The notes under the pieces were generated by a model. That model was not told the origin of the DNA, ran no database searches, and was given only the letters and a program-made list of their open reading frames with translations. DNA of 64,000 nucleotides from Desulfobacula toluolica Tol2 (GTDB taxonomy: Bacteria > Desulfobacterota > Desulfobacteria > Desulfobacterales > Desulfobacteraceae), in NCBI RefSeq assembly GCF_000307105.1, contig NC_018645.1, forward strand, positions 2,875,501-2,939,500. The letters are read 5' to 3'. Below, piece after piece: positions 1 to 64,000 of the stretch. Positions within the stretch are counted from its first letter, which is position 1; each line of letters opens with the position of its first letter. Position numbers and translations under genes: made by a program.

Positions 1-513
1 CCGCATGCCTGTAGAATAAAATGTTTCAAACATGGCAAAATTTCGTTTATCCAACCAGGTCTCTTTTTTCATGGAATCCAGAAGATAGAACACATCATCA
101 ATGCTTAAAAACCTGGGGATGGGTTTTTCAAGCTTTGGAAAGGGTATCATATCTGCAGGATTAACCAGGATCAGACCTGATGTGACCAGATAATCAAAAA
201 AAGCTTTCAGCGACGATAATTTTCTTGCAATGGTCCGCTTGGTTTTTCCTGATTTTACAAGATGGGCAAGATAATTTCTGATGGCGGTTTTATCAAGGGT
301 GGTAACTTGCCGCAAAAAAGATTCCTGCCGGTTGACTTCATCAGTCCCCTGGTCAGGATTATGGTTAGGAATCTGATCAAAATTTTGATCAAAAGGCTTA
401 TTGTCTGTAACAAATTGAATAAATCCTGAAATATCAGAGCGATATGCACGGCAAGTATGGACAGAATAACCTTTTTCAGCCAGGAGCGTATCAACGAACC
501 TGTCAAGAATCAT
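1..513 (-). CDS. Xer-type tyrosine recombinase, N-terminal part (cut by window edge)
   Basis: The reverse strand opens with ATG at 513 and stays open to base 1, giving about 171 residues. The start (MILDRFVDTLLAEKGYS) and the segment KRTIARKLSSLKAFFDYL match the SAM-like core-binding domain of XerC/XerD. The last visible residues, FYSTGMR, match the start of the catalytic domain, so the final codon (bases 1-3) would be the first catalytic Arg. The rest of the catalytic domain lies outside the window. An Asn/Gln/Asp-rich insertion of roughly 30 residues (about residues 38-70) separates the first two helices and is longer than in ordinary XerC. The gene overlaps the 3' end of the upstream UDG-fold gene by 11 bases, so the two are probably co-transcribed. 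XerC/XerD resolve chromosome dimers at dif; an integrase of another subfamily cannot be excluded from this half. Confidence 0.8.
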   Translation of the reverse strand, partial: MILDRFVDTLLAEKGYSVHTCRAYRSDISGFIQFVTDNKPFDQNFDQIPNHNPDQGTDEVNRQESFLRQVTTLDKTAIRNYLAHLVKSGKTKRTIARKLSSLKAFFDYLVTSGLILVNPADMIPFPKLEKPIPRFLSIDDVFYLLDSMKKETWLDKRNFAMFETFYSTGMR

Positions 514-1102
514 GTTTCAATCCTGCATATTCCATTACAAGTTTCATATCCTCCCATACCTGGCGTTTGAATTCAGAATGCTTTAAAAGCAGTGAAGGAT
601 GAAATGTCGGCATAACCTTAATGCCATCAATCTCATGAAATTTCCCCCGAAATTGTTCTATGGGATGTTTCGTGTTCAACAGGAACTGCCCGGCCTTTGT
701 GCCAAGTGTAATGATAACTTTGGGAGAAATGATCTTTATCTTTTGATGCACAAATTTTATATTCTCTGCATTGCATATGAACACTGAACCAGGAGACAAG
801 TTCATGGCATTAAGGATTTTAACAAACAACTCACCACTTTGGCCTTTAAAAAAATATCTTTCACTGTCTATGATAAAAACAGATGCATTTTCAGGGCCTT
901 CAAACAACAAAAGTTGTTTGACCTGTTCCCGTACACCGGATTTATTTCCCCAGTTGCAGATCAGGTTTTCAGATTCTTTTGAAATTCCCAGAACTGTATT
1001 GCCCATCTGTTTTTGACAAGAAAGGTATTGAGAAAAATCATTTATCACCCGGACAAAATCCATCTTGATTGAACCAGGATCATTTTGAATATCTGTATCC
1101 AT
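503..1102 (-). CDS. Degenerate family-4-like uracil-DNA glycosylase fold protein
   Basis: The C-terminal half follows the family 4 UDG pattern: a Rossmann-like ISPKVIITLGTKAGQFLL stretch, then FRGKFHEIDGIKVMPTFHPSLLL containing the HPS motif that flips uracil in this superfamily. Two hallmarks are missing. The N-terminal glycine-rich GE-x-PG motif has been replaced by IIDSERYFFKGQSGELF. Of the four Fe-S cysteines, the CRPP...C pair is deleted and the first C-x2-C pair keeps one Cys at most. The protein is therefore probably not a standard uracil excision enzyme; it could be a structural relative or a decayed gene that is still open. The ATG at 1102 is preferred; an in-frame TTG at 1141 would add 13 residues. 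Neither has a strong ribosome binding site. It overlaps the recombinase start by 11 bases. Confidence 0.65.
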   Translation of the reverse strand: MDTDIQNDPGSIKMDFVRVINDFSQYLSCQKQMGNTVLGISKESENLICNWGNKSGVREQVKQLLLFEGPENASVFIIDSERYFFKGQSGELFVKILNAMNLSPGSVFICNAENIKFVHQKIKIISPKVIITLGTKAGQFLLNTKHPIEQFRGKFHEIDGIKVMPTFHPSLLLKHSEFKRQVWEDMKLVMEYAGLKHDS

Positions 1103-1344
1103 TATTAAAATCCATACCACTTTTATAATATGATTGATCAAGCATCATATCTTCTAAAACGATTTATATGAAATGTCAATTGCGTGATTCAAGCTGTCTT
1201 AATAGACTGTTGAAAAAATATTTATAACACAAAAATTTGACCATATTGACCTTGAATCAAAAACAATCATAAAAAAAACATATCATTGATAAAACCTTTG
1301 ATTAAAAAGTTGCATAATATAGAGTTTTATGGTTTATCACTGTC

Positions 1345-3468
1345 ATGAAAAAAAGATTTTATTCTTCGAAAAGGCCCTATAAAAATTCGACCGAACGACC
1401 TGAGACAAAACATATGAAACCAGGATCTGAAAAGTCCTTAAGACATGTGTTTAAAAAAATCGGGATACCGGAAGAAAGCAGATTCATACCAGACCCGTTT
1501 CAGGTTCAAGCCATTGCCGCCATAAAAAAATCCGATTGCCTGGTCACAGCCCCCACGGGCGCAGGAAAAACCTGGATTGCCGAGCAGGTGGCGCAAACTG
1601 TTTTGCAAAAAAAAGGCAAGGTCTGGTATGCCACTCCTTTAAAGGCATTGACCAATTCCATCCATGCACGGTTTTCAATGCTTTTTGGCAAAGAAAATGT
1701 CGGGATTCTCACGGGTGATATAAAAGAAAACCCTGATGCCCCCATTGTTATCGGCACAACGGAAATATTAAGAAATCAGCTTTATGATGCCATGCATACT
1801 GGTGAAGATTTAACCTGCGATCTGATTATCCTGGATGAAGCCCATTTTCTTGGAGATGAACAACGAGGTGTTGTCTGGGAAGAAATCATGATCTATCTGC
1901 CGGTTCGAATTCCTTTACTGCTGCTTTCGGCAACCATTGGCAATCCGTTTCAAATTGCACAATGGCTGGAATCCATCAGGGGTAAAAAATGTCATGTCAT
2001 CAAAAACAATGACAGGCCTGTTCCTCTTTTTCCTCTTTTTTTGCACCCTTCCGGGACCCTTTTTCCATTGATGACATCCCCGGTTCCTGGGCAAAAACAA
2101 AAACTTCATAAAAAAGTATTTAAATTTAACAGCACTAAAAACAAGCCCGTTATGGCATATGGCAGAAATCTGCCCCCGTTTGGAGATATCCTGAACATTC
2201 TGGATAGATATCATTTGTTGCCGGCCATATTTTTTTTAAAATCAAGGGCTGAATGTGATCAGGCCATAAAACTTTGTGATTCAACATTATTAGACAAAGA
2301 TCCGAAACGCAAAGCTGCATTGCTTGACAAGATCAATGAACTTGTATCCGGCAATGCTCACCTGGCAAACCACAATCACCGGCAATACCTTGAACAAACC
2401 GCCACGGCAGCCCACCACAGCGGTCATCTTCCCGCATGGAAGGTGGTGGTTGAAACCCTTATGGCAGAAGGACTGCTGGACGCCATGTTTGCAACCTCCA
2501 CTGTGGCGGCCGGTGTCAATTTCCCGGCACGGTCTGTTGTGGTTCTTAATTCCGACCGGTTTAACGGGGTTGAATTCATGCCGTTAAACCCCAGCGAATT
2601 CCAGCAAATGTCCGGCAGGGCCGGAAGGCGCGGAATGGATAATATCGGGTTTTGTATTGTATTGCCCGGCAAATTCATGGACTTAAATTATGTCGCAAAA
2701 TTACTCAGTTCTCCCTCTACAGACATAGAAAGCCAGATCACCATCAATTTTTCCATGGTGTTAAACCTGTTGCTATCCCATACACCGGATCAGATAAAAA
2801 TGCTGCTTGAAAAATCCTTTGCCTCTCATTCAATCCTATCTGGGAAAAAAAGAGGAAAAAAAGCAAGAAAAAAATTTGGTACGGGTCTTGAACTTCTCTG
2901 GCTTGATTTTTTGGATCACATGGACTTTCTGGCCGACGAAAAATTTGTCACAGACAACGGAACCCTCACCGAGGATGGTCTTTGGGCATCAAAACTAAGG
3001 ATTGATGCACCGCTTATGGTGGCCCAGAGTATCAGGGAAAATCTTTTACCCCAGAATGATCCTGCTTTATTGGCATCCATCATCGGCTCCTTTGTCAATG
3101 AAAAAGAATTCAGCGATGATCCGTTATACAACCAGGCCCTGCCCAAACGCCTGAAAGAAGCCTTTCTGGATATAAGACAAGAATTAAAACCCTTTGCCCT
3201 TAAATTGCTGAAAAAAGGGTTTGACGCCCCCAACCTTTTTATTCAGCCCAGCCTGATGCTCTATCTTTGGGCACATGACAAACCATGGGAAGAATTGATA
3301 ACCCAGTCTGATTTTGCAGAAGGCGATTTTGCACGATTGGTTTTAAGAACCAGTGAAAACTTAAGACAGATATCCAAACTGAAAGAAACTTTTCCTCAGA
3401 TTGCCAAAACGGCAAGAGAAGCGACAGACCTTATATTAAAAGAACCAGTGGTGACATTTTACAGTTAA
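1345..3468 (+). CDS. Ski2-like DEAD/DEAH-box helicase
   Basis: A 707-residue superfamily 2 helicase. It carries a Q-like motif (DPFQVQAIAAI), motif I APTGAGKT, motif Ia TPLKAL, motif II LDEAH, motif III LSATIG, and motif VI QMSGRAGRRGMD. The last sequence and a conserved HHSGHLPAWK-VVE block identify the Ski2/Mtr4-like branch, whose members unwind structured RNA (some bacterial relatives act on DNA) using ATP. The C-terminal about 220 residues are alpha-helical and resemble the shortened winged-helix and ratchet region of bacterial Ski2-like proteins; there is no arch (KOW) domain. It is preceded by a divergent intergenic region of about 200 bases and followed 49 bases later by ettA on the same strand. 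The neighbour suggests a role in RNA or translation, but this is inference. The substrate is unknown. Confidence 0.85.
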   Translation: MKKRFYSSKRPYKNSTERPETKHMKPGSEKSLRHVFKKIGIPEESRFIPDPFQVQAIAAIKKSDCLVTAPTGAGKTWIAEQVAQTVLQKKGKVWYATPLKALTNSIHARFSMLFGKENVGILTGDIKENPDAPIVIGTTEILRNQLYDAMHTGEDLTCDLIILDEAHFLGDEQRGVVWEEIMIYLPVRIPLLLLSATIGNPFQIAQWLESIRGKKCHVIKNNDRPVPLFPLFLHPSGTLFPLMTSPVPGQKQKLHKKVFKFNSTKNKPVMAYGRNLPPFGDILNILDRYHLLPAIFFLKSRAECDQAIKLCDSTLLDKDPKRKAALLDKINELVSGNAHLANHNHRQYLEQTATAAHHSGHLPAWKVVVETLMAEGLLDAMFATSTVAAGVNFPARSVVVLNSDRFNGVEFMPLNPSEFQQMSGRAGRRGMDNIGFCIVLPGKFMDLNYVAKLLSSPSTDIESQITINFSMVLNLLLSHTPDQIKMLLEKSFASHSILSGKKRGKKARKKFGTGLELLWLDFLDHMDFLADEKFVTDNGTLTEDGLWASKLRIDAPLMVAQSIRENLLPQNDPALLASIIGSFVNEKEFSDDPLYNQALPKRLKEAFLDIRQELKPFALKLLKKGFDAPNLFIQPSLMLYLWAHDKPWEELITQSDFAEGDFARLVLRTSENLRQISKLKETFPQIAKTAREATDLILKEPVVTFYS

Positions 3469-3517
3469 ATTTAAAACAGTTAAGCTGAAAACAAAAAATT
3501 ATACGGAGTTAAAATAG

Positions 3518-5200
3518 ATGGCGGAAGACACAAAAAAAGTAATTTATTCAATGATCAATGTAAGCAAATTTCATGGTCAAAAACAGGTACTCAAGGATAT
3601 TTCCCTGTCCTATTTTTACGGGGCTAAAATCGGTGTCCTTGGATTAAACGGTTCGGGTAAAAGTTCATTATTAAAAATTCTGGCAGGGGTTGATACGCAA
3701 TTTTCCGGCGAGACCATTTTGTCCAAAGGATTCAAGGTCGGCTATCTGGAACAAGAACCCCTGGTTGACAGCGAAAAAACCGTCAGAGAGATTGTTGAAC
3801 AAGGCGTTAAAGAGACTGTTGACCTGTTAAATGAATATGAAAAAATTTCAGAAGAATTTGCCAATCCCATGCCTGATGATGAAATGGACAAGCTTCTTGA
3901 AAAACAGGGCAAAATCCAGGAAAAGCTGGATCATATGGATGCATGGGACCTGGATTCCAAACTGAAAATGGCCATGGATGCTTTGCGGTGTCCTCCCGAA
4001 GATACGCCGGTCAATGTAATTTCAGGTGGTGAAAAAAGGCGGGTAGCCCTTTGCAGGCTGTTATTGCAGAAACCCGACATACTCTTGCTGGATGAGCCAA
4101 CCAACCATCTGGATGCCGAGTCGGTTGCATGGCTTGAAGAACATTTAAACCGTTATGAAGGAACCGTTATTGCCGTCACCCATGACCGGTATTTTTTAGA
4201 TAACGTGGCCGGATGGATTCTTGAACTGGACCGTGGAGAAGGAATCCCCTGGAAAGGCAACTACTCTTCATGGCTGGATCAAAAACAAAAACGACTGGCC
4301 ACTGAACAAAAATCAGAATCCAAACGCCAACAGACCCTTCAACGGGAGCTTGAGTGGATCAATATGTCACCCAAGGGCAAACGCTCCAAATCAAAGGCCA
4401 GGATAAATGCCTATGAAGACCTTTTGAAAAAAGACACCAAAGAGCAGGAACACGATTTGGAAATATTTATTCCACCCGGACCACGGCTTGGAGAAAAAGT
4501 CATTGTTGCAAAAGATGTTTCCAAAGCTTTTAAAAACAAACTGCTGGTGGAAAACATGAATTTTATCATACCTCCTGGAGGCATTGTTGGTGTTGTAGGG
4601 CCCAATGGGGCCGGTAAAACAACGCTCTTTAACATGATCACAAAAAAAGAGACACCTGACACAGGAACAATTGAGCTGGGTCAGAGTGTAAAATTAGCAT
4701 ATGTAGATCAGGAAAGAGACACCCTTGATCCTGAACGAACAATCTTTGAGGTGATTTCGGATGGAAATGAAAAAATGTTTATTGGCGGCAGGGAAATCAA
4801 CGCAAGGGCTTATGTGTCAAAATTTAATTTTTCCGGATCAGACCAGCAAAAAAAAGTAAAAAATATCTCAGGAGGAGAAAGAAACCGTGTCCACCTGGCC
4901 ACCATGCTGAAACTGGAAGCCAACCTTTTATTATTGGATGAGCCTACCAACGACCTGGATGTCAACACGCTTCGGGCATTGGAAGAAGCTTTGGAAAGCT
5001 TTGCCGGATGTGCCGTTGTTATAAGCCATGACAGATGGTTTTTAGACAGGGTTGCCACACATATTCTGGCTTTTGAAGGCGACAGCCAGACACTGTTTTT
5101 TGAAGGGTCTTATTCTGATTATGAAAAAGACAGAAAAAAACGGCTGGGCATAAAAGCGGATCAGCCAACCAGGATAAAATACCGGCAACTGACCCGATAA
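3518..5200 (+). CDS. ettA: ABC-F energy-dependent translational throttle protein EttA
   Basis: A 560-residue protein with two ABC ATPase domains and no membrane domain. Domain 1 has Walker A GLNGSGKSS (residues 42-50), signature SGGEKRR and Walker B LLLDEPTNHLDAES. Domain 2 has GPNGAGKTT, SGGERNR and LLLDEPTNDLDVNT. The N-terminus (YSMINVSKFHGQKQVLKDIS), the ~35-residue arm insertion with the PMPDDEMDKLLEKQ helix, and the basic linker MSPKGKRSKSKARINAYE match E. coli EttA closely. EttA binds the ribosomal E site and gates the first elongation cycle according to the ADP/ATP ratio. It acts in the cytosol. A ribosome binding site (acGGAGttaaaataG) lies just upstream of the ATG. It probably stands in its own short transcript or with the upstream helicase. 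Confidence 0.95.
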   Translation: MAEDTKKVIYSMINVSKFHGQKQVLKDISLSYFYGAKIGVLGLNGSGKSSLLKILAGVDTQFSGETILSKGFKVGYLEQEPLVDSEKTVREIVEQGVKETVDLLNEYEKISEEFANPMPDDEMDKLLEKQGKIQEKLDHMDAWDLDSKLKMAMDALRCPPEDTPVNVISGGEKRRVALCRLLLQKPDILLLDEPTNHLDAESVAWLEEHLNRYEGTVIAVTHDRYFLDNVAGWILELDRGEGIPWKGNYSSWLDQKQKRLATEQKSESKRQQTLQRELEWINMSPKGKRSKSKARINAYEDLLKKDTKEQEHDLEIFIPPGPRLGEKVIVAKDVSKAFKNKLLVENMNFIIPPGGIVGVVGPNGAGKTTLFNMITKKETPDTGTIELGQSVKLAYVDQERDTLDPERTIFEVISDGNEKMFIGGREINARAYVSKFNFSGSDQQKKVKNISGGERNRVHLATMLKLEANLLLLDEPTNDLDVNTLRALEEALESFAGCAVVISHDRWFLDRVATHILAFEGDSQTLFFEGSYSDYEKDRKKRLGIKADQPTRIKYRQLTR

Positions 5201-5337
5201 TTGATTTCGTTTGAACGGCAGGCAACAATCTCTTTGATCTTATTCATTTAGATTGGTATGTTGTTGAGGTACGCGACTTTCAAACGTAAGATCTTACAAA
5301 CCTGTTAAAAGAAGAAATGCAAAAAAGGGATATTGCT

Positions 5338-5916
5338 ATGAAAACCATTATGTTTTTTATACTCTCTTTGCTGTTACTGGAATGTTCACCTGCCTGGGCA
5401 ACGGCAGAAGATGCCCAGGCATTTTTCAAGACCAAACTGGATAACGTGCTTTTAGTACTCAAAGAGAGTAATCTGGATGACCAGGCAAAAAAAGAGAGGG
5501 TGATGCAGATCATAATACCTGTTTTTGACCTGGAGCTTATGGCCAAGCTCTCCGTGGGCAAAAAATACTGGAGCGGTTTTTCCAACACCCAGAAACAACG
5601 CTTTACCGATGCATTCCGCAAACGGCTCCAGGCCTCCTACCTGGGCAGCATCATGAAATTCACCACTGAAGAAATTTTGTACCAGACGCCCTTGAACGAA
5701 CGAAAAAAGATCTACCTTCCCCTGAAACTGATTTCCGGGGACACCCGCTATGAGATGCTTTACAAACTGTATGAGTCACAAAATACCTGGAAAATTTATG
5801 ATGTGGAAATAGAGGGTGTCAGTATCATCAGGTCATACCGAGCCCAGATCAATGAGATATTGGGCAAAGCCGACTTTGAAGAACTGGTGCAACGATTTGA
5901 AAAACCGTCACTCTGA
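5338..5916 (+). CDS. MlaC/Ttg2D-family periplasmic phospholipid-binding protein
   Basis: A secreted protein of about 192 residues. An N-terminal signal peptide (MKTIMFFILSLLLLECSPAWA) is followed by the MlaC fold: VMQIIIPVFDLELMAKLSVGKKYW, SNTQKQRFTDAFRKRLQASY and a C-terminal IYDVEIEGVSIIRSYRAQ. MlaC-like proteins ferry phospholipids through the periplasm. The ATG at 5338 is chosen because aaaaAAGGGAtattgct precedes it; an earlier ATG at 5317 lacks such a site and would put charged residues ahead of the signal peptide. The next gene is an RND exporter 26 bases downstream. This pairing resembles the HpnM-HpnN arrangement that moves hopanoids, although no hopanoid gene is in the window. The Mla ABC transporter components are also absent here. 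Confidence 0.85.
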   Translation: MKTIMFFILSLLLLECSPAWATAEDAQAFFKTKLDNVLLVLKESNLDDQAKKERVMQIIIPVFDLELMAKLSVGKKYWSGFSNTQKQRFTDAFRKRLQASYLGSIMKFTTEEILYQTPLNERKKIYLPLKLISGDTRYEMLYKLYESQNTWKIYDVEIEGVSIIRSYRAQINEILGKADFEELVQRFEKPSL

Positions 5917-5942
5917 CAGGATGCCGTAATTTTACCGGCAAT

Positions 5943-8465
5943 GTGTTGTTTATGAAGCTTTTGCATTTTCTTTTTATTGGATTTTATGACCGGTTTGTAC
6001 TTAAAAAACCAGGCATGGTCATCCTTTTGTTGTTGATGGTGATCGGGACGCTGGGGTATCAGGCAAGACATTTCCGGCTTGATGCATCAGCAGAATCCCT
6101 GTTGCTGGAAAATGACAAGGACCTGCAGTATGCAAGAAAAATTTTTGCCCGTTACGATTTACAAGATTTTCTTTTAATCTCATTTACCCCAAAAGAAAAC
6201 CTGTTTTCAGATGCCTCCCTGACCACATTGTCCCGGCTGAAGGATGATCTCATGGCATTGCCAAGGGTTACGTCGGTGGTTTCCATCCTGGATGCCCCTT
6301 TGCTGGAAAGCTCTGGTGCAACCCTCAAGGAGATGGCCCAAAACATCATGACCCTTCAATCTGCTGAAGTTGACCGCAGACTGGCAAAGCAGGAACTTTC
6401 CAAAAGCCCCCTGTATCAAAATCTCCTGGTAAGCAATGATTCACGGCACACTGCAATTCAAATCAATTTTCAAAAGAATATAGAATACCTTGACCTGCTG
6501 GATCAACGCAACAAGATAAATAAAGAACTGATAAATGAAAAGGCAACCCCTGCCCTGCAAGCAGAACAAAAAGAAATCACCAGGAAAATTCATGATCAGC
6601 AGGAACGTATAAGAAAAGCAGAACACGAAGATATCGCGGCGGTGCGGAATGTTATGAAAAAATACCAGTCCGCAGGCAAATTATTCCTGGGAGGAGTAGA
6701 CATGATTGCGGACGATCTTCTCACCTTTATCCGCAATGATCTGAAAATATTCGGCACCGGCGTGTTCCTGCTTCTGGTACTTACCCTGGCCCTTATTTTC
6801 CGGCAGATTCGCTGGATCATCCTGCCGCTGACGTGCTGCGCAGGTGCCGTAATTTCCATGATGGGAATTCTGGGGATGTTCCAATGGGAAGTGACCGTGG
6901 TCTCCTCCAACTTTATCTCCCTGCAGTTGATCATAACTCTTGCCATGGTCATCCATCTGATTGTGAGCTACCGGGAACTGCTGCAGCAAAACCCGGAAGC
7001 CGGACAACAGGAACTTGTGCTGGCCACACTCCGGACAAAAGCAAAACCCTGCCTTTATGCAGCCCTGACAACCATTGCGGGATTCGGTTCCCTGCTGTTG
7101 TGTGACATCCTTCCTGTGATCACCTTTGGATGGATGATGAGCGCCGGTATTCTGGTCTCCCTTTTGATCACCTTTCTGTTCTTTCCGGTCGGTATGATGT
7201 TAATGAAAAAAAAGTCTCTTTCCAAAAATAATGAAGGCTTTGACCATTTCGCAACCCAATGGCTGGCAAAATTTACCCACAGGCACGGTAATGCCATCCT
7301 GGCTGTTACGGCAATCACCTTTATCCTGTCATTTGCGGGGATTGCACGGCTGGAGGTGGAGAACAGCTTTATCGACTATTTTAAGAAAAATACTGAAATT
7401 TATCAGGGCATGAAAATAATAGACCGGAACCTGGGGGGAACAACCCCCATGGATATTGTGATTCAATTGGAACCACCCCATACCCCGGTGCAGGTTGCAC
7501 AACAAGAAAACACCTTAACAGACGCCCATAACGATAATTCTGATTTTGAAATATTTGACGAGACTGACGAGGCCGGGGATGAGGAAAAATACTGGTTTAC
7601 CTCAGACAGGATGACTAAAGTTTTGTCCATCCATGACTACCTGGAAAACCTGCCGGAGATCGGCAAAGTACTTTCCCTTGGAACGCTTTTACAGATTGCC
7701 CAGCAGTTTAACAACGGCAATCCCCTGGACAATTTTCAACTGGCCCTTGTGTACAGTGAAATTTCTGATGAAATGAAAGCCAGGATACTCACCCCCTATG
7801 TTTATATTCCCAATAATGAGGTCCGTTTTTCACTGCGCGTCATGGATTCTTCAAAAACGCTGAAACGGGATGCCCTGATCAAGCAAATCAGATCCGACCT
7901 GATACATCAGCTGAAAATCCCGGCAGATCAATTCCGTATCACCGGGATGATGGTGCTGTACAACAACATGCTGCAAAGCCTTTTCCATTCCCAGATCCTG
8001 ACCCTGGGCATGGTTGTGGCAGCCCTTTTCACCATGTTCATGATCTTGTTTCGTTCATGGAAAGTTTCCCTGATAGCTTTGTTTCCCAATCTTTTTGCAT
8101 CCGGGTCAGTACTGGGTATAATGGGATGGTTTGCCATTCCCCTGGACATTATGACCATCACAATTGCCGCCATCAGCATAGGTATTGCCGTGGATGACAC
8201 CATCCATTATATCCATCGGTTCAAGCACGAATTAGAAATAGACCATAACTATACACAAGCCATGTACAGAAGCCATGCAGGCATTGGACATGCACTCTAC
8301 TATACTTCCTTGACCGTTATTATTGGATTTTCCGTCCTTACCCTGTCCAATTTCCTGCCAACAATCTATTTTGGCCTGTTCACCAGCCTTGCCATGCTGA
8401 TTGCCCTGATCGCCTGCCTTACCTTACTGCCCTATTTGTTGATCCGTTTTAAACCTTTTGGGTAG
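5943..8465 (+). CDS. RND-superfamily (MMPL/HpnN-like) lipid exporter
   Basis: An 840-residue inner-membrane protein with the single-chain RND layout: TM1 near the N-terminus, a large periplasmic loop (about residues 45-250), a TM cluster 2-6 with the sterol-sensing-like repeat (about 255-425), a second TM7 and periplasmic loop, and a final TM cluster (about 670-835) ending GIAVDDTIHYIHRFKHE. The GIAVDD motif supplies the intramembrane acidic residues of the proton relay. The second periplasmic loop holds a strongly acidic stretch (NDNSDFEIFDETDEAGDEE, about residues 525-543) that I have not seen as typical. It follows an MlaC-like gene in the same operon; together they suggest export of a lipid to the outer membrane. 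Translation may start at GTG 5943 or ATG 5952. Substrate unknown. Confidence 0.85.
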   Translation: MLFMKLLHFLFIGFYDRFVLKKPGMVILLLLMVIGTLGYQARHFRLDASAESLLLENDKDLQYARKIFARYDLQDFLLISFTPKENLFSDASLTTLSRLKDDLMALPRVTSVVSILDAPLLESSGATLKEMAQNIMTLQSAEVDRRLAKQELSKSPLYQNLLVSNDSRHTAIQINFQKNIEYLDLLDQRNKINKELINEKATPALQAEQKEITRKIHDQQERIRKAEHEDIAAVRNVMKKYQSAGKLFLGGVDMIADDLLTFIRNDLKIFGTGVFLLLVLTLALIFRQIRWIILPLTCCAGAVISMMGILGMFQWEVTVVSSNFISLQLIITLAMVIHLIVSYRELLQQNPEAGQQELVLATLRTKAKPCLYAALTTIAGFGSLLLCDILPVITFGWMMSAGILVSLLITFLFFPVGMMLMKKKSLSKNNEGFDHFATQWLAKFTHRHGNAILAVTAITFILSFAGIARLEVENSFIDYFKKNTEIYQGMKIIDRNLGGTTPMDIVIQLEPPHTPVQVAQQENTLTDAHNDNSDFEIFDETDEAGDEEKYWFTSDRMTKVLSIHDYLENLPEIGKVLSLGTLLQIAQQFNNGNPLDNFQLALVYSEISDEMKARILTPYVYIPNNEVRFSLRVMDSSKTLKRDALIKQIRSDLIHQLKIPADQFRITGMMVLYNNMLQSLFHSQILTLGMVVAALFTMFMILFRSWKVSLIALFPNLFASGSVLGIMGWFAIPLDIMTITIAAISIGIAVDDTIHYIHRFKHELEIDHNYTQAMYRSHAGIGHALYYTSLTVIIGFSVLTLSNFLPTIYFGLFTSLAMLIALIACLTLLPYLLIRFKPFG

Positions 8466-8638
8466 GCGATAAAAAACTCTGTACATTACGTCACCAATGC
8501 ATTGAATCGGCTTTTTTCCAGTGAATATTTCTTTACACTGATTCTAAATATTGATATTGAGTGGTTAAAAAAAACATTACTTGTTTCAATTTTTCACTTA
8601 TTTCAGACCGGATACGTCACAAAAAGGAGAGAATCAAA

Positions 8639-9643
8639 ATGAACACTCATGATCTTATTAAAAAATCTTATAATGGTGAATCATTATCTCAAAAGGAATT
8701 AGTACATCTGTTGAGTGTTCCGTCTGATTCTGCCGAATCTTATTCAATCATGGCAGCAGCAAACCGTATCTCAAAAGAATTATCCAATGGTCATGCGGAA
8801 ATTCATGCACAATTTGCCCTCAACCTTGCTCCATGTCCATGCAATTGTATGTTTTGTTCTTTTGCAAATGCAAACAACATATTTACTGAAGAAACCACCC
8901 TCCTCCCGGAAGAAGCAATAGCATATGCCAAACAATTTGAGCAAAATGGTGCCAATGCTATTTTTGTAATGACAACAGCAAAATATGCGTTTGATCAGTT
9001 TATTGAGATGTCTCAGGAGATCCGGCGAAATTTGAATTCCGGCACAACACTCATCGCAAATGTCGGAGATCAGACACTGAAAAATGCAAAAAAAATAAAA
9101 GACGCAGGGTATACCGGCGTATACCATGCTCTTCGCCTTCGCGAAGGTTCAGACACGGGTCTTTCTCCTCAAAAAAGAAAAGACAGTATCTGCAACTTTA
9201 ATGAAGCCGGCCTTGTTGTCGGCACCTGTGTCGAACCGGTCGGCCCGGAACATACCAATGAAGAGCTGGCACAAATGATTGAATTTACGGCATCATTCAA
9301 TCCAGCTTACAGCGGTGCAGCCAGAAGAATTACAATTCCAGGCACACAAATGGCTCAACTGGGAATGATCACCGAGCTTCGTATGGCACAAATTGTTGCG
9401 GTAACACGCCTTGGAATGCCGCGAACCGTTATGGGAAACTGCACACACGAACCCTGCACTCTGGGTTCCGCTGCCGGAGCAAATCTGTTCTGGGCTGAAC
9501 TTGGTGCCAACCCCCGTGATATAAAAGCACGAACAGAAGAAGGCAGAGGTGATACCATTGAGCAATGTGCATCTCTTTTTATGGAAAGCAACTGGGATGT
9601 TTTGAAAGGACCGTCAAAATACTATAATGGATCTTTATCATAG
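8639..9643 (+). CDS. BioB/HydE/PylB-like radical SAM enzyme, function unassigned
   Basis: A 334-residue radical SAM protein. The 4Fe-4S ligand motif is C-P-C-N-C-M-F-C, which satisfies C-x3-C-x2-C with an extra Cys inside the first gap. The TIM-barrel core and the order of motifs (EEAIAYAKQFEQNGANAIFVMT, AGYTGVYHALRLREG, AGLVVGTCVEPVGPEHT) are those of the biotin-synthase-like group that includes HydE and PylB. The C-terminal half carries further Cys residues in GNCTHEPCTLGSAAGANLFWAELGANPRD. The ATG at 8639 has an ideal AAAGGAGAgaatcaaa site; a longer reading frame from 8561 is not needed. No biotin, hydrogenase-maturation or pyrrolysine genes are nearby and it stands alone, so the substrate cannot be named. 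Confidence 0.8.
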   Translation: MNTHDLIKKSYNGESLSQKELVHLLSVPSDSAESYSIMAAANRISKELSNGHAEIHAQFALNLAPCPCNCMFCSFANANNIFTEETTLLPEEAIAYAKQFEQNGANAIFVMTTAKYAFDQFIEMSQEIRRNLNSGTTLIANVGDQTLKNAKKIKDAGYTGVYHALRLREGSDTGLSPQKRKDSICNFNEAGLVVGTCVEPVGPEHTNEELAQMIEFTASFNPAYSGAARRITIPGTQMAQLGMITELRMAQIVAVTRLGMPRTVMGNCTHEPCTLGSAAGANLFWAELGANPRDIKARTEEGRGDTIEQCASLFMESNWDVLKGPSKYYNGSLS

Positions 9644-9970
9644 CATTTAACAAATCAGGTTTGAGATATCGGCTAAGGCTGCTATCCATACATTTAAGGT
9701 ATCACAACATCCAGATGAATTACTTAATTAGACCAGAGATGATACAATAATTAGTATAATTTTGAAAATAATAAATTTGGCTTAAACAACACTATTTTTT
9801 TGATTGTTTAAATATGGTATTATTGTATTTATAATTATCTCCCGAAAAATTTCTAAGACTGATTTTAATTTAATCTTTTTTCAACCTTCAATCCGGAGAT
9901 GTTCCAGCATAAAGACAACAAAAGTTATACCATTTTAATTTTGAAAGCTGAACATAAGGAGGAGACCGTT
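9644..9970. other. AT-rich intergenic region
   Basis: No convincing coding frame lies on either strand of this 327-base gap. The right part is very AT-rich. A short inverted repeat, TTAAACAA/TTGTTTAA, lies around 9781-9810 but has no U-tract typical of a strong terminator. A purine-rich AAGGAGGAG just before 9971 is the ribosome binding site of the next gene. Confidence 0.5.
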
Positions 9971-11230
9971 ATGATTAAACGGATTATAAGAATCACTTCT
10001 TTGACCATGCTTATTTTTCTTGCCCAGGGATGTACAAAACTGCCTGAAAATAAAATTGACCTTTATCAAAGATCAATGGTTATTCAAAATAAAAATGCGG
10101 AAGAATCCATTCTTGCCAAGGCAGTTCTTAAACAATCCAATGATCCTGATGTGAACCACATTAAAGTTCTTCATCTCAGGGGAACGCCTTATGAAATGGG
10201 ATTTCAGCATGGACGGCTGTTAAGGCAGGATGTCCGGGCCTGTATAAACCATATTATGAAAATCGCTGCTTTGTATGCATCAACCGACATCATGGATGAA
10301 ATATATGATCTTATGGAACCATATATCCCTGTTGCCGAAAAAGAGGAAATGCGGGGACTTGCCCATGGGGCCAATCTCCCATTGCGGCTTGTACACTGGA
10401 TGCATGCCATACCTGCCGTGTCTGAATACAAGTATAAAAAAAGATTCTTAAAAAAATTTAAAAGCACCAGTTGCAGCAATATCATGGCATTCGGCAACGC
10501 CAGTAAAAATGGTGAAATGTTTCAGATGAGGGTCCTTGACTGGAACAGGAGACTGGGTGCCCAAAACTGGCCAGTCATACTCGTTCATAAACCTGATGTC
10601 GGCAATGCCTCGGTAACATTCTCGTTTGCAGGATTTATAGGGTGTGTATCAGGGATGAACGAAAAGCAAATGGCTTTCGGCGAAATGGGATATGGAAATC
10701 CGGAAGGTGAAACCCTTGAGGGCATACCCTTTGTTTTTCTTTTCAGAAAACTGATGCGGGAGGCAAACTCCCTTGAAGATGCTGTAAAAATCATAAAAAA
10801 TGCCAAAAGAACCTGTTCATATGTTTATCTTATAAGTGACGCAAAAAAAACAAAAAACCAGGTGAGCGGCCTGATATTAATAACGGACCGGCAACGGGTT
10901 ATCACATTTAAGGAAAATACAATTCTTAAAGATGAAAGGGATGGTGATATCTATCCTGCACTGGATGATGTATTGTATGCAGGTGCAAAGTCCAAAGAAT
11001 TGTACCAGACCCTTAAAGAAAATTATGGCAGTATTTCAACCACCATATTAATGGAAATCTCAAAAAAAGTATCGCTAAAGGGAAATATTCAAAACGTTAT
11101 TTTTAAACCTCAAACACTTGAAACATGGTCCAGCTATGCTGCAAATGACAAAATGGACAAACAGGGAAAAGCATGCAATCAAAAATGGTTTTATTTTGAT
11201 TTTAAATCGCATTTGGAATCTTACCGATGA
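9971..11230 (+). CDS. C45-like autoproteolytic acyltransferase/hydrolase lipoprotein
   Basis: A 419-residue lipoprotein: the signal peptide ends in the lipobox LAQGC, giving an N-terminal lipid-modified Cys at about residue 19. The body carries the motifs of the peptidase C45 / acyl-CoA:6-APA acyltransferase group of Ntn hydrolases: LHLRGTPYEMGFQHGRLL, then ELHG-like MRGLAHGANLPLRLV, then SCSNIMAFG, whose Cys (about residue 168) would become the N-terminal nucleophile after self-cleavage, followed by GEMFQMRVLDWNRRLG. Family members cleave or transfer acyl groups of amides. The ATG at 9971 has a perfect AAGGAGGAG site; an earlier frame start at 9899 would hide the signal peptide. Its last 10 bases overlap the convergent hydrolase gene. 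Substrate unknown. Confidence 0.8.
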   Translation: MIKRIIRITSLTMLIFLAQGCTKLPENKIDLYQRSMVIQNKNAEESILAKAVLKQSNDPDVNHIKVLHLRGTPYEMGFQHGRLLRQDVRACINHIMKIAALYASTDIMDEIYDLMEPYIPVAEKEEMRGLAHGANLPLRLVHWMHAIPAVSEYKYKKRFLKKFKSTSCSNIMAFGNASKNGEMFQMRVLDWNRRLGAQNWPVILVHKPDVGNASVTFSFAGFIGCVSGMNEKQMAFGEMGYGNPEGETLEGIPFVFLFRKLMREANSLEDAVKIIKNAKRTCSYVYLISDAKKTKNQVSGLILITDRQRVITFKENTILKDERDGDIYPALDDVLYAGAKSKELYQTLKENYGSISTTILMEISKKVSLKGNIQNVIFKPQTLETWSSYAANDKMDKQGKACNQKWFYFDFKSHLESYR

Positions 11231-12201
11231 TGTATCATTGCTTCATACGGCAGATTTAATTTTTTTCTGAAAAAATCAAGGGATTTGTGTTTTACATAAT
11301 CAATGTACAAGATTGCTGAATAGTGGCCTGCAAGCAAATAAATACTTTCAGGGTTTCCAATTTTTTTTCTCAGCTCTTTTCCCTTTTTATATGGAACAGC
11401 AGTGTCAAAAACAGCAAGAATCATCAGGCTTTTTTTTGCATCTATATATCGGGCATAATTTAACGGATCACAGGTTATAGTCTGCTTGAGTTCATTGTGG
11501 AATTCATCCAGGGTAACATGATTTTCATCCATATACCGTGATCTTTTTTTTCTAATTCCCTTTTCTTTTGAATAACTCAATATATAGGGAAGATCCCCGC
11601 CTGCCAGGGCAAAAACACTTGCTTTGATACGCTGATCAATTGCGGTTACAAGAGCGGCCTTGATACCGCCCATGCTTATGCCGAAAACACCGGTATTATT
11701 TTCATCAAGATCATTTCTTGTTTTGATCCAGTCCAGAACCTGCATGTGATCAATAATAATCTGGCGCAGAACGGGATCTATGTTATTAAGAACTTTTAAT
11801 TTTTTATAAGAATTATTTCTGTGTACTATCACGGCAGCATATCCGTTTTTCACAAAAAACCTGGCAAAGCTTTTAACAATGGTATTGGGCCCGCCAAGAA
11901 TGGGCAAAACCATAATAACCGGTCTTTTTATATTGCCAGGTATGCCGTAATACTCTATTTTTATCTCTCCTGCACCTTTAACACTATTCAGAGAAGAAAA
12001 AAGTTTTATCTCTTGTACAAAAAACCCTTTTTTATTTTTTTTAATATTTATTACAGGATTTTTTGAATGGGAGGTGTATTGATATTTTTCTTTGATCGCT
12101 TCGGGAAGGAGTAGCGGGCCGTTATAATTTTCATCCATGGGATAATGGGCACAGGATAAGGCAAAAAAGAACAGCGCAAAAAAACATATGACAAGCTTCA
12201 T
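11221..12201 (-). CDS. Alpha/beta-hydrolase lipoprotein
   Basis: A 326-residue protein. The signal peptide ends in FALSC, a lipobox. The hydrolase core shows a strand-turn VIMVLPILGGPN (oxyanion region), the nucleophile elbow GISMGG with its Ser, an acidic residue near AVFDTAVPYKKGKELRKKIG and a late His in LLAGHYSAIL. These features are those of serine esterases or dienelactone-hydrolase-like enzymes anchored at a membrane. It begins 2 bases after the stop of the upstream secreted-protein gene, so the two form an operon. It converges on and overlaps the C45-like lipoprotein by 10 bases. No specific substrate can be assigned. Confidence 0.75.
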   Translation of the reverse strand: MKLVICFFALFFFALSCAHYPMDENYNGPLLLPEAIKEKYQYTSHSKNPVINIKKNKKGFFVQEIKLFSSLNSVKGAGEIKIEYYGIPGNIKRPVIMVLPILGGPNTIVKSFARFFVKNGYAAVIVHRNNSYKKLKVLNNIDPVLRQIIIDHMQVLDWIKTRNDLDENNTGVFGISMGGIKAALVTAIDQRIKASVFALAGGDLPYILSYSKEKGIRKKRSRYMDENHVTLDEFHNELKQTITCDPLNYARYIDAKKSLMILAVFDTAVPYKKGKELRKKIGNPESIYLLAGHYSAILYIDYVKHKSLDFFRKKLNLPYEAMIHHR

Positions 12202-12203
12202 AA

Positions 12204-12905
12204 TTAAAAATCAAACCCGAATTTTATCATGCATTGTGTTTCAGAACCTGAAACTGCAAACTCAAGGATTGTTTTTGAATTCGTATATTGCGAAATACTT
12301 TTTGTAAATTGAACTGTGAATTCATTGTTAATTGGTTTAAAAGCGGCACTGGCTCTTGTGTCATAATAAAAAGAGCTTACTTCCAATTCACAGTCAGACG
12401 GGTCTAAATTTGCATTGTTGAAAAGATGAGCATCAAAACGCAGGCCAAATATTTTTTTTTGATCATCTTTCAGATTTGAACGATGCCGTAAATAGCTTTT
12501 TTCATCGGCGTATTTAATATATTCAATTTTGGAAAAATTGCTTATTTTTGTTTCAAGCCTATTGATTTTTTTGCCTGTCCTGGTTTGACGAAAAAGATCT
12601 TCAATGGCTTGCAACGTAATTTTTTCAACCTTTTTCCGACGCAGATAACCCTCATGTTCCAATTCATCATCGCCTGGTTCAAACCCCATTTCTCCGGTTT
12701 GAAAATATGAATCATGGATTGATGAAAATTCTGTATCCTTTGACATAAGTTCTTTGTCGCCAAGCAGTTTTGCCGTCAGATAATCAAAACAAAAACCTGC
12801 TGTTACAGGTTCAGCCAACAGTGGGGGACAAATAAAAAAACAGAATAAAAAAATCAGAAGTATGGTGGTTGTAAGCTTGCTTTTTTTACAAAACTTTCTT
12901 CCCAT
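12204..12905 (-). CDS. Secreted protein of unknown function
   Basis: I do not recognise a family. The 233-residue product has a classic signal peptide (basic MGRKFCKKSKL, hydrophobic core LLIFLFCFFICPPLLA) and an apparent cleavage site after LLAEP. The mature part is rich in charged residues and ends with amphipathic beta-like strands and a terminal Phe (IKFGFDF), which is the C-terminal signature of outer-membrane beta-barrel proteins; the strand-like segment CELEVSSFYYDTRASAAFKP fits too. It may be a small outer-membrane or periplasmic protein. It is the first gene of a two-gene operon with a lipoprotein hydrolase. Confidence is high for a secreted protein and low for any function. Confidence 0.6.
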   Translation of the reverse strand: MGRKFCKKSKLTTTILLIFLFCFFICPPLLAEPVTAGFCFDYLTAKLLGDKELMSKDTEFSSIHDSYFQTGEMGFEPGDDELEHEGYLRRKKVEKITLQAIEDLFRQTRTGKKINRLETKISNFSKIEYIKYADEKSYLRHRSNLKDDQKKIFGLRFDAHLFNNANLDPSDCELEVSSFYYDTRASAAFKPINNEFTVQFTKSISQYTNSKTILEFAVSGSETQCMIKFGFDF

Positions 12906-13225
12906 GATAAACCTCCCTACCTAAGCGCATGGGCCAAAGTTTTTAATCAAGTTCTTTTTAATATGGCAAGAACATCAGCAAGAGACATTCTTGCGTATAG
13001 GCAGAAAATTTTATACGGATACTTACACAACAAATCAGAATATAATTCATTAATTAAACTATAATAATAATATAAAAATAATTCAACTAAAACTTGATTG
13101 TCTTGAAAAAGAATAGTACAAAGAAAGTTTTTAAGCATCCCAGATTCAAACATGAACTGCATTCAAATCAATTATATTCAAATCATTCGTGTACAAATAA
13201 GGGATGCCTGTTTTTAAAAAAGCCT
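12906..13225. other. Intergenic region upstream of the secreted-protein operon
   Basis: About 320 bases between the 3' end of the aroF-pheA fusion and the next minus-strand gene. A 71-codon minus-strand frame (12947-13162) has no ribosome binding site and biased, hydrophobic low-complexity content, so I do not call it. Separated copies of GCATCCC (near 13204) and GGGATGC (near 13135) could form a long-range stem after the fusion gene, but the loop is long. The rest is AT-rich and probably carries the promoter of the downstream operon. Confidence 0.4.
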
Positions 13226-15094
13226 TTAATATCGTCCTAAAATTCTTAGGTTTTCAGATTTCTCCCGGAGCATTTCCATTGCGGGTGCAAGTTCCGGTGT
13301 TTCAATATCCGCTTCAAGATCTGCGTAAAACATATATTCCCAAGGTTTTCCCAGCATTGGCCGAGATTCGAGTTTCACAAGATTGATCTGGTATTCTGAA
13401 AATACTTTCATAACTTCATATAAAGCACCAGGTTGATTGCCGGTGGAAAAAATAATGGATGTCTTGTTCACTTTTTTATGCCCTTTGATCTCTTTGGCAA
13501 TTATGGCAAATCTTGTGTAATTTCTTGGATTATCTTCAATGGATTCTTCAAGAATATTCATATCAAAAATTTTTGCGGCCATGGTTGATCCGATTGCTGC
13601 GGTATACTTATCGTCGGAATCCTTGACATACCTCACTGCACTGGAAGTGGCTTTGACCGGAACCTGCTCGATTTCAGGATATTGATCCAGGTAGTTTTTG
13701 CATTGCGAAAATGCAGGTGGCGGCGCAAGAATCTTTTTGATTTCATTTTTTGACACATTTTTATGAGCTATCAATGCATGTTTCACTCTTATGGTGATCT
13801 CGCCGATTATTTTCAGATCATATTCCTGGAGAAGATCGAAATTCTCATGGATGGAGCCGGAAAGCGAATTTTCTAAAGGAACAACACCGTACTGGCAATG
13901 CCCGGTTTGAACCGCCTGGAAAATATCCTTAAATGTTTTCATTGGAACAGGCCGAATTTCTTCGCCGAAATAGCCAAGACTTGCCTTATGGCTGTAAGCC
14001 CCGTATTCTCCTATAAAGGCGGCTGTTTTTGAATCTTTAGCTTCCATATTGTTGATGATTTCCGATTTTTTCAAATAATCAAAATCAAGCTGTTTGCCCA
14101 CAACCGGTGCAATCACATAAAGATCCCGTGTCAACTGGCCGAACTGTTCCGGGTAAAGACTCTGTGGACCGTCTGACAGCGCCTGGTCCGGATTGTTGTG
14201 AACCTCAATCATTAGGGCATCCGCCCCCGCCGCAACAGCAGCCCTTGCCATGGGACTTACTTTTTCCCTCATGCCCGTTGCATGGCTTGGATCAATAATA
14301 ATGGGCAGATGAGTCAATTTTTTCAAAACCGGAATGGCCGACAGATCCAGTGTGTTTCTTGTATAAGGCTCAAAGGTTCTGATACCCCGTTCACAAAGGA
14401 TCACATTGTTGTTTCCTCCCGCCATAATATATTCTGCAGACATCAGCCACTCCTGGATTGTAGCGGCCAGCCCCCGTTTCAACACAACCGGTTTGTCCAT
14501 GCGGCCCACACATTTTAACAGTTCAAAATTCTGCATATTACGGGCACCGATCTGAACCACATCAACATATTTCATCATCAAATCCGCCTGGGACACAGAT
14601 GTAATTTCAGTGACCACGCCAAGTCCTGTCTGTTCCCTGACATCTGCGAGAATTTTGAGTCCTTCTTCTTCCAGCCCCTGGAAGGAATATGGCGAAGATC
14701 TGGGTTTATATGCCCCGCCCCTGAACAGCACCGCACCATATTTTTTCACCTCTTTTGCAATGGTCATGGCCTGTTCATGGCTTTCCACAGCACACGGTCC
14801 TGCCACAATGACAATCCTGTCCCCCCCCACCACAACATTTCCGATTTTTACCTTGGTATCTTCTGATTTAAACTCCCGGCTGGCAAGCTTGTGTGCGGTT
14901 GTGACGCGAACGGCATCGGCAATTCCTTCCATCTGTTTAAATTCATCCAGGCTTGTTGCGGGTTTTCCGATGATGCCGATGACATTTCTGCCGGCATCCA
15001 TAATTTCACGGGTAATACACTTCTCATCGGACAGCATGTTTTTAATTCTATCCTTCTGATGTTCAGTAATATTGCTTTCCAGTACAAGAATCAT
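13226..15094 (-). CDS. Fused 3-deoxy-7-phosphoheptulonate synthase and prephenate dehydratase
   Basis: A 622-residue bifunctional enzyme. Residues 1-90 are the ferredoxin-like regulatory domain of type I-beta DAHP synthases ([17 protein letters not shown]). Residues about 95-345 are the DAHPS barrel, with [28 protein letters not shown] and [14 protein letters not shown]. Residues about 355-540 are prephenate dehydratase ([44 protein letters not shown] with the catalytic TRF). Residues about 545-620 are an ACT domain with the Phe-binding ESRP motif. The protein thus joins the first step of the shikimate pathway to the last committed step to phenylalanine; there is no chorismate mutase domain. 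An AAAGGAGaaacaaa site precedes the ATG. A Phe-rich leader peptide and tandem hairpins upstream point to transcription attenuation by phenylalanine. Confidence 0.92.
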
Positions 15095-15144
15095 TTTGTT
15101 TCTCCTTTGTCAAAAAATCATTTCAATCAGGCTTAAAATAAAAA

Positions 15145-15176
15145 AGGCCCCGGGAAAAATATTCCCAGAGCCTTAA
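15145..15176 (-). terminator. Second leader hairpin with U-tract (candidate attenuator terminator)
   Basis: Read on the minus strand, AAGGCTCTGGGAA pairs with TTCCCGGGGCCTT (13 pairs, a few G-U) and is followed by TTTTTTATTTT. This is a strong intrinsic terminator located about 50 bases ahead of the DAHPS-PDT start codon and downstream of a Phe-rich leader peptide. Its 5' arm can instead pair with the 3' arm of the preceding hairpin, the competing pairing expected of an attenuator. Confidence 0.75.
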
Positions 15177-15182
15177 AAATCA

Positions 15183-15226
15183 AAATAAAGCCCCGGGTGG
15201 CTTGATGTCCACCCGGGGCTTTATTT
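15183..15226 (-). promoter_or_regulatory. First leader hairpin of the phenylalanine attenuator
   Basis: A perfect 18-pair inverted repeat (arms AAATAAAGCCCCGGGTGG and its complement, 8-base loop). On the minus strand it follows the leader peptide stop by 17 bases and is itself followed by a U-rich run. Its 3' arm CCCGGGGCTTT can alternatively pair with AAGGCTCTGGG of the second hairpin over 11 positions with G-U pairs. It may act as a 1:2 or protector stem, or as a terminator itself. Confidence 0.7.
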
Positions 15227-15243
15227 AAATAAAAAATAAAACG

Positions 15244-15315
15244 TCACACCGGATGAACGCTCCTAAAAAAGAAACGTCCAAAATTAAATATATTTATGTG
15301 TGTCATTTTATTCAT
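15244..15315 (-). CDS. Phe-rich leader peptide of the DAHPS-PDT gene (pheL-like)
   Basis: A 23-codon frame begins with ATG after a good TTGGAGaaaaa ribosome binding site and ends with TGA. Five of its residues are Phe, clustered as F-N-F-G-R-F-F-F at positions 10-17. It lies between a promoter-like TTGACA element and two tandem hairpins, upstream of a gene for phenylalanine biosynthesis. This arrangement matches the known E. coli pheA leader in logic though not in sequence. Translation speed through the Phe codons would report charged tRNA-Phe level. The Phe codons end about 40 bases before the first hairpin, so the exact ribosome-hairpin geometry is not the textbook one. Confidence 0.8.
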   Translation of the reverse strand: MNKMTHINIFNFGRFFFRSVHPV

Positions 15316-15339
15316 TTTTTCTCCAATGTATTGGAACAA

Positions 15340-15368
15340 TATCTACAGATCATTTCAATTCTTGTCAA
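15340..15368 (-). promoter_or_regulatory. Putative promoter of the Phe leader and DAHPS-PDT gene
   Basis: On the minus strand a consensus -35 TTGACA (15363-15368) is followed after 17-19 bases by TAGATATT, a weak -10. Transcription would start near 15333, just ahead of the leader peptide ribosome binding site, which is the expected layout for an attenuated operon. Confidence 0.5.
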
Positions 15369-15463
15369 CAATAAAAAAAATTTTCTCTTAACAATTATGC
15401 CATTTTGAAAAACTCGGCATCAATGATATACTAATTTGCTTATTTAAATATAAAGTGTCCCGG

Positions 15464-16510
15464 TTAAAACGAGAGGGTCAAGGTCAAAGATCCTATGATC
15501 TGTCCCTGTTCCTGGTTGTCAAACTGTTTGGTTCGGAAAAGATGCCGGTAGGTCAGTTTGACCATATCAACGTTGAATGAAAATCCAACGGAAAGATCTG
15601 CCACCAGCCATTTTTTATCAACGCTCGGGCTGTCTTCCCAAGTGTTGCCGTCCAGAAAAATATCACGAAAGACGGCCTTAACCTGGGAACCGGCAAAAAT
15701 ATGCGCGCCAAAGGTTGTCTTTCCAGGGCCCGAATGTCTATTAAAAGGAGCGCCCACCCCTGCTCCGGCGCGGATGATATCTGATCCGAAATCTTTTGGA
15801 AGATTATACCCGAAGCGAATTTCACCTCCCGTGTTGGCCGATGTTCTCACATTGCCCAGGGTCATTCCGGCATGAGAAATCAGGTCATAATCCAAGGTCT
15901 TTGACAACTCCATGCTGTGCAGACGCCATTTTCGCTGCCACGACAACCTGACTGCCGGTTCATTATGAAGCTGGTTATCCCATCCCTTTGCTGTGGGAAT
16001 ACCCCTCCAATCATGGACCGTATTCTGAACAAATTCCCCTTTGGCAGCAGGACCTACAACACCCAGGGCAATTTCAAGCGTATCAAGGATGGTTGCGGTT
16101 TTACTGTGCAAGGCCAGCCCACAGTAAAGAAAGCCTGCATACGGTCGGTCCATTTTAGATGGTGAAGTTGTCTGGATATCAGAAGGCGTATAAATCTGAT
16201 GTCCAAGCAAAATGCCTACATTGTGGGCACTTCCCCCATCACCTGAGAAAGGAATGGCTTTGATGATCGGTATGGACCATCTTGGCAGGCGAACATCATC
16301 CCTGTATCGGTTAAGATCCTTGGAAAGCCATGTGATCTGCGTGGCATTGGTGTAATACTTATCCGTGTCTCCGAAAAGATCATTTTCATAGAAGAGTTTA
16401 ACTGTTTGAAGCTGAGAGGGATCTTTGGCCCAGGCAGAGGTTGAAAAAAAGAACCAATAAAAAATAATGCCGATACACCCATATTGTCTGACTATATTTA
16501 ACAAACTCAA
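15464..16510 (-). CDS. lpxR: LpxR-like lipid A 3'-O-deacylase (outer-membrane beta-barrel)
   Basis: A 348-residue protein with an N-terminal signal peptide (hydrophobic IGIIFYWFFFSTSAWA). The mature part opens with KLFYENDLFGDTDKYYTNAT, whose Asn-Asp pair and TN motif correspond to the active-site residues of Salmonella LpxR. It continues with MDRPYAGFLYCGL and the family signature HDWRGIPTAKGWDNQLHNEP, including the catalytic His. It ends in Phe after alternating strands (GSLTLTLSF), as outer-membrane barrels do. LpxR removes the 3'-acyloxyacyl chain of lipid A and needs a divalent cation. It implies an LPS outer membrane. It is transcribed away from corA, from its own promoter. Confidence 0.88.
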   Translation of the reverse strand: MSLLNIVRQYGCIGIIFYWFFFSTSAWAKDPSQLQTVKLFYENDLFGDTDKYYTNATQITWLSKDLNRYRDDVRLPRWSIPIIKAIPFSGDGGSAHNVGILLGHQIYTPSDIQTTSPSKMDRPYAGFLYCGLALHSKTATILDTLEIALGVVGPAAKGEFVQNTVHDWRGIPTAKGWDNQLHNEPAVRLSWQRKWRLHSMELSKTLDYDLISHAGMTLGNVRTSANTGGEIRFGYNLPKDFGSDIIRAGAGVGAPFNRHSGPGKTTFGAHIFAGSQVKAVFRDIFLDGNTWEDSPSVDKKWLVADLSVGFSFNVDMVKLTYRHLFRTKQFDNQEQGQIIGSLTLTLSF

Positions 16511-16549
16511 AACACACCTCTATTGTATTAAAATAAACAGTCTTAATAT

Positions 16550-16580
16550 ATTTTAATGCATTAAAAAAGAGGGTTGTCAA
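16550..16580 (-). promoter_or_regulatory. Putative lpxR promoter
   Basis: A minus-strand TTGACA (16575-16580) is followed after 19 bases by TAAAAT (16550-16555), about 40 bases ahead of the lpxR start. The -35 is perfect and the -10 is five of six; the spacing is slightly long. Confidence 0.45.
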
Positions 16581-16737
16581 AAAAAACTTACCGTCACAAA
16601 TCAATTATTGCGTAACGAATTTTAAAGGTTTACTATATGAGCTTCAATATTTTTAACAAAGTGAATCACTAAAGATAAAACAACAGACACGAAACCGAAA
16701 ACAATGGCATGAACTTGTAAATAAAGAAAACAAAAAC

Positions 16738-16944
16738 TTGATCCGGTCCGGCAACCGCATTATACAGTCTCCCAGCATTAAACGCACCCTTTGTTTTATT
16801 GAGCTCCACCGCTCTGATTGCCGACAGCTGGAAAGGCGTTTTAAGGAAACATCCATGAGATTAACAAAAAAAGCTGCCCGTCATGAAATCCACACAATCC
16901 TCTGCACTTCAGGTAAGGAGACCTTTTTATGGCACGATTTTTAA
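16738..16944 (+). other. Possible small gene or gene remnant upstream of corA
   Basis: A frame of about 68 codons from TTG 16738 (open without ATG back to about 16655) reads like an ordinary basic protein: NRIIQSPSIKRTLCFIELHR and RLTKKAARHEIHTILC. It ends 16 bases inside corA in another frame. There is no usable ATG and no ribosome binding site at its left end. I do not recognise the sequence. It could be a short protein with an unusual start, or a fragment of a decayed gene. Confidence 0.3.
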
Positions 16945-17993
16945 AAAACCGCGAAGAAAGCAAAGGGCAAAGCCCAGGAGCCCTGATTTTCATCGGGGAA
17001 AAAAAAACAACATCTGTACAGGCACGAGTGATAGATTACGATTCCACTATCCTGACTGAACAGGAATTGTCTCATATTAAAGACGGGTCACATTTCAAAC
17101 AAACAAACACCGTGACCTGGCTCAATATTAACGGGCTGCATGACATTGAAAAAATCAAGGAGGTGGGGCAAAATTTTGACCTTCACCCACTTGTAATGGA
17201 GGATATTCTAAACACGGGCCAGCGACCCAAAGTAGAAGATTTTAATGCCTATATTTTCATTGTGTTAAAAATGATCCGATTTGATACGGAAACCGAAATG
17301 ATCTTCAACGAGCAATTGAGTATTGTTCTGGGCGATAACTTTCTGGTGACGTTTCAGGAACAACCCGGGGATGTTTTTGAACCGGTCCGGAAAAGAATCA
17401 GACGGCAAAAATCACGCATTCGCGGCTCCGGCACTGATTACCTTGCCTATTCTCTCCTGGATACGGTTGTGGACAATTACATTCACATTATTGAGGTGAT
17501 TGGAGAAAAAATTGAAGACCTTGAGGAAGTGATACTTGAAGGCAATGACACCACGGTTATGGAAAAAATCAATGCTTTTAAGCGGGAAATAAATTATTTG
17601 AGAAAATCCATCCGACCGGCAAGAGAGGCCATTCTTCATCTGTCCCGGCTTGACAGCGATCTGTTCCAAGAATCCACAATTCCTTTTTTAAAAGATCTCC
17701 AGGACCTTATCAACCAAGCCACGGAAGCAATTGACACCTATCGGGATCTGTTGACCGACCAGTTGAACATATACAATTCCGTTATGGCAAACAAAATGAA
17801 CGACATCATGAAGATTTTAACCATCTTTGCCGCCATTTTCATTCCCCTTACGTTCATAGCCGGCATCTATGGTACAAATTTTGAATATTTGCCTGAACTG
17901 CACTATAAATACAGCTATGCCGTTTTCTGGACGGCCCTGATTGTCATTGCCGGGGCACTGCTCGTTTTTTTCAAACGAAAACGCTGGCTGTAG
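16929..17993 (+). CDS. corA: CorA-family divalent cation transporter with GTN in place of GMN
   Basis: A 354-residue protein with the CorA layout: a cytosolic alpha/beta domain (residues 1-170), long helices that form the funnel (about 180-285, IIEVIGEKIEDLEEVIL, REINYLRKSIRPAREAI), then two C-terminal TM helices (about 292-313 and 327-347). TM1 ends in IAGIYGTNFEYLPEL. In canonical CorA the loop reads YGMNFE; here the Met is Thr (residues 315-317 are G-T-N). The GMN motif forms the selectivity entrance for hydrated Mg2+, so the change may affect ion preference (Mg2+, Co2+, Ni2+ or Zn2+). The start has a good TAAGGAGacctttt site. It converges on the glucan phosphorylase gene, which lies 17 bases downstream. 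Confidence 0.9.
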   Translation: MARFLKNREESKGQSPGALIFIGEKKTTSVQARVIDYDSTILTEQELSHIKDGSHFKQTNTVTWLNINGLHDIEKIKEVGQNFDLHPLVMEDILNTGQRPKVEDFNAYIFIVLKMIRFDTETEMIFNEQLSIVLGDNFLVTFQEQPGDVFEPVRKRIRRQKSRIRGSGTDYLAYSLLDTVVDNYIHIIEVIGEKIEDLEEVILEGNDTTVMEKINAFKREINYLRKSIRPAREAILHLSRLDSDLFQESTIPFLKDLQDLINQATEAIDTYRDLLTDQLNIYNSVMANKMNDIMKILTIFAAIFIPLTFIAGIYGTNFEYLPELHYKYSYAVFWTALIVIAGALLVFFKRKRWL

Positions 17994-18010
17994 ACAATCA
18001 GGGCAAGCAT

Positions 18011-20149
18011 CTAAGCCCCTTTCATGCTTTTAGAATAGAACTTTTCAATGTATTGTTTGACCATTCGGCGAGCCGAAAACCCGGCCGCACTGCTTTTAAT
18101 GGTTTCCTTCATCAAACGTATCCATTCGTTAGGAATGCCGTTTTCAGACAGGTTGTAATAACGTGGTATAATGTCTTGTTCAAGGATGTTGTAAATTTTA
18201 TCAGCATCGCTACCGTCAGGATTGCTCAAATTATCGTCATGTTCTATGCCCCAACCGTTTTTACCGTTAAACCCTTCGCCCCACCAACCATCCAGTATGC
18301 TTAAATGCGGCACACCATTTAAAGCGGCCTTCATGCCGCTTGTCCCGCAAGCCTCAAAGGGCGGCAATGGATTGTTAAGCCATATATCAACGCCATGCAC
18401 CAGGTACTGGGCCAATTGCTCCCCATAATCCTCCACAAAGGCAATTCTGCCTCCAAGCTGAGGATCACGGGCCAGATTTATCAGGTTCTGCAAAAGCCTT
18501 TTACCAGGATCATCCGCAGGATGGGCTTTGCCGGCAAAGATAATCTGTATGGGACGCCAGCGGTCTTTTAAAAGTTTTTTAAGACGATCCAGATCCTGAA
18601 ATATCAATAACGCCCTTTTATATGTTGCAAATCTGCGGGCAAAGCCGATGGTAAGAGCCCACGGGTCCAGAAAAGCACCGCCGGTCAGCATAATGGAGGC
18701 ACTGGCATCCCCGTTGCCCCAGCGCTGACGTGTGCGCTCCCGGATGGCATCAATCAGTTTTACCTTGAGCCAATGGTGAGTTTGCAACAATTCAATATCC
18801 GGAATTTTGTCAATACCCTGCCAGATGGTCGGATCATCATGCCTGTCAAGCCAATCAGTCCCGATATGCTTATCCAGCAGAAGTTTCATTTTCGGTTCGA
18901 TCCATGTGGGTGTGTGGACACCGTTGGTGACATATTCTATGGGAACCTTATCTTCCGCAACGTCAGGCCACAGGCTGTGCCACATCTTTTGGGAAACCTC
19001 GGCATGACGTTTGCTCACTGCATTTCGAGAACCGGACAACCTCAACGCAAATGCAGTCATATTAAATCCTGCCTCTGGTTTTTCCGGATGAACGCCCAAC
19101 TGGAAAAATGTGTCACGATCCAGCCCCAGATCCGGCCAATAGGAATGAAAATACTTTTCAATCATTTGAAAGGGAAAAATATCATGTCCGGCCGGAACAG
19201 GGGTATGTGTTGTGAAAATAGTGGTCGTAATATTTTCCTTGGCAGCAGTTTTAAAATCCTTGCCAGAGGCTACCTTTGTCCTGATCCGTTCTAAAAGAGC
19301 AAAGGCGGCATGGCCCTCGTTCAGGTGCAAAAGATAATGATCAATGCCTAAAGCCTTGAGTACTTCCGCACCACCTATCCCCAGAACTATTTCCTGGCGA
19401 AGTCGCTGTTCAAGGTCTCCGGTATAGAGCCGGGCGGAAATGCTCCTGTTCCATGGATCGTTGATCTCGATATCCGTGTCCATGAGATACAGGGGAACCC
19501 TTCCAACGGCAACCTTCCACACTGCAACATGAATAGGGGGATCGGTCAGAGGCACCTTGACAACAAGCTGTTGTCCATCTTTGTTCATTACTTTGGAAAT
19601 AGGAGCGGCTTCCCTGTTGATTGGCTCGACAAGATTTTCCTGCCACCCGTCATCCCGGATCTGCTGCCGAAAATAACCCTCCGGGTACATAAACCCAACT
19701 GCCACAAGCGGGACGCACAAGTCGCTGCATTCTTTTATGAAATCTCCCGCCAGAAAACCCAGTCCCCCGGCATACAGGGGCAGCGAACGGTGAAGGCCGT
19801 ATTCTGCGGAAAAATAAGCCACAGCATACTTTTTATCCAGCAAAGCAGAATCCAGCAGATGACACTCTTTGGCCTGCATATAATCATAAAATTCAGCCAT
19901 CACCTCATCATACATACGAAGATAATCGGGGTTTGCGCAGGCTTTTTCCAGACCCTCGCTGGGAAATTCCCTGAGCATCTTGTCAGGGTTGTGCCCGCTT
20001 TCTTTCCAGGCCTTGCGGTCAAGTGTTTTAAAAAGCATTCGTGCGCCCGGATTCCAACTCCACCAGAGATTTTCCGCCAGATCCTCCAAGCCTTCCAGAC
20101 GTTTTGGCAAATGAGGGAACAACGGTGGCACAGCACTTGTTTTTTCCAT
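18011..20149 (-). CDS. glgP: Alpha-glucan phosphorylase (short form)
   Basis: A 712-residue GT35 phosphorylase of the short bacterial/archaeal type. The N-terminal DUF3417-like motif LEDLAENLWWSWNP is followed by AYFSAEYGLHRSLPLYAGGLGFLAGD and the C-terminal PLP-binding segment FEACGTSGMKAALNG, whose Lys would hold pyridoxal phosphate. It releases glucose-1-phosphate from alpha-1,4-glucan. A TAGGAG site lies ahead of the ATG. It is the most 3' gene of the minus-strand glycogen block; a second, longer phosphorylase (854 residues) lies 7 kb upstream in the same block. The two share the same N-terminal and PLP motifs but differ in length and loop content, so they may prefer different chain lengths (glycogen versus maltodextrin). 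Confidence 0.9.
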   Translation of the reverse strand: MEKTSAVPPLFPHLPKRLEGLEDLAENLWWSWNPGARMLFKTLDRKAWKESGHNPDKMLREFPSEGLEKACANPDYLRMYDEVMAEFYDYMQAKECHLLDSALLDKKYAVAYFSAEYGLHRSLPLYAGGLGFLAGDFIKECSDLCVPLVAVGFMYPEGYFRQQIRDDGWQENLVEPINREAAPISKVMNKDGQQLVVKVPLTDPPIHVAVWKVAVGRVPLYLMDTDIEINDPWNRSISARLYTGDLEQRLRQEIVLGIGGAEVLKALGIDHYLLHLNEGHAAFALLERIRTKVASGKDFKTAAKENITTTIFTTHTPVPAGHDIFPFQMIEKYFHSYWPDLGLDRDTFFQLGVHPEKPEAGFNMTAFALRLSGSRNAVSKRHAEVSQKMWHSLWPDVAEDKVPIEYVTNGVHTPTWIEPKMKLLLDKHIGTDWLDRHDDPTIWQGIDKIPDIELLQTHHWLKVKLIDAIRERTRQRWGNGDASASIMLTGGAFLDPWALTIGFARRFATYKRALLIFQDLDRLKKLLKDRWRPIQIIFAGKAHPADDPGKRLLQNLINLARDPQLGGRIAFVEDYGEQLAQYLVHGVDIWLNNPLPPFEACGTSGMKAALNGVPHLSILDGWWGEGFNGKNGWGIEHDDNLSNPDGSDADKIYNILEQDIIPRYYNLSENGIPNEWIRLMKETIKSSAAGFSARRMVKQYIEKFYSKSMKGA

Positions 20150-20329
20150 ATTTTTTTCATCTCCTATAAAATAAAATTGATATCCAAGTATGTGAAAAAC
20201 TGTAAATTTTTACGGGAGGAGCGGTTGCTCTTATGTTATACATATCCGAAAACAGTATAAATCTTTTTTAACTCCTTTTTAACTCCTTCCGCAATTTGCA
20301 GACTGAACAATTCTGCCAATTAAAACGCC

Positions 20330-21973
20330 TTATAAAATAAAATCAGTTGCCAGAAATTTACTTTTATGATCCCTGACAATGTCGGTGATGATCTGTTTGT
20401 TCAAACCGGTTTTCTTGGCGGCAACCAGTGTCCGGATGGAAAAAACCCTCAAGGCATCTGATACGGAAAGGGTTCCTTCAGCCGAGTCTTTTCGACCAGT
20501 AAAAGGAAACGTATCCGGTCCCCGCTGGCACTGACTGTTGATATTCACCCGGCAGACCTGATTTACCAGAGGGTCAATCAATCGGGCAATCTGATCCGGA
20601 TCACTTCCGAAAATGCTTACCTGCTGACCATAACTTGAATTAATCATATACTCAACCGGCTCACTGATACTGTCAAAAGACAGAACCGGGATCACGGGTC
20701 CGAATTGTTCCTCATGGTACACTCGCATTTGATGATGAACCGGATACAAGACAGCCGGGAAAAAGAAACTGCCCAAAGTTGTTGCCCCGTCGGCATTGAC
20801 AACTTTCGCCCCTTTTATTATTGCATCCGATACCAGTTCCTGCAAATAATCCGTCTTGCCCTTTTCCGCGACCGGTGTCACAAAAACCCCTTCCTGCCAG
20901 GGCATGCCAAAAGGCAGAGCGTTAATGGCTTTGGCAAAACGTTCAAGAAACGCATCCGCAATGGATGCTTCCACGAACAGAATTTTAAGCGCCGTACACC
21001 TCTGCCCGTTAAACGAAAGACAGCCGAGAACACATTCCCTTACGGCCAGGTCAAGGTCAGCACCTTTAAGCACAATGGCCGGATTTTTGGCCTCAAGTCC
21101 AAGCACACAGCGAAGACGATTGGGGTTTGGGTGCTGTTTTTTCAATGCGTTTGCCGTCTTGCTCGTACCAATCAGGCCCAGCACATTAATTTTACCTGTG
21201 GCCATGAGCGGGGGAATCATTTTTTTCCCTTCACCATAGATGATATTAATAACGCCTTTAGGAAAAACATCGCAAAAAGCCGCCAACAGAGGTGCGTAAA
21301 GAAGTGCGCCATGCTTGGGAGGCTTCAGAATCACGGTGTTTCCCATAACAAGAGCGGGAATCAATGTAGTGAACGTCTCATTGAGCGGATAATTGAACGG
21401 TCCCATGCAGAGAACAACACCCATGGGAGCTCGCCGGATCTGACCTATTATGTCCTCTTCAATGGTGAAGCTCGAAGAAATCCGGTCCAGGTCTTTGAGT
21501 GCTTCAAGTGTATCATTAATATATTTAATTGTCCGGTCGAATTCCTTTTCAGAGTCCTGAAGAGATTTCCCGACCTCCCACATAAGGAATCTCACTACCC
21601 GGTCCTTTACCTCAATCATTCTAAAAATGAATCTCTCCATATGATCAATCCGTTCTGCCACGGACAGTGTGGGCCACATGCCCCGGCCATGGTCATAGGC
21701 ATCCACGGCTGCGTCAAGGGCCTGGAATGCTTCTGTTTCCGTCAAAAGCGGATATTCACCAATAAAAAAAGGGGCCTGACCCGTATCGTCCGCCAACCAT
21801 ACCGGAGAGAACACCTCCTGGCGAGGACCGTCCCATGAGTGAATCTCACCATTCAAGAGATAGCCGGTCTGAATACAGGGAATATCCTTTAAAAGGATTT
21901 CCGGTATATCTGCGAACCGGGGAAATATTTTTTGAATTTTTTCATTTAACATCATTATCAACTTTTTTATCAT
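20330..21973 (-). CDS. gapN: Non-phosphorylating glyceraldehyde-3-phosphate dehydrogenase (GapN-like)
   Basis: A 547-residue aldehyde dehydrogenase superfamily member. It contains MGPFNYPLNETFTTLIPALVMGN (cofactor region), VLGLEAKNP with the general-base Glu, and FNGQRCTALK with the catalytic Cys. The C-terminal INSQCQRGPDTFPFTGRKDS block is the sequence that marks GapN against other ALDH families, as I recall it. GapN oxidises glyceraldehyde-3-phosphate directly to 3-phosphoglycerate with NADP+ and makes no ATP. An N-terminal extension of about 60 residues precedes the ALDH core, making it longer than the usual ~480. The start could be ATG 21973 or 21952. Sitting downstream of class I aldolase and glycogen genes, it would complete a route from glycogen to 3-phosphoglycerate. 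Confidence 0.85.
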   Translation of the reverse strand: MIKKLIMMLNEKIQKIFPRFADIPEILLKDIPCIQTGYLLNGEIHSWDGPRQEVFSPVWLADDTGQAPFFIGEYPLLTETEAFQALDAAVDAYDHGRGMWPTLSVAERIDHMERFIFRMIEVKDRVVRFLMWEVGKSLQDSEKEFDRTIKYINDTLEALKDLDRISSSFTIEEDIIGQIRRAPMGVVLCMGPFNYPLNETFTTLIPALVMGNTVILKPPKHGALLYAPLLAAFCDVFPKGVINIIYGEGKKMIPPLMATGKINVLGLIGTSKTANALKKQHPNPNRLRCVLGLEAKNPAIVLKGADLDLAVRECVLGCLSFNGQRCTALKILFVEASIADAFLERFAKAINALPFGMPWQEGVFVTPVAEKGKTDYLQELVSDAIIKGAKVVNADGATTLGSFFFPAVLYPVHHQMRVYHEEQFGPVIPVLSFDSISEPVEYMINSSYGQQVSIFGSDPDQIARLIDPLVNQVCRVNINSQCQRGPDTFPFTGRKDSAEGTLSVSDALRVFSIRTLVAAKKTGLNKQIITDIVRDHKSKFLATDFIL

Positions 21974-22180
21974 CCTATTTTTTTTTGTGATTTTACAGAC
22001 AAAAATTGTTTTGATCTTGCTCTCATTCTCAAATTAAGCATCTCAACGATAACAGAAAAAAGCCATGGCAAAATAAATATGTCCTTTGGGAAAATGAGTT
22101 CAAAATTTTTCAATAAACAGGGTCGCACCAATCATGATAAGAAAAGACAAAGCAAGAATTTTAATAGTTGGATGTGTTCT

Positions 22181-23233
22181 TTAAGCGATAGTGATTTTCT
22201 GTTCAAGGTACACATCCTGAATTGCATTAAGAAGTTCCACACCTTCTCCCATAGGCTTTTGAAAAGCTTTCCTGCCTGAAATAAGACCCATTCCGCCTGC
22301 ACGTTTGTTTATCACAGCAGTCTTGACAGCCTCTTTTACATCATCAACGCCGCTGGCTCCGCCTGAATTGATCAAACCGATCCTTCCCATGTAGCAGTTG
22401 GCAACCTGATACCGGGTCAAATCAATAGGGTGATCGGTCGTCAATTCCGTATAAACCCGCTCATCTGTCTTGCCAAAATCCAATGCCGTAAAACCACCGT
22501 TGCATTCCGGCAATTTCTGTTTGATGATATCCGCAGCTATGGTTACGCCAAGATGATTTGCCTGGCCACTGAGATCGGCTGACAGGTGATAATCCGTACC
22601 ATCCTTTTTAAATGCATCGTTTCTCAGGTAGCACCAGAGAATCGTAAACATTCCCAATTCATGGGCTCTCTCAAATGCCTGTGACACATCAAGTATCTGC
22701 CTCCCGGATTTCTGTGATCCATAATAAATCGTTGCTCCCACAGCGCAGGCACCCATATTGAAAGCCTGTTCAACCGAAGCAAACATCTTCTGGTCATGCG
22801 CGTTTGGATATGAAAGCAATTCGTTATGGTTGATTTTTACGATAAAAGGAATCTTATGGGCATATTTCCTGGACACAGCACCCAGCACCCCCAGCGTGGA
22901 GGCAACGGCATTGCACTGCCCTTCAACAGCCAGCTGAACAATATTTTGAGGATCAAAATATATCGGATTCGGTGCAAAAGATGCGCCTGCCGAGTGTTCG
23001 ATTCCCTGATCAACCGGCAGAATGGACAGATATCCAGTGCCACCCAGCCGACCATGATTGAATACGGATTGAAGGTTCCTTAGAACATTACTATTCCTGT
23101 CTGTTGAGGTCATGACCCTGTCCACAAAATCAGGCCCCGGCAGATGCAGACTGTCTTTTTTTATGCAGGTACAATTGTGATCCATCAAAAAACCGGCATC
23201 TTCACCAAGCAGAGTTATAATTTTTTCCAGCAT
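22181..23233 (-). CDS. fbaB: Class I fructose-bisphosphate aldolase FbaB (DhnA family)
   Basis: A 350-residue protein that aligns throughout with E. coli Fba[70 protein letters not shown] and the C-terminal [19 protein letters not shown]. DhnA-type aldolases cleave fructose-1,6-bisphosphate through a lysine Schiff base and need no metal. The ATG is preceded by AAAGGAaataaa. It lies in the minus-strand block between the branching enzyme and gapN, consistent with a role in using or refilling glycogen carbon. A related archaeal class also has FBP phosphatase activity; nothing here indicates that. Confidence 0.93.
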
Positions 23234-23375
23234 TTTATTTCCTTTATTTTTTAATTGTGTTTTCCCTGATCGACAATCAATATAATTGCCTTACGCACTT
23301 TTTCAGGGTATCCAGGATAATAATTTTTTATCGGTTTTAGTTCATAATCCAATTCATATGCCAGGGCAATGCCGG

Positions 23376-25418
23376 TTATTGTCTTTTTTTCAATTTCAGT
23401 ACAATGGCTGTTCTTGTGGGAAGATACAGGCTCAACAGATTTCTTTTGCCAAATCTGTCGGAATCAAAAAGTGTAAAATGATGCTGGTCTTTTTTCAACC
23501 TGCCTTTTCCACCGAACCGTATATCATCTGAATTGAAAACCAGTTTATACTCGCCCGGTGGCGCATCAAACATATAATCTGAAAAAGAGAGGGACGGATG
23601 AAAATTAAACACAAAGACCATATTATTTCTTTCAAAGGCAATCACCTTGTCATCCTCATGAACGCATAAAAGCCTAACGTCTGAACAAGAAAACAGATCA
23701 TTTGTTTTCACAAGTTTAATCATCTGCTGGTCAAATTCAGACAATGAGTAAAAATACAGATCAGGATCATATTTCAAAGACCATTGCCGCCGGGCATAAT
23801 GATGGGAAAAATTATTTCTCTCACACGGAAAATCCACCCACTCAGGATGTCCGAATTCATTGCCCATGAAATTCAGGTAGCCTGAACCTGCAGTGGCAAT
23901 GGTAATCAGACGGATCATCTTGTGCAAGGCCACTCCCCTGAAGGTTTCAATACTGTCATTATTCTTTTGCATGGACGTATAGATATGGCCGCCCATCAGG
24001 CGCATCATAAGGGTTTTATCCCCAACCAGTGCCTGGTCATGAGATTCGGCATAACTGATTGTCTTTTCTTCTTTTCTCTTGGTTGTCAACTCATGCCAGA
24101 GAGTAGCAAGATGCCAGTGTTCATCTTTGACCTCTTTTAACAATTTAATCCAGAAATCCGCAATACCCATGGCATAACGGTAATCAAACCCTGTTCCACC
24201 TTTTGACAGGGGCGCGGCAAGCCCTGGATACCCGCTGACATCTTCGGCAATGGTAATAAACTCCGGTTGGATATCATGAACAAGACTGTTGGCAAGCGTC
24301 AAATAAGAAAGGGCATCCACATCCACATCATCCCCATAGTAATCCGCATAACTTGTAAATGCCCGTCCCAAGCCATGATCTTCAAAAATCATGCTGGTAA
24401 TCCCGTCAAAACGGAACCCGTCAATTTTATATTCTTCGATCCATAATTTTAAGTTGGATAAAAGAAACTTTAACACCTCAGGCTTACCATAATCAAAACA
24501 CATGGAATCCCATTGCCGGTGATACCCTTTTGGGCCATTGTGAAAAAACTGGTAACAGGTCCCGTCAAATTTTGCAATACCTTCCACTTCATTATTAACG
24601 GCATGGGAATGAATGATGTCCATCAATACCCTTACGCCGCTTTTGTGGGCGGCATCAATCAGGCTCTTGAGTTCTTCAGGAGTGCCGAATCGGGATGAGG
24701 CCGCAAAAAAGCTGGAAACATGATATCCGAACGAGGCATAATAAGGATGCTCCTGGATAGCCATTACTTGAATCGCATTATACCCGGCATCAATGATTTT
24801 AGGCAAAATATGATGTTCAAACTCGGCATATGTGCCGATCCTGCCGTCTTCCAATGCCATCCCCACATGAGTTTCATAGATCAGCAAAGGTTCATCAGGC
24901 GGTAGAAACCGGTTGATTTTCCATTGATAGTGGGTTTCCGGGTGCCAGACCTGGGCGGTAAAAATCAAGGTGCGGGCATCCTGAACCACCCGGGTGGCAG
25001 CCGTGGGGATTCTTTCCCCCTCCCCTCCCGGCCAGACCACTTTGAGCTTAAAAAGATCTTTGTGGGAAAAAGTTTGTTTGGAAAATCGTCTTTCAAAAAG
25101 ATGATTTTCTTTTCTTTCAAGCGCAAAGTCTTTACTTGTTTGCCAGGATGTTTTTTCACAAACTATATATATTTCAGTTGCATTGGGTGCCCATTCCCTG
25201 AATACCCAAGAATCATTTTCATTTTCAAAATGCAACCCGAACATCTCATGATAATTTGCAAAATAACTTAAAGATCCGTTGTTTTCTTTTTTTAACTTCT
25301 CTTCCAGCGCTTTGATGCGTAGTCGCCGGGACGATATGGTTGCTGCATAGGGAACAAGACCCGGATCATTGAAATTTTCCGTATCAGACGATAAATGGCC
25401 GTTTAAGCATTTTTTCAT
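23376..25418 (-). CDS. glgB: 1,4-alpha-glucan branching enzyme, eukaryote-like type
   Basis: A 680-residue GH13 enzyme. A CBM48-like N-terminal domain (FVFREWAPNATEIYIV-like segment) leads to the barrel with GVRVLMDIIHSHAV, IDGFRFDGITSMIF (nucleophile Asp), FITIAEDVSGYPGL (acid/base Glu region) and AESHDQALVGDKTL. Later blocks LNFMGNEFGHPEWVDFP and NNFSHHYARRQWSL closely follow human and plant branching enzymes (GH13_8) rather than E. coli-type GlgB (GH13_9), judging from memory. The enzyme transfers chain segments to make alpha-1,6 branches. Its first 35 bases overlap the end of glgA, which implies translational coupling. Confidence 0.92.
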   Translation of the reverse strand: MKKCLNGHLSSDTENFNDPGLVPYAATISSRRLRIKALEEKLKKENNGSLSYFANYHEMFGLHFENENDSWVFREWAPNATEIYIVCEKTSWQTSKDFALERKENHLFERRFSKQTFSHKDLFKLKVVWPGGEGERIPTAATRVVQDARTLIFTAQVWHPETHYQWKINRFLPPDEPLLIYETHVGMALEDGRIGTYAEFEHHILPKIIDAGYNAIQVMAIQEHPYYASFGYHVSSFFAASSRFGTPEELKSLIDAAHKSGVRVLMDIIHSHAVNNEVEGIAKFDGTCYQFFHNGPKGYHRQWDSMCFDYGKPEVLKFLLSNLKLWIEEYKIDGFRFDGITSMIFEDHGLGRAFTSYADYYGDDVDVDALSYLTLANSLVHDIQPEFITIAEDVSGYPGLAAPLSKGGTGFDYRYAMGIADFWIKLLKEVKDEHWHLATLWHELTTKRKEEKTISYAESHDQALVGDKTLMMRLMGGHIYTSMQKNNDSIETFRGVALHKMIRLITIATAGSGYLNFMGNEFGHPEWVDFPCERNNFSHHYARRQWSLKYDPDLYFYSLSEFDQQMIKLVKTNDLFSCSDVRLLCVHEDDKVIAFERNNMVFVFNFHPSLSFSDYMFDAPPGEYKLVFNSDDIRFGGKGRLKKDQHHFTLFDSDRFGKRNLLSLYLPTRTAIVLKLKKRQ

Positions 25419-26889
25419 ATAATTTTATATACTCTTCCGCACATCTGCTGTGATTAAATTCAAGGACGCTCTCAATCATAATCCGGTTAATTTGAACTTC
25501 CTTTATATCCGGGTCGAGAAAATGAAATTCCATGGCCTTGTCAACTGCCCATTTTAAACCGGCTGCATCATGAACATTGAATAAAAAACCGTTCCCGGTA
25601 TTGTTTTCATGATCCAGTTGGCGGATCGTATCATGCAATCCACCTGTATCGTGAACAATAGGCAATGTCCCGTAAATTCCGCCAACCATCTGGGGAAGGC
25701 CGCAGGGTTCAAATGAAGACGGCATAAACAAAAAATCACTGGCCGCAAATGCCTGGTGAGAAAGCCCCTCATTAAATCCGCAAACGGCAATCCTGTGGTT
25801 AAGGCCGTGAAACCGGACAATATCATAAAAATGTTTCTGAAATTCTCCACTTGCCACAAAAACAATCTGAAGATTCGCCTCCCAGTATTGAGACACAATA
25901 TCATAGATAGTATCGGCCAGAAGCCGGCACCCTTTCTGAACAGGATCAAGCCTTGACGGCCAGAAAAACAGTACTGCATTTTCATCCGGCTCAAGATCAA
26001 CTATATTCTGAAGATATTGTTTGTTTTTGATTTTCAGTTTCCTATGATTTTTGGGCCCATAGTTATACCTGATCATCTCATCCACAGCAGGATTAAATTC
26101 CGGCTCAGGAGCATTCAAAATTCCCGTGGCACACCCTGCATGATATTTGTTGGTCAATTCTTTTTTCAAACAATCTTCCACAAAAGAATGGCGATTTTCA
26201 ACAATTTCAGCTAAAAATGTCGGACTTACCGTATTCACATAATGAGCTGCGAAAACGCCCGACGTTAAAAAATCCACCCGGTTCCATTCCCGGCTTTCTT
26301 CATAATTATGGGGTGGATTTTTCAAAAACAGCCAATTCCAGAAAGATGCCGCATCTATTCCTCTGTCCTCAATTTCCGCCATAGTGGATGTCAGGGTATG
26401 AATATTATGAATCGTAAACAGACAGGGAATTCCTATCTGTCTGGCCATGGCGGGAATCAAGCCTGTCATCCAGTCATTGCAATGAATGATATCCGGTTTA
26501 ACCCTTGGAATGATATTGTTGATAACTTCCCTTTGAAATGCCAGGGAAACCTTAAGGTCTTTATCAGAATAACCGGAATAGACATTATCCAGATAATAAA
26601 ATGCCCGGTCTGCAGCCAGATGAATTCGTTCCTCATCCAGGCGTTTCCTGATTTTTTCAAGCTTGCTGCCCTGGTTGCTTATGGTATATCCATTAAAAAT
26701 AGAACGATAATCCGGCAAAGCCACATGAACATCACAGTGGAAATCAAACAATGCACTGATCAATGCAGCAGACACATCAGCAAGGCCGCCTGCCTTGGCA
26801 GAATAGTGTGAATTCGCACCCATATCCTCGGGAAGATATGTCACTTCCGGTGTCACAATCAAAATTCGTGGTTTTTGTGCCATTTTCAT
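25384..26889 (-). CDS. glgA: Glycogen synthase
   Basis: A GT5 starch/glycogen synthase of about 501 residues. The N-terminus KPRILIVTPEVTYLP leads to AKAGGLADVSAAL, the KxGGL nucleotide-sugar motif. The C-terminal GT-B domain has MPSSFEPCGLPQM with the conserved Glu, then GTLPIVHDTGGLHDTI. It elongates alpha-1,4-glucan, normally from ADP-glucose; no ADP-glucose pyrophosphorylase gene (glgC) is in this window. The start at 26889 (MKMAQKP) has a short AGGAaa site; an upstream frame start at 26919 would add ten residues not typical of the family. Overlap with glgB by 35 bases indicates coupled expression. Confidence 0.9.
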   Translation of the reverse strand: MKMAQKPRILIVTPEVTYLPEDMGANSHYSAKAGGLADVSAALISALFDFHCDVHVALPDYRSIFNGYTISNQGSKLEKIRKRLDEERIHLAADRAFYYLDNVYSGYSDKDLKVSLAFQREVINNIIPRVKPDIIHCNDWMTGLIPAMARQIGIPCLFTIHNIHTLTSTMAEIEDRGIDAASFWNWLFLKNPPHNYEESREWNRVDFLTSGVFAAHYVNTVSPTFLAEIVENRHSFVEDCLKKELTNKYHAGCATGILNAPEPEFNPAVDEMIRYNYGPKNHRKLKIKNKQYLQNIVDLEPDENAVLFFWPSRLDPVQKGCRLLADTIYDIVSQYWEANLQIVFVASGEFQKHFYDIVRFHGLNHRIAVCGFNEGLSHQAFAASDFLFMPSSFEPCGLPQMVGGIYGTLPIVHDTGGLHDTIRQLDHENNTGNGFLFNVHDAAGLKWAVDKAMEFHFLDPDIKEVQINRIMIESVLEFNHSRCAEEYIKLYEKMLKRPFIV

Positions 26890-26967
26890 TTTCCTGGATT
26901 GTGTAATGTAGTAGAACAAATTTCATTCACATCAATCCCTTTTTCCTTAATTGAACAAAATCAATTT

Positions 26968-29532
26968 TTAATCATCTCCATTAACCCAGGTGATAAGACC
27001 GGGTGTATTGCTCAACACCTCATCACCTTTGGGAATCACTCTGGATGTATATCCGAATCGTCCTGAATCCGAACAGGTAATCGTGCAGGCATAAATATGC
27101 CTGCCTTCGGCAATGGTTTCCTGCAGCCACATGGTTTCCGCACGAGCTCCCTCAAACTCATCCAAGGCCCTTACCTTGCCGTGATACACCTGAACTACAA
27201 CTTCTTCAGGAGTCAGTTCGCCAAGAAAAACCTCCAGAGTAATCCTGAAGGTGTCACCCACCGTAAAATCCACCTCTTTGGTCAGTTCGGGGCTGGACAA
27301 TCTGATATCACCCCATAAGGACACCAGCCGGAACTGAGCCAGTGCAAGTTCTTTGGCTTTCTCGGCCGAATCCTGCGTTAATTGTTTAAAATTAATTGAT
27401 GCCGGAATATAAAATCTTGAGCAATAATCTCTGACCATCCGGTCACTTGAAAAATCTTTAATGGCCATTTTCATGGCTTCTTTCATCATCTTGATCCATT
27501 TTAAAGGCGGATTACCTCTTTTCCTGTCATAAAACTTAGGAATTACATCATTTTCAAGGATATTGAACAAAGCCTGGCTTTCAACCTCATCCTGGTATTC
27601 ATGGTCATCATAGATATCACCGTTTCCAATAGCCCATCCCCGGTCATCCCTGAACCCTTCACACCACCATCCGTCAAGGATGGAAATATTTAATCCGCCA
27701 TTGGCCGAAGCCTTCATGCCTGATGTCCCGCAAGCCTCATTGGGTCTTCTGGGCGTATTGAGCCACACATCACATCCCTGGACCATATATCGTGCAATAT
27801 TAATGTCATAATTTTCAAGAAACACAACCCTGTGTCTGACATTATGGGATCTGGCAAATTCAACAATCCGTTTGATAATAGCTTTGCCCTGGTCATCATT
27901 GGGATGTGCTTTACCGGCAAACACAAACTGAACGGGTTTATCCTCGTCCGTAATGAGCCTTGTCAGCCGCTGGGCATCTTTTAATAACAGGCTGGCCCGT
28001 TTATACGTTGCAAACCGCCGGGCAAAACAAATGGTCAGCACCCGGTGGTCCAGTACTCCGGCCACTTCATCCAGTTCATGCCTGGGAGCATTTTGCCTTT
28101 CATACTGTGTCAACAAAGACTGGCGGCATCTTCTGATCAAACTGGACCTGTCCAGTTCATGAACATGCCATAAATCAGCATCTTCAATCATATCTATTCT
28201 GGAAATCAGGTTTGGATTGGACTGTCTGCTTGACCAATCCGAGGATAAATACCGTTCAAACAAGGAATTTTTATGCTGGGAAAGATAAGAACTGATATGC
28301 ACCCCGTTGGTGATATGGGAAATGGGAATTTCTTCCACATGCCTTCTTGGCCATAAACTCTGCCACATACCCCTGGCAACCCGGCCGTGAAGACGGCTGA
28401 CACCATTAATATAGCCTGCAAAATGAGCCCCGAAAATAAACATGGAAAATTTATCCGTATTTTTTCTTGTATGGGGTTGTCCCCAAGACAGCAATTCATC
28501 ATCTGAAACGGAAAACTTTCGTGCATAGGGCTGGATATAGGGAAAAACCATCTCTTTGACAAACACATCATGCCCGGCAGCCACAGGGGTATGGGTCGTA
28601 AACACACAGCTTCGCTTGCAGATTTGAAATGCAACCTGAAAATCCACGTTATACTTGTCCATCACAATGGAAATTCGTTCCAGCCCGGCAAAAGAACAAT
28701 GCCCTTCATTCATGTGACAGACGTTGGGGAAAATATCCATGGCCCGCAACACTTTAATACCGCCAATACCCAATAATATCTCCTGTGCAATTCTTATTTC
28801 ACTATGGCTGGCATAAAGCCGGGATGTGATGTCCCTGATATTTTTTGAATTTTCCGGCAAATTTGTATCCAGCAAAAACAATCTGATTTTACCGACTTTT
28901 AATTGCCAGACACAGGCGTTGATAATTCCGTCAGGTCCTGGAATATCTATTTTTATTTCAAATCCTGAATGATCCTTTAATTTTTGGACCGGCAGATCAA
29001 ACACGTCATTGATGGGATAAGTCTCCTGCTGCCAACCGTTATGGTCTATAAACTGCCTGAAATAACCTTCCCGGAACAAAAGGCCGATACCGATCAGCGG
29101 AATTCCCAGGGTGGACGAGGCTTTTAAATGATCGCCTGCCAGAATCCCTAATCCGCCGGCAAAAAAAGGGAGAGATTCATGAAGGCCAAATTCCATGGAG
29201 AAATAAGCAATAGTGTCTTTTGGAGTCAAATCAAATTCTTTGATTTGCGATACACGGGAAAACATTTTTTCAAATTTAGTCTTTACCCGTCCAAGATGCC
29301 CTAAGAAACTCTCATCTTTTGATAAATCATCGAATCTGCGCTGGGTTATACAGGAAAGAAACGCCACAGGGTTTTTCCCTATTTTTTCCCATTGAACGGG
29401 GTTTATTCTCCTGAACAGCTCTATGGCTTCATGGTTCCAGCACCACCACAGGTTCCTGGCCAGATAATCCAGAAATGACAATGGTTCCGGAATTGCGGGA
29501 TATACTTTGTAAATCTGCATCTTTTCCATATT
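26968..29532 (-). CDS. glgP: Alpha-glucan phosphorylase (long form)
   Basis: An 854-residue GT35 phosphorylase. The N-terminus has a DUF3417 domain (PLSFLDYLARNLWWCWNHEA), then AYFSMEFGLHESLPFFAGGLGILAGDHLKASS, CVFTTHTPVAAGHD, RFATYKRA and the PLP region NEACGTSGMKASANGGLN. The C-terminal about 150 residues after the catalytic core (from LALAQFRLVSLWGDIRLSS) form a beta-rich extension with DTFRITLEVFLGELTPEEVVV. This extension is typical of the long GlgP group and is absent from the 712-residue paralogue at 18011-20149. The start at 29532 has CAGGAGG upstream; a frame opening at 29652 would overlap the debranching gene. It would produce glucose-1-phosphate from outer chains before debranching. 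Confidence 0.9.
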   Translation of the reverse strand, partial: NMEKMQIYKVYPAIPEPLSFLDYLARNLWWCWNHEAIELFRRINPVQWEKIGKNPVAFLSCITQRRFDDLSKDESFLGHLGRVKTKFEKMFSRVSQIKEFDLTPKDTIAYFSMEFGLHESLPFFAGGLGILAGDHLKASSTLGIPLIGIGLLFREGYFRQFIDHNGWQQETYPINDVFDLPVQKLKDHSGFEIKIDIPGPDGIINACVWQLKVGKIRLFLLDTNLPENSKNIRDITSRLYASHSEIRIAQEILLGIGGIKVLRAMDIFPNVCHMNEGHCSFAGLERISIVMDKYNVDFQVAFQICKRSCVFTTHTPVAAGHDVFVKEMVFPYIQPYARKFSVSDDELLSWGQPHTRKNTDKFSMFIFGAHFAGYINGVSRLHGRVARGMWQSLWPRRHVEEIPISHITNGVHISSYLSQHKNSLFERYLSSDWSSRQSNPNLISRIDMIEDADLWHVHELDRSSLIRRCRQSLLTQYERQNAPRHELDEVAGVLDHRVLTICFARRFATYKRASLLLKDAQRLTRLITDEDKPVQFVFAGKAHPNDDQGKAIIKRIVEFARSHNVRHRVVFLENYDINIARYMVQGCDVWLNTPRRPNEACGTSGMKASANGGLNISILDGWWCEGFRDDRGWAIGNGDIYDDHEYQDEVESQALFNILENDVIPKFYDRKRGNPPLKWIKMMKEAMKMAIKDFSSDRMVRDYCSRFYIPASINFKQLTQDSAEKAKELALAQFRLVSLWGDIRLSSPELTKEVDFTVGDTFRITLEVFLGELTPEEVVVQVYHGKVRALDEFEGARAETMWLQETIAEGRHIYACTITCSDSGRFGYTSRVIPKGDEVLSNTPGLITWVNGDD

Positions 29533-29557
29533 ATTATAAACAACCTCCTGTAACAAA

Positions 29558-32500
29558 TCAGTGTAATAATTTGTGCATGACCCTGGCAACCTCGCTTGTT
29601 CCCCAGGCCTGGGCATCACACCCCCTTGGTGTGTGAGGAAAATCTCCGTCAAGGATTTCAGGAATATATCCTGCAGAACCTTTTCTCATCAAATCAATCA
29701 CGCTGCCCAGCCATGCCAGACAGGTGGAAAAACTGTTTTTACCAAATACAATTGACCAGGCTTCACAAAACACCGGAAACTGCCAGGTCCAGGCTGTTCC
29801 GTTATGATAGGCAGGCTTTCTTTGCGTATCTTCGTCCCCTTTGTATTGCCCTGCATAAGGAAAATGGGGATCATTGATCAGCTTGCCGCCATAAAAAACA
29901 GGGATTGGGATCTCAACCCTTCTGTTGGCAAGACTCCTGATGGCTCCCGGGACAAGCAGCTCCTGGCAGGCTTCAACACATCTTTGTGCAATATGTTTGT
30001 CCTGGATCACATCAAAGGTCACCAAAAAAAGCTGATTGGGCCTTAAGGCATCATCAGCCAATGCATTTTTCGCCCCCACAGGGCCATTGCAATGAAGACA
30101 ATCTGAAAAATAGCCTGAAGCCTTGTTATAAAAAAGATCCTGAACAGCCTTTTTAACTGTTCCGGCCTTTTTGAGCCAGTCTGTTTTATTGGAACCATCA
30201 ATGGAGGCAAGCAGGACAAGTGCATTATACCATAACGCCTGAATTTCAATTGGATAACCTTGCCTGGGAGACCCGGCAGGAAAATTGGTATCCATCCATG
30301 TAAAATGAGAGGGACTGTACAAAAGCCGGGTATCAGGATCAGCGACCACACCGGTTTGAGTCCCTTTTAACAAGGAATGGGCAATGGACAAAAGCACATC
30401 CTTAACCGTCCGGTTGTCCAGCTTTTGGGTTAAAAAATCATGGCTGTTTTCTTTTTCAATCAAATCTCTGCAACAGGCAAAAAACCATAAAGGAGCATCC
30501 GAGGTCTCTATATTTGCGGCATTATCACCGCAAATCATATTGGGAAGAGTTCCCTTGTTTTCAAACCTGCCAAACAAACGCAATATGGCTTTTGCATCAG
30601 AAAACCGTCCAAGTTCAATCAGGCTTCGACAAAAAATCAGGCTGTCTCTTCCCCAGTCGAGAAACCATGGGTATCCTGCGATCACGCTCTTGTCCGTGCC
30701 GCGATCCACGACAAACGCATCAAGACTTTTGTATACAGCCTCGGAAAACAGCATACCCTTTACAAATTTTTTGGATTCAGAATCTGTTATAATTTTATTA
30801 AAGCCTATTTCCAGATTTGGCTTTTCACCATTTGGCTTCTCACTTACGGCGGCATTGAGTTGAACCTGTTCTCCCCCAAGGCAGGACAAGGTAAAATATC
30901 CAGGACTGAAAAGATCCGATTCAGCATCAAGTCCTCTTTGGGCTTCCAGTGAGTGGTGGATCATATAATGCCATTCCGGCTCATGGACAAACTCACCTTT
31001 GGAAACGGCAAGCCTCAATATTTTCCCGTTGGCAAGAAAAAAATTAAACCCATTTTCAAGTGGAGAAACAGCTTTTGGCCATTCTATTTCCGGCCCCTTA
31101 AAAGCTTTGACGGTTTCATGAAAACTTCTGTCTTCAATATCCGGGCGGATAATCAAAGTCACTTTTTTATCATCATCAAGAAAAAAAGGATTGTTTTCAG
31201 GGGACGCAACCCTCACGATGGACAAGCAAACATGATTTTCTTCCGGATCAATGGCAAGATAGAGCTGTAAAGCATAATATTTACCTTCGGATGTGGGTAC
31301 ATGGAACCGCCATTTTCCGCCATGGTCATAAGAAAAGGTGAACTCTTCAAGACAATCGGGTGCAAGTTCCCTTGAATATCCCTGAAACACCCCCCAGATC
31401 CGGCACCTTGATAACACCATCCACCGGTTTTCCGGCCTGGTTGCGTCAATATTTGCCCCAAGAAGGGCATCATATCGGCTGTCAAGTCTTCCCCACCAGG
31501 CAGCCGCCCGCATCATGCCCCCTTTTTTGGTGGCGGCCAATAATTTTAAAAAGGGCGTTTTTACAATCTCCTTTCTTGTAAAAGAGGAGCGCATATACAA
31601 AGCGTCACATCGGGCAAGATATAACAATGAAGTGTTTTCAATCCGGGTTCCGGCAGGTTCAAATACACGCAGGCGCAGGATATATTTTTTGTGTTTGCGC
31701 TTTGTTTTTTTTGGAAAAAAAAGTGCGAAAAAACTTTTCCCATCATACGTTGGAATGCCTTCCTCATATCCCAGGGAGGTTTTGACTGATGTTTTTTCAT
31801 CAAGAATTTCCGCCCGGAATCCGACCCTGCATTTGACCAACAAAAAAAATCCCGGCGGGATCATCAACTGCCGGTTCAAATCCTTTTCCCAATCAAATAC
31901 AATCACCCGGCTCTCTTGTGAATCCTGGTTAAAAGAACGTATAAATTCAACCGGATCATTGGCAAATGACACAGCCTCATGTTCAATATGACTTTTGTTT
32001 ACATTTTTGTAACCATGGAATATGGTATGAATCGCCAGCACTTTTGTCTTGAGTTTTTGCAGATAAACCCGTTCAGGGGCACGGCTTTTTATTCCACTGT
32101 ACTGCTCAAGAATCTTCATATCATCCGAATCCGGTGTCAGGGCCAGCACCTCTCCGGGTGCAAGTTTCATCACACAAGAATTTTCGTCGATTTTTTCTAT
32201 TTTAATTTGAGTGCCTGAAATCAGGTCATACAAGAGTGTTGTGTTCATATCGGCATCTTTTCTTAACCAGGATGCCTCATTTGAATTTTCACAATCAAGA
32301 TTCACCAAAACAAGAAGTTTTTTATTCTTTTTTTCATTATACCTCAGCAACACCAGGCACTCGGATTGATTTTGCTGAATCAACTCAAGCCGTGTCTGGG
32401 CAAAACAGGTGGGATGATGTTTTAATATCAGGTTCAGCCTTGAAATATGATCGACCTGATTTGTTTGATTACCCCAGTTGAGACTGCCGGATTCATGAAC

Positions 32501-33913
32501 ATCAATTTTCTGGGTGGCAAACCATTCCACACCATTGGCAAATCCGAATCCCCCACAAACTGAGAAAAGCGCACAAAGAGAGGTTCTCATTTTTGCATAT
32601 CTGATGGAAACAGATGCCAGGCGATTGTTGTCATGGGTTTCTGCAAAATGAATCATGTGGCCACAGGTGTTTGATATTTCATAGGCCCTTGGCAGATAAT
32701 CCGAAATTTCCTGTCTGGTATGATTTTGAAACAGTTCGGAATAGGCAAAATTAAAATTTGCCTTGCCCAATATTTCACAAGTTGTCTTGATGGGGCCACC
32801 AAGTCCTTCCAGAAAAAAAAGGATTTCAGGATATTCACCCCTTACTTTTGCAACAATATATTCCCAGGCCTCCACAGGAATCATGTAACCGGCATCGCAC
32901 CGGAACCCGTCAACTCCCCGGTGGCACCACAGCAGAAAAACATCTGCCATATATTTCCAAAGGTCACGGTTTGAATAATCCAGTTTTGTCAAATCCGACC
33001 AGACAACCCCCCAGGCACCAGGTGCCTCAATCTTTCCGTCTTTTCCCCTGACCAGCCATTCCGGATTGGTTTCATGGATGGAAGCAGCCCATCCGGTATG
33101 ATTAATGGCAATATCCATGAACAAATATCCGTTATGCAAATGAACCGTATCAACCAGCTCCATGAATTGCTCCAGGGGGGTTGCAGAAGGATCAAATTCG
33201 GCCAGTGCTGGATCAACATCTGTAAAATTCAAGGCTGCATAAGGACTGCCGAACCGTCCCATCCGGGCATAGGTGGTGGGAGTGGGATGGATGGGCAGCA
33301 AGTGGAGAACCCGGCACCCGAGACGCGAAAAGATAAATTCAACTTGTTTTTTCAGATCCCTGAATTTGCCTGATTCAGGGATTACAGTATACCCGTTTGC
33401 ATCCAGTGTATTAATGATGGGCGACATATCTTTTTCTTCTGCCACACCTGATTTGGATCTGCCAAACTGTCTGACAAAGGCATTGTAAATAATATTGGCA
33501 CAGCAGGTACCGGCCGGCTCAACATTAAAAATACAATTATCACCCGGCGGCCACACAGGCCTGGTGCTGTTCTCCGGGGTAAAAAAACATTTTGCCTGAA
33601 AAAATCCGGTCTGGTGCAACGGAAGAACAATTTTATACATCAAACCGTTTTCCTGTTTCATTTGAATATCAACCCAGGCTTCATCAAGCTTTATTTCATC
33701 TCTTTCCACCCGGCTGATAATCTCTTTTCTTGCAACAACAGCCGAACCCAGATTGGTTCTCACCCATGCTTTGCCTTTAACCTCGGCTGACAGAGTCAAA
33801 GTAAACGTAACACAATCCCCGCAATACATAACCCTGGACTCTCCGGGAAAAGGAGACTGAGTGAGGTACAATTGTGTTTCCATCCCTGTCTTTTCCATTG
33901 TTATCTTTTCCAT
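29558..33913 (-). CDS. Giant glycogen debranching enzyme (GH13 plus GH133, AGL-like)
   Basis: A 1451-residue protein with two separate catalytic regions. Residues about 150-610 are a GH13 barrel: LLPIHPTPTTYARMGRFGSP, YLFMDIAINHTGW, GVDGFRCDAGY (nucleophile Asp), ILFFLEGLGG (acid/base Glu) and HFAETHDNNR. Residues about 1060-1450 are a GH133 amylo-alpha-1,6-glucosidase: IAGYPWFLDWGRDSLIF, GTLPNMICGDNAANIETSDA and a C-terminal TAWTWQFPVFCEAW. The middle about 400 residues are beta-rich with no family I can name. One chain carrying 4-alpha-glucanotransferase and alpha-1,6-glucosidase sites is how eukaryotic AGL works; bacteria usually use GlgX or a short GDE. Start at 33913 or internal ATG 33898/33883. 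It overlaps the HIT gene by 13 bases and precedes the long phosphorylase by 25. Confidence 0.85.
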   Translation of the reverse strand: MEKITMEKTGMETQLYLTQSPFPGESRVMYCGDCVTFTLTLSAEVKGKAWVRTNLGSAVVARKEIISRVERDEIKLDEAWVDIQMKQENGLMYKIVLPLHQTGFFQAKCFFTPENSTRPVWPPGDNCIFNVEPAGTCCANIIYNAFVRQFGRSKSGVAEEKDMSPIINTLDANGYTVIPESGKFRDLKKQVEFIFSRLGCRVLHLLPIHPTPTTYARMGRFGSPYAALNFTDVDPALAEFDPSATPLEQFMELVDTVHLHNGYLFMDIAINHTGWAASIHETNPEWLVRGKDGKIEAPGAWGVVWSDLTKLDYSNRDLWKYMADVFLLWCHRGVDGFRCDAGYMIPVEAWEYIVAKVRGEYPEILFFLEGLGGPIKTTCEILGKANFNFAYSELFQNHTRQEISDYLPRAYEISNTCGHMIHFAETHDNNRLASVSIRYAKMRTSLCALFSVCGGFGFANGVEWFATQKIDVHESGSLNWGNQTNQVDHISRLNLILKHHPTCFAQTRLELIQQNQSECLVLLRYNEKKNKKLLVLVNLDCENSNEASWLRKDADMNTTLLYDLISGTQIKIEKIDENSCVMKLAPGEVLALTPDSDDMKILEQYSGIKSRAPERVYLQKLKTKVLAIHTIFHGYKNVNKSHIEHEAVSFANDPVEFIRSFNQDSQESRVIVFDWEKDLNRQLMIPPGFFLLVKCRVGFRAEILDEKTSVKTSLGYEEGIPTYDGKSFFALFFPKKTKRKHKKYILRLRVFEPAGTRIENTSLLYLARCDALYMRSSFTRKEIVKTPFLKLLAATKKGGMMRAAAWWGRLDSRYDALLGANIDATRPENRWMVLSRCRIWGVFQGYSRELAPDCLEEFTFSYDHGGKWRFHVPTSEGKYYALQLYLAIDPEENHVCLSIVRVASPENNPFFLDDDKKVTLIIRPDIEDRSFHETVKAFKGPEIEWPKAVSPLENGFNFFLANGKILRLAVSKGEFVHEPEWHYMIHHSLEAQRGLDAESDLFSPGYFTLSCLGGEQVQLNAAVSEKPNGEKPNLEIGFNKIITDSESKKFVKGMLFSEAVYKSLDAFVVDRGTDKSVIAGYPWFLDWGRDSLIFCRSLIELGRFSDAKAILRLFGRFENKGTLPNMICGDNAANIETSDAPLWFFACCRDLIEKENSHDFLTQKLDNRTVKDVLLSIAHSLLKGTQTGVVADPDTRLLYSPSHFTWMDTNFPAGSPRQGYPIEIQALWYNALVLLASIDGSNKTDWLKKAGTVKKAVQDLFYNKASGYFSDCLHCNGPVGAKNALADDALRPNQLFLVTFDVIQDKHIAQRCVEACQELLVPGAIRSLANRRVEIPIPVFYGGKLINDPHFPYAGQYKGDEDTQRKPAYHNGTAWTWQFPVFCEAWSIVFGKNSFSTCLAWLGSVIDLMRKGSAGYIPEILDGDFPHTPRGCDAQAWGTSEVARVMHKLLH

Positions 33914-34233
33914 CCGCCAATCAGGTGAAGATGAAGATGAAATATTTCCTGGCCGCCCCCTTTTTCAACATTAAATAGCAATTTATACCCTGATTCATTG
34001 ATGCCCTGATCTTTTGCCATGTCTTTGGCAATCATGAAAAGACCGGAAATAATTAGTTCGTCAGCCTTTTGCAGGTCATTAATGCTTCTGATATGCTTTT
34101 TAGGAACTATGAGCAGATGAACCGGGGCTGCGGGATTGATATCTTTGAAAACAACAAAATCATCATCTTCATATAAAAATTCACTGGGAACTTCCCGGTT
34201 GATAATTTTACAAAAAAGGCAGTCTCTTGACAT
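33901..34233 (-). CDS. HIT-family nucleotide hydrolase (HinT-like)
   Basis: A protein of about 110 residues. It has the zinc-like/N-terminal motif DCLFCKIINREVPSE, the DINPAAPVHLLIVPKKHI strand and the histidine triad GGGQEIFHLHLHLIGG. HinT proteins hydrolyse nucleoside phosphoramidates through an AMP-His intermediate. The ATG at 34233 is preferred because AGAGGAGtgttta lies just ahead; an in-frame TTG further upstream is unlikely. The stop overlaps the first 13 bases of the debranching enzyme gene, so it heads or joins that operon. A direct link to glycogen metabolism is not known to me. Confidence 0.9.
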   Translation of the reverse strand: MSRDCLFCKIINREVPSEFLYEDDDFVVFKDINPAAPVHLLIVPKKHIRSINDLQKADELIISGLFMIAKDMAKDQGINESGYKLLFNVEKGGGQEIFHLHLHLIGGWKR

Positions 34234-34292
34234 TAAACACTCCTCTGACAATTATAATTTATAAATTTCTTCTATCAATTTTTCTTCTTTAA

Positions 34293-34403
34293 TCAATTTT
34301 TTATGGCACGTTGCCTTTTCCTCAAAAAAAATATCCAAAAAAAACGATATAAGGCTATGCACCGTTTGGAGAATAAAATGAATTGTGCCGCCTTGGAATA
34401 CAT
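34293..34403 (-). CDS. Possible 36-residue basic, aromatic peptide
   Basis: Between the ThiF-like gene and the HIT gene, an ATG at 34403 has a fine TAAAGGAGaaatcttt site and opens 36 codons (start MYSKAAQFILFSKRC, then an aromatic FFWIFFLRKR segment). Another frame over the same bases (34252-34434, 60 codons) has no ribosome binding site. Either could be chance. The peptide has a hydrophobic centre with basic ends, so a small membrane peptide is possible. I do not recognise it. Confidence 0.25.
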   Translation of the reverse strand: MYSKAAQFILFSKRCIALYRFFWIFFLRKRQRAIKN

Positions 34404-34446
34404 AAAAGATTTCTCCTTTATGATTATCATGCATGAGTAAAAAAAA

Positions 34447-35169
34447 TCAGACCAATTCCATGACCTCAAAAGTATTGGTCCATAATTCTGCGATCAGCAG
34501 TTTATTGCGCAACAAGTCCCCACGGTCCAGGAGTATTTTTACACACTCAGATGACTGAAGGGCTGCCACAAAAAGTGCGCAATAGGCCATATTGCCGGTT
34601 CTTAATTCAACCCCTTTTGATTGTTCCCGGCTTTTTTTGCCATATATCAACTCATATCCCATATCTTCCGGAAAAATAGTTGTTATCTGGCCTGCTACCC
34701 CGGCAATAGCACCGGACACAATTGGAACAGATGCTTTTTTTGCCGCATCCTGCAACTTGAATCTGGTATCAATGGAATCCAGGCAGTCCATTACCACATC
34801 CGACTCTTTTATTGTTTCATACAGGTTGGATTCATCCACATATTCCACCCTATGAGTTACAATCACCTCGGAATTAACAGCGTTTACACGGGCTTTGGCT
34901 GCCTCGGCTTTGGGAATCCCTATCAAATGCTCTTCACTTAATAATTGACGGTTCAAATTGCTGACTTCAAACGAATCCCCGTCAATCAGTGTCAGATGCC
35001 CCACCCCCACTCTTGCAAGCATCTCGCAGACACCACCGCCAAGACCGCCTAAACCGATCACAACGACTTTTGAGTTACCCAGCTTTGTTTGTTCCTCACG
35101 GGTGAGGGTATTAAAATTTCTATCGTACCGTCCTTTAATGTTTGAACTTACCTTGTTTGAACTTACCAT
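34447..35169 (-). CDS. ThiF/MoeB/HesA-family E1-like adenylyltransferase
   Basis: A 240-residue protein with the E1 Rossmann start KVVVIGLGGLGGGVCEMLAR, the Asp-containing LTLIDGDSFEVSNLNRQLL (with Arg and Asn that contact ATP), then VMDCLDSIDTRFKLQDA and IPIVSGAIAG-like IVSGAIAGVAGQITTIFP. It would adenylate the C-terminal Gly-Gly of a ubiquitin-like sulfur carrier; the MoaD-like gene lies immediately upstream (3 bases apart). It lacks the paired C-x2-C zinc motifs of MoeB, so it is closer to HesA-type proteins. Its N-terminus contains a 13-base direct duplication giving VSSNKVSSN. A GGAGG site lies within the 3' end of the MoaD gene. Confidence 0.85.
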   Translation of the reverse strand: MVSSNKVSSNIKGRYDRNFNTLTREEQTKLGNSKVVVIGLGGLGGGVCEMLARVGVGHLTLIDGDSFEVSNLNRQLLSEEHLIGIPKAEAAKARVNAVNSEVIVTHRVEYVDESNLYETIKESDVVMDCLDSIDTRFKLQDAAKKASVPIVSGAIAGVAGQITTIFPEDMGYELIYGKKSREQSKGVELRTGNMAYCALFVAALQSSECVKILLDRGDLLRNKLLIAELWTNTFEVMELV

Positions 35170-35172
35170 GGT

Positions 35173-35403
35173 CTATCCGCCTCCAACCGGAGGAAAAAGC
35201 CCAACCCGGTCATTATGTTTCAATTGGTAGTTAAGATCCTGCCGTTTTCCGTTAATAAAAATTAATTTCACAAAATCCAAAGGAATACCAAGGTCGAAAA
35301 TTAACTTTTCCACACTTGTATTTTCAAAAATTTCAAAGCATTCACTGTTTTCAGGAAGATATTTGGACAAGGTAACAAACAAATTGAGGTGTATTTTTAT
35401 CAT
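35173..35403 (-). CDS. MoaD/ThiS-like ubiquitin-fold sulfur carrier
   Basis: A 76-residue protein with a beta-grasp pattern (IKIHLNLFVTLSKYLPE; KLIFINGKRQD; NDRVGLFPPVGGG) and the required C-terminal Gly-Gly, here Gly-Gly-Gly. It would be adenylated and thiocarboxylated by the E1-like partner encoded next. Such pairs serve molybdopterin or tungstopterin, thiamine or thioamino-acid pathways; the PPVGGG end favours the MoaD side. No moaE or oxidoreductase gene is in the window, so the final acceptor is unknown. Confidence 0.8.
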   Translation of the reverse strand: MIKIHLNLFVTLSKYLPENSECFEIFENTSVEKLIFDLGIPLDFVKLIFINGKRQDLNYQLKHNDRVGLFPPVGGG

Positions 35404-35506
35404 TATAAGTATTTACACTTCTACCTTCTACTGTTATTAAGATGTAACATTTTATGACATAAGTTAAGTATTTTGTACATAAATTATAATAATAAATAAA
35501 AGAATC

Positions 35507-36049
35507 ATGAAATTGGAAAAAAAAGAAATACTTACCATACAAAAACTGGCCCAAAACCTGGCAACATTTGCCATTGACAGAACAGATCTCAAAGAACTTT
35601 TAGCGGCCATACCTGAAAACAGCCGTTCAAACCTGACTGCAATAGAATATGAACTTCAGCTTTTAAAAATCCTGAGTGTGGGCTGGGCCATTTCCTTTTT
35701 TATGCCGGGCAACGATAAAAACAAAGGCCCTTTAACAGAACTGTTCTGGGGATATATCAGGGAAATATCCGGTAATATCTCAACCCTTACACAAACAACA
35801 ACCAGCCAAAGCATTGATTATTTTGAAATCTTAAAAACTCGGCTGAATACCTATCTGAAAATGATGCAGGACAACCCTGAGGAAGCCCAGAATCCTGTCA
35901 ATATAATGGGGCCTGCCTTTGCCAACGCCTGTAAATGTGACAATGATCCCATTGCCATTTTAACCGGCACTAAAATGTTTACCCTGACCCTGGGTGCAGT
36001 AAAAGAGTATTTAAACGCTGTAAAAATTGATGATATAAAATTGAACTGA
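35507..36049 (+). CDS. Conserved-looking soluble protein of unknown function
   Basis: I do not recognise this 180-residue protein. It is predicted mostly helical, has no signal peptide or TM segment, and contains a Cys pair in FANACKCDNDPIAIL near residue 145. It begins with a charged MKLEKKEILTIQKLAQNL segment. Codon use and composition match its neighbours. It lies between the divergent MoaD gene and the first chemoreceptor. The stop is followed by a small palindrome (GGTAC-6-GTACC, 36071-36086) and a tandem repeat. Function unknown; a link to the chemoreceptors is only positional. Confidence 0.65.
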   Translation: MKLEKKEILTIQKLAQNLATFAIDRTDLKELLAAIPENSRSNLTAIEYELQLLKILSVGWAISFFMPGNDKNKGPLTELFWGYIREISGNISTLTQTTTSQSIDYFEILKTRLNTYLKMMQDNPEEAQNPVNIMGPAFANACKCDNDPIAILTGTKMFTLTLGAVKEYLNAVKIDDIKLN

Positions 36050-36089
36050 TGATCTTTTTAAAAATTATTTGGTACTTTTCAGTACCTTT

Positions 36090-36124
36090 AAAAGTGCGGA
36101 ATTTGATAAAAGTGCGGAATTTGA
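36090..36124. repeat. Two-copy 17-base tandem repeat upstream of chemoreceptor 1
   Basis: The sequence AAAAGTGCGGAATTTGA occurs twice, at 36090-36106 and 36108-36124, separated by one T (period 18). It sits 40 bases ahead of the chemoreceptor gene, in the position of an operator or promoter-proximal element. Confidence 0.7.
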
Positions 36125-36164
36125 AAATACCGTATAACATTTAACTAAAGAAAGGATATATAAA

Positions 36165-38045
36165 ATGAGTTTCAATATCTTAAAAAACAAAACCTTAAAA
36201 ACCAAATTGTTTTTTCCAAATATCCTTTATATATTTTTGGCAGGCACAATTTTATTCTTTTTTTTCAATTCCAACTCCTTGATTCAAAATCTGTCAAAAG
36301 AGCAAAAAATATCAAACCAGCTATCAGATGATATTCTCAATACGGCTTTGGATATAAAAGGTTATATAAATAAAGACATCAATTTTGATGATCTTGAAAA
36401 AGAATACAAAACCCTTTTAGGTGAAATCACAAATTCAAAAGTTGCTGAAAATTTCCAGAAAATATGGGAAAATGTAGTAACTTTCCAAAGCCTTAGAAAA
36501 ACCAACCTTGAAATAGAAAAAGAGGTATTTAATCTGGCTGACAACTCCATTAAACGTTCCAATGAATTTATCGATGTCACAAGCCGTAAGCTTGCAGATA
36601 AAAATCAGCGTTCTCAGATAACAACGCTTGAAAGGCTTGTTCTCAAAGGCGCAAACACCAACACTTCGTCAAATTATCAACTCGAAGTTTTGTTTGGTCG
36701 ATTAAAAGAAGATTTAAATGTCAAAGGAAGCATCCTGCAGTTTTTGGAAACATTAATAAAAAATATTGGTAATGATGTAAAAAACCTTGAAGGAACCCCT
36801 TTTGAACAGTCCGTCCGGATGGCTCAAAAAGCCGACTTCAAAATCAAAGAACTTATCTTGGCATATATCAGTAATGTAGAAAAAACCAAGCAGATTCAAA
36901 CTGTTATTTTTGATGAGATTGATAAAAACATTGATGAAATAAACCAATTGGCAATGTCCTCCAATGAAAAATTTTTCAGCCAGGTAAAAACCTATTTTCG
37001 TTACATACTTATTATCATGCTGGTCACATCATTTTTAGGAATTTTTATCAGTTTTGTTACAGCCCGGTCCCTTTCCGAATGGCTTAACAGAATTGCCATC
37101 GGACTCAGTAATGTTTCAGAACAGGTTGCCTCATCTTCAAAAGAAGTTTCCACGCTCAGCCAGTTTTTAGCTGAAGCTTCTTCCGAGCAGGCGGCATCAA
37201 TTGAAGAAACATCCTCGTCAATGGAAATAATGTCTTCCATGACAAAGCAAAATGCTGAAAATTCAAGCCATGCAAATGGTCTTATGAAAGATGCCAAAAA
37301 AGTGGTAACCGAAGCCAATGAATCAATGGGAAAGCTGACCGTGTCAATGGATGATATTTCAAAGGCCAGTGAAGAAACTTCTAAAATCATAAAAACCATT
37401 GATGAAATCGCTTTCCAGACCAATCTTCTGGCGCTCAATGCTGCTGTTGAAGCAGCCAGGGCAGGTGAAGCAGGCGCAGGATTTGCCGTTGTTGCCGATG
37501 AAGTAAGAAACCTTGCCATGCGAGCTGCGGATGCTGCAAAAAACACTGCCCTTTTGATTGAAAGTACTGTAAATAAAATCAATGACGGATCTGATCTTGT
37601 TTCAACAACCAATAAAGCATTCAGCAAAGTCGCCCAAAGTACGGTAAAGGTAGGAGAGCTTGTTGCAGAGATATCCGAAGCATCTCAAGAACAATCCGAA
37701 GGAATCGGACAGATAAATATCGCCATTGCTGAAATGGACAAAGTGGTACAGCAAAATTCTGAAAATTCTGAAAATTCTGCTGCTGCATCCGAAGAAACAG
37801 AAATTCAGGTTGCCAAGATGCGGTCTATAGTAAATGAACTGACTTCACTTATTTCAGGGGGGAATGGCGATGAAACCAATCGGGTGCCATCCACAGACAG
37901 TCGTTTATATAGATCGACAAATAAAAGCAAAAACACATTTATAGCACCTGAAAAAAAGATGGCCATCCCCCAAAAAAATGAAATCAGACCGAATCAGGTG
38001 ATCCCATTTGATGAAAATGAGGAGGATAATTTTCAAGACTTTTAG
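36165..38045 (+). CDS. Methyl-accepting chemotaxis protein 1
   Basis: A 626-residue chemoreceptor. TM1 is at residues about 17-35 ([15 protein letters not shown]), followed by an all-helical periplasmic sensor of about 240 residues and TM2 at about 281-303 ([19 protein letters not shown]). There is no clear HAMP domain: TM2 runs via [21 protein letters not shown] into the coiled coil. The signalling tip [24 protein letters not shown] is canonical, flanked by adaptation helices with Glu/Gln pairs. The C-terminal about 55 residues are polar and lack the NWETF-type CheR tether. A GAAAGGatatataaa site precedes the ATG. Its ligand is unknown. A second paralogue lies 1.15 kb downstream. Confidence 0.93.
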
Positions 38046-38760
38046 TAACAGGGTTTTCACACCGGCACTTGTCCTGAAAACAATGATATGTGTCAATGTG
38101 ATCATGTTTATAATCAGTCTGATTTATAGCGGGAAAAACATAGATCTGACCCTTAATCCGTTTTATGTTTTAACCCCGTCAATGGACGTATTAAATTTTT
38201 TAGGGGCTTCCGGCAGGCTTCCCATTGTTAAATTTGAGGCATGGTGGTCTTTGATTACGGCCAACTGGCTTCACGGCGGACTTCTCCATATTCTGTTCAA
38301 CATGCTGGCACTCAAAACAGTAGCGCCCCTGGTAATGTATGAATATGGTGTGTGTCGAATGTTTACCATTTATACCCTAACAGGAATTGCAGGTTTTTTA
38401 TTGTCCTATATCGGCAATGTTTACCTGACCATAGGAGCCTCATCCGGTCTTTGCGGACTTATTGGAGCTGCACTTTATTTTGGGAAATCACGGGGCGGAC
38501 AATGGGGACAACTTGTGTACAAACAGACCTCTGGCTGGGTACTCAGTCTTGTTCTCATCGGTTTTCTAATGCCCAATATTAACAACTGGGGCCATGCCGG
38601 AGGATTGATCAGTGGTGTCTTTTTGGGCTGGGTGCTGGGATACAACGATAAAAGAAAAGAAAATCTGTTGGATAAGTCTCTTGCTGTTTTGTTTGTGTGT
38701 ATCACGACATGGCTTTTGGCAAGATCCGTCATAAGAGGCTTTATTCTCATTTTTACCTGA
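38011..38760 (+). CDS. Rhomboid-family intramembrane serine protease
   Basis: A protein of about 250 residues with six or seven TM helices. The rhomboid motifs are [18 protein letters not shown] (HxxxN in TM2), [12 protein letters not shown] with the catalytic Ser (about residue 145) and [12 protein letters not shown] with the catalytic His (about 195). Rhomboids cleave TM segments of other membrane proteins. The ATG at 38011 overlaps the end of the upstream chemoreceptor by about 35 bases, so the two are likely translated from one message. A TTG at 38008 and an ATG at 38017 are alternative starts. Lying between two chemoreceptor paralogues, it might have been inserted between the copies or duplicated with them. 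Confidence 0.88.
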
Positions 38761-39196
38761 TAACTCAAAATCCAATCCCCCCCCCGAAACTAATCTGCCT
38801 AATACCTGTAATCAAGCATTTAATTTTTCAGGTTAAACTTTAATCAAATTCGAATTCCTCAACCCTGTCAAGACATTAAATTTCAAACTGATTCCTTAAA
38901 ATCAGACATATTCTGCAAAAAATATTCATGTTGTATAATTTTTAATTAATGCATTGTGAAGCAGATAAAATTAGTATAAGAGTATATGATGAAAATTCTT
39001 CCAAAACGGATGAATCAAATGCACACAATGCATATTAACATACTGAAATAACAACAGTAATATTAACACAAAGCAGCTTTTTTTTTCATACCAGTGGGTA
39101 TTTTTTTAGATGATTAATTTGTATGATCTATAATTTTTTATAAAAAAACTGTTAGACTTCAGCACATAACATCTAAAGCAGGAAAGGAGACTCAAG
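38761..39196. other. Intergenic region between rhomboid and chemoreceptor 2
   Basis: This 436-base gap holds no credible gene. A run of nine C lies at 38777-38785, right after the rhomboid stop. A stem-loop motif at 38888-38905 recurs upstream of the PfaC-like gene. The right half is AT-rich and likely contains the promoter of the second chemoreceptor; GGAAAGGAG at its end is that gene's ribosome binding site. Confidence 0.5.
38888..38917. promoter_or_regulatory. Stem-loop motif, copy 1
   Basis: CTGATTCCTTAAAATCAG is a 6-pair stem with a 6-base loop, followed by a spaced TTCTGCA. A near-identical copy (one base different in the 18-base stem-loop, same spaced TTCTGCA) lies at 41237-41266. The shared block may be an operator or an RNA element, or a remnant of the duplication of this region. 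Confidence 0.45.
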
Positions 39197-41026
39197 ATGC
39201 ATTTTCAGTATAAAAATCAAACCTTAAAAACCAAGCTTTTTTTCCCCAACATCCTTTACCTCATATTGATAGGCACAATTTTATTCTTTTTTTTCAATTC
39301 CAATTCCTTGATTCAAGATCTGTCAAAAGAGCAGAAAATATCAAACCGCCTGTCAAACGATATCCTAAATACCGCCTTGAATATAAAAGGGTATATAAAT
39401 AAAGAAATCAATTTTAACGATCTAGAAAAAGAATACAATGCTCTTTTGGGTGAGATTAAAATTTCAACCCTTACTGAAAATTTCCAAAAAATCTGGGAGA
39501 ATGTAGAAACTTTCCAGGTTTTAAGAGAAATCAATTTTAAAATCGAAGAAGAGGTTTATAGGCTGGCTGATACCTCCATTAAAAATTCCAATGCGTATAT
39601 TGATACCACAAGCAAGAAGCTTGCAGATATAACAACCCGTTCTCAGATAACGACACTTGAGAGGCTTGTCATAAGAGGCGCAAACATTAATACGTCTTCA
39701 AATTATCAAATCAAGGTGCTTTTTAACCGGTTAAAAGAAAATTTAAACGTCAAGGAAAAAATTCTGTCATTTCTGGAAACTTTGATAAAAAATGTTTCCC
39801 AAGATGCTAAAAACCTTGCAGGAACTCCTTTTGAGAATATGGCTATTACGGCTAAAAACGCCAATCTCAAAACAAAAGAGCTTGTTCTGGAATACATTAA
39901 TAATGTTGAAAAGACATACCAGATTCAAACAGCTATTTTTAATGAGATTGACAAGAATATTGATGAAATAAACAAACTTTCTATGTCCTCCAATGAAAAA
40001 TTTTTCAGCCAGGTAAAAACTTATTTTAACTACATCCTTATTATCTTACTTGTTACAACATTTTTAGGAATATTTATCAGTGTATTTACAGCCCGTTCTC
40101 TTTCCGAATGGCTGAACAAAATAGCCGTTGGACTTGGTCATGTTTCAGAGCAGGTTGCCTCATCTTCAAACCAAGTGTCTATACTCAACCAGCTATTGGC
40201 AGAAGCGTCTTCCGAGCAGGCGGCATCAATTGAAGAGACCTCCTCATCCATGGAAATAATGTCTTCCATGACAAAGAAAAATGCTGAAAATTCAAGTCAT
40301 GCAAACGGTCTTATGAAAGATACCAATGAAGTGGTAACCGAAGCCAATGAATCAATGGTAAAGCTGACCGTGTCAATGGATGATATTTCAAAGGCCAGTG
40401 AAGAAACTTCTAAAATCATAAAAACCATTGATGAAATCGCTTTCCAGACCAATCTTCTGGCGCTCAATGCTGCTGTTGAAGCAGCCAGGGCAGGTGAAGC
40501 AGGCGCAGGATTTGCCGTTGTTGCAGATGAAGTAAGAAACCTTGCCATGCGAGCTGCAGATGCTGCGAAAAACACTGCCCTGTTGATTGAAAGTACTGTA
40601 AATAAAATCAATGACGGATCGGATCTTGTTTCAATAACCAATGAAGCATTCAGCAAAGTTGCCCAAAATACTGTAAAGGTAGGAGAGCTTGTTGCAGAGA
40701 TATCCGAAGCCTCTAAAGAGCAATCCGAAGGAATAGAACAGGCAAATATCGCCATTGCTGAAATGGACAAAGTGGTACAGCAAAATTCTGAAAATTCTGA
40801 AAATTCTGCTGCTGCATCTGAAGAAACAGAAACTCAGATATCCAAAATGAGGTCTATAGTAAATGAACTGGTCTTTCTGGTTTCAGGAAGGAATAGTAAT
40901 GAAAACAACCGAGTTAATACGCATAGTCATCATATTCAAGCAATGGGCAAAAACAAAAAAACGGAACTCATAACTGAAAATAATCTTATTCTTCCCTCAA
41001 AAAATAAAATCATTCAAATCAAATGA
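39197..41026 (+). CDS. Methyl-accepting chemotaxis protein 2 (paralogue)
   Basis: A 609-residue chemoreceptor with the same layout as the one at 36165: TM1 near residues 15-35, a helical sensor, TM2 near 280-300, no obvious HAMP, and a canonical signalling tip. The two are paralogues. The tip region is identical at the DNA level over 164 bases (40361-40524 versus 37332-37495), whereas the sensor domain has diverged strongly; a second identical stretch of about 32 bases covers TM1. This pattern suggests recent recombination between the copies while the sensors evolved separate ligand preferences. The start has a GGAAAGGAGactcaag site. The C-terminal tail differs from copy 1 and also lacks a CheR tether. 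Confidence 0.93.
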
Positions 41027-41236
41027 TCCCGTTTTATGAGGATAAGAATCTCGGACTCTCTGGGCTGGGCCGATTTGAACCGGATTAGGCAGTCTTTAAG
41101 ATCGCTTTTGTGATGCCCTTATATTAACAACCTTTACATACGAAGGCCCATACAGAGTGTCAATACCTGATAAATTGATCAGCAGTATCTTTTTTGTTCT
41201 GAATACCGGAATATAATATTTTACACAAGTTTTACA

Positions 41237-41266
41237 CTGATTCCTTGAAATCAGCTGTGTTCTGCA
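41237..41266. promoter_or_regulatory. Stem-loop motif, copy 2, upstream of the PfaC-like gene
   Basis: CTGATTCCTTGAAATCAG followed by a spaced TTCTGCA, 15 bases ahead of the PfaC-like start codon. It repeats the element at 38888-38917. Position close to the start codon makes an effect on translation or transcription start plausible. Confidence 0.45.
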
Positions 41267-41280
41267 TTATATGAGCCAAT

Positions 41281-44200
41281 ATGAAAAATCAGATAAAAAA
41301 AAAAATCAATAAAACAGCAGTTGTGGGAATGGCCGGGGTATTTCCCCAGGCACTGGATACCCGGCAGTTTCTTGACAATATCGTCCATAAAAAAAATTCA
41401 ATTATCCGTGTGCCGGATCATCGATGGATAGGGTCTGTCAACGAGTTTATCTCCAACCGGACACTTGTGGACAAAGCAGTATCTGATAAAGCAGGCCTGA
41501 TTGAAGATTTTCAATTTGATCCACATGGCTTTTTGATAGAAAAAGATCTGTTATCCCAACTTGACCCCTTGCACCAACTGGTATTGCATGCAGGACGAGA
41601 GGCTTTTTCACACTGTTTTCATACAAAAGAAGACAAAAAAAGAACCGGTGTTATTCTGGCTGCTATTGCACTTCCCACAGATGCATCTTCCATGGTTTCC
41701 CGGCAGATCCTGTGCAACAAAGAGGTAAAAAAGCCAGGGCCAAATGATTTTTCAAATGCAGCTGTGGTCTCTTTTCCTGCCGCAGTTCTGGCAAGGGCCA
41801 TGGGATTTGAAGGCGGAAGCTTTACCCTTGATGCTGCATGCGCATCATCTTTATACTCTATTAAACTTGCCTGTGAACACCTTCATTTAAAAAAAGCGGA
41901 CATCATGGTGGCCGGGGGAGTTTCCAGGCCTGATTCCCTGTACACCCAGATCGGATTTTCACAGCTTCAGGCATTGTCCCCCTCAGGCAGGTGTTCGCCC
42001 TTTGACAAAGCTGCTGACGGTCTTGTTGTAGGAGAAGGAACAGGCATTGTGGTTTTAAAACGTCTGGAAGATGCCATTGAATGCAAGGATAAGATTTATG
42101 CGGTCATCACAGGTGCCGGGGTATCCAATGATATTGAAGGAACCCTTGTGGGCCCGGCCTCGGAAGGCCAGGTTCGCGCAATGATCCAGGCATATGAACA
42201 GGCATCCTGGTCGCCTGACGACATCCAGTACATGGAATGCCATGGTTCCGGCACCCCTGTGGGGGATCAGGTGGAGCTTACCAGCATTCACTCATTGCTC
42301 AAGGCATTTGACTGCCCTGACAAACATCTTTCAATAGGATCAGTCAAATCAATGACCGGCCATCTGTTGACCGCAGCAGGCGCAACCGGATTTATCAAAA
42401 CCGTTCTTTCTATGAACGAGGGGATCTTACCGCCCTCATTAAATTATTCCGGTCCTTCATCCAACAGCATTTTAAACAACAGCCATATCAAGGTTCAAAC
42501 CAATGTTGAACAATGGCTTCCCAATCCCGGCAATTCAACAAGAAAAGCCGGGATCAGCGCTTTTGGTTTCGGCGGAATCAATGCCCATCTGCTGGTTGAA
42601 GAATTTATTGCTCCCTCAACCCATTCCTCAGCCCATTACGGCTCAACCCATTACAGCGCATCCAATATCAAACAAACAAAAACCTTAAAAACGATTCCCT
42701 GTGCCATCGTCGGCATGGAAACCATTGCGCGCGAATGCTCTTCCCTGTCCGAATTCAAGGATCTTATCCTGGACAGAACATGTATAAAGCCCGGACTTCC
42801 AGGGTCAAGGTGGAGAAGAACAGGGTACGGGGCACTTAAGGAAATTAAGGAAAAACCGGGATTTTATATTGATCATCTGTCAACCAGGGTGGGAGAATTC
42901 CATATCCCCCCCAATCAAATGACAGATATCCTTCCTCAGCACATTTTTCTTCTTAAAGCCGTCAAAGGAGCCCTGGAAGATGCAAAAATAACTCCAAGGC
43001 CATTGCCTGACGATGCTCCAAGACACCATATGGGTTGTGCCATTGGAATTGAATTTGATTATGGCGCCACGGATTTTCATCTTCGATGGAAAATCAATCA
43101 TCTTCAGGAAGCATTGAAAGACAAAATTTCTCCTCCATTGACATTTAACCGCACACTGGGAGCCCTTGGCGGAATTGTGGCATCCCGCGTGGCAAGAGAA
43201 TTCAAGCTGGGAGGTCCGTGTTTCACCCTGTCTGCCGGAGCAGCTTCCGGCATCAAGGCTATTGAAACTGCGGTTCATTCCCTGAGCGCATGGGAGACAG
43301 AACTGTTTATCTGTGGTTGTGTGGACCTTGCAGGAGATATCCGGCAATTTGCCCTCAATGCCGGGGCAAAAGAGCATTCTGAGGCTATCCTGCCGTCTGA
43401 AGGGGCTGCAGCAATTGTTTTAAAGCGACTTGACCAGGCAATTGAAGACGGTGACAGGATTTATGGAATTATAACAGGTGTGGCAGGAGCCGGCAGTGAT
43501 GTCATCCCGGGCGAAAAATGCCCTGATCCGAATATTTCAGAAACCCTGTATGCCCGATCCCTTGAAACTGCACTCAAAGATGCAAAAACAAATTTTCAAG
43601 ACATCGACCTGTATGAAGCATGTGCCTCCGGTATAAAAGACAATGACACAACCGAAACCCGTGTGCTAAACCGTCTTTGTTTAAAAGACACAGACCAACC
43701 CCATTGTCATGTCACTGCAACATCACCCGTCATAGGCAATACCCGGGGGGCATCCGCCTTATTCTCCGTTATCAAAACAGCATTGTGCCTCAATCACAGG
43801 ATAATGCCTTCGAATAAAGCAATGCAGGCCTGTTTTGAACAACTTGAAAAAAACCGGTTTTGCTTCACAGACACGCCAATCAAATGGAACAAGCAGGACA
43901 AAAAGACACCTTTAAAGGCCTGTGCAGCATCCATGACACTGGACGGGGCCTGCGCCCATGTGATCCTTGAAGAACACATGCCAAAGAATAAAAGCTTGCA
44001 AGATATTTCTTTTTTAGATGAATCCGAAGATGAATCTGACAAGGTGACTGATAACAATATGAAACCCAAAAAAGAACTGATCCTGAAAACCAATCCAAAG
44101 CACATTTCAGAAGAAACCATTTTAAAAATCAACCAACACCTTGGGACAAATGAAAAAAAGATCACTGATAATGAAAACAAGGTTAGTGATATGAAACAGC

Positions 44201-45714
44201 AACAGCTCAGAACAGATGAGGCCATTTTTGATCAAACTCACCTTGATCAAACGCATTTTGACCCGATGCAACTTGATCCGGCCCTGATTGCCGACAGCAC
44301 TCTTGCCACGTCCCGTGCCCATGAAAAATTCCTTGAATTTTCAAAAGAAAACATGGTGGTTCTTGAAAAACAATTTGAAACTATGACCCGACTTGCCGGC
44401 AGCGTGATACACGAGACAAAAACTCTTTTACCGCTGGAAAGGCCGGACCCAGCACCTGAAAGTTCCGAATCTGATAAGGTTTTTGAATCACCATCACCGG
44501 CAGGTGCGCCTTCCCCCTTTCTGGACAGAGATCAATGCCTTGAGTATGCCGTGGGAAAAGCCGGAAATGTGCTTGGAAAAAAATTTGAAATCATAGACAC
44601 TTATCCTGTCAGGGTAAGACTGCCTGCCGAACCATTAATGCTGGTGGACAGGATCATGGATATCCAGGGAGAAATGCTTTCTTTAACATCGGGTAAAATA
44701 ATTACCCAGCATGATGTAAAAGAAAACGCCTGGTATCTGGATGGCGGTAAAGCCCCTGTATCCATTTCCATTGAAGCAGGCCAGGCAGACCTGTTTTTAT
44801 GCGCATGGATGGGCATTGACCATGTGGTAAAAGGCACCCGGAAATACAGGCTTTTAGATGCCAAAGTCACTTTTCACCGGACATTGCCGGAACCCGGAGA
44901 AACCATTGAGTATCACATTGAAATCGACCGTTTTTTAAAGCAAGGGGATGTATACCTGTTCTTTTTCCATTATAAGGGCTATGTTAACGACCAATTGCTC
45001 ATTTCCATGAAAGACGGGTGTGCCGGATTTTTTACAGAACAAGAGGTTGAAAATTCAGGCGGTATTATTCTTAAGTCCGAAGAGTTGAAACAGATAAAAT
45101 CCCATTCAAAATTTTCTTCCCTGGTTCCGGTTGAAAAAGAAAGTTTTTCCGATGAAAGAATAGAGGCTTTAAGATCCGGCAACCTTGGGGATGCATTTGG
45201 AAAAAATTTTGCCCTCAAATCTCTTGGTAAAAACTTAAAACTTCCCGGCAAACGGATGCATCTTATTGACAGGGTTCTTGAATTTGATCCTTGTGGCGGG
45301 CGGTTCGGGCTTGGCTCCATAATTGCCCAGGCCGATATCCACCCGGACAACTGGTTTTTAACCTGTCATTTTATTGATGACAGGGTCATGCCGGGCACCC
45401 TTATGTATGAATGCTGCGCCCATGCCTTGAGGATCTTTACCCAGAGAATGGGCTGGATAAGCGACCGGGATGATGTGTTTTATGATGTTATCCCAGACAA
45501 TGAAAGTGATTTAAAATGCCGGGGCCCTGTGACACCGGACACCAAAAAAGCCAGGTATGAAATAGAAATAAAACAGATGGGATATGCCCCGGAACCTTAT
45601 GTAATAGCTGATGCTCATATGTTTTCCGATGATTTGAGAATAGTGCTGTACAAAAACATGGGACTTAAGCTTGCCGGTCTGACAAAAAGTGAGTTAAAAT
45701 CTTTTTGGAGGTAA
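41281..45714 (+). CDS. PfaC-like PUFA-synthase subunit: KS, chain-length factor, two FabA-like DH domains
   Basis: A 1477-residue megasynthase subunit. Residues 10-455 are an active ketosynthase: FTLDAACASSL with Cys187, YMECHGSGTPVGD with His321, SVKSMTGHLL with His361. Residues about 470-895 are a second KS-fold domain with no catalytic residues (Cys to Ala654 in FTLSAGAASG, both His replaced), i.e. a chain-length-factor domain. After a charged linker (about 900-1080) come two FabA-like hotdog dehydratase regions, about 1090-1280 and 1290-1477. DH2 keeps a catalytic His (CHFIDDRVMPG, His1363); DH1 has Asp-Gly-Gly there. KS-CLF-DH-DH is the order of PfaC in bacterial PUFA synthases. ACP, AT, KR (PfaA) and ER (PfaD) are not in the window. 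It precedes Fe-S and OleABC genes on the same strand and may supply or shape their acyl substrate. Confidence 0.85.
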   Translation: MKNQIKKKINKTAVVGMAGVFPQALDTRQFLDNIVHKKNSIIRVPDHRWIGSVNEFISNRTLVDKAVSDKAGLIEDFQFDPHGFLIEKDLLSQLDPLHQLVLHAGREAFSHCFHTKEDKKRTGVILAAIALPTDASSMVSRQILCNKEVKKPGPNDFSNAAVVSFPAAVLARAMGFEGGSFTLDAACASSLYSIKLACEHLHLKKADIMVAGGVSRPDSLYTQIGFSQLQALSPSGRCSPFDKAADGLVVGEGTGIVVLKRLEDAIECKDKIYAVITGAGVSNDIEGTLVGPASEGQVRAMIQAYEQASWSPDDIQYMECHGSGTPVGDQVELTSIHSLLKAFDCPDKHLSIGSVKSMTGHLLTAAGATGFIKTVLSMNEGILPPSLNYSGPSSNSILNNSHIKVQTNVEQWLPNPGNSTRKAGISAFGFGGINAHLLVEEFIAPSTHSSAHYGSTHYSASNIKQTKTLKTIPCAIVGMETIARECSSLSEFKDLILDRTCIKPGLPGSRWRRTGYGALKEIKEKPGFYIDHLSTRVGEFHIPPNQMTDILPQHIFLLKAVKGALEDAKITPRPLPDDAPRHHMGCAIGIEFDYGATDFHLRWKINHLQEALKDKISPPLTFNRTLGALGGIVASRVAREFKLGGPCFTLSAGAASGIKAIETAVHSLSAWETELFICGCVDLAGDIRQFALNAGAKEHSEAILPSEGAAAIVLKRLDQAIEDGDRIYGIITGVAGAGSDVIPGEKCPDPNISETLYARSLETALKDAKTNFQDIDLYEACASGIKDNDTTETRVLNRLCLKDTDQPHCHVTATSPVIGNTRGASALFSVIKTALCLNHRIMPSNKAMQACFEQLEKNRFCFTDTPIKWNKQDKKTPLKACAASMTLDGACAHVILEEHMPKNKSLQDISFLDESEDESDKVTDNNMKPKKELILKTNPKHISEETILKINQHLGTNEKKITDNENKVSDMKQQQLRTDEAIFDQTHLDQTHFDPMQLDPALIADSTLATSRAHEKFLEFSKENMVVLEKQFETMTRLAGSVIHETKTLLPLERPDPAPESSESDKVFESPSPAGAPSPFLDRDQCLEYAVGKAGNVLGKKFEIIDTYPVRVRLPAEPLMLVDRIMDIQGEMLSLTSGKIITQHDVKENAWYLDGGKAPVSISIEAGQADLFLCAWMGIDHVVKGTRKYRLLDAKVTFHRTLPEPGETIEYHIEIDRFLKQGDVYLFFFHYKGYVNDQLLISMKDGCAGFFTEQEVENSGGIILKSEELKQIKSHSKFSSLVPVEKESFSDERIEALRSGNLGDAFGKNFALKSLGKNLKLPGKRMHLIDRVLEFDPCGGRFGLGSIIAQADIHPDNWFLTCHFIDDRVMPGTLMYECCAHALRIFTQRMGWISDRDDVFYDVIPDNESDLKCRGPVTPDTKKARYEIEIKQMGYAPEPYVIADAHMFSDDLRIVLYKNMGLKLAGLTKSELKSFWR

Positions 45715-45836
45715 TAACGACCATAGCAGATCAGCCTGCCACAACAAAAAATGAAAGACTTTTAATTTCAACAGGTTAGAAATTATTTCATATAAACCAA
45801 TAGGGTCATCCGTTAAACATTTGGATAACAGCTAAA

Positions 45837-47117
45837 ATGGCTCATCATGTAAATAAAAAAATCTATGGCAATTTAATTGACAGGATCAATCGACTTCCGC
45901 AGGGAGCCAATCCTTCTCAATTGTTATATCAAATATTAGAAATTCTTTTCACAAAAGAAGAGGCTCAATTAATATCCTTATTGCCAATAAAACCCTTCTC
46001 AGTTCAAAAAGCCTCCCAAATCTGGAAAATGAATCTTTGTAAGACACAAATAAAATTAGATAAATTGTGTGACAAAGCCCTTCTTATTGATATCGAACAA
46101 AACGGCAAATCCGTTTATGTTTTACCCCCGCCAATGGCTGGTTTTTTTGAATTTTCAATGATGCGGATTCGAAAAGACATTGATCAGAAACTATTAAGCG
46201 AGCTGTTTTATCAATATTTGAATGTTGAAAAAGATTTTGTAAAAAATCTTTTTACTCAGGGAGAAACACAGCTGGGGCGTGTTTTTGTTCATGAACCGGC
46301 TTTGTCTTCTGAGGTATCATTACAAGTGCTGGATTATGAGCGTGCGTCAAAAGTCATAAAAAATGCAACTCACAGAGCTGTCAGTATGTGCTATTGCCGA
46401 CATAAAATGCACCATATTGGAAAAGCATGCAATAACCCGATAGATATTTGCATGACTTTTAATATTTCCGCTGCATCTTTAATAAAGCACAAAAATGCAC
46501 GCAGTGTTGATGTTGAAGAATGTATGGATCTGTTACAACAAGCTTATGATCACAAGCTTGTTCAATTCGGCGATAATGTAAGAGAGCAGGTGAATTTTAT
46601 TTGCAATTGCTGCGGATGCTGCTGTGAGGCATTGCTTGCTGCCAAACGATTTGCCATATTCAACCCTGTTCACACAACAAATTTTATCCCTGAAATTGAT
46701 GATCAAAGCTGTAATGGATGCAAAAAATGCGTAAATATCTGTCCGGTTGAAGCATTGCATTTGATTCCAAAAGATATTAGTGGAAACAAACAAAAAAATA
46801 TTGCAACATTAAATGCGAATCTGTGTCTCGGATGCGGCATTTGTATCCGGTCATGCCCAAACAACGCCTTGAAATTGAGACACAGAGAGACAAAGATTCT
46901 AACCCCTTTGGATTCAATGCATAGAGTTGTAGTGATGGCAATTGAACGAGGCACATTACAAGATTTTATTTTTGACAACCGTGTGTTATTCAGCCACAGG
47001 GCAATGGCTGCTGTTTTAGGTGTTTTTTTTAAACTTCCTTTAATCAAAAGAATCCTGGCCAACCGGCAACTAAAATCCAGATACCTTGAAAAGTTAACAA
47101 AACGTATAAAATATTAA
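45837..47117 (+). CDS. Multi-cluster ferredoxin-type Fe-S protein
   Basis: A 426-residue cytosolic protein. Residues 1-120 look like a winged-helix-type region (NPSQLLYQILEILFTKEEAQLI; SVQKASQIW). The middle has a Cys cluster CYCRHKMHHIGKAC followed by NPIDIC, and a dense CNCCGCCC motif. The C-terminal third carries two classic 4Fe-4S motifs: CNGCKKCVNICPVEAL and CLGCGICIRSCPNNAL. Proteins of this type are common in sulfate reducers and link electron carriers to partner enzymes, but no specific reaction is established here. It sits 122 bases after the PfaC-like gene and 214 bases before OleA, so it may provide electrons for reduction of an unsaturated or keto intermediate. That role is inference. 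Confidence 0.85.
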   Translation: MAHHVNKKIYGNLIDRINRLPQGANPSQLLYQILEILFTKEEAQLISLLPIKPFSVQKASQIWKMNLCKTQIKLDKLCDKALLIDIEQNGKSVYVLPPPMAGFFEFSMMRIRKDIDQKLLSELFYQYLNVEKDFVKNLFTQGETQLGRVFVHEPALSSEVSLQVLDYERASKVIKNATHRAVSMCYCRHKMHHIGKACNNPIDICMTFNISAASLIKHKNARSVDVEECMDLLQQAYDHKLVQFGDNVREQVNFICNCCGCCCEALLAAKRFAIFNPVHTTNFIPEIDDQSCNGCKKCVNICPVEALHLIPKDISGNKQKNIATLNANLCLGCGICIRSCPNNALKLRHRETKILTPLDSMHRVVVMAIERGTLQDFIFDNRVLFSHRAMAAVLGVFFKLPLIKRILANRQLKSRYLEKLTKRIKY

Positions 47118-47200
47118 TCAGTTTGGATTTAACAAACCCTTACTTAAAACTACCTTTGCCAAATTCAAAACGAATTCTCAACCCATAATCTGAGACGATT

Positions 47201-47215
47201 TGTGATTTTATCACA
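47201..47215. promoter_or_regulatory. CRP/FNR-like palindrome upstream of the ole operon
   Basis: TGTGATTTTATCACA is a perfect palindrome with TGTGA/TCACA half-sites, 5 bases apart (canonical CRP sites have 6). It lies 50 bases upstream of a candidate -35 and 117 bases before the oleA start. Sulfate reducers have several CRP/FNR-family regulators, so binding by one of them is plausible. Confidence 0.4.
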
Positions 47216-47264
47216 GACATCAAACACAATAGTTGCAAGCATCTGGTTTAGTATTTGGTTTTTT

Positions 47265-47293
47265 TTGATTCTTTATAGAAAATATTGTATGTT
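47265..47293 (+). promoter_or_regulatory. Putative oleA promoter
   Basis: TTGATT (47265-47270), a 17-base spacer and TATGTT (47288-47293) form a moderate sigma-70-like promoter. Transcription would start near 47300 and the oleA ATG follows at 47332. Confidence 0.4.
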
Positions 47294-47331
47294 ACCCTGA
47301 TCAATTAAAATAACATTTATTTAGGCTAACA

Positions 47332-48384
47332 ATGAAGTATTCAAAAGTATATATCAGTTCAATAGAATATGAACTCGCCCCGAATATCATCACATCCATT
47401 GATATTGAGGAACAGCTGAAACCTTTTTATGACGCTATGGGATTTAACGTTGGGCAGCTTGAGGCTCTCACAGGAATAAAAGAGAGAAGATTATGGGATA
47501 AAGAGCAAACCCTTGCACAAGCAAGTTCCAAAGCAGGACAAAAAACAATAGATGAATCCGGTATCAGCCCTGAAGATATTGAAGCGCTCGTTTTCTGCGG
47601 GGTCTGCAAAGACGGGTTTGAACCTGCAACATCCTGTGCAATAGCAGACAAATTGAAAATCAGCAAAAATGCGCAGATTTATGATGTATCAAATGCATGC
47701 TTAGGAGTTATTACAGGTATTGTTCAGGTTGCAAATCAAATAGAACTGGGACAGATTAAAGCCGGTTTAATAGTATCGGCTGAAACTTCAAGGCAAATAA
47801 TAGAATCCACAATAAAAGAAATAAACAAAAAAAAAGATCTGCAATTTTACAAAGAAACCGTTGCAACCATGACCGGCGGATCAGGTGCTGTTGCTGTTCT
47901 GCTTACAGACGGATCTTTTGATAACGCAGGCTTGCGGCAACATGCGATTAAAGGCGGAATTGTCAAAAATGCCATTGAGCATCATAATCTTTGTTATTGG
48001 GGATTTTCTCAAAAAGATATGCCGACTGACGCTAAGATTATCATGAGAACTATTGGAGATGCCGTCCTTGATCATGGTCTGAAATTGGCTGTTGAAACTT
48101 TTAAAGCGTTTAATGATAAATTAAAAATTTCTCCACATGATATTGATAAGGTTATTGGTCATCAGATCACGTCTTATCATCATCAGGCATTTTATAAGGC
48201 ACTTAATATTGATAGAACAAAAGACTTTGCAACCTATCCGTATCTTGGAAATATTGGCACTGTATCGCTTCCCATCACCGCTGCCATTGCAGACGAGAGA
48301 GGTTTTTTAAAAGAAGGCGATTTTGTAGCTTTTATTGGAATCGGCAGCGGTATTAACTGTTTCATATTAGGTGTTGAATGGTAA
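47332..48384 (+). CDS. oleA: OleA-like thiolase: head-to-head acyl-CoA condensing enzyme
   Basis: A 350-residue thiolase-fold enzyme related to FabH. The triad is VSNACLGV with Cys123, IGHQITSYHHQAF with His277 and YLGNIGTVS with Asn307. A Glu in DGFEPATSC (residue 97) corresponds to the conserved Glu that distinguishes OleA from FabH. OleA condenses two fatty acyl-CoA molecules to a 2-alkyl-3-ketoacid, the first step of long-chain olefin synthesis. The assignment is supported by the following OleB-like and OleC-like genes. It overlaps oleB by 7 bases, so translation is coupled. A plain FabH/HMG-CoA synthase-like role is less likely in this context. Confidence 0.88.
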   Translation: MKYSKVYISSIEYELAPNIITSIDIEEQLKPFYDAMGFNVGQLEALTGIKERRLWDKEQTLAQASSKAGQKTIDESGISPEDIEALVFCGVCKDGFEPATSCAIADKLKISKNAQIYDVSNACLGVITGIVQVANQIELGQIKAGLIVSAETSRQIIESTIKEINKKKDLQFYKETVATMTGGSGAVAVLLTDGSFDNAGLRQHAIKGGIVKNAIEHHNLCYWGFSQKDMPTDAKIIMRTIGDAVLDHGLKLAVETFKAFNDKLKISPHDIDKVIGHQITSYHHQAFYKALNIDRTKDFATYPYLGNIGTVSLPITAAIADERGFLKEGDFVAFIGIGSGINCFILGVEW

Positions 48385-49292
48385 AAAAACAAATTAACAA
48401 TACACTGACCTCCACCAAAGGCTTTGAAGATCTTTACCCCTTTGATTCCAATTTTATTAACATCAACGGGCATGATCTTCATTATATTGACAAGGGAAAA
48501 GGAAAGCCCGTACTGATGGTTCACGGCAATCCCACATGGTCGTTTTACTACCGGCACCTGATCAAAACCCTTTCAAAAAACTTTAGAACCATTGCACCTG
48601 ATCATATCGGATGCGGATTTTCAGATAAACCTGGTAGCAAAACATATGACTACACCCTTGAATCAAGGGTAAAAGATCTTGATGCTCTGGTCAACCAATT
48701 GAACATCAATGAAAAAATCAGCCTGGTTGTTCATGACTGGGGCGGCATGATCGGCCTTGCCTGGGCCATTGATCATCCGGATAAAATTGATAAGATTGTT
48801 ATTACCAACACGTCGGGATTTTTCCTGCCAAAAGAAAAACAATTTCCTTTCCTGTTATGGCTGATCAAATATATCAGAGCTTTTGCCGTTCCAGCCGTAC
48901 TCGGGCTTAATGCGTTTGCAAAAGGGGCCCTGTATCTTGGCAGTGAAACAAGATTATCAGAAAAGGTTAAAAAAGGACTTGTTGAACCGTATAATTCCTG
49001 GAAAAACCGGATAGCCACCTTGAAATTTGTCCAGGACATCCCTATAACCCAAAAAGACAAAAGCTACGCCATTGTGAATCATGTGGATCAGAACCTTAAA
49101 CATCTGGATGAATCCAGCCTGATGTTTTTATGGGGAGCAAAGGATTTTGTTTTTGACCTGACTTTTTTCAATGAATTCAAAACAAGGTTTCCAAAAGCGG
49201 CTTCCCATGTTTTTCATGATGCAGGTCATTACCTGTTTGAAGACAAGCCTGAAGAAACAAGTCACCTGATCAAGGCTTTTTTAAACCAATAA
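48378..49292 (+). CDS. oleB: OleB-like beta-lactone decarboxylase (haloalkane-dehalogenase fold)
   Basis: A 304-residue alpha/beta hydrolase. It shows VHGNPTWSFYYR (oxyanion and halide-site-like Asn and Trp), the nucleophile elbow VVHDWGGMIG with Asp120, and a late DAGHYLFED with His284. The cap domain spans about residues 145-230. In isolation this looks like a haloalkane dehalogenase, but its position between oleA and oleC makes it OleB, which decarboxylates the beta-lactone made by OleC to give a cis-olefin. The ATG lies within the last codons of oleA. No signal peptide: cytosolic. Confidence 0.88.
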   Translation: MVKKQINNTLTSTKGFEDLYPFDSNFININGHDLHYIDKGKGKPVLMVHGNPTWSFYYRHLIKTLSKNFRTIAPDHIGCGFSDKPGSKTYDYTLESRVKDLDALVNQLNINEKISLVVHDWGGMIGLAWAIDHPDKIDKIVITNTSGFFLPKEKQFPFLLWLIKYIRAFAVPAVLGLNAFAKGALYLGSETRLSEKVKKGLVEPYNSWKNRIATLKFVQDIPITQKDKSYAIVNHVDQNLKHLDESSLMFLWGAKDFVFDLTFFNEFKTRFPKAASHVFHDAGHYLFEDKPEETSHLIKAFLNQ

Positions 49293-49355
49293 GCCAAACA
49301 AATAAGATAGTTATTTGTTTTGACATTTAACTGAGGCCCGGGGTAAAAAGCAAAT

Positions 49356-50018
49356 ATGCTAGGATTTAAAAAAAAGAGACAAGACCAAGACAAGCCTGAA
49401 GCTGACAGCCAAGAAACTTCAATTCAAACGCTGCCAAAAAAAAAGAACAAAGCCGGATCAAAAAAAAAGATGGTTATTATCCTGTTTTTTCTTGTTGCGC
49501 TTGGCGCTGCTTCATATACCGCATATGATCTTTATCTTGCACCCAAAGACCCCAAAGTCTATCAAAAGATCGAATTAAAGCACCTTGATCTTCCCGAAGA
49601 AATGGTCAGGTTCAGTTTTGATTATCTTCCTGATCTCTATGTCGCCATGGTATCCTTTAATAAAGAGATGGATTTATTTGATCAAAAGATTACAAAAATC
49701 AATGACATTGCCCAAAAATATCCTGAACAAAAAAAGATTGCAGACAAAGAAAAAAAAAACTGGGAAAAAGCAAAAAACACACTTCAAAAAGCCTTTATAA
49801 AAATTGAAAAACCCGTTAAAGAAACCTATGTACTGTTTTGTGTAAATAAAGAACAGGGTCTGGCCCAAATTAAAGAAAAAGACAGAGAATTAATAGAACT
49901 TGCCCGGAATGCGTTAACACCTGCAAAGGAACTGACCAAGAGCATAAAACCGGAAGAAACAGTTCCTCAGGGATTTATTAAAGCAAACATTTACAAACTA
50001 AAAAAGAAATTCTTATGA
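49356..50018 (+). CDS. Unknown membrane-anchored helical protein in the ole cluster
   Basis: I do not recognise this 220-residue protein. It has a strongly basic, polar N-terminus (about 37 residues, rich in Lys and Gln), one TM segment (residues about 38-56, MVIILFFLVALGAASYTAY) and an extracytoplasmic part that is helical and coiled-coil-like (KKIADKEKKNWEKAKNTLQK). It is a type II bitopic topology. It lies between oleB and oleC, and its stop overlaps the oleC start codon in ATGA, so it is translated with oleC. It might anchor the Ole assembly at the membrane or help pass the hydrocarbon product, but nothing in the sequence proves this. Confidence 0.6.
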   Translation: MLGFKKKRQDQDKPEADSQETSIQTLPKKKNKAGSKKKMVIILFFLVALGAASYTAYDLYLAPKDPKVYQKIELKHLDLPEEMVRFSFDYLPDLYVAMVSFNKEMDLFDQKITKINDIAQKYPEQKKIADKEKKNWEKAKNTLQKAFIKIEKPVKETYVLFCVNKEQGLAQIKEKDRELIELARNALTPAKELTKSIKPEETVPQGFIKANIYKLKKKFL

Positions 50019-51664
50019 CATCCTATTCAAACATTTCACTTGGTCTAAAACAAACCTGTGAAAAATATCCCTACAAACGAGCAATTGTTTATCCTTCAGG
50101 CAGAGACAGGAACGGCAGGGTTTTATACAGCCAGATGACGTTTTCCCAGCTTGACAGGCAATCGGACAAACTTGCCTTCGGCCTTGAAGAAATCGGCATT
50201 ACCAGGGGAACCAGAACCATTTTAATGGTGCCGCCGGGTATGGAATTTTTTATAATCGTATTTGCCATGTTCAAAGTGGGGGCAATACCCGTTGTCGTTG
50301 ATCCAGGAATGGGGATCGGCCGAATGCTTCAATGCCTTCAGCAGGGGAGACCCAAAGCCTTTATCGGCATAGAAAAAGCCCATTTGTTACGAAAACTGAA
50401 ACCCGGTTTCTTTACATCTGTAAAACACTGGGTTACGGTGGGCAAACGATGGTTCTGGGGTGGATATACCCTTGACCAGCTCATGGCGCAGACCGATGAT
50501 CCTTACCCCATAGCACAAACAACCCGTGATGAAGCCGCTGCCATTGTTTTTACAACAGGATCAACCGGCCCTGCCAAAGGTGTTGTCTATACCCATGGAA
50601 ACTTTGAGGCCCAGATAAAACAGATACGGGAACACTTTCAGATTGAACCCGATGAAATCGATCTGCCGACGTTTCCGTTGTTTGCTCTTTTTGATCCGGT
50701 ACTTGGCATGACAGCTGTTATTCCTGATATGGATCCTACCAAACCGGCTCTTGTTGACCCTGCAAAAATCATAGAAGCCGTTGAAAACCAAGGGATCACA
50801 AATATGTTTGCCTCCCCTGCTCTCTTGAACAGGGTGGGCAAATTCGGCAAGGAAAACCATATCAAACTGCCGTCTTTAAGGCGTGTGGTATCTGCAGGCG
50901 CTCCGGTGACGCCCGCCAACATAGAACAATTTTCCACCCTGCTGTTTGACCATGCGCAAATCCATACTCCCTATGGCGCAACCGAATCCGTACCAATCAT
51001 ATCCATCGGGTCCAATGAAATCCTTTCTGAAACCAAAAAACTTTCCGAACAGGGATTTGGCATGTGCATTGGCAGGCCCATTTGCGACACCCGGGTTGAA
51101 ATAATTAAAATCAGTGACAATCCCATCACCCAATTCCATGATAATCTTAAGATGCCTGAAAACCAGGTTGGAGAAATAACGGTAACAGCAGACCTTGTAA
51201 CGGAAAACTATTTTAATAATCATGAAGCAGACCTGCTGGCCAAGATCCCTGATCCGAACGGCAAGATATGGCACCGAATGGGGGATCTTGGATGGAAGGA
51301 TTCAAAAGGAAGAATATGGTTTTGCGGAAGAAAAAACCACAGAGTTGTCACCAGAGATGAAACTCTGTTCACTATCCCTGTGGAAGCCATTTTCAACAAC
51401 CATGAAAACGTGTTCAGAAGCGCACTTGCAGGTGCGGGTCCGAAACACATGCAGATACCGGTTATTTTTATAGAGCCCTGTACAAAACCAGAAGATAAAA
51501 ACGCCTTTATCAATGAACTGCTGGAAATTGCAAAATCAAATCCTTTAACACAAATGATTGAGCATATTTTTATTGAAAAAGCCTTTCCTGTGGATATCCG
51601 GCACAACTCAAAGATATTCAGGGAGAAACTTGCCGTTAAAGCAACTAAAAAACTGAATTTATGA
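50015..51664 (+). CDS. oleC: OleC-like beta-lactone synthetase (AMP-dependent ligase family)
   Basis: A 549-residue ANL-superfamily enzyme. The P-loop-like motif is IVFTTGSTGPAKGVVYTHGN; then HTPYGATESVP, GEITVTADLVTENYF and WHRMGDLGWKDSKGRIWFCGRKNH. The C-terminal motif is VDIRHNSKIFREKL, in which the Lys would be the catalytic A10 lysine. OleC adenylates the 2-alkyl-3-hydroxyacid and closes a beta-lactone. It needs a hydroxy acid made by OleD, a ketoreductase that is not seen here. It is coupled to the preceding unknown gene by ATGA overlap. It ends 53 bases before the convergent DHH-CBS gene. OleBCD assemble in known species; OleD must be elsewhere or replaced. Confidence 0.88.
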   Translation: MTSYSNISLGLKQTCEKYPYKRAIVYPSGRDRNGRVLYSQMTFSQLDRQSDKLAFGLEEIGITRGTRTILMVPPGMEFFIIVFAMFKVGAIPVVVDPGMGIGRMLQCLQQGRPKAFIGIEKAHLLRKLKPGFFTSVKHWVTVGKRWFWGGYTLDQLMAQTDDPYPIAQTTRDEAAAIVFTTGSTGPAKGVVYTHGNFEAQIKQIREHFQIEPDEIDLPTFPLFALFDPVLGMTAVIPDMDPTKPALVDPAKIIEAVENQGITNMFASPALLNRVGKFGKENHIKLPSLRRVVSAGAPVTPANIEQFSTLLFDHAQIHTPYGATESVPIISIGSNEILSETKKLSEQGFGMCIGRPICDTRVEIIKISDNPITQFHDNLKMPENQVGEITVTADLVTENYFNNHEADLLAKIPDPNGKIWHRMGDLGWKDSKGRIWFCGRKNHRVVTRDETLFTIPVEAIFNNHENVFRSALAGAGPKHMQIPVIFIEPCTKPEDKNAFINELLEIAKSNPLTQMIEHIFIEKAFPVDIRHNSKIFREKLAVKATKKLNL

Positions 51665-51717
51665 CAGCACGCTAACCTTTGCCGGAGCGTATTCAAGATT
51701 TGATTAATAATGGCTGA

Positions 51718-53016
51718 TTAATCCGGCAGCAGATCATAAAAATACGTCATGGCATCGGACCGGGTAATGATTCCGATCAGTTCACCCTTTTTCATAACAG
51801 GCAGACGTCCGATATCATATTTGATCATCAATTTAGCAGCTTCCATGGCGCTTTTGTCATAAGGTATGCTCACAATTTTCCTGCTCATAAAAGCTTTTAT
51901 GGGCGATTGCATGTGATTTGATTTTCTGACTCTCTTAAAATCCCGCCGGGAGATAATGCCGACCATATGATTATCATTGTCCACAACAGGCATGCCCGTG
52001 CATCCCTTGTCGCGTAAAATCATGGCCACTTCTTCTACGGTTTTATCCTGGTGTACGGTCACAACCGGATAGGACATGATATCCACCAGCATGACAGTGG
52101 AATGCTGGTTCCCGGAAATAAGTTCAACAAGTATATCTTCAATTGCATCCGGGTTTGCAGCTTTCAAAAGAGCTGATCCAGCGCCCGGATGTCCGCCACC
52201 GCCGATGCTTCTCATTAACAGGCCAATATTAATTTCATCTATATTGCTTCTTCCGATAACCATGCAACGGTTTCGTTCAACGTCTTTAAAAATTCCAAAT
52301 GCGGCATCCACATTGACAATTTCCCTGTACATCTGAAGCACCATGGCAAGATTCTGGATTCGGCCATCTACCTCCACCTTGGAAATACTTATGGAAAACC
52401 TGGACACCTCTTTTCTCTGAGCTTTCTGTATCATATGGAAGAGGATGTCTTTTTGCCTTTTCCCGTACGCCTGCCGTAAAAACGTGGCCAAGATATTCAA
52501 ATCTGCTTTTCGGTCCAGAAGAAACCCGGCAGCATATGCATCTTCAGGCAAGGTTGACGGAAATGTCAAATTACCTGTATCTTCATACAGACCCATCAAA
52601 AAAAGCGTGGACTGAATAGGTGTAATAAGCTTTCTTTTTTTTTTAATTTCTTCCACCAGCATTGTAACAGTGGCTCCTGTTTCCCGGATATTCATCTCAT
52701 TTGCTTTAATATCACCTTCAGAATGATGGTCCCATATGATAATTTCAAGATCCTTCCTGTCTTTCAATGAATTCATACCTTCCAGGCGACTCCATGAGTG
52801 AGTGTCTACAACAATCATGGTTTTTACATGCTCTAACTTGATATCCTTAGGCGAGTAGAAGGTAAACAAATCCTTATGAATTGATAGAAAACCTTTTAAA
52901 TTTGCATTAATGGAAGTGGGCAAAACCGGTTTTGCATCGGGATACAGCAGGGATGCTGCCACCAGAGATGCCAATGCGTCAAAATCAGATCCTTTATGGG
53001 TAGTAATGATAACCAT
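51718..53016 (-). CDS. DHH-family phosphoesterase with two CBS domains
   Basis: A 432-residue protein. Residues 1-140 are a DHH domain: THKGSDFDALASL (metal-binding Asp residues), VVDTHSW and the DHH motif in IIWDHHSEGD. Residues about 145-290 hold DHHA1 with GGGGHPGAGSA. Residues about 305-430 are a CBS pair (VTVHQDKTVEEVAMILRDKG; IVSIPYDKSAMEAAKLM). In several deltaproteobacteria such a DHH-CBS unit is fused at its C-terminus to a CCA-adding-type nucleotidyltransferase; this copy stops after the CBS pair. It probably hydrolyses nanoRNA or cyclic dinucleotides and senses adenine nucleotides. It converges on oleC and ends a slyX-mut7C operon. Confidence 0.85.
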   Translation of the reverse strand: MVIITTHKGSDFDALASLVAASLLYPDAKPVLPTSINANLKGFLSIHKDLFTFYSPKDIKLEHVKTMIVVDTHSWSRLEGMNSLKDRKDLEIIIWDHHSEGDIKANEMNIRETGATVTMLVEEIKKKRKLITPIQSTLFLMGLYEDTGNLTFPSTLPEDAYAAGFLLDRKADLNILATFLRQAYGKRQKDILFHMIQKAQRKEVSRFSISISKVEVDGRIQNLAMVLQMYREIVNVDAAFGIFKDVERNRCMVIGRSNIDEINIGLLMRSIGGGGHPGAGSALLKAANPDAIEDILVELISGNQHSTVMLVDIMSYPVVTVHQDKTVEEVAMILRDKGCTGMPVVDNDNHMVGIISRRDFKRVRKSNHMQSPIKAFMSRKIVSIPYDKSAMEAAKLMIKYDIGRLPVMKKGELIGIITRSDAMTYFYDLLPD

Positions 53017-53073
53017 CCTATATTCCTCTTTTTTATTAATATCTTTTTGAGTATAATCATAGTGACTATTTAT

Positions 53074-53820
53074 TCAATGATTTATTGAAATCCCAAGAGC
53101 TGAAATCTGTTTTTTAAAAAAATCATAATGGGACCCTCTCCAAAAGACGGTTTTACAATGAGGGCATTGAAAGAACGTATTAAAATATTGTTTTGTTTTG
53201 GGTTCAAGAAGATGCATCACATCCTTTTTTTCTATGGTTACAAGCTTAATATTACACGCGGTACATCGTGAAAAAAAAGAAATCCTATTTTCCAGTCCAA
53301 AAAAACGAATGGTTTCAGCCATCTGGTCATAGGGTAAATTTGCCCTGATCCGCCTTGCAAAAATGATTTTACTTCTTTTTAAAAGATCGGTATCACGGGT
53401 CAGAACAATTCGATTTTCCTTTTCGGCAATATCGGCAATTTCTTCATCAGAATAGAATGAAGAATAAATTACATCAAATCCCAGCAGGATCAAAAGTCGT
53501 CCCAGTTTGATCACATTCACATCTGCAACAAACCGGATACGCTTAAGCGGTTGAGGTCTCAGGAACGACGGCAGCCCGACATTAAACGGGGGGGATACAG
53601 CCTGCACATCCAGTATGCCCTGGGAAACAGGGATAAATGAGAAATCAATCTCTTGTTTGTTAAAACAGATATGCCCGACTTCAGTATGAGGAACGCCAAG
53701 CGATTCGATAATATCCTTTACACTGGCTTTCCGGTTTAAGGCATAGTTAAATTGCCTGCCGGGTTTGTCGTTTACCCGGAAAAAATCCAATTGTTTTTGA
53801 AAGTGTATACAAATGTTCAT
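53074..53820 (-). CDS. Mut7-C RNase-fold protein with ubiquitin-like N-terminal domain
   Basis: A 248-residue protein. Residues 1-75 are a Mut7-C-associated beta-grasp (ubiquitin-like) domain. Residues about 95-180 are a PIN-like Mut7-C domain (RFVADVNVIKLGRLLILLGFDV with an acidic cluster, IVLTRDTDLLKR). The C-terminal part has a zinc-ribbon: C-T-A-C and C-P-H-C pairs. PIN-like Mut7-C proteins are predicted RNases; their targets in bacteria are largely unknown. It lies between slyX and the DHH-CBS gene on the minus strand. Confidence 0.85.
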   Translation of the reverse strand: MNICIHFQKQLDFFRVNDKPGRQFNYALNRKASVKDIIESLGVPHTEVGHICFNKQEIDFSFIPVSQGILDVQAVSPPFNVGLPSFLRPQPLKRIRFVADVNVIKLGRLLILLGFDVIYSSFYSDEEIADIAEKENRIVLTRDTDLLKRSKIIFARRIRANLPYDQMAETIRFFGLENRISFFSRCTACNIKLVTIEKKDVMHLLEPKTKQYFNTFFQCPHCKTVFWRGSHYDFFKKQISALGISINH

Positions 53821-53858
53821 TTGCCGTTCCAGATTTTGTTAAACAAAAGGATGAACAG

Positions 53859-54074
53859 CTAATAGTGAGGCGGCTTTTCATCGGCAGGCGCATCACTTCC
53901 CGGCGAGAACGCTGAAAGCGCACCGATCTGCTTTGCCAGGGTATCACAGATAGCACCGAGCCTGGTGATTTCTCGTTGCTGTTCATAAAGTTCATCATTT
54001 AAATTTTTAATGGTATTTTCCTGAAAAGCAATTTTAGTTTCAATTTCCACCAGACGGTCTTCATTTATTTCCAT
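53859..54074 (-). CDS. slyX: SlyX family protein
   Basis: A 71-residue helical protein. It has the SlyX heptad pattern (VEIETKIAFQENTIKNLND, then a polar loop) and the conserved C-terminal end EKPPHY. SlyX is a small coiled-coil protein of unclear function found widely in Proteobacteria. It is the first gene of a minus-strand operon with a Mut7-C protein. Recognition is by the C-terminal motif and length. Confidence 0.9.
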   Translation of the reverse strand: MEINEDRLVEIETKIAFQENTIKNLNDELYEQQREITRLGAICDTLAKQIGALSAFSPGSDAPADEKPPHY

Positions 54075-54194
54075 GTTTTTCCTCCAGCCTAATGGCTCAA
54101 GATGATTACCCCTAAATCAAGGTCTTGTTCGATACTATACCCAAAACAAATGGTAGAGTACAATAAAAATCCCAAAATGAATTTTTTAAAAGGC

Positions 54195-54216
54195 TGTGGC
54201 AGATAAAGGTGCCACA
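54195..54216. promoter_or_regulatory. Small hairpin between slyX and the ZapA-FtsK gene
   Basis: TGTGGCA and TGCCACA form a 7-pair stem with an 8-base loop. On neither strand is it followed by a strong T-run, so it is a weak terminator at best. The region is otherwise AT-rich and intergenic. Confidence 0.35.
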
Positions 54217-54359
54217 AAAAAAGTAAAAGAGACCTTATTTCAAAATGAAGTTTGATCTGTTTTTTTAAAATGGCTTAACATTTTCAATTATGTTATATGA
54301 AAAATCATTGTTCCTTGAATTTATGAATTATCTTAAATTAATAAAAAAAAGTTGGTAGC

Positions 54360-56783
54360 GTGGAAAAGAATAGTTACAGTCTTGATAACAATATATTAAC
54401 AATCAGAACAGAGTATGGTGATTATGGGTTTAAAATAGAAGATGGTTTGGAATTGGCCAATGCAGAACGTATTGCAGATCTTATGGTCAGTGAACTTGAA
54501 AAAATTGAAAAAAAATTCCAGGGCATTCGAGAAAACTCAAACCCATATGCGAAATTATTACTGGCAAACTTAAATATTTCGGACAAATATATTCAGCTTG
54601 AGAACGAACATATTCAGCTTGAGCATAAATATAATCGCCTTTTCAATAGAAATGAAAAGATGAAAGCTTTTTACCACGATCGGTATCAATCAGGTGATGC
54701 TGGCAGTCAAAAATTTAAAACTGATAAGACAATTCATTGCTCAAGCTCATTTGATGATTTAAAAAACAATGACGATATTTTATCGGAACAGATTCAAACA
54801 AATCAGGAAGACACAACTTCTTTGACCGAAACACAACCGGATGACAATGACAACTCTTCTTCTTTTAAGGAAGAAGACTTTTCCGAAAAACAACCCCCGG
54901 TTATTACGGCCCTGGAAAAAACAGATCGGGATTTGACAGATCATGATTTGTCTGAAGAAAGCCGAAAGAATTCTTTTATTTCATCACCATCAATGGATAT
55001 TCAGACAACGACAGAGCCATTGGAAGACTTGCAGACAGAGCCATTGGAAGAGATAGAAATAGAACTCTCGGAAGACACAGAAACAGAACTCTTGGAAGAC
55101 ATGCAAAAACAATCACCTGCCGTGCAACAGATAGCCATGCAAAATCCAGAAACACAAACAGACACACAAAATTTAAATTCCGACTCAAATAATATAGCTG
55201 AGCCTGCACAGACTCAAGCCCCGTCATTGGCAAAGGATTTGGTTTTACCAGTGCCCCCAACAATTTCAGCATCCCCATCCGCCCAATTCAGGATTAACAA
55301 ACCTGAAGAAAAACAAAACAGTTGCATTGAATCCTGCAACACAGATAGCGATGAATTCCAGTTGCCTGCCCTGGATTTTTTAAAACGCGGAAATGGAAAA
55401 ATAGAAATTGACCATGAGGCCATCAGAAGAGATGCTGAACTGCTTGAGCAAAAACTTGGTTATTTCGGTATCACAGGAGAAGTCATGGAGGTTTCTCCAG
55501 GGCCGGTTATTACGACCTTTGAATACAGGCCTGCTCCGGGAATCAAAATCAGCAAGATCGTTAACCTGGCAGATGATCTGGCTCTTGCATTAAGTGCCTT
55601 CAGTATCCGTATTGTTGCTCCGATCCCTGGTAAGGATGTTATTGGAATTGAAATTCCCAATCTTAAGAAGAGCCTTGTTCCTTTTATTGATATTGTCAGA
55701 TCCGATGATTTCATAAACAGCACATCCAAACTCCCCATCTGCCTTGGCAAAGATATTATCGGCAACCCTGTTGTTGTGGAGCTTGATAAAATGCCGCATC
55801 TGTTGATAGCAGGTGCCACTGGAACCGGCAAAAGCGTTGGGTTGAATGCCATGATAGCCAGTATCCTGTACAAATCACCTCCTGACAAAGTAAATTTTAT
55901 CATGATTGATCCAAAACGCATTGAATTGTCATTGTTCAATGATATTCCCCATCTTCTCACACCGGTTATTACCGACATGAAAAAAGCAAATATTGCGCTT
56001 CAGTGGGTGGTAAGAGAAATGGAACGCAGGTATGAGATCCTGGCTAAATTACAGGTGAGAAACATTGAGCAGTATAATCACAAAGTAAAACAAATGGCTT
56101 GTCCTGAACGGGATAAAGATGAAGCATTTGAAGAATTTTCATATATTGTTATCATCATAGATGAGCTGGCCGATCTGATGATGACTGCGGCCAAGGATAT
56201 TGAATTGTCTTTGACCCGTATTGCCCAGATGGCAAGAGCTGCGGGCATTCATCTGGTTCTTGCCACTCAGCGGCCTTCCGTTGATGTGTTGACTGGCATA
56301 ATTAAAGCTAATTTTCCCACCAGGATATCGTTTCAAGTCTCGTCTAAAACCGACTCCAGGACAATCATTGATTCCAACGGAGCTGAAACACTCTTGGGCA
56401 GCGGGGATATGCTTTTTGTCCCACCCGGAACCGCACGGCTTGCCAGGGTACACGGCACCTATCTTTCAGAAGATGAACTTGTCACAATAACCGAGTTTCT
56501 AAAAGCCCAGAAAAAGCCTAATTATATTTTTGACGTGATAACGGAAAATGATACCGAACCCGCCATGGATATTGTTGGTGAGGATGAGTATGATGAAAAA
56601 TACCAAGCTGCTCTGGAATTTGTTCTTGTCAGCAGACAAGCTTCAATTTCAGGTGTTCAACGTGCCCTCAGGGTTGGGTATAACAGGGCGGCAAGAATTA
56701 TTGATCTTATGGAAAAAAGAGGGATTGTGGGACCTTCTGATGGCGTAAAACCCCGCCAGGTTTTGATAAATCGCATGGATTAA
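54360..56783 (+). CDS. FtsK/SpoIIIE DNA translocase with an N-terminal ZapA-like domain instead of TM segments
   Basis: An 807-residue protein starting at GTG 54360; in-frame TAA codons just upstream rule out a longer form. Residues about 8-100 match the ZapA fold: LTIRTEYGDYGFKIEDG beta-hairpin, ADLMVSELEKIEKKF, AKLLLANLNISDKYIQLE, then a short coiled coil. ZapA binds FtsZ. Residues about 105-330 are an acidic, Thr/Glu/Gln-rich linker with an imperfect repeat (EPLEDLQTEPLEEIEIELSE). From about 345 comes the FtsK motor: Walker A GATGTGKS (485-492), Walker B near Asp601 (VIIIDELADLMM), and TQRPSVDVLTGIIKANFPTR. The C-terminal ~65 residues are the gamma winged helix. There are no TM segments. 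The usual four-TM FtsK anchor is replaced by a presumed FtsZ-binding domain. It would pump DNA at the septum. Confidence 0.88.
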   Translation: MEKNSYSLDNNILTIRTEYGDYGFKIEDGLELANAERIADLMVSELEKIEKKFQGIRENSNPYAKLLLANLNISDKYIQLENEHIQLEHKYNRLFNRNEKMKAFYHDRYQSGDAGSQKFKTDKTIHCSSSFDDLKNNDDILSEQIQTNQEDTTSLTETQPDDNDNSSSFKEEDFSEKQPPVITALEKTDRDLTDHDLSEESRKNSFISSPSMDIQTTTEPLEDLQTEPLEEIEIELSEDTETELLEDMQKQSPAVQQIAMQNPETQTDTQNLNSDSNNIAEPAQTQAPSLAKDLVLPVPPTISASPSAQFRINKPEEKQNSCIESCNTDSDEFQLPALDFLKRGNGKIEIDHEAIRRDAELLEQKLGYFGITGEVMEVSPGPVITTFEYRPAPGIKISKIVNLADDLALALSAFSIRIVAPIPGKDVIGIEIPNLKKSLVPFIDIVRSDDFINSTSKLPICLGKDIIGNPVVVELDKMPHLLIAGATGTGKSVGLNAMIASILYKSPPDKVNFIMIDPKRIELSLFNDIPHLLTPVITDMKKANIALQWVVREMERRYEILAKLQVRNIEQYNHKVKQMACPERDKDEAFEEFSYIVIIIDELADLMMTAAKDIELSLTRIAQMARAAGIHLVLATQRPSVDVLTGIIKANFPTRISFQVSSKTDSRTIIDSNGAETLLGSGDMLFVPPGTARLARVHGTYLSEDELVTITEFLKAQKKPNYIFDVITENDTEPAMDIVGEDEYDEKYQAALEFVLVSRQASISGVQRALRVGYNRAARIIDLMEKRGIVGPSDGVKPRQVLINRMD

Positions 56784-56836
56784 AGAATTGCATGAATTAA
56801 ACTTCTCACAATATCCCAACCTGAATAAACGTGATT

Positions 56837-57328
56837 ATGAACAAAAAAATCTGGTATTCTATTATAGTGTTGATAGTCTCATCTTGCACTCCCCAACTGC
56901 CCACTCTGATATATATGAAGGGATCGGAAACATTCATAGTTGATTATGACGGAAACGGCACATATGATGACGAATGGCTCAGTTTAGACCAGGCAAATCG
57001 TATGAGCTGCAATGAAGTCGTACGTCATTATATTGATCCAGGCCATTACAGATGGGCAAAATCAAATGAAATGGCATTGTTATATTCGGTATTGGGCATG
57101 CCTGGAAATTCGAAAGCCACAAGGCAGATGAGCAGCTTAGCCGGCATAAGCATAGGGCTGGGCTTTTTATACACGGTCAAACACAAAGCCACCCAGGCTG
57201 AAAAAGACTCCCCGCACATTTTCTCTGTGGAAACCCTGGGTTGGCATGGAGGATTGGCAACCCCAATGCCGACAGTGGTACACGAACCCAGATACTTTCC
57301 GGCGTTGATTAAGACTGAGCCGAAATAA
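56837..57328 (+). CDS. Small lipoprotein of unknown function
   Basis: A lipoprotein of about 163 residues: the signal peptide IWYSIIVLIVSSC ends in a lipobox. The mature part includes ETFIVDYDGNGTYDDEW, an EF-hand-like or thrombospondin-like acidic loop, and a hydrophobic Gly-rich segment SLAGISIGLGFLYTV. I do not recognise a family. The ATG at 56837 is chosen over GTG 56831; neither has a clear ribosome binding site. It follows the FtsK-like gene by about 50 bases on the same strand. Confidence 0.6.
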   Translation: MNKKIWYSIIVLIVSSCTPQLPTLIYMKGSETFIVDYDGNGTYDDEWLSLDQANRMSCNEVVRHYIDPGHYRWAKSNEMALLYSVLGMPGNSKATRQMSSLAGISIGLGFLYTVKHKATQAEKDSPHIFSVETLGWHGGLATPMPTVVHEPRYFPALIKTEPK

Positions 57329-57592
57329 GCTGAGTGAATTTTTCAAGACTTTCATACAAAATTTTTATTCCATTTTCAAAAAAAAGACGGATGCCGACAA
57401 CAGCACAAAAGCGATCAACCCGATATTATGAGAGATTGCCCCGATGACAGGAGTTAACAGTCCTATTTAAACTTCAATCTCTTTTTAGATATGGACAGAT
57501 CACATAAACAGCAAAGTTTTTTTTCCTACCCGTCAGAAATGACATAGTGTATAAGGACAGATTACAAACCTTTAGCTTGTACGAGTGTCAAC

Positions 57593-58306
57593 ATGACAAC
57601 CTTTATCAGTATCAGTTTAATATTTTTCCTTGCCGGATGGGTTCAAGGTGTTTCAGGGTTCGGCTCCGCCCTTGTCGCAATTCCTCTGTTATCACTGCTT
57701 ATCGACATCAAAACGGCGATACCGCTATGTTCACTGTTAAGCCTTATCATCACAACCTATATGAGTGTGCAGTTATGGAAATATTTTGATCGAAAAAAAA
57801 TTCTACCTCTCTGCGCCGGAGCAATACCCGGTATCATATCAGGTGCAACCATTTTAAAGACCGTCCCTTCCGAAATGATCCAGAACCTTATGGGCAGTCT
57901 TTTAATCGCATATGCATTGTACAACCTGTTCTTTACCGTCAAACCCGGAAAGATTCATTATAGCTGGGGCTATGTTTCAGGATTTTTATCCGGTTCAATC
58001 GGAGCGGCATTCAGTGCGGGGGGACCGCCGGCAATCATCTACACCACCCTGAATAACTGGAGCAAAAACGAAATCAAGGCAACCCTTACAGGATTTTTTT
58101 GTTTTAACTCCTATATGGTTGTTTCAGCCCATATAATAACCGGATTAACCACGGCCACCGTGGGTAAATACTTTCTGTTTTCAGTACCCTTTGTTTTGTT
58201 GGGAACTTTTTTCGGCTCATACTGTTACCGATTTTTCAAAAAAGATATCTATTTGAGAGTTGTTTTCCTGTGTCTTGTTGTCATGGGAATAATTTTGATT
58301 CTATAA
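57593..58306 (+). CDS. TauE/SafE-family permease
   Basis: A 237-residue membrane protein with about eight TM helices. It carries the inverted-repeat motifs GWVQGVSGFGSALVAIPLL (first repeat) and GFLSGSIGAAFSAGGPPAIIY (second repeat), the hallmark of the TauE/SafE family. Members export sulfite, sulfoacetate or other small anions, or take up sulfur compounds. In a sulfur-metabolising anaerobe sulfite or a related anion is a natural guess, but no substrate is shown. A 264-base gap precedes it; it ends next to the tRNA terminator. Confidence 0.85.
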   Translation: MTTFISISLIFFLAGWVQGVSGFGSALVAIPLLSLLIDIKTAIPLCSLLSLIITTYMSVQLWKYFDRKKILPLCAGAIPGIISGATILKTVPSEMIQNLMGSLLIAYALYNLFFTVKPGKIHYSWGYVSGFLSGSIGAAFSAGGPPAIIYTTLNNWSKNEIKATLTGFFCFNSYMVVSAHIITGLTTATVGKYFLFSVPFVLLGTFFGSYCYRFFKKDIYLRVVFLCLVVMGIILIL

Positions 58307-58315
58307 AAAAACAAA

Positions 58316-58343
58316 AAGGGTCTCGAAAACTTTCGAGACCCTT
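58316..58343 (-). terminator. Intrinsic terminator of the initiator tRNA gene
   Basis: AAGGGTCTCGAAA pairs with TTTCGAGACCCTT. Read on the minus strand it follows the tRNA 3' end by 10 bases and is followed by TTTTTGTTTTTTT, a strong terminator. On the plus strand no T-run follows, so it is not a strong terminator for the permease. Confidence 0.85.
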
Positions 58344-58353
58344 GTAATTTGCT

Positions 58354-58430
<77 letters not shown>

Positions 58431-58502
58431 TCAACGAAAAGCAATATACATAATTGCATTGTTCATGTCAAGGCTTTAATTTTTTTCTAAAAATTATAAT
58501 TT

Positions 58503-59465
58503 TCAATTTGGCATCACCTGCTTTAATTCATCAACAGAAGCCGTTGCGGTTCCAACCTTTGCAACAACAATCCCGGCAGCAGCATTGGCAAGCATGGCGC
58601 TTGACCTAAAGGTTGCACCCACTGCAAGCCCAAGTCCCAGAAGAGAAATAACCGTATCACCTGCACCGGAAACATCAAACACCTGCCGGGCTTTGGATTC
58701 AATGACATAAGGTTCCTTGTCTTTTTCAAACAATACCATGCCGTCCTTGCCGCAAGTAATGAGGAGCCTTTCCAGCTTGACCTGGTCCATTATTTTCCAA
58801 CCGGCGGCAAAAAGATCCCTGTCTGATTTGATATCCATGTTGGCGGCAAGGCTTGCCTCTTTTTTGTTGGGCGTGAGTATGGAAACATGCTCATACTTTG
58901 AAAAATCAAGAGCCTTGGGATCTGCCAAAGTAAGGACATTATATTTTTTTGCCAGCTCAACAGTGTGCCGGACCAGTTCTTTTGTAACCAGGCCTTTGTT
59001 GTAATCTGAAATGATAATCAGATTAACCCCGGAAATTTTACGCTCAATAATGCTTACAAGCTTTTCAAGGGTGTTGCCATTGATATCTTTTTTTATCTCC
59101 TTGTCAATGCGCAGAACCTGCTGATTGGATGCAATCACCCTTGTTTTTCGGGTAGTCGGCCTTTCCGGCTCACTGATGATACCGTCAGTTTCAATCCCCA
59201 GTTCTTCAAGCTTCTCAAATATCATTTGACCGGCCTTGCCCGTTCCTGCCGTGCCAATGGGCAACACCTGCGCCCCCATGGAAACCAGGTTATTGATGAC
59301 ATTTCCCGCCCCCCCGAGGGCATGGCTTTCTTTTTCCACGCACACCACCGGAACCGGAGCTTCCGGTGAAATCCGGTCCACACTGCCCCACAGGTATTCG
59401 TCAATCATCAGATCCCCTATCACAAGGGCTTTTACGGTTTTAAAAGTATCAATATCTATAATCAT
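58503..59465 (-). CDS. rfaE1: D-glycero-beta-D-manno-heptose-7-phosphate kinase
   Basis: A PfkB-family sugar kinase of about 320 residues. The N-terminal region reads VIGDLMIDEYLWGSVDRISPEAPVPVV, which is the RfaE/HldE signature. It continues with GGAGNVINNLVSMGA and the C-terminal PfkB motif DVSGAGDTVIS with the catalytic Asp. It makes heptose-1,7-bisphosphate for LPS core; the C-terminal adenylyltransferase domain of HldE is absent, so this is the separate RfaE1 form. The ATG at 59465 is chosen; a frame start at 59483 overlaps thrH by 8 bases. It is the last gene of a minus-strand operon with hom and thrH. Confidence 0.9.
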   Translation of the reverse strand: MIIDIDTFKTVKALVIGDLMIDEYLWGSVDRISPEAPVPVVCVEKESHALGGAGNVINNLVSMGAQVLPIGTAGTGKAGQMIFEKLEELGIETDGIISEPERPTTRKTRVIASNQQVLRIDKEIKKDINGNTLEKLVSIIERKISGVNLIIISDYNKGLVTKELVRHTVELAKKYNVLTLADPKALDFSKYEHVSILTPNKKEASLAANMDIKSDRDLFAAGWKIMDQVKLERLLITCGKDGMVLFEKDKEPYVIESKARQVFDVSGAGDTVISLLGLGLAVGATFRSSAMLANAAAGIVVAKVGTATASVDELKQVMPN

Positions 59466-59475
59466 ATATCCACAA

Positions 59476-60081
59476 TCACACATTCAGCAACGAACTGATC
59501 ATGTTTTTCAGCTCCAGATAGTTTCTTGTCACTGGAATTTCAGGATAATCCGTGATCACTGAATCAGGCGGGCTAAAGAAAAATCCATGATCTGCCTGGG
59601 TAATCATCCCGATATCATTATAAGAATCACCAAAGGCAATCACTTCATAGTTAAGTTCTTTTAAGGCTTTAACCGCCCGCTTTTTCTGATCATCAATGCG
59701 AATATTATAATCAGTGACATTGCCCATTTTATCAATGCTCAGGTTGTGACATAAAAGAGTGGGGAAATTCAACTTTGCCATCAAAGGCTTTGCAAATTCC
59801 TCAAAAGTATCTGATAAAATGATAATCTGTGCTTGTTCCCTGATCCAGGTTAACATTTCCAAGGCGCCCTCAAGTGGCTCCAAGGTGGCAATCACCTCAC
59901 TTATATCCTGAATCTTTAAATTATGCTCTTTTAATATAGTAAGCCGCTTGGTCATCAACACATCATAATCACTGATATCCCTGGTGGTCAGTTTAAGTTC
60001 TTCAATCCCGGTTTTTTGTGCAACATTAATCCATATTTCAGGCAAAAACACACCTTCCAAATCTGCAACCAATATTTTCAT
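59476..60081 (-). CDS. thrH: Phosphoserine phosphatase/homoserine phosphotransferase ThrH
   Basis: A 201-residue HAD enzyme closely similar to Pseudomonas ThrH: VADLEGVFLPEIWINVAQKTG (HAD motif I with Asp), LTTRDISDYDVLM, VIATLEPLEGA, IIILSDTFEEF (motif II) and IAFGDSYNDIGM (motif IV). ThrH takes the phosphate of phosphoserine and can pass it to homoserine, so it can stand in for homoserine kinase. It directly follows hom (8 bases), which makes homoserine. The pair therefore suggests a threonine route through ThrH rather than ThrB. Confidence 0.92.
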   Translation of the reverse strand: MKILVADLEGVFLPEIWINVAQKTGIEELKLTTRDISDYDVLMTKRLTILKEHNLKIQDISEVIATLEPLEGALEMLTWIREQAQIIILSDTFEEFAKPLMAKLNFPTLLCHNLSIDKMGNVTDYNIRIDDQKKRAVKALKELNYEVIAFGDSYNDIGMITQADHGFFFSPPDSVITDYPEIPVTRNYLELKNMISSLLNV

Positions 60082-60089
60082 TTTTATTT

Positions 60090-61403
60090 TTACTCCTGAA
60101 CAGTTTCTTCTATCCTGATAACAACAGGACTGCCAACAACTGAATCTATTTTTGAAATTTTTATCAAAGCATCTTGCACACTTGCCTCTTTGGCAATATG
60201 GGTGATCATTACAATCGGCACGTTCCCGTTAGTTTTCCGGCCTTTTTGATGAACCGATTTAATGCTGATATTGTTTTCTCCTAAAATTCCGGAAATTTTA
60301 GCCAGCACCCCGGGATGATCCTGGGCTTCAAACCTAAGATAGTATCTTGTATAAAGCTCGTCCATGGGAAGAATGGGAATCGGCTTGATATTATCTTCAG
60401 GATATCCCAAAATGGGAACCCGCCTTTTGGTTCCTGAAATAATATTTCTTGCAATATCTGCAACATCACTTAACACGGCACTGGCCGTGGGCATCATGCC
60501 TGCACCATGACCATACAGCATGGCTTGGCCTGTGGCATCTGCGTCAATGACAATGGCATTCATAGAAGAATCAACATGGGAAAGAGGGTTTGAGTCAGGG
60601 ATCATGGTGGGATGCACACGGGCTTCCACATGATTTTCATGAATTTTGCCAATGGCCAGAAGTTTTATGGTGTACCCAAACTCCTTTGCAAACTCAATAT
60701 CCTTTGGTGTAATAGTGCGGATACCTTCCACATGTATGTCTTTCAAATTAATCTCCATGCCGTGGGCAAGGGAATTTAAAATGGCAAGTTTATGGGCAGT
60801 ATCAAACCCATCAATATCCAATGAAGGCTCAGCCTCAGCATATCCCAATTGCTGGGCATCTTTTAGCGCATCTTCAAACTCCGACCCATCCTTGGAAATT
60901 TTTGTAAGAATATAATTGCAGGTTCCGTTTAAAATCGCTGACATTGCTTTGATATCATTGGCAACAAGAGATTCCCGCAAAGACTTGATGATGGGCATAC
61001 ACCCGCCACAACTGGCTTCAAAGGCCAGATCGACCAAATTCTTCCGGGCTGTCTTGACAAGATCATTCCCATAACTTGCCAGCAGGGCTTTATTGGCAGT
61101 GACCACATGTTTTTTATTTTCAAGAGCCTTTAAAATAAATTCTTTGGCAATGGTCTCCCCTCCGATGGTTTCCACAATAATATCTATTTCAGGATCATCA
61201 ATTATCACGGTTGCATCGGAAACCAGAGCAGTTGTTCCAAGTTCAACCCCCCTGTCTGTTGTGATATCAATATCAGCAATAGTTTTAAGATTTAAAACAG
61301 CACCGATTCTGGATTCCAGCAATTGTTTTTTCTGCTTTAACAACTTTGCAACACCAGCGCCAACAACACCATATCCTAAAATTCCAATATTGATTGTTTT
61401 CAT
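60090..61403 (-). CDS. hom: Homoserine dehydrogenase
   Basis: A 437-residue protein. The N-terminal NAD(P) motif is NIGILGYGVVGAGVAKLL. The catalytic domain has ANKALLASYG, GTCNYILTKISKDG and YAEAEPSLDIDGFDTAHKLAIL. The C-terminus (about residues 355-435) is an ACT domain: LRFEAQDHPGVLAKISGILGENN. It reduces aspartate semialdehyde to homoserine; the ACT domain typically gives threonine feedback control. It heads the hom-thrH-rfaE1 operon. The upstream region, shared with divergent purM, holds a TTGACA promoter but no leader peptide. Confidence 0.95.
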   Translation of the reverse strand: MKTINIGILGYGVVGAGVAKLLKQKKQLLESRIGAVLNLKTIADIDITTDRGVELGTTALVSDATVIIDDPEIDIIVETIGGETIAKEFILKALENKKHVVTANKALLASYGNDLVKTARKNLVDLAFEASCGGCMPIIKSLRESLVANDIKAMSAILNGTCNYILTKISKDGSEFEDALKDAQQLGYAEAEPSLDIDGFDTAHKLAILNSLAHGMEINLKDIHVEGIRTITPKDIEFAKEFGYTIKLLAIGKIHENHVEARVHPTMIPDSNPLSHVDSSMNAIVIDADATGQAMLYGHGAGMMPTASAVLSDVADIARNIISGTKRRVPILGYPEDNIKPIPILPMDELYTRYYLRFEAQDHPGVLAKISGILGENNISIKSVHQKGRKTNGNVPIVMITHIAKEASVQDALIKISKIDSVVGSPVVIRIEETVQE

Positions 61404-61444
61404 TCGCTTCAGATTCTCCGATATTAACTTAAGTTTAAAAACAA

Positions 61445-61475
61445 ATTAGATACAATATTCAACCGGCGTTGTCAA
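61445..61475 (-). promoter_or_regulatory. Putative promoter of hom-thrH-rfaE1
   Basis: A minus-strand TTGACA (61470-61475) with TCTAAT (61445-61450) 19 bases away, 42 bases from the hom ATG. Its -35 is part of a palindrome with the -35 of purM. Confidence 0.45.
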
Positions 61476-61482
61476 AAAGCTT

Positions 61483-61511
61483 TTGACTTTTCAGCCTATT
61501 ATGTTTATCAT
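61483..61511 (+). promoter_or_regulatory. Putative purM promoter
   Basis: TTGACT, an exact 17-base spacer and TATCAT (61506-61511): five of six matches in both boxes. The start site would be near 61518, 44 bases before the purM ATG. The best promoter match in the window. Confidence 0.6.
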
Positions 61512-61561
61512 TGCAGGGTTTTAGAAGGTTTAATCAATGTAATCAAAAAGGGTAACAGTAT

Positions 61562-62605
61562 ATGAGCGACTCCTTAACTTACGCAGATTCAGGTGTTGAT
61601 ATAGATAAGGCAAACAAACTGGTTGACCGGATTAAAGATATTGCAAAAACCACCCCAAGAGCAGGAGTTATGGGTGAAATAGGCGGGTTTGGGGGCCTTT
61701 TTTCCCTGAATCTTTCCAATATTTCCAACCCGGTTCTGGTCAGTTCAACCGACGGTGTCGGAACCAAGCTTAAAATAGCTTTCATGATGGACAAACATGA
61801 TACCATTGGTATTGATCTTGTGGCCATGTGTGTTAACGACATCATTGTCCAGGGGGCCAAGCCCTTGTTTTTCCTTGACTATCTGGCCATGGGAGTTCTT
61901 AACAATGATGTGGCTGAAAAAATTATTTCAGGGATTGCAAAAGGATGCACTCAAGCCGGATGCGCACTCATCGGCGGTGAAACCGCAGAAATGCCGGGCA
62001 TGTATCAGAATGGGGAATATGACCTTTCCGGGTTTTCCGTGGGAATCGTAGACAATGATAAGATCATAGACGGTTCATATATCAGAAACAACCACAAACT
62101 CATCGGGCTTGCATCAAACGGTGTTCACAGCAATGGTTTCTCCCTTGTCAGAAAAGTTTTTTTTGACAAATGCAAATACAGTGTCGACACAAAATCAGAA
62201 GAACTGGGCACCACCCTTGGAGAAGAGCTGTTAAAGCCCACATTCATTTATGTCCCGACAATTATCAGCCTGATAAGAGATCTGCCCATTCACGGACTGG
62301 TTCACATTACCGGCGGAGGCATTGATGAAAATATCATCCGGGTGATCCCGGAATCCTGTAAAGCCATTATTCACAAAGATGCCTGGGAAGTTCCGCCGGT
62401 CTTCAAGCTCCTTCAAAAAGAAGGCGGGGTTCCTGATGCTGAAATGCAACGGACATTTAACAACGGCATCGGCATGGTTATGGTAGTACCTGAAGCATCT
62501 GCCCAGGAAGTCATGGACAGACTCTCGGCAATGGACAAAAACGCCTATCTTATCGGTGAAATAGAAACCAGGGAAAATAATGAACCTCAAACCCAATGGG
62601 TCTGA
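61562..62605 (+). CDS. purM: Phosphoribosylformylglycinamidine cyclo-ligase
   Basis: A 347-residue AIR synthase. The N-terminal YADSGVDIDKANKLVDRIKD, the ATP/FGAM-binding LVSSTDGVGTKLKIA, CVNDIIVQGAKPLFFLDY, GCALIGGETAEMPGMY and HITGGGIDENIIRV are the standard PurM motifs. It closes the imidazole ring in purine synthesis and acts in the cytosol. It is transcribed with tsaD, 15 bases downstream. Confidence 0.97.
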   Translation: MSDSLTYADSGVDIDKANKLVDRIKDIAKTTPRAGVMGEIGGFGGLFSLNLSNISNPVLVSSTDGVGTKLKIAFMMDKHDTIGIDLVAMCVNDIIVQGAKPLFFLDYLAMGVLNNDVAEKIISGIAKGCTQAGCALIGGETAEMPGMYQNGEYDLSGFSVGIVDNDKIIDGSYIRNNHKLIGLASNGVHSNGFSLVRKVFFDKCKYSVDTKSEELGTTLGEELLKPTFIYVPTIISLIRDLPIHGLVHITGGGIDENIIRVIPESCKAIIHKDAWEVPPVFKLLQKEGGVPDAEMQRTFNNGIGMVMVVPEASAQEVMDRLSAMDKNAYLIGEIETRENNEPQTQWV

Positions 62606-62620
62606 TCGTTTCAGCTTATC

Positions 62621-63622
62621 ATGATAGTTCTCGGGATTGAATCCTCCTGTGATGAAACCGCAGCGGCAATTGTTCAGGATGGCACAAAAATTTTATCGTC
62701 TATTGTTGCCTCCCAGATTGAAGTTCACCACAAGTATGGCGGCGTTGTACCGGAACTTGCATCCCGCATGCACATCGAAGCCATTACCCCGGTTGTGGAC
62801 GAGGCTGTACAAAAAGCAGCCATTAACATCGAAGATATTGACGGGGTTGCCGCAACAAGAGGGCCGGGACTCATCGGGGCTCTTCTGGTGGGATTTTGTT
62901 TTGCCAAATCATTTGCCTGGGCAAGACAACTTCCCTTTGCCGGTGTCAACCACCTGGAAGCTCACATCTATTCTTTGTTTCTGATGGACAACAAGCCAAA
63001 ATTCCCCTTTATAGCCCTGGTGGTATCCGGGGGACACACCAATATCTATCATGTCACTTCATATGACAATTTTGAGCTTTTGGGGCAAACAAGGGATGAC
63101 GCAGCAGGTGAAGCCTTTGACAAAGTGGCAAAAATGCTGGGAATAGGCTATCCCGGCGGCCCGATAATTGAAACTCTTGCAAAGACAAAAAATCCTGACG
63201 CCATCATGTTTCCCAGAACATTGCTTGAAAAAGGCAGTTTTGATTTCAGTTTCAGCGGCATCAAATCGTCTGTGGCCAGATATATCCATGACAAAAACAT
63301 CACAACAAAAGATGAAAAAGCACAGGTTGCAGCATCGTTTCAGGAAGCCGTCATTGATGTTCTGTCTCAAAAACTGATCAATGCAGCCCAGCATAAAAAA
63401 TGCCTGCGCATTGGTATTGCAGGAGGCGTGTCAGCCAACCAGACCTTTGTTAACAAATTATCCAAAAGAGCAAAAAGTAAAAACATCAAAGTTTTTTCCC
63501 CGCCGGTTGAACTGTGCGGAGACAATGCAGCCATGATTGCAGCAAGAGGGTATACCATGATTCAGCAAGGATCTTTATGTACCCTTGACCACGACGTATT
63601 CTCAAGAACAAAAACAGATTAG
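62621..63622 (+). CDS. tsaD: tRNA N6-threonylcarbamoyladenosine synthase subunit TsaD
   Basis: A 333-residue ASKHA-family protein: VLGIESSCDETAAAIV, ATRGPGLIGALLVG, GVNHLEAHIYS with the two metal-binding His, ALVVSGGHTNIY, DDAAGEAFDKVAKMLG and IAGGVSANQTF. TsaD transfers threonylcarbamoyl to A37 of tRNAs that read ANN codons. It follows purM by 15 bases. It ends 8 bases before the convergent glycosidase gene. Confidence 0.97.
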   Translation: MIVLGIESSCDETAAAIVQDGTKILSSIVASQIEVHHKYGGVVPELASRMHIEAITPVVDEAVQKAAINIEDIDGVAATRGPGLIGALLVGFCFAKSFAWARQLPFAGVNHLEAHIYSLFLMDNKPKFPFIALVVSGGHTNIYHVTSYDNFELLGQTRDDAAGEAFDKVAKMLGIGYPGGPIIETLAKTKNPDAIMFPRTLLEKGSFDFSFSGIKSSVARYIHDKNITTKDEKAQVAASFQEAVIDVLSQKLINAAQHKKCLRIGIAGGVSANQTFVNKLSKRAKSKNIKVFSPPVELCGDNAAMIAARGYTMIQQGSLCTLDHDVFSRTKTD

Positions 63623-63630
63623 CGTTTGGA

Positions 63631-64000
63631 TTATTCCCTTTCGGACAAATATTTTTTCTTTGTCCTTAATATTCTTTCTATTGATATTTTACCCATCAAA
63701 CAAAGCTTCTCATTTTCATTGAGAAGCCTTACTATTTCATGATAAGCAACATCAATATCAGGGCCTTTATGACAGATCAGGGCCATATCAATTCCTGCTT
63801 TCAAAATTTGCCGGACACAGGTTTTCATATCATAGGCAATCGCTTTCATGTCCAGATCATCGGTCATCACCAGCCCCTCATATCCCATTTGACCGCGTAA
63901 AAGGTCATGGACAATCCAAGGGGACAGGCTTGCCTGCCACCTTGGATCAAGCTGCGGGTATTGAATATGGGACAGCATGATCCCGCAGACGCCTTCATTC
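63631..64000 (-). CDS. Glycoside hydrolase family 3 protein (NagZ-like), 3' part
   Basis: The frame runs to the right edge of the window, so only the C-terminal ~122 residues are seen. GIMLSHIQYPQLDP and GLVMTDDLDMKAIA match the GH3 beta-N-acetylhexosaminidase region around the nucleophile Asp (TDDL). NagZ removes N-acetylglucosamine from peptidoglycan fragments. The 5' part lies outside the window. It converges with tsaD. Confidence 0.8.
   Translation of the reverse strand, partial: NEGVCGIMLSHIQYPQLDPRWQASLSPWIVHDLLRGQMGYEGLVMTDDLDMKAIAYDMKTCVRQILKAGIDMALICHKGPDIDVAYHEIVRLLNENEKLCLMGKISIERILRTKKKYLSERE

Follow-up and report, generated by a model that had tools for sequence, protein, structure and literature searches.

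In Desulfobacula toluolica Tol2, the gene for a fusion of DAHP synthase, prephenate dehydratase, and an ACT domain (DAHPS-PDT) is preceded by a leader that encodes a phenylalanine-rich peptide. We think it quite probable that this leader attenuates transcription under the control of a ribosome and in response to charged tRNA-Phe, by means of six segments (0, A, B, C, D, and E) that work as a relay. Most likely, it would switch on the synthesis of phenylalanine only when phenylalanine runs short; from the sequences of the leader and its relatives, the reading as a phenylalanine-responsive attenuator appears well supported. The leader apparently belongs to a wider set of similar, as yet unnamed switches in relatives, and its main interest is this codon-matched set of leaders around it.

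The leader and its alternative pairings

The window is the whole stretch of DNA that we analyzed, 64,000 nucleotides of contig NC_018645.1 (positions 2,875,501 to 2,939,500). All elements of the leader are on its minus strand, in the stretch 15368-15135, and the gene is downstream, at 13226-15094. The encoded protein has 622 amino acids and matches the Pfam families DAHP_synth_1, PDT, and ACT. The initial annotation had proposed a phenylalanine attenuator and listed parts for it, and these parts are present. TTGACA, the putative -35 box of the leader promoter by sequence match, is at 15363-15368. A -10-like TAGATA lies 17 nt past it (15340-15345) and is a poor match to the consensus; this pair was not among the calls of a consensus promoter scan. 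The 23-codon reading frame, MNKMTHINIFNFGRFFFRSVHPV with its stop codon (15244-15315), has a Shine-Dalgarno-like GGAG (15321-15324) 5 nt ahead of its ATG at 15315. All five of its Phe codons lie in the stretch FNFGRFFF (15265-15288). Two hairpins follow. Hairpin 1 (B:C, 15183-15226) has 18 pairs and a U-rich stretch after it, and is a likely terminator. Hairpin 2 (D:E) has 13 pairs at 15174-15144 and ends in the T-run before the gene (15135-15174 with the T-run); it is the second putative terminator. The 3' arm of hairpin 1 (segment C, CCCGGGGCTTT, 15187-15197) can instead pair with the 5' arm of hairpin 2 (segment D, AAGGCTCTGGG, 15164-15174), over the 11 positions described earlier, three of them G-U.

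Competition between the two hairpins is probably not the whole switch; it omits another pairing. Segment A (GTTCATCCGG, 15249-15258), which comprises the Val-His-Pro codons and the first base of the next codon, is complementary over ten bases (15258-15249 with 15216-15207) to segment B (CCGGGTGGAC, 15207-15216), in the 5' arm and loop of hairpin 1. Segment 0 is GGACG within the Gly-Arg codons (15275-15279), and its partner is the start of A plus the base preceding A. The predicted duplexes of the terminators are stronger than those of the antiterminator (B:C -28.7 vs. A:B -17.4; D:E -21.6 vs. C:D -16.0), so antitermination must rest on the order of folding. By eye, hairpin arms often share near-palindromic cores (CCCGGG in the window, within 15226-15144, and CCATGG or CCGTGG elsewhere), so one arm is able to pair with several others.

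Within the window, the 216-nt leader folds far better than chance (z = -9.73; 0 of 200 shuffles were as good), and both strands of 14500-16000 together have 5 terminator-like sites, against a shuffle mean of 1.7. As far as the sequence can tell, there is thus an intrinsic terminator between peptide and gene, in the form of two hairpins with U-rich tails. The run of Phe codons is not significant by itself. Its best 15-codon window has 5 aromatic codons, while dinucleotide shuffles of this AT-rich DNA average 5.03 (P = 0.675), so its significance rests only on conservation in relatives. The gene upstream of the leader encodes an LpxR-type outer membrane protein (lpxR, 15464-16510, minus strand); it had no counterpart among the upstream genes of the relatives that we compared.

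Conservation and predicted mechanism

Loci came from two sources: a protein search in 116 whole genomes, limited to its 30 best places, and a scan of contigs (the best 80 of 528 confirmed). With four further places, this gave 113 loci, and 91 upstream regions once duplicates and partial genes were removed; one of these regions belongs to a paralogue (L002). Loss of the frame or the hairpins in relatives would have counted against the initial annotation, and the comparison did not refute it. The other 90 regions are distinct and lie upstream of DAHPS-PDT: the leader is present in 81 of them (77 aligned and 4 by eye), absent from 6, and 3 are unreadable. Besides the paralogue, the counts below for 77 leaders leave out two contig ends (L018 and L099), a masked region (L069), four leaders that were seen by eye and were unfit for our script (L074, L078, L088, and L107; L074 is without a clear hairpin 2), and the leaderless regions (L024, L085, L100, L102, L108, and L112). 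L077 and L079 were kept, although their D:E was miscut by the script. In three of the six leaderless regions (L085, L100, and L102), another reading frame ends just ahead of the gene. In L024, whose protein is 77% identical, there is no recognizable peptide, and a remnant-like hairpin with a T-run precedes the DAHPS-PDT gene.

In the aligned leaders, the peptide's C-terminus is a variant of FGRFFFxFRSVHPV. Phe codons number 2 to 9 among the last 20, with a mean of 6.1; Tyr and Trp account for just 9 and 13 of 1540 codons. The length of the Phe run varies, yet the distance from 0 (GGACG) to A (GTCC) is 21, 24, 27, or 33 nt, a multiple of three, in 72 of the 77 leaders. No triplet rule was seen in the non-coding spacers from stop to B and from C to D (28/32/17 and 27/23/27 of the 77 leaders). 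In other words, the leader has a translatable short peptide that is rich in codons for the end product (five Phe of 23 in the window) and whose frame is kept, although an in-frame start with a Shine-Dalgarno-like site was found in only 56 of the 77. Of 73 leaders, 67 have an exact TTGACA upstream, compared to 4.6% of letter shuffles. Among 69 leaders that have TTGACA, the first two positions of a -10-like box are T in 62 and A in 61.

The segments of the window's leader can form five successive alternative pairings, as in a his-type leader, and all five are conserved. Across the 77 leaders, standard pairs make up 93.6% of 0:A, 96.4% of A:B, 94.8% of B:C, 92.4% of C:D, and 93.9% of D:E, while slid versions of the helices reach 71.1% at most. 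When partners were swapped between leaders, the pair shares of 0:A, A:B, B:C, and D:E were reached by 0 of 300 swaps, a comparison that ignores kinship; for C:D, the share (0.924) was not above the best of 300 segment swaps (0.925). By mean duplex energy, the own partner beat all 1000 swaps for each of A:B, B:C, C:D, and D:E, again with kinship ignored. D:E has 129 double-change cells in the 77 leaders. The initial annotation had suggested aligning the leaders to look for covariation, and in 38 thinned sequences it is found for both states: the antitermination set (A:B and C:D) has 17 double-change cells, compared to 7.2 in shuffles, and the termination set has 90, compared to 31.1, with 0 of 500 shuffles as high in either case, kinship once more ignored. 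A:B and C:D together would form an antiterminator that is mutually exclusive with the terminators, although C:D fails one of the swap tests.

We then asked where a ribosome would have to wait. The initial annotation had observed that the Phe codons end about 40 bases before hairpin 1, which is so (the gap is 38 nt), and had concluded that ribosome coverage must act in some unusual way. We folded the transcript up to the end of B, at equilibrium, with a parked ribosome masking the stretch from 14 nt upstream to 15 nt downstream of the first P-site base. When a Phe codon occupied the A site, the probability of A:B was above 0.5 at 346 of the 413 positions, and 72 of the 77 leaders had at least one such position. 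When the stop codon was there instead, none of the 77 leaders passed 0.5 (mean 0.00). Counting back from the stop, the switch point is at codons -7 and -8 (mean probabilities of 0.20 and 0.56), and the Phe run ends near it, with Phe at -8 in 70 leaders and at -7 in 30. Given the mean of 0.20 at -7, the last Phe of those 30 leaders is mostly too late to free A. In the window's leader, A:B had a probability of 1.00 on each of the first three Phe codons and 0.85 on the fourth; the fifth gave 0.10, and the stop 0.00. In this folding, which the initial annotation had also called for, a ribosome on any of the first four Phe codons thus leaves A free, while one at the stop covers it. A cruder measure for the same leader, the total pairing of B with upstream sequence, gave 0.98, 0.98, 0.98, 0.88, and 0.36 on the Phe codons, 0.31 at the stop, 0.36 without a ribosome, and values of at most 0.50 for the codons in between. 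Once A is counted in, the Phe codons are at the right distance, and the gap needs no special action by the ribosome. At least in the equilibrium model, the control codons are placed so that a stalled ribosome would select the antiterminator.

From these elements, we infer how stalling, termination, the response to phenylalanine, and the use of C:D would work in this species. If phenylalanine is plentiful, the ribosome would reach the stop codon and cover A; B:C (hairpin 1) and D:E (hairpin 2, with its T-run) would then form, and transcription would end at one or both of them. If phenylalanine is short, the ribosome would wait on the Phe codons and cover 0, leaving A free. A would bind B, C would be released to pair with D, and the gene would be transcribed. 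Without a ribosome, 0:A would pair in the window's leader and the terminators would form (0:A 0.88, A:B 0.21). Across the 77 leaders, however, A:B exceeds 0.5 without a ribosome in 57, so not every leader would be off when untranslated. The folding and the conserved pairings support the codons at the end of the peptide as the probable sensing arm of a his-type relay.

The main rival explanation, which we consider unlikely, is that only 0, A, B, and C are regulated: hairpin 1 would be the sole controlled terminator, hairpin 2 would be uncontrolled or a fail-safe, and C:D would be idle. This would fit the column test, where C:D stayed below the best swap, and the leader of the AroFGH-type DAHP synthase in the same genome (see below), which by eye has one hairpin only. 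It would also fit the 45 of 77 leaders in which at least 6 of the 8 bases after hairpin 1 are T; hairpin 1 is stronger in leaders with such a U-tract (-27.9 vs. -23.2, P = 3.3 · 10−7). A:B is weaker in these leaders (-18.5 vs. -21.1, P = 7.4 · 10−4). Another 16 leaders have 4 or 5 T's there, but the remaining 16 have 3 or fewer, so that only hairpin 2 seems able to terminate in them, and its reversal would require C:D. Unless it is leaky, an uncontrolled hairpin 2 would block the gene under all conditions. The energy of C:D, better than in all 1000 swaps, also argues against an idle C:D, as do its columns 121 and 165, which have CG in 21 sequences, UA in 6, and UG in 2, although they are unpaired in 9. 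We had expected C:D to be stronger in leaders without a U-tract after hairpin 1, and this expectation failed (-16.4 vs. -16.2, P = 0.85). Returning to the six-segment relay, we read the middle hairpin as a putative terminator of its own in some lineages, including the window's, while other lineages would depend on hairpin 2 and hence on C:D.

The other explanations fare much worse. That the switch consists of hairpin 1 against hairpin 2 alone, as in a pheA-like leader, with some special action of a ribosome far upstream, has the complementarity of C and D in its favor, but it omits A, whose conserved pairing with B (96.4%) explains the position of the Phe codons; we think it very improbable. 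The attenuator of the initial annotation would stand, and the logic of the six-segment his leader would fit it rather than that of the enterobacterial pheA leader. It is just as hard to believe that the leader binds a metabolite (a riboswitch) or a protein and that the small frame is incidental. There are indeed two conserved hairpins with a terminator, and another leader with two hairpins, the trpB motif, has been put forward as a candidate riboswitch by authors who do not decide against attenuation (PMC11109978). But a riboswitch would not account for the triplet spacing in 72 of 77 leaders, or for the way that the type of codon tracks the downstream gene (see below). Least probable of all, the hairpins might be ordinary tandem terminators of lpxR, which precedes the leader in the same orientation, with its end at 15464; we rejected this because a promoter-like box and a peptide gene lie in between, because the conservation of A:B would have no reason, and because the neighbor's strand varies among 70 relatives (same strand in 32, opposite in 31, and no neighbor in 7, by a longest-frame rule).

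Related leaders across the phylum

Similar leaders precede genes of the aromatic pathway across the phylum, as judged by covariance-model searches and by reading the codons. A model of the Phe leaders (R1), whose E-values are rough, matched 111 of 395 genomes from the phylum when E was allowed up to 10−3. A second model (R2), for which 44 hits from 46 sources passed the cut into the training set (A3), had matches in 154 of the 395 at E up to 10−5. These two-hairpin models also matched the opposite strands of real leaders (up to 35.9 bits for R1, and 36 bits for R2), so we read the codons and did not count low-scoring hits as leaders unseen.

We classified 69 loci (L122-L190) by the downstream gene, using BLAST clusters and family scans of representatives; ten loci that were placed by eye agree with their BLAST class. 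There are 14 DAHPS-PDT, 10 stand-alone DAHP synthases, 5 AroFGH-type DAHP synthases, 12 ADH synthases, 14 aminotransferases (two of which, L170 and L187, are doubtful as leaders), 4 solute-binding proteins, 2 trpE, 2 phenylacetate-CoA ligases, 2 of an unknown family, and 4 others (L143, L179, L186, and L189). With the window's own leader included, the run of aromatic codons goes beyond dinucleotide shuffles at P up to 0.05 in 54 of 70 loci, uncorrected and among finds of a T-rich model. In 20 further places from the R2 list, an aromatic run was seen by eye in all 20, and 14 go beyond shuffles at P up to 0.05. The loci L193-L197, and the R2 loci that were named L198-L219, were outside this reading; several are places that were read already. 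For 55 loci that are not before DAHPS-PDT, the mean energy of the A:B duplex is -20.4, compared to -17.4 for the best of 2000 swaps, among widely differing sequences. In 8 loci, the own partner outranks all others of the 55, and in 23 it ranks in the best tenth.

The type of codon in these leaders follows the class of the gene and its pathway. For each leader, codons were counted in the open 12-codon window with the most aromatic codons, whatever its frame; this rule picked the wrong frame in L134. Besides the doubtful leaders L170, L179, L186, and L187, the count leaves out L143, L145, L169, L189, L221, L223, and L236. DAHPS-PDT leaders have 5.4 Phe codons on average (n = 14), and 4 of them have all three kinds of aromatic codon. 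Aminotransferase leaders average 5.4 Phe and 2.5 Tyr (n = 13), and the mean number of Trp codons is 3.5 for TrpE (n = 4) and 4.0 for TrpB (n = 3). All three kinds are present in 9 of 12 leaders of stand-alone DAHP synthases, 6 of 8 of the AroFGH type, and 8 of 13 of ADH synthases. Because the leader RNAs of these common-pathway genes carry mixed Phe, Tyr, and Trp codons, they would sense all three end products.

ADH synthase is an alternative entry into the aromatic pathway. Phe and Tyr codons abound in its leaders (L137, L138, L147, L155, L159, L160, L165, L174, L183, L184, L188, L190, and L239), joined by Trp in the 8 of 13 just mentioned, and these leaders could respond to each of the end products. 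A search of D. toluolica's own genome for ADH synthase gave no match over the cut-off. Two leaders with aromatic codons (L153 and L161) precede phenylacetate-CoA ligase, a catabolic or salvage gene. Leaders rich in Phe or Tyr also precede periplasmic solute-binding proteins (L149, L158, L178, L180, L220, L226, L229, L231, L232, and L238), and their codons may tell which amino acid is transported. Finally, related proteins are encoded behind the aromatic leaders of L145 (1650-3134) and L169 (3-1442). The protein of L145 has a weak match to a Pfam acetyltransferase, and a scan of both against NCBIfam gave no hit.

The genome of D. toluolica itself has two more leaders before DAHP synthases. The leader of the AroFGH-type gene (L192) encodes the Tyr- and Phe-rich peptide MNFYTTDRLYFYFGYFYTELPVVRYS, followed by one hairpin, and lies at 881246-881360 on the minus strand (G000:C1:881246-881360; 47.2 bits with R2, E = 2.9 · 10−5). 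Of 68 genomes in the family, 60 have the AroFGH-type gene. We read 30 of these loci, L192 included, and found a run of Tyr and Phe codons in all of them; the frame stops early in L274, and L281 is without a T-run. The paralogue set aside above (L002) is a stand-alone DAHP synthase (G000:C1:4575332-4576339, minus strand). Reading by eye, we found a frame before it that ends in LWRWWRITFCGSGLK and includes Trp-Arg-Trp-Trp, and then two hairpins with T-runs; neither R1 nor R2 reported this leader. At least 2 Trp codons in a ten-codon window, chosen for Trp, are present in 18 of 21 loci of the stand-alone type (20 hand-picked places of the paralogue and L002 itself; the exceptions are L243, L252, and L257). 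With a parked ribosome, the pairing of B in L192 was 0.79-0.97 on the aromatic codons before the last segment and 0.25 at the stop, which supports this leader. The result for L002 is weakly supportive (0.75-0.77 on Trp, and 0.56 at the stop). Without a ribosome, B pairs as on the control codons (0.97 for L192 and 0.75 for L002), so neither leader shows a default-off state.

Altogether, it seems fairly likely that each of the three DAHP synthase genes has its own attenuator (for Phe, for Tyr and Phe, and for Trp) and that these are part of a phylum-wide aromatic regulon, in which mixed-codon leaders of the common-pathway genes (DAHP synthase and ADH synthase) sense all three amino acids. E. coli controls its three DAHP synthase isozymes with TyrR and TrpR. 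If we are right, three leader RNAs do the same here, and the aromatic pathway of this lineage of sulfate reducers has a complete and testable scheme for control in cis, in which the codons of each leader reveal which amino acid governs the enzyme. The DAHPS-PDT leaders would also be a natural series of six-segment relays, with or without a U-tract past the middle hairpin, in which the passing on of one ribosome's position could be tested, and the mixed-codon leaders could be studied as possible three-input sensors.

Comparison with known leaders

Rfam had nothing at its gathering scores on the window's leader or on 12 other leader loci; its sole match in the window is a tRNA elsewhere. At E up to 10, there are 55 hits on the leader stretch, which we take for chance matches of strong hairpins. 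Our literature search, which was far from exhaustive, found no report of such leaders in this lineage of sulfate reducers.

Several described systems share parts of the design. The uORFC-13-1 motif of Acholeplasma is a proposed Phe-sensing upstream frame with a terminator, before the DAHP synthase gene aroF (PMC8632094). It is from another phylum and has 24 representatives, with at least one Phe codon; the portion of that paper we cite describes no relay. In the ilvBNC attenuator of C. glutamicum, a leader peptide sets the choice among terminator, antiterminator, and anti-antiterminator (PMC11857589). The choice of terminator or antiterminator by a leader peptide would be shared with the window's leader, while ilvBNC has three hairpins and branched-chain codons and is from the Actinobacteria. 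The trpB motif (RF04312) resembles the window's leader in having two hairpins, the second a terminator, before amino-acid genes, but it is from Firmicutes and Fusobacteria, and it is presented as a riboswitch candidate, with the question of attenuation left open (PMC11109978). RF04312 was the top of the weak Rfam hits, with 36.4 bits, below its gathering score of 59.

The enterobacterial pheA leader has a four-segment layout, with a Phe-rich peptide and a terminator before the gene for prephenate dehydratase. The initial annotation had ascribed the same logic to the window's leader, which also has a Phe-rich peptide and a terminator before a gene that includes prephenate dehydratase. This probably does not hold, as the pairings are of the his type. 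The gene is also another fusion, in another phylum, and the Phe_leader model (RF01859) scores just 16.9 bits (its gathering score is 55). The his leader's pairings include C:D. The Salmonella his leader has control codons in its peptide, E:F as terminator, B:C with D:E as antiterminator, and A:B as the default (PMC4046918). Its A:B, B:C, C:D, D:E, and E:F correspond to 0:A, A:B, B:C, C:D, and D:E in the window. On the leader strand, Rfam's His_leader model reaches 30.9 bits, under its gathering score of 49. Unlike the his leader, the leader in the window would sense phenylalanine instead of histidine and would control DAHPS-PDT, and in many members of the DAHPS-PDT leader set, the middle hairpin is itself terminator-like.
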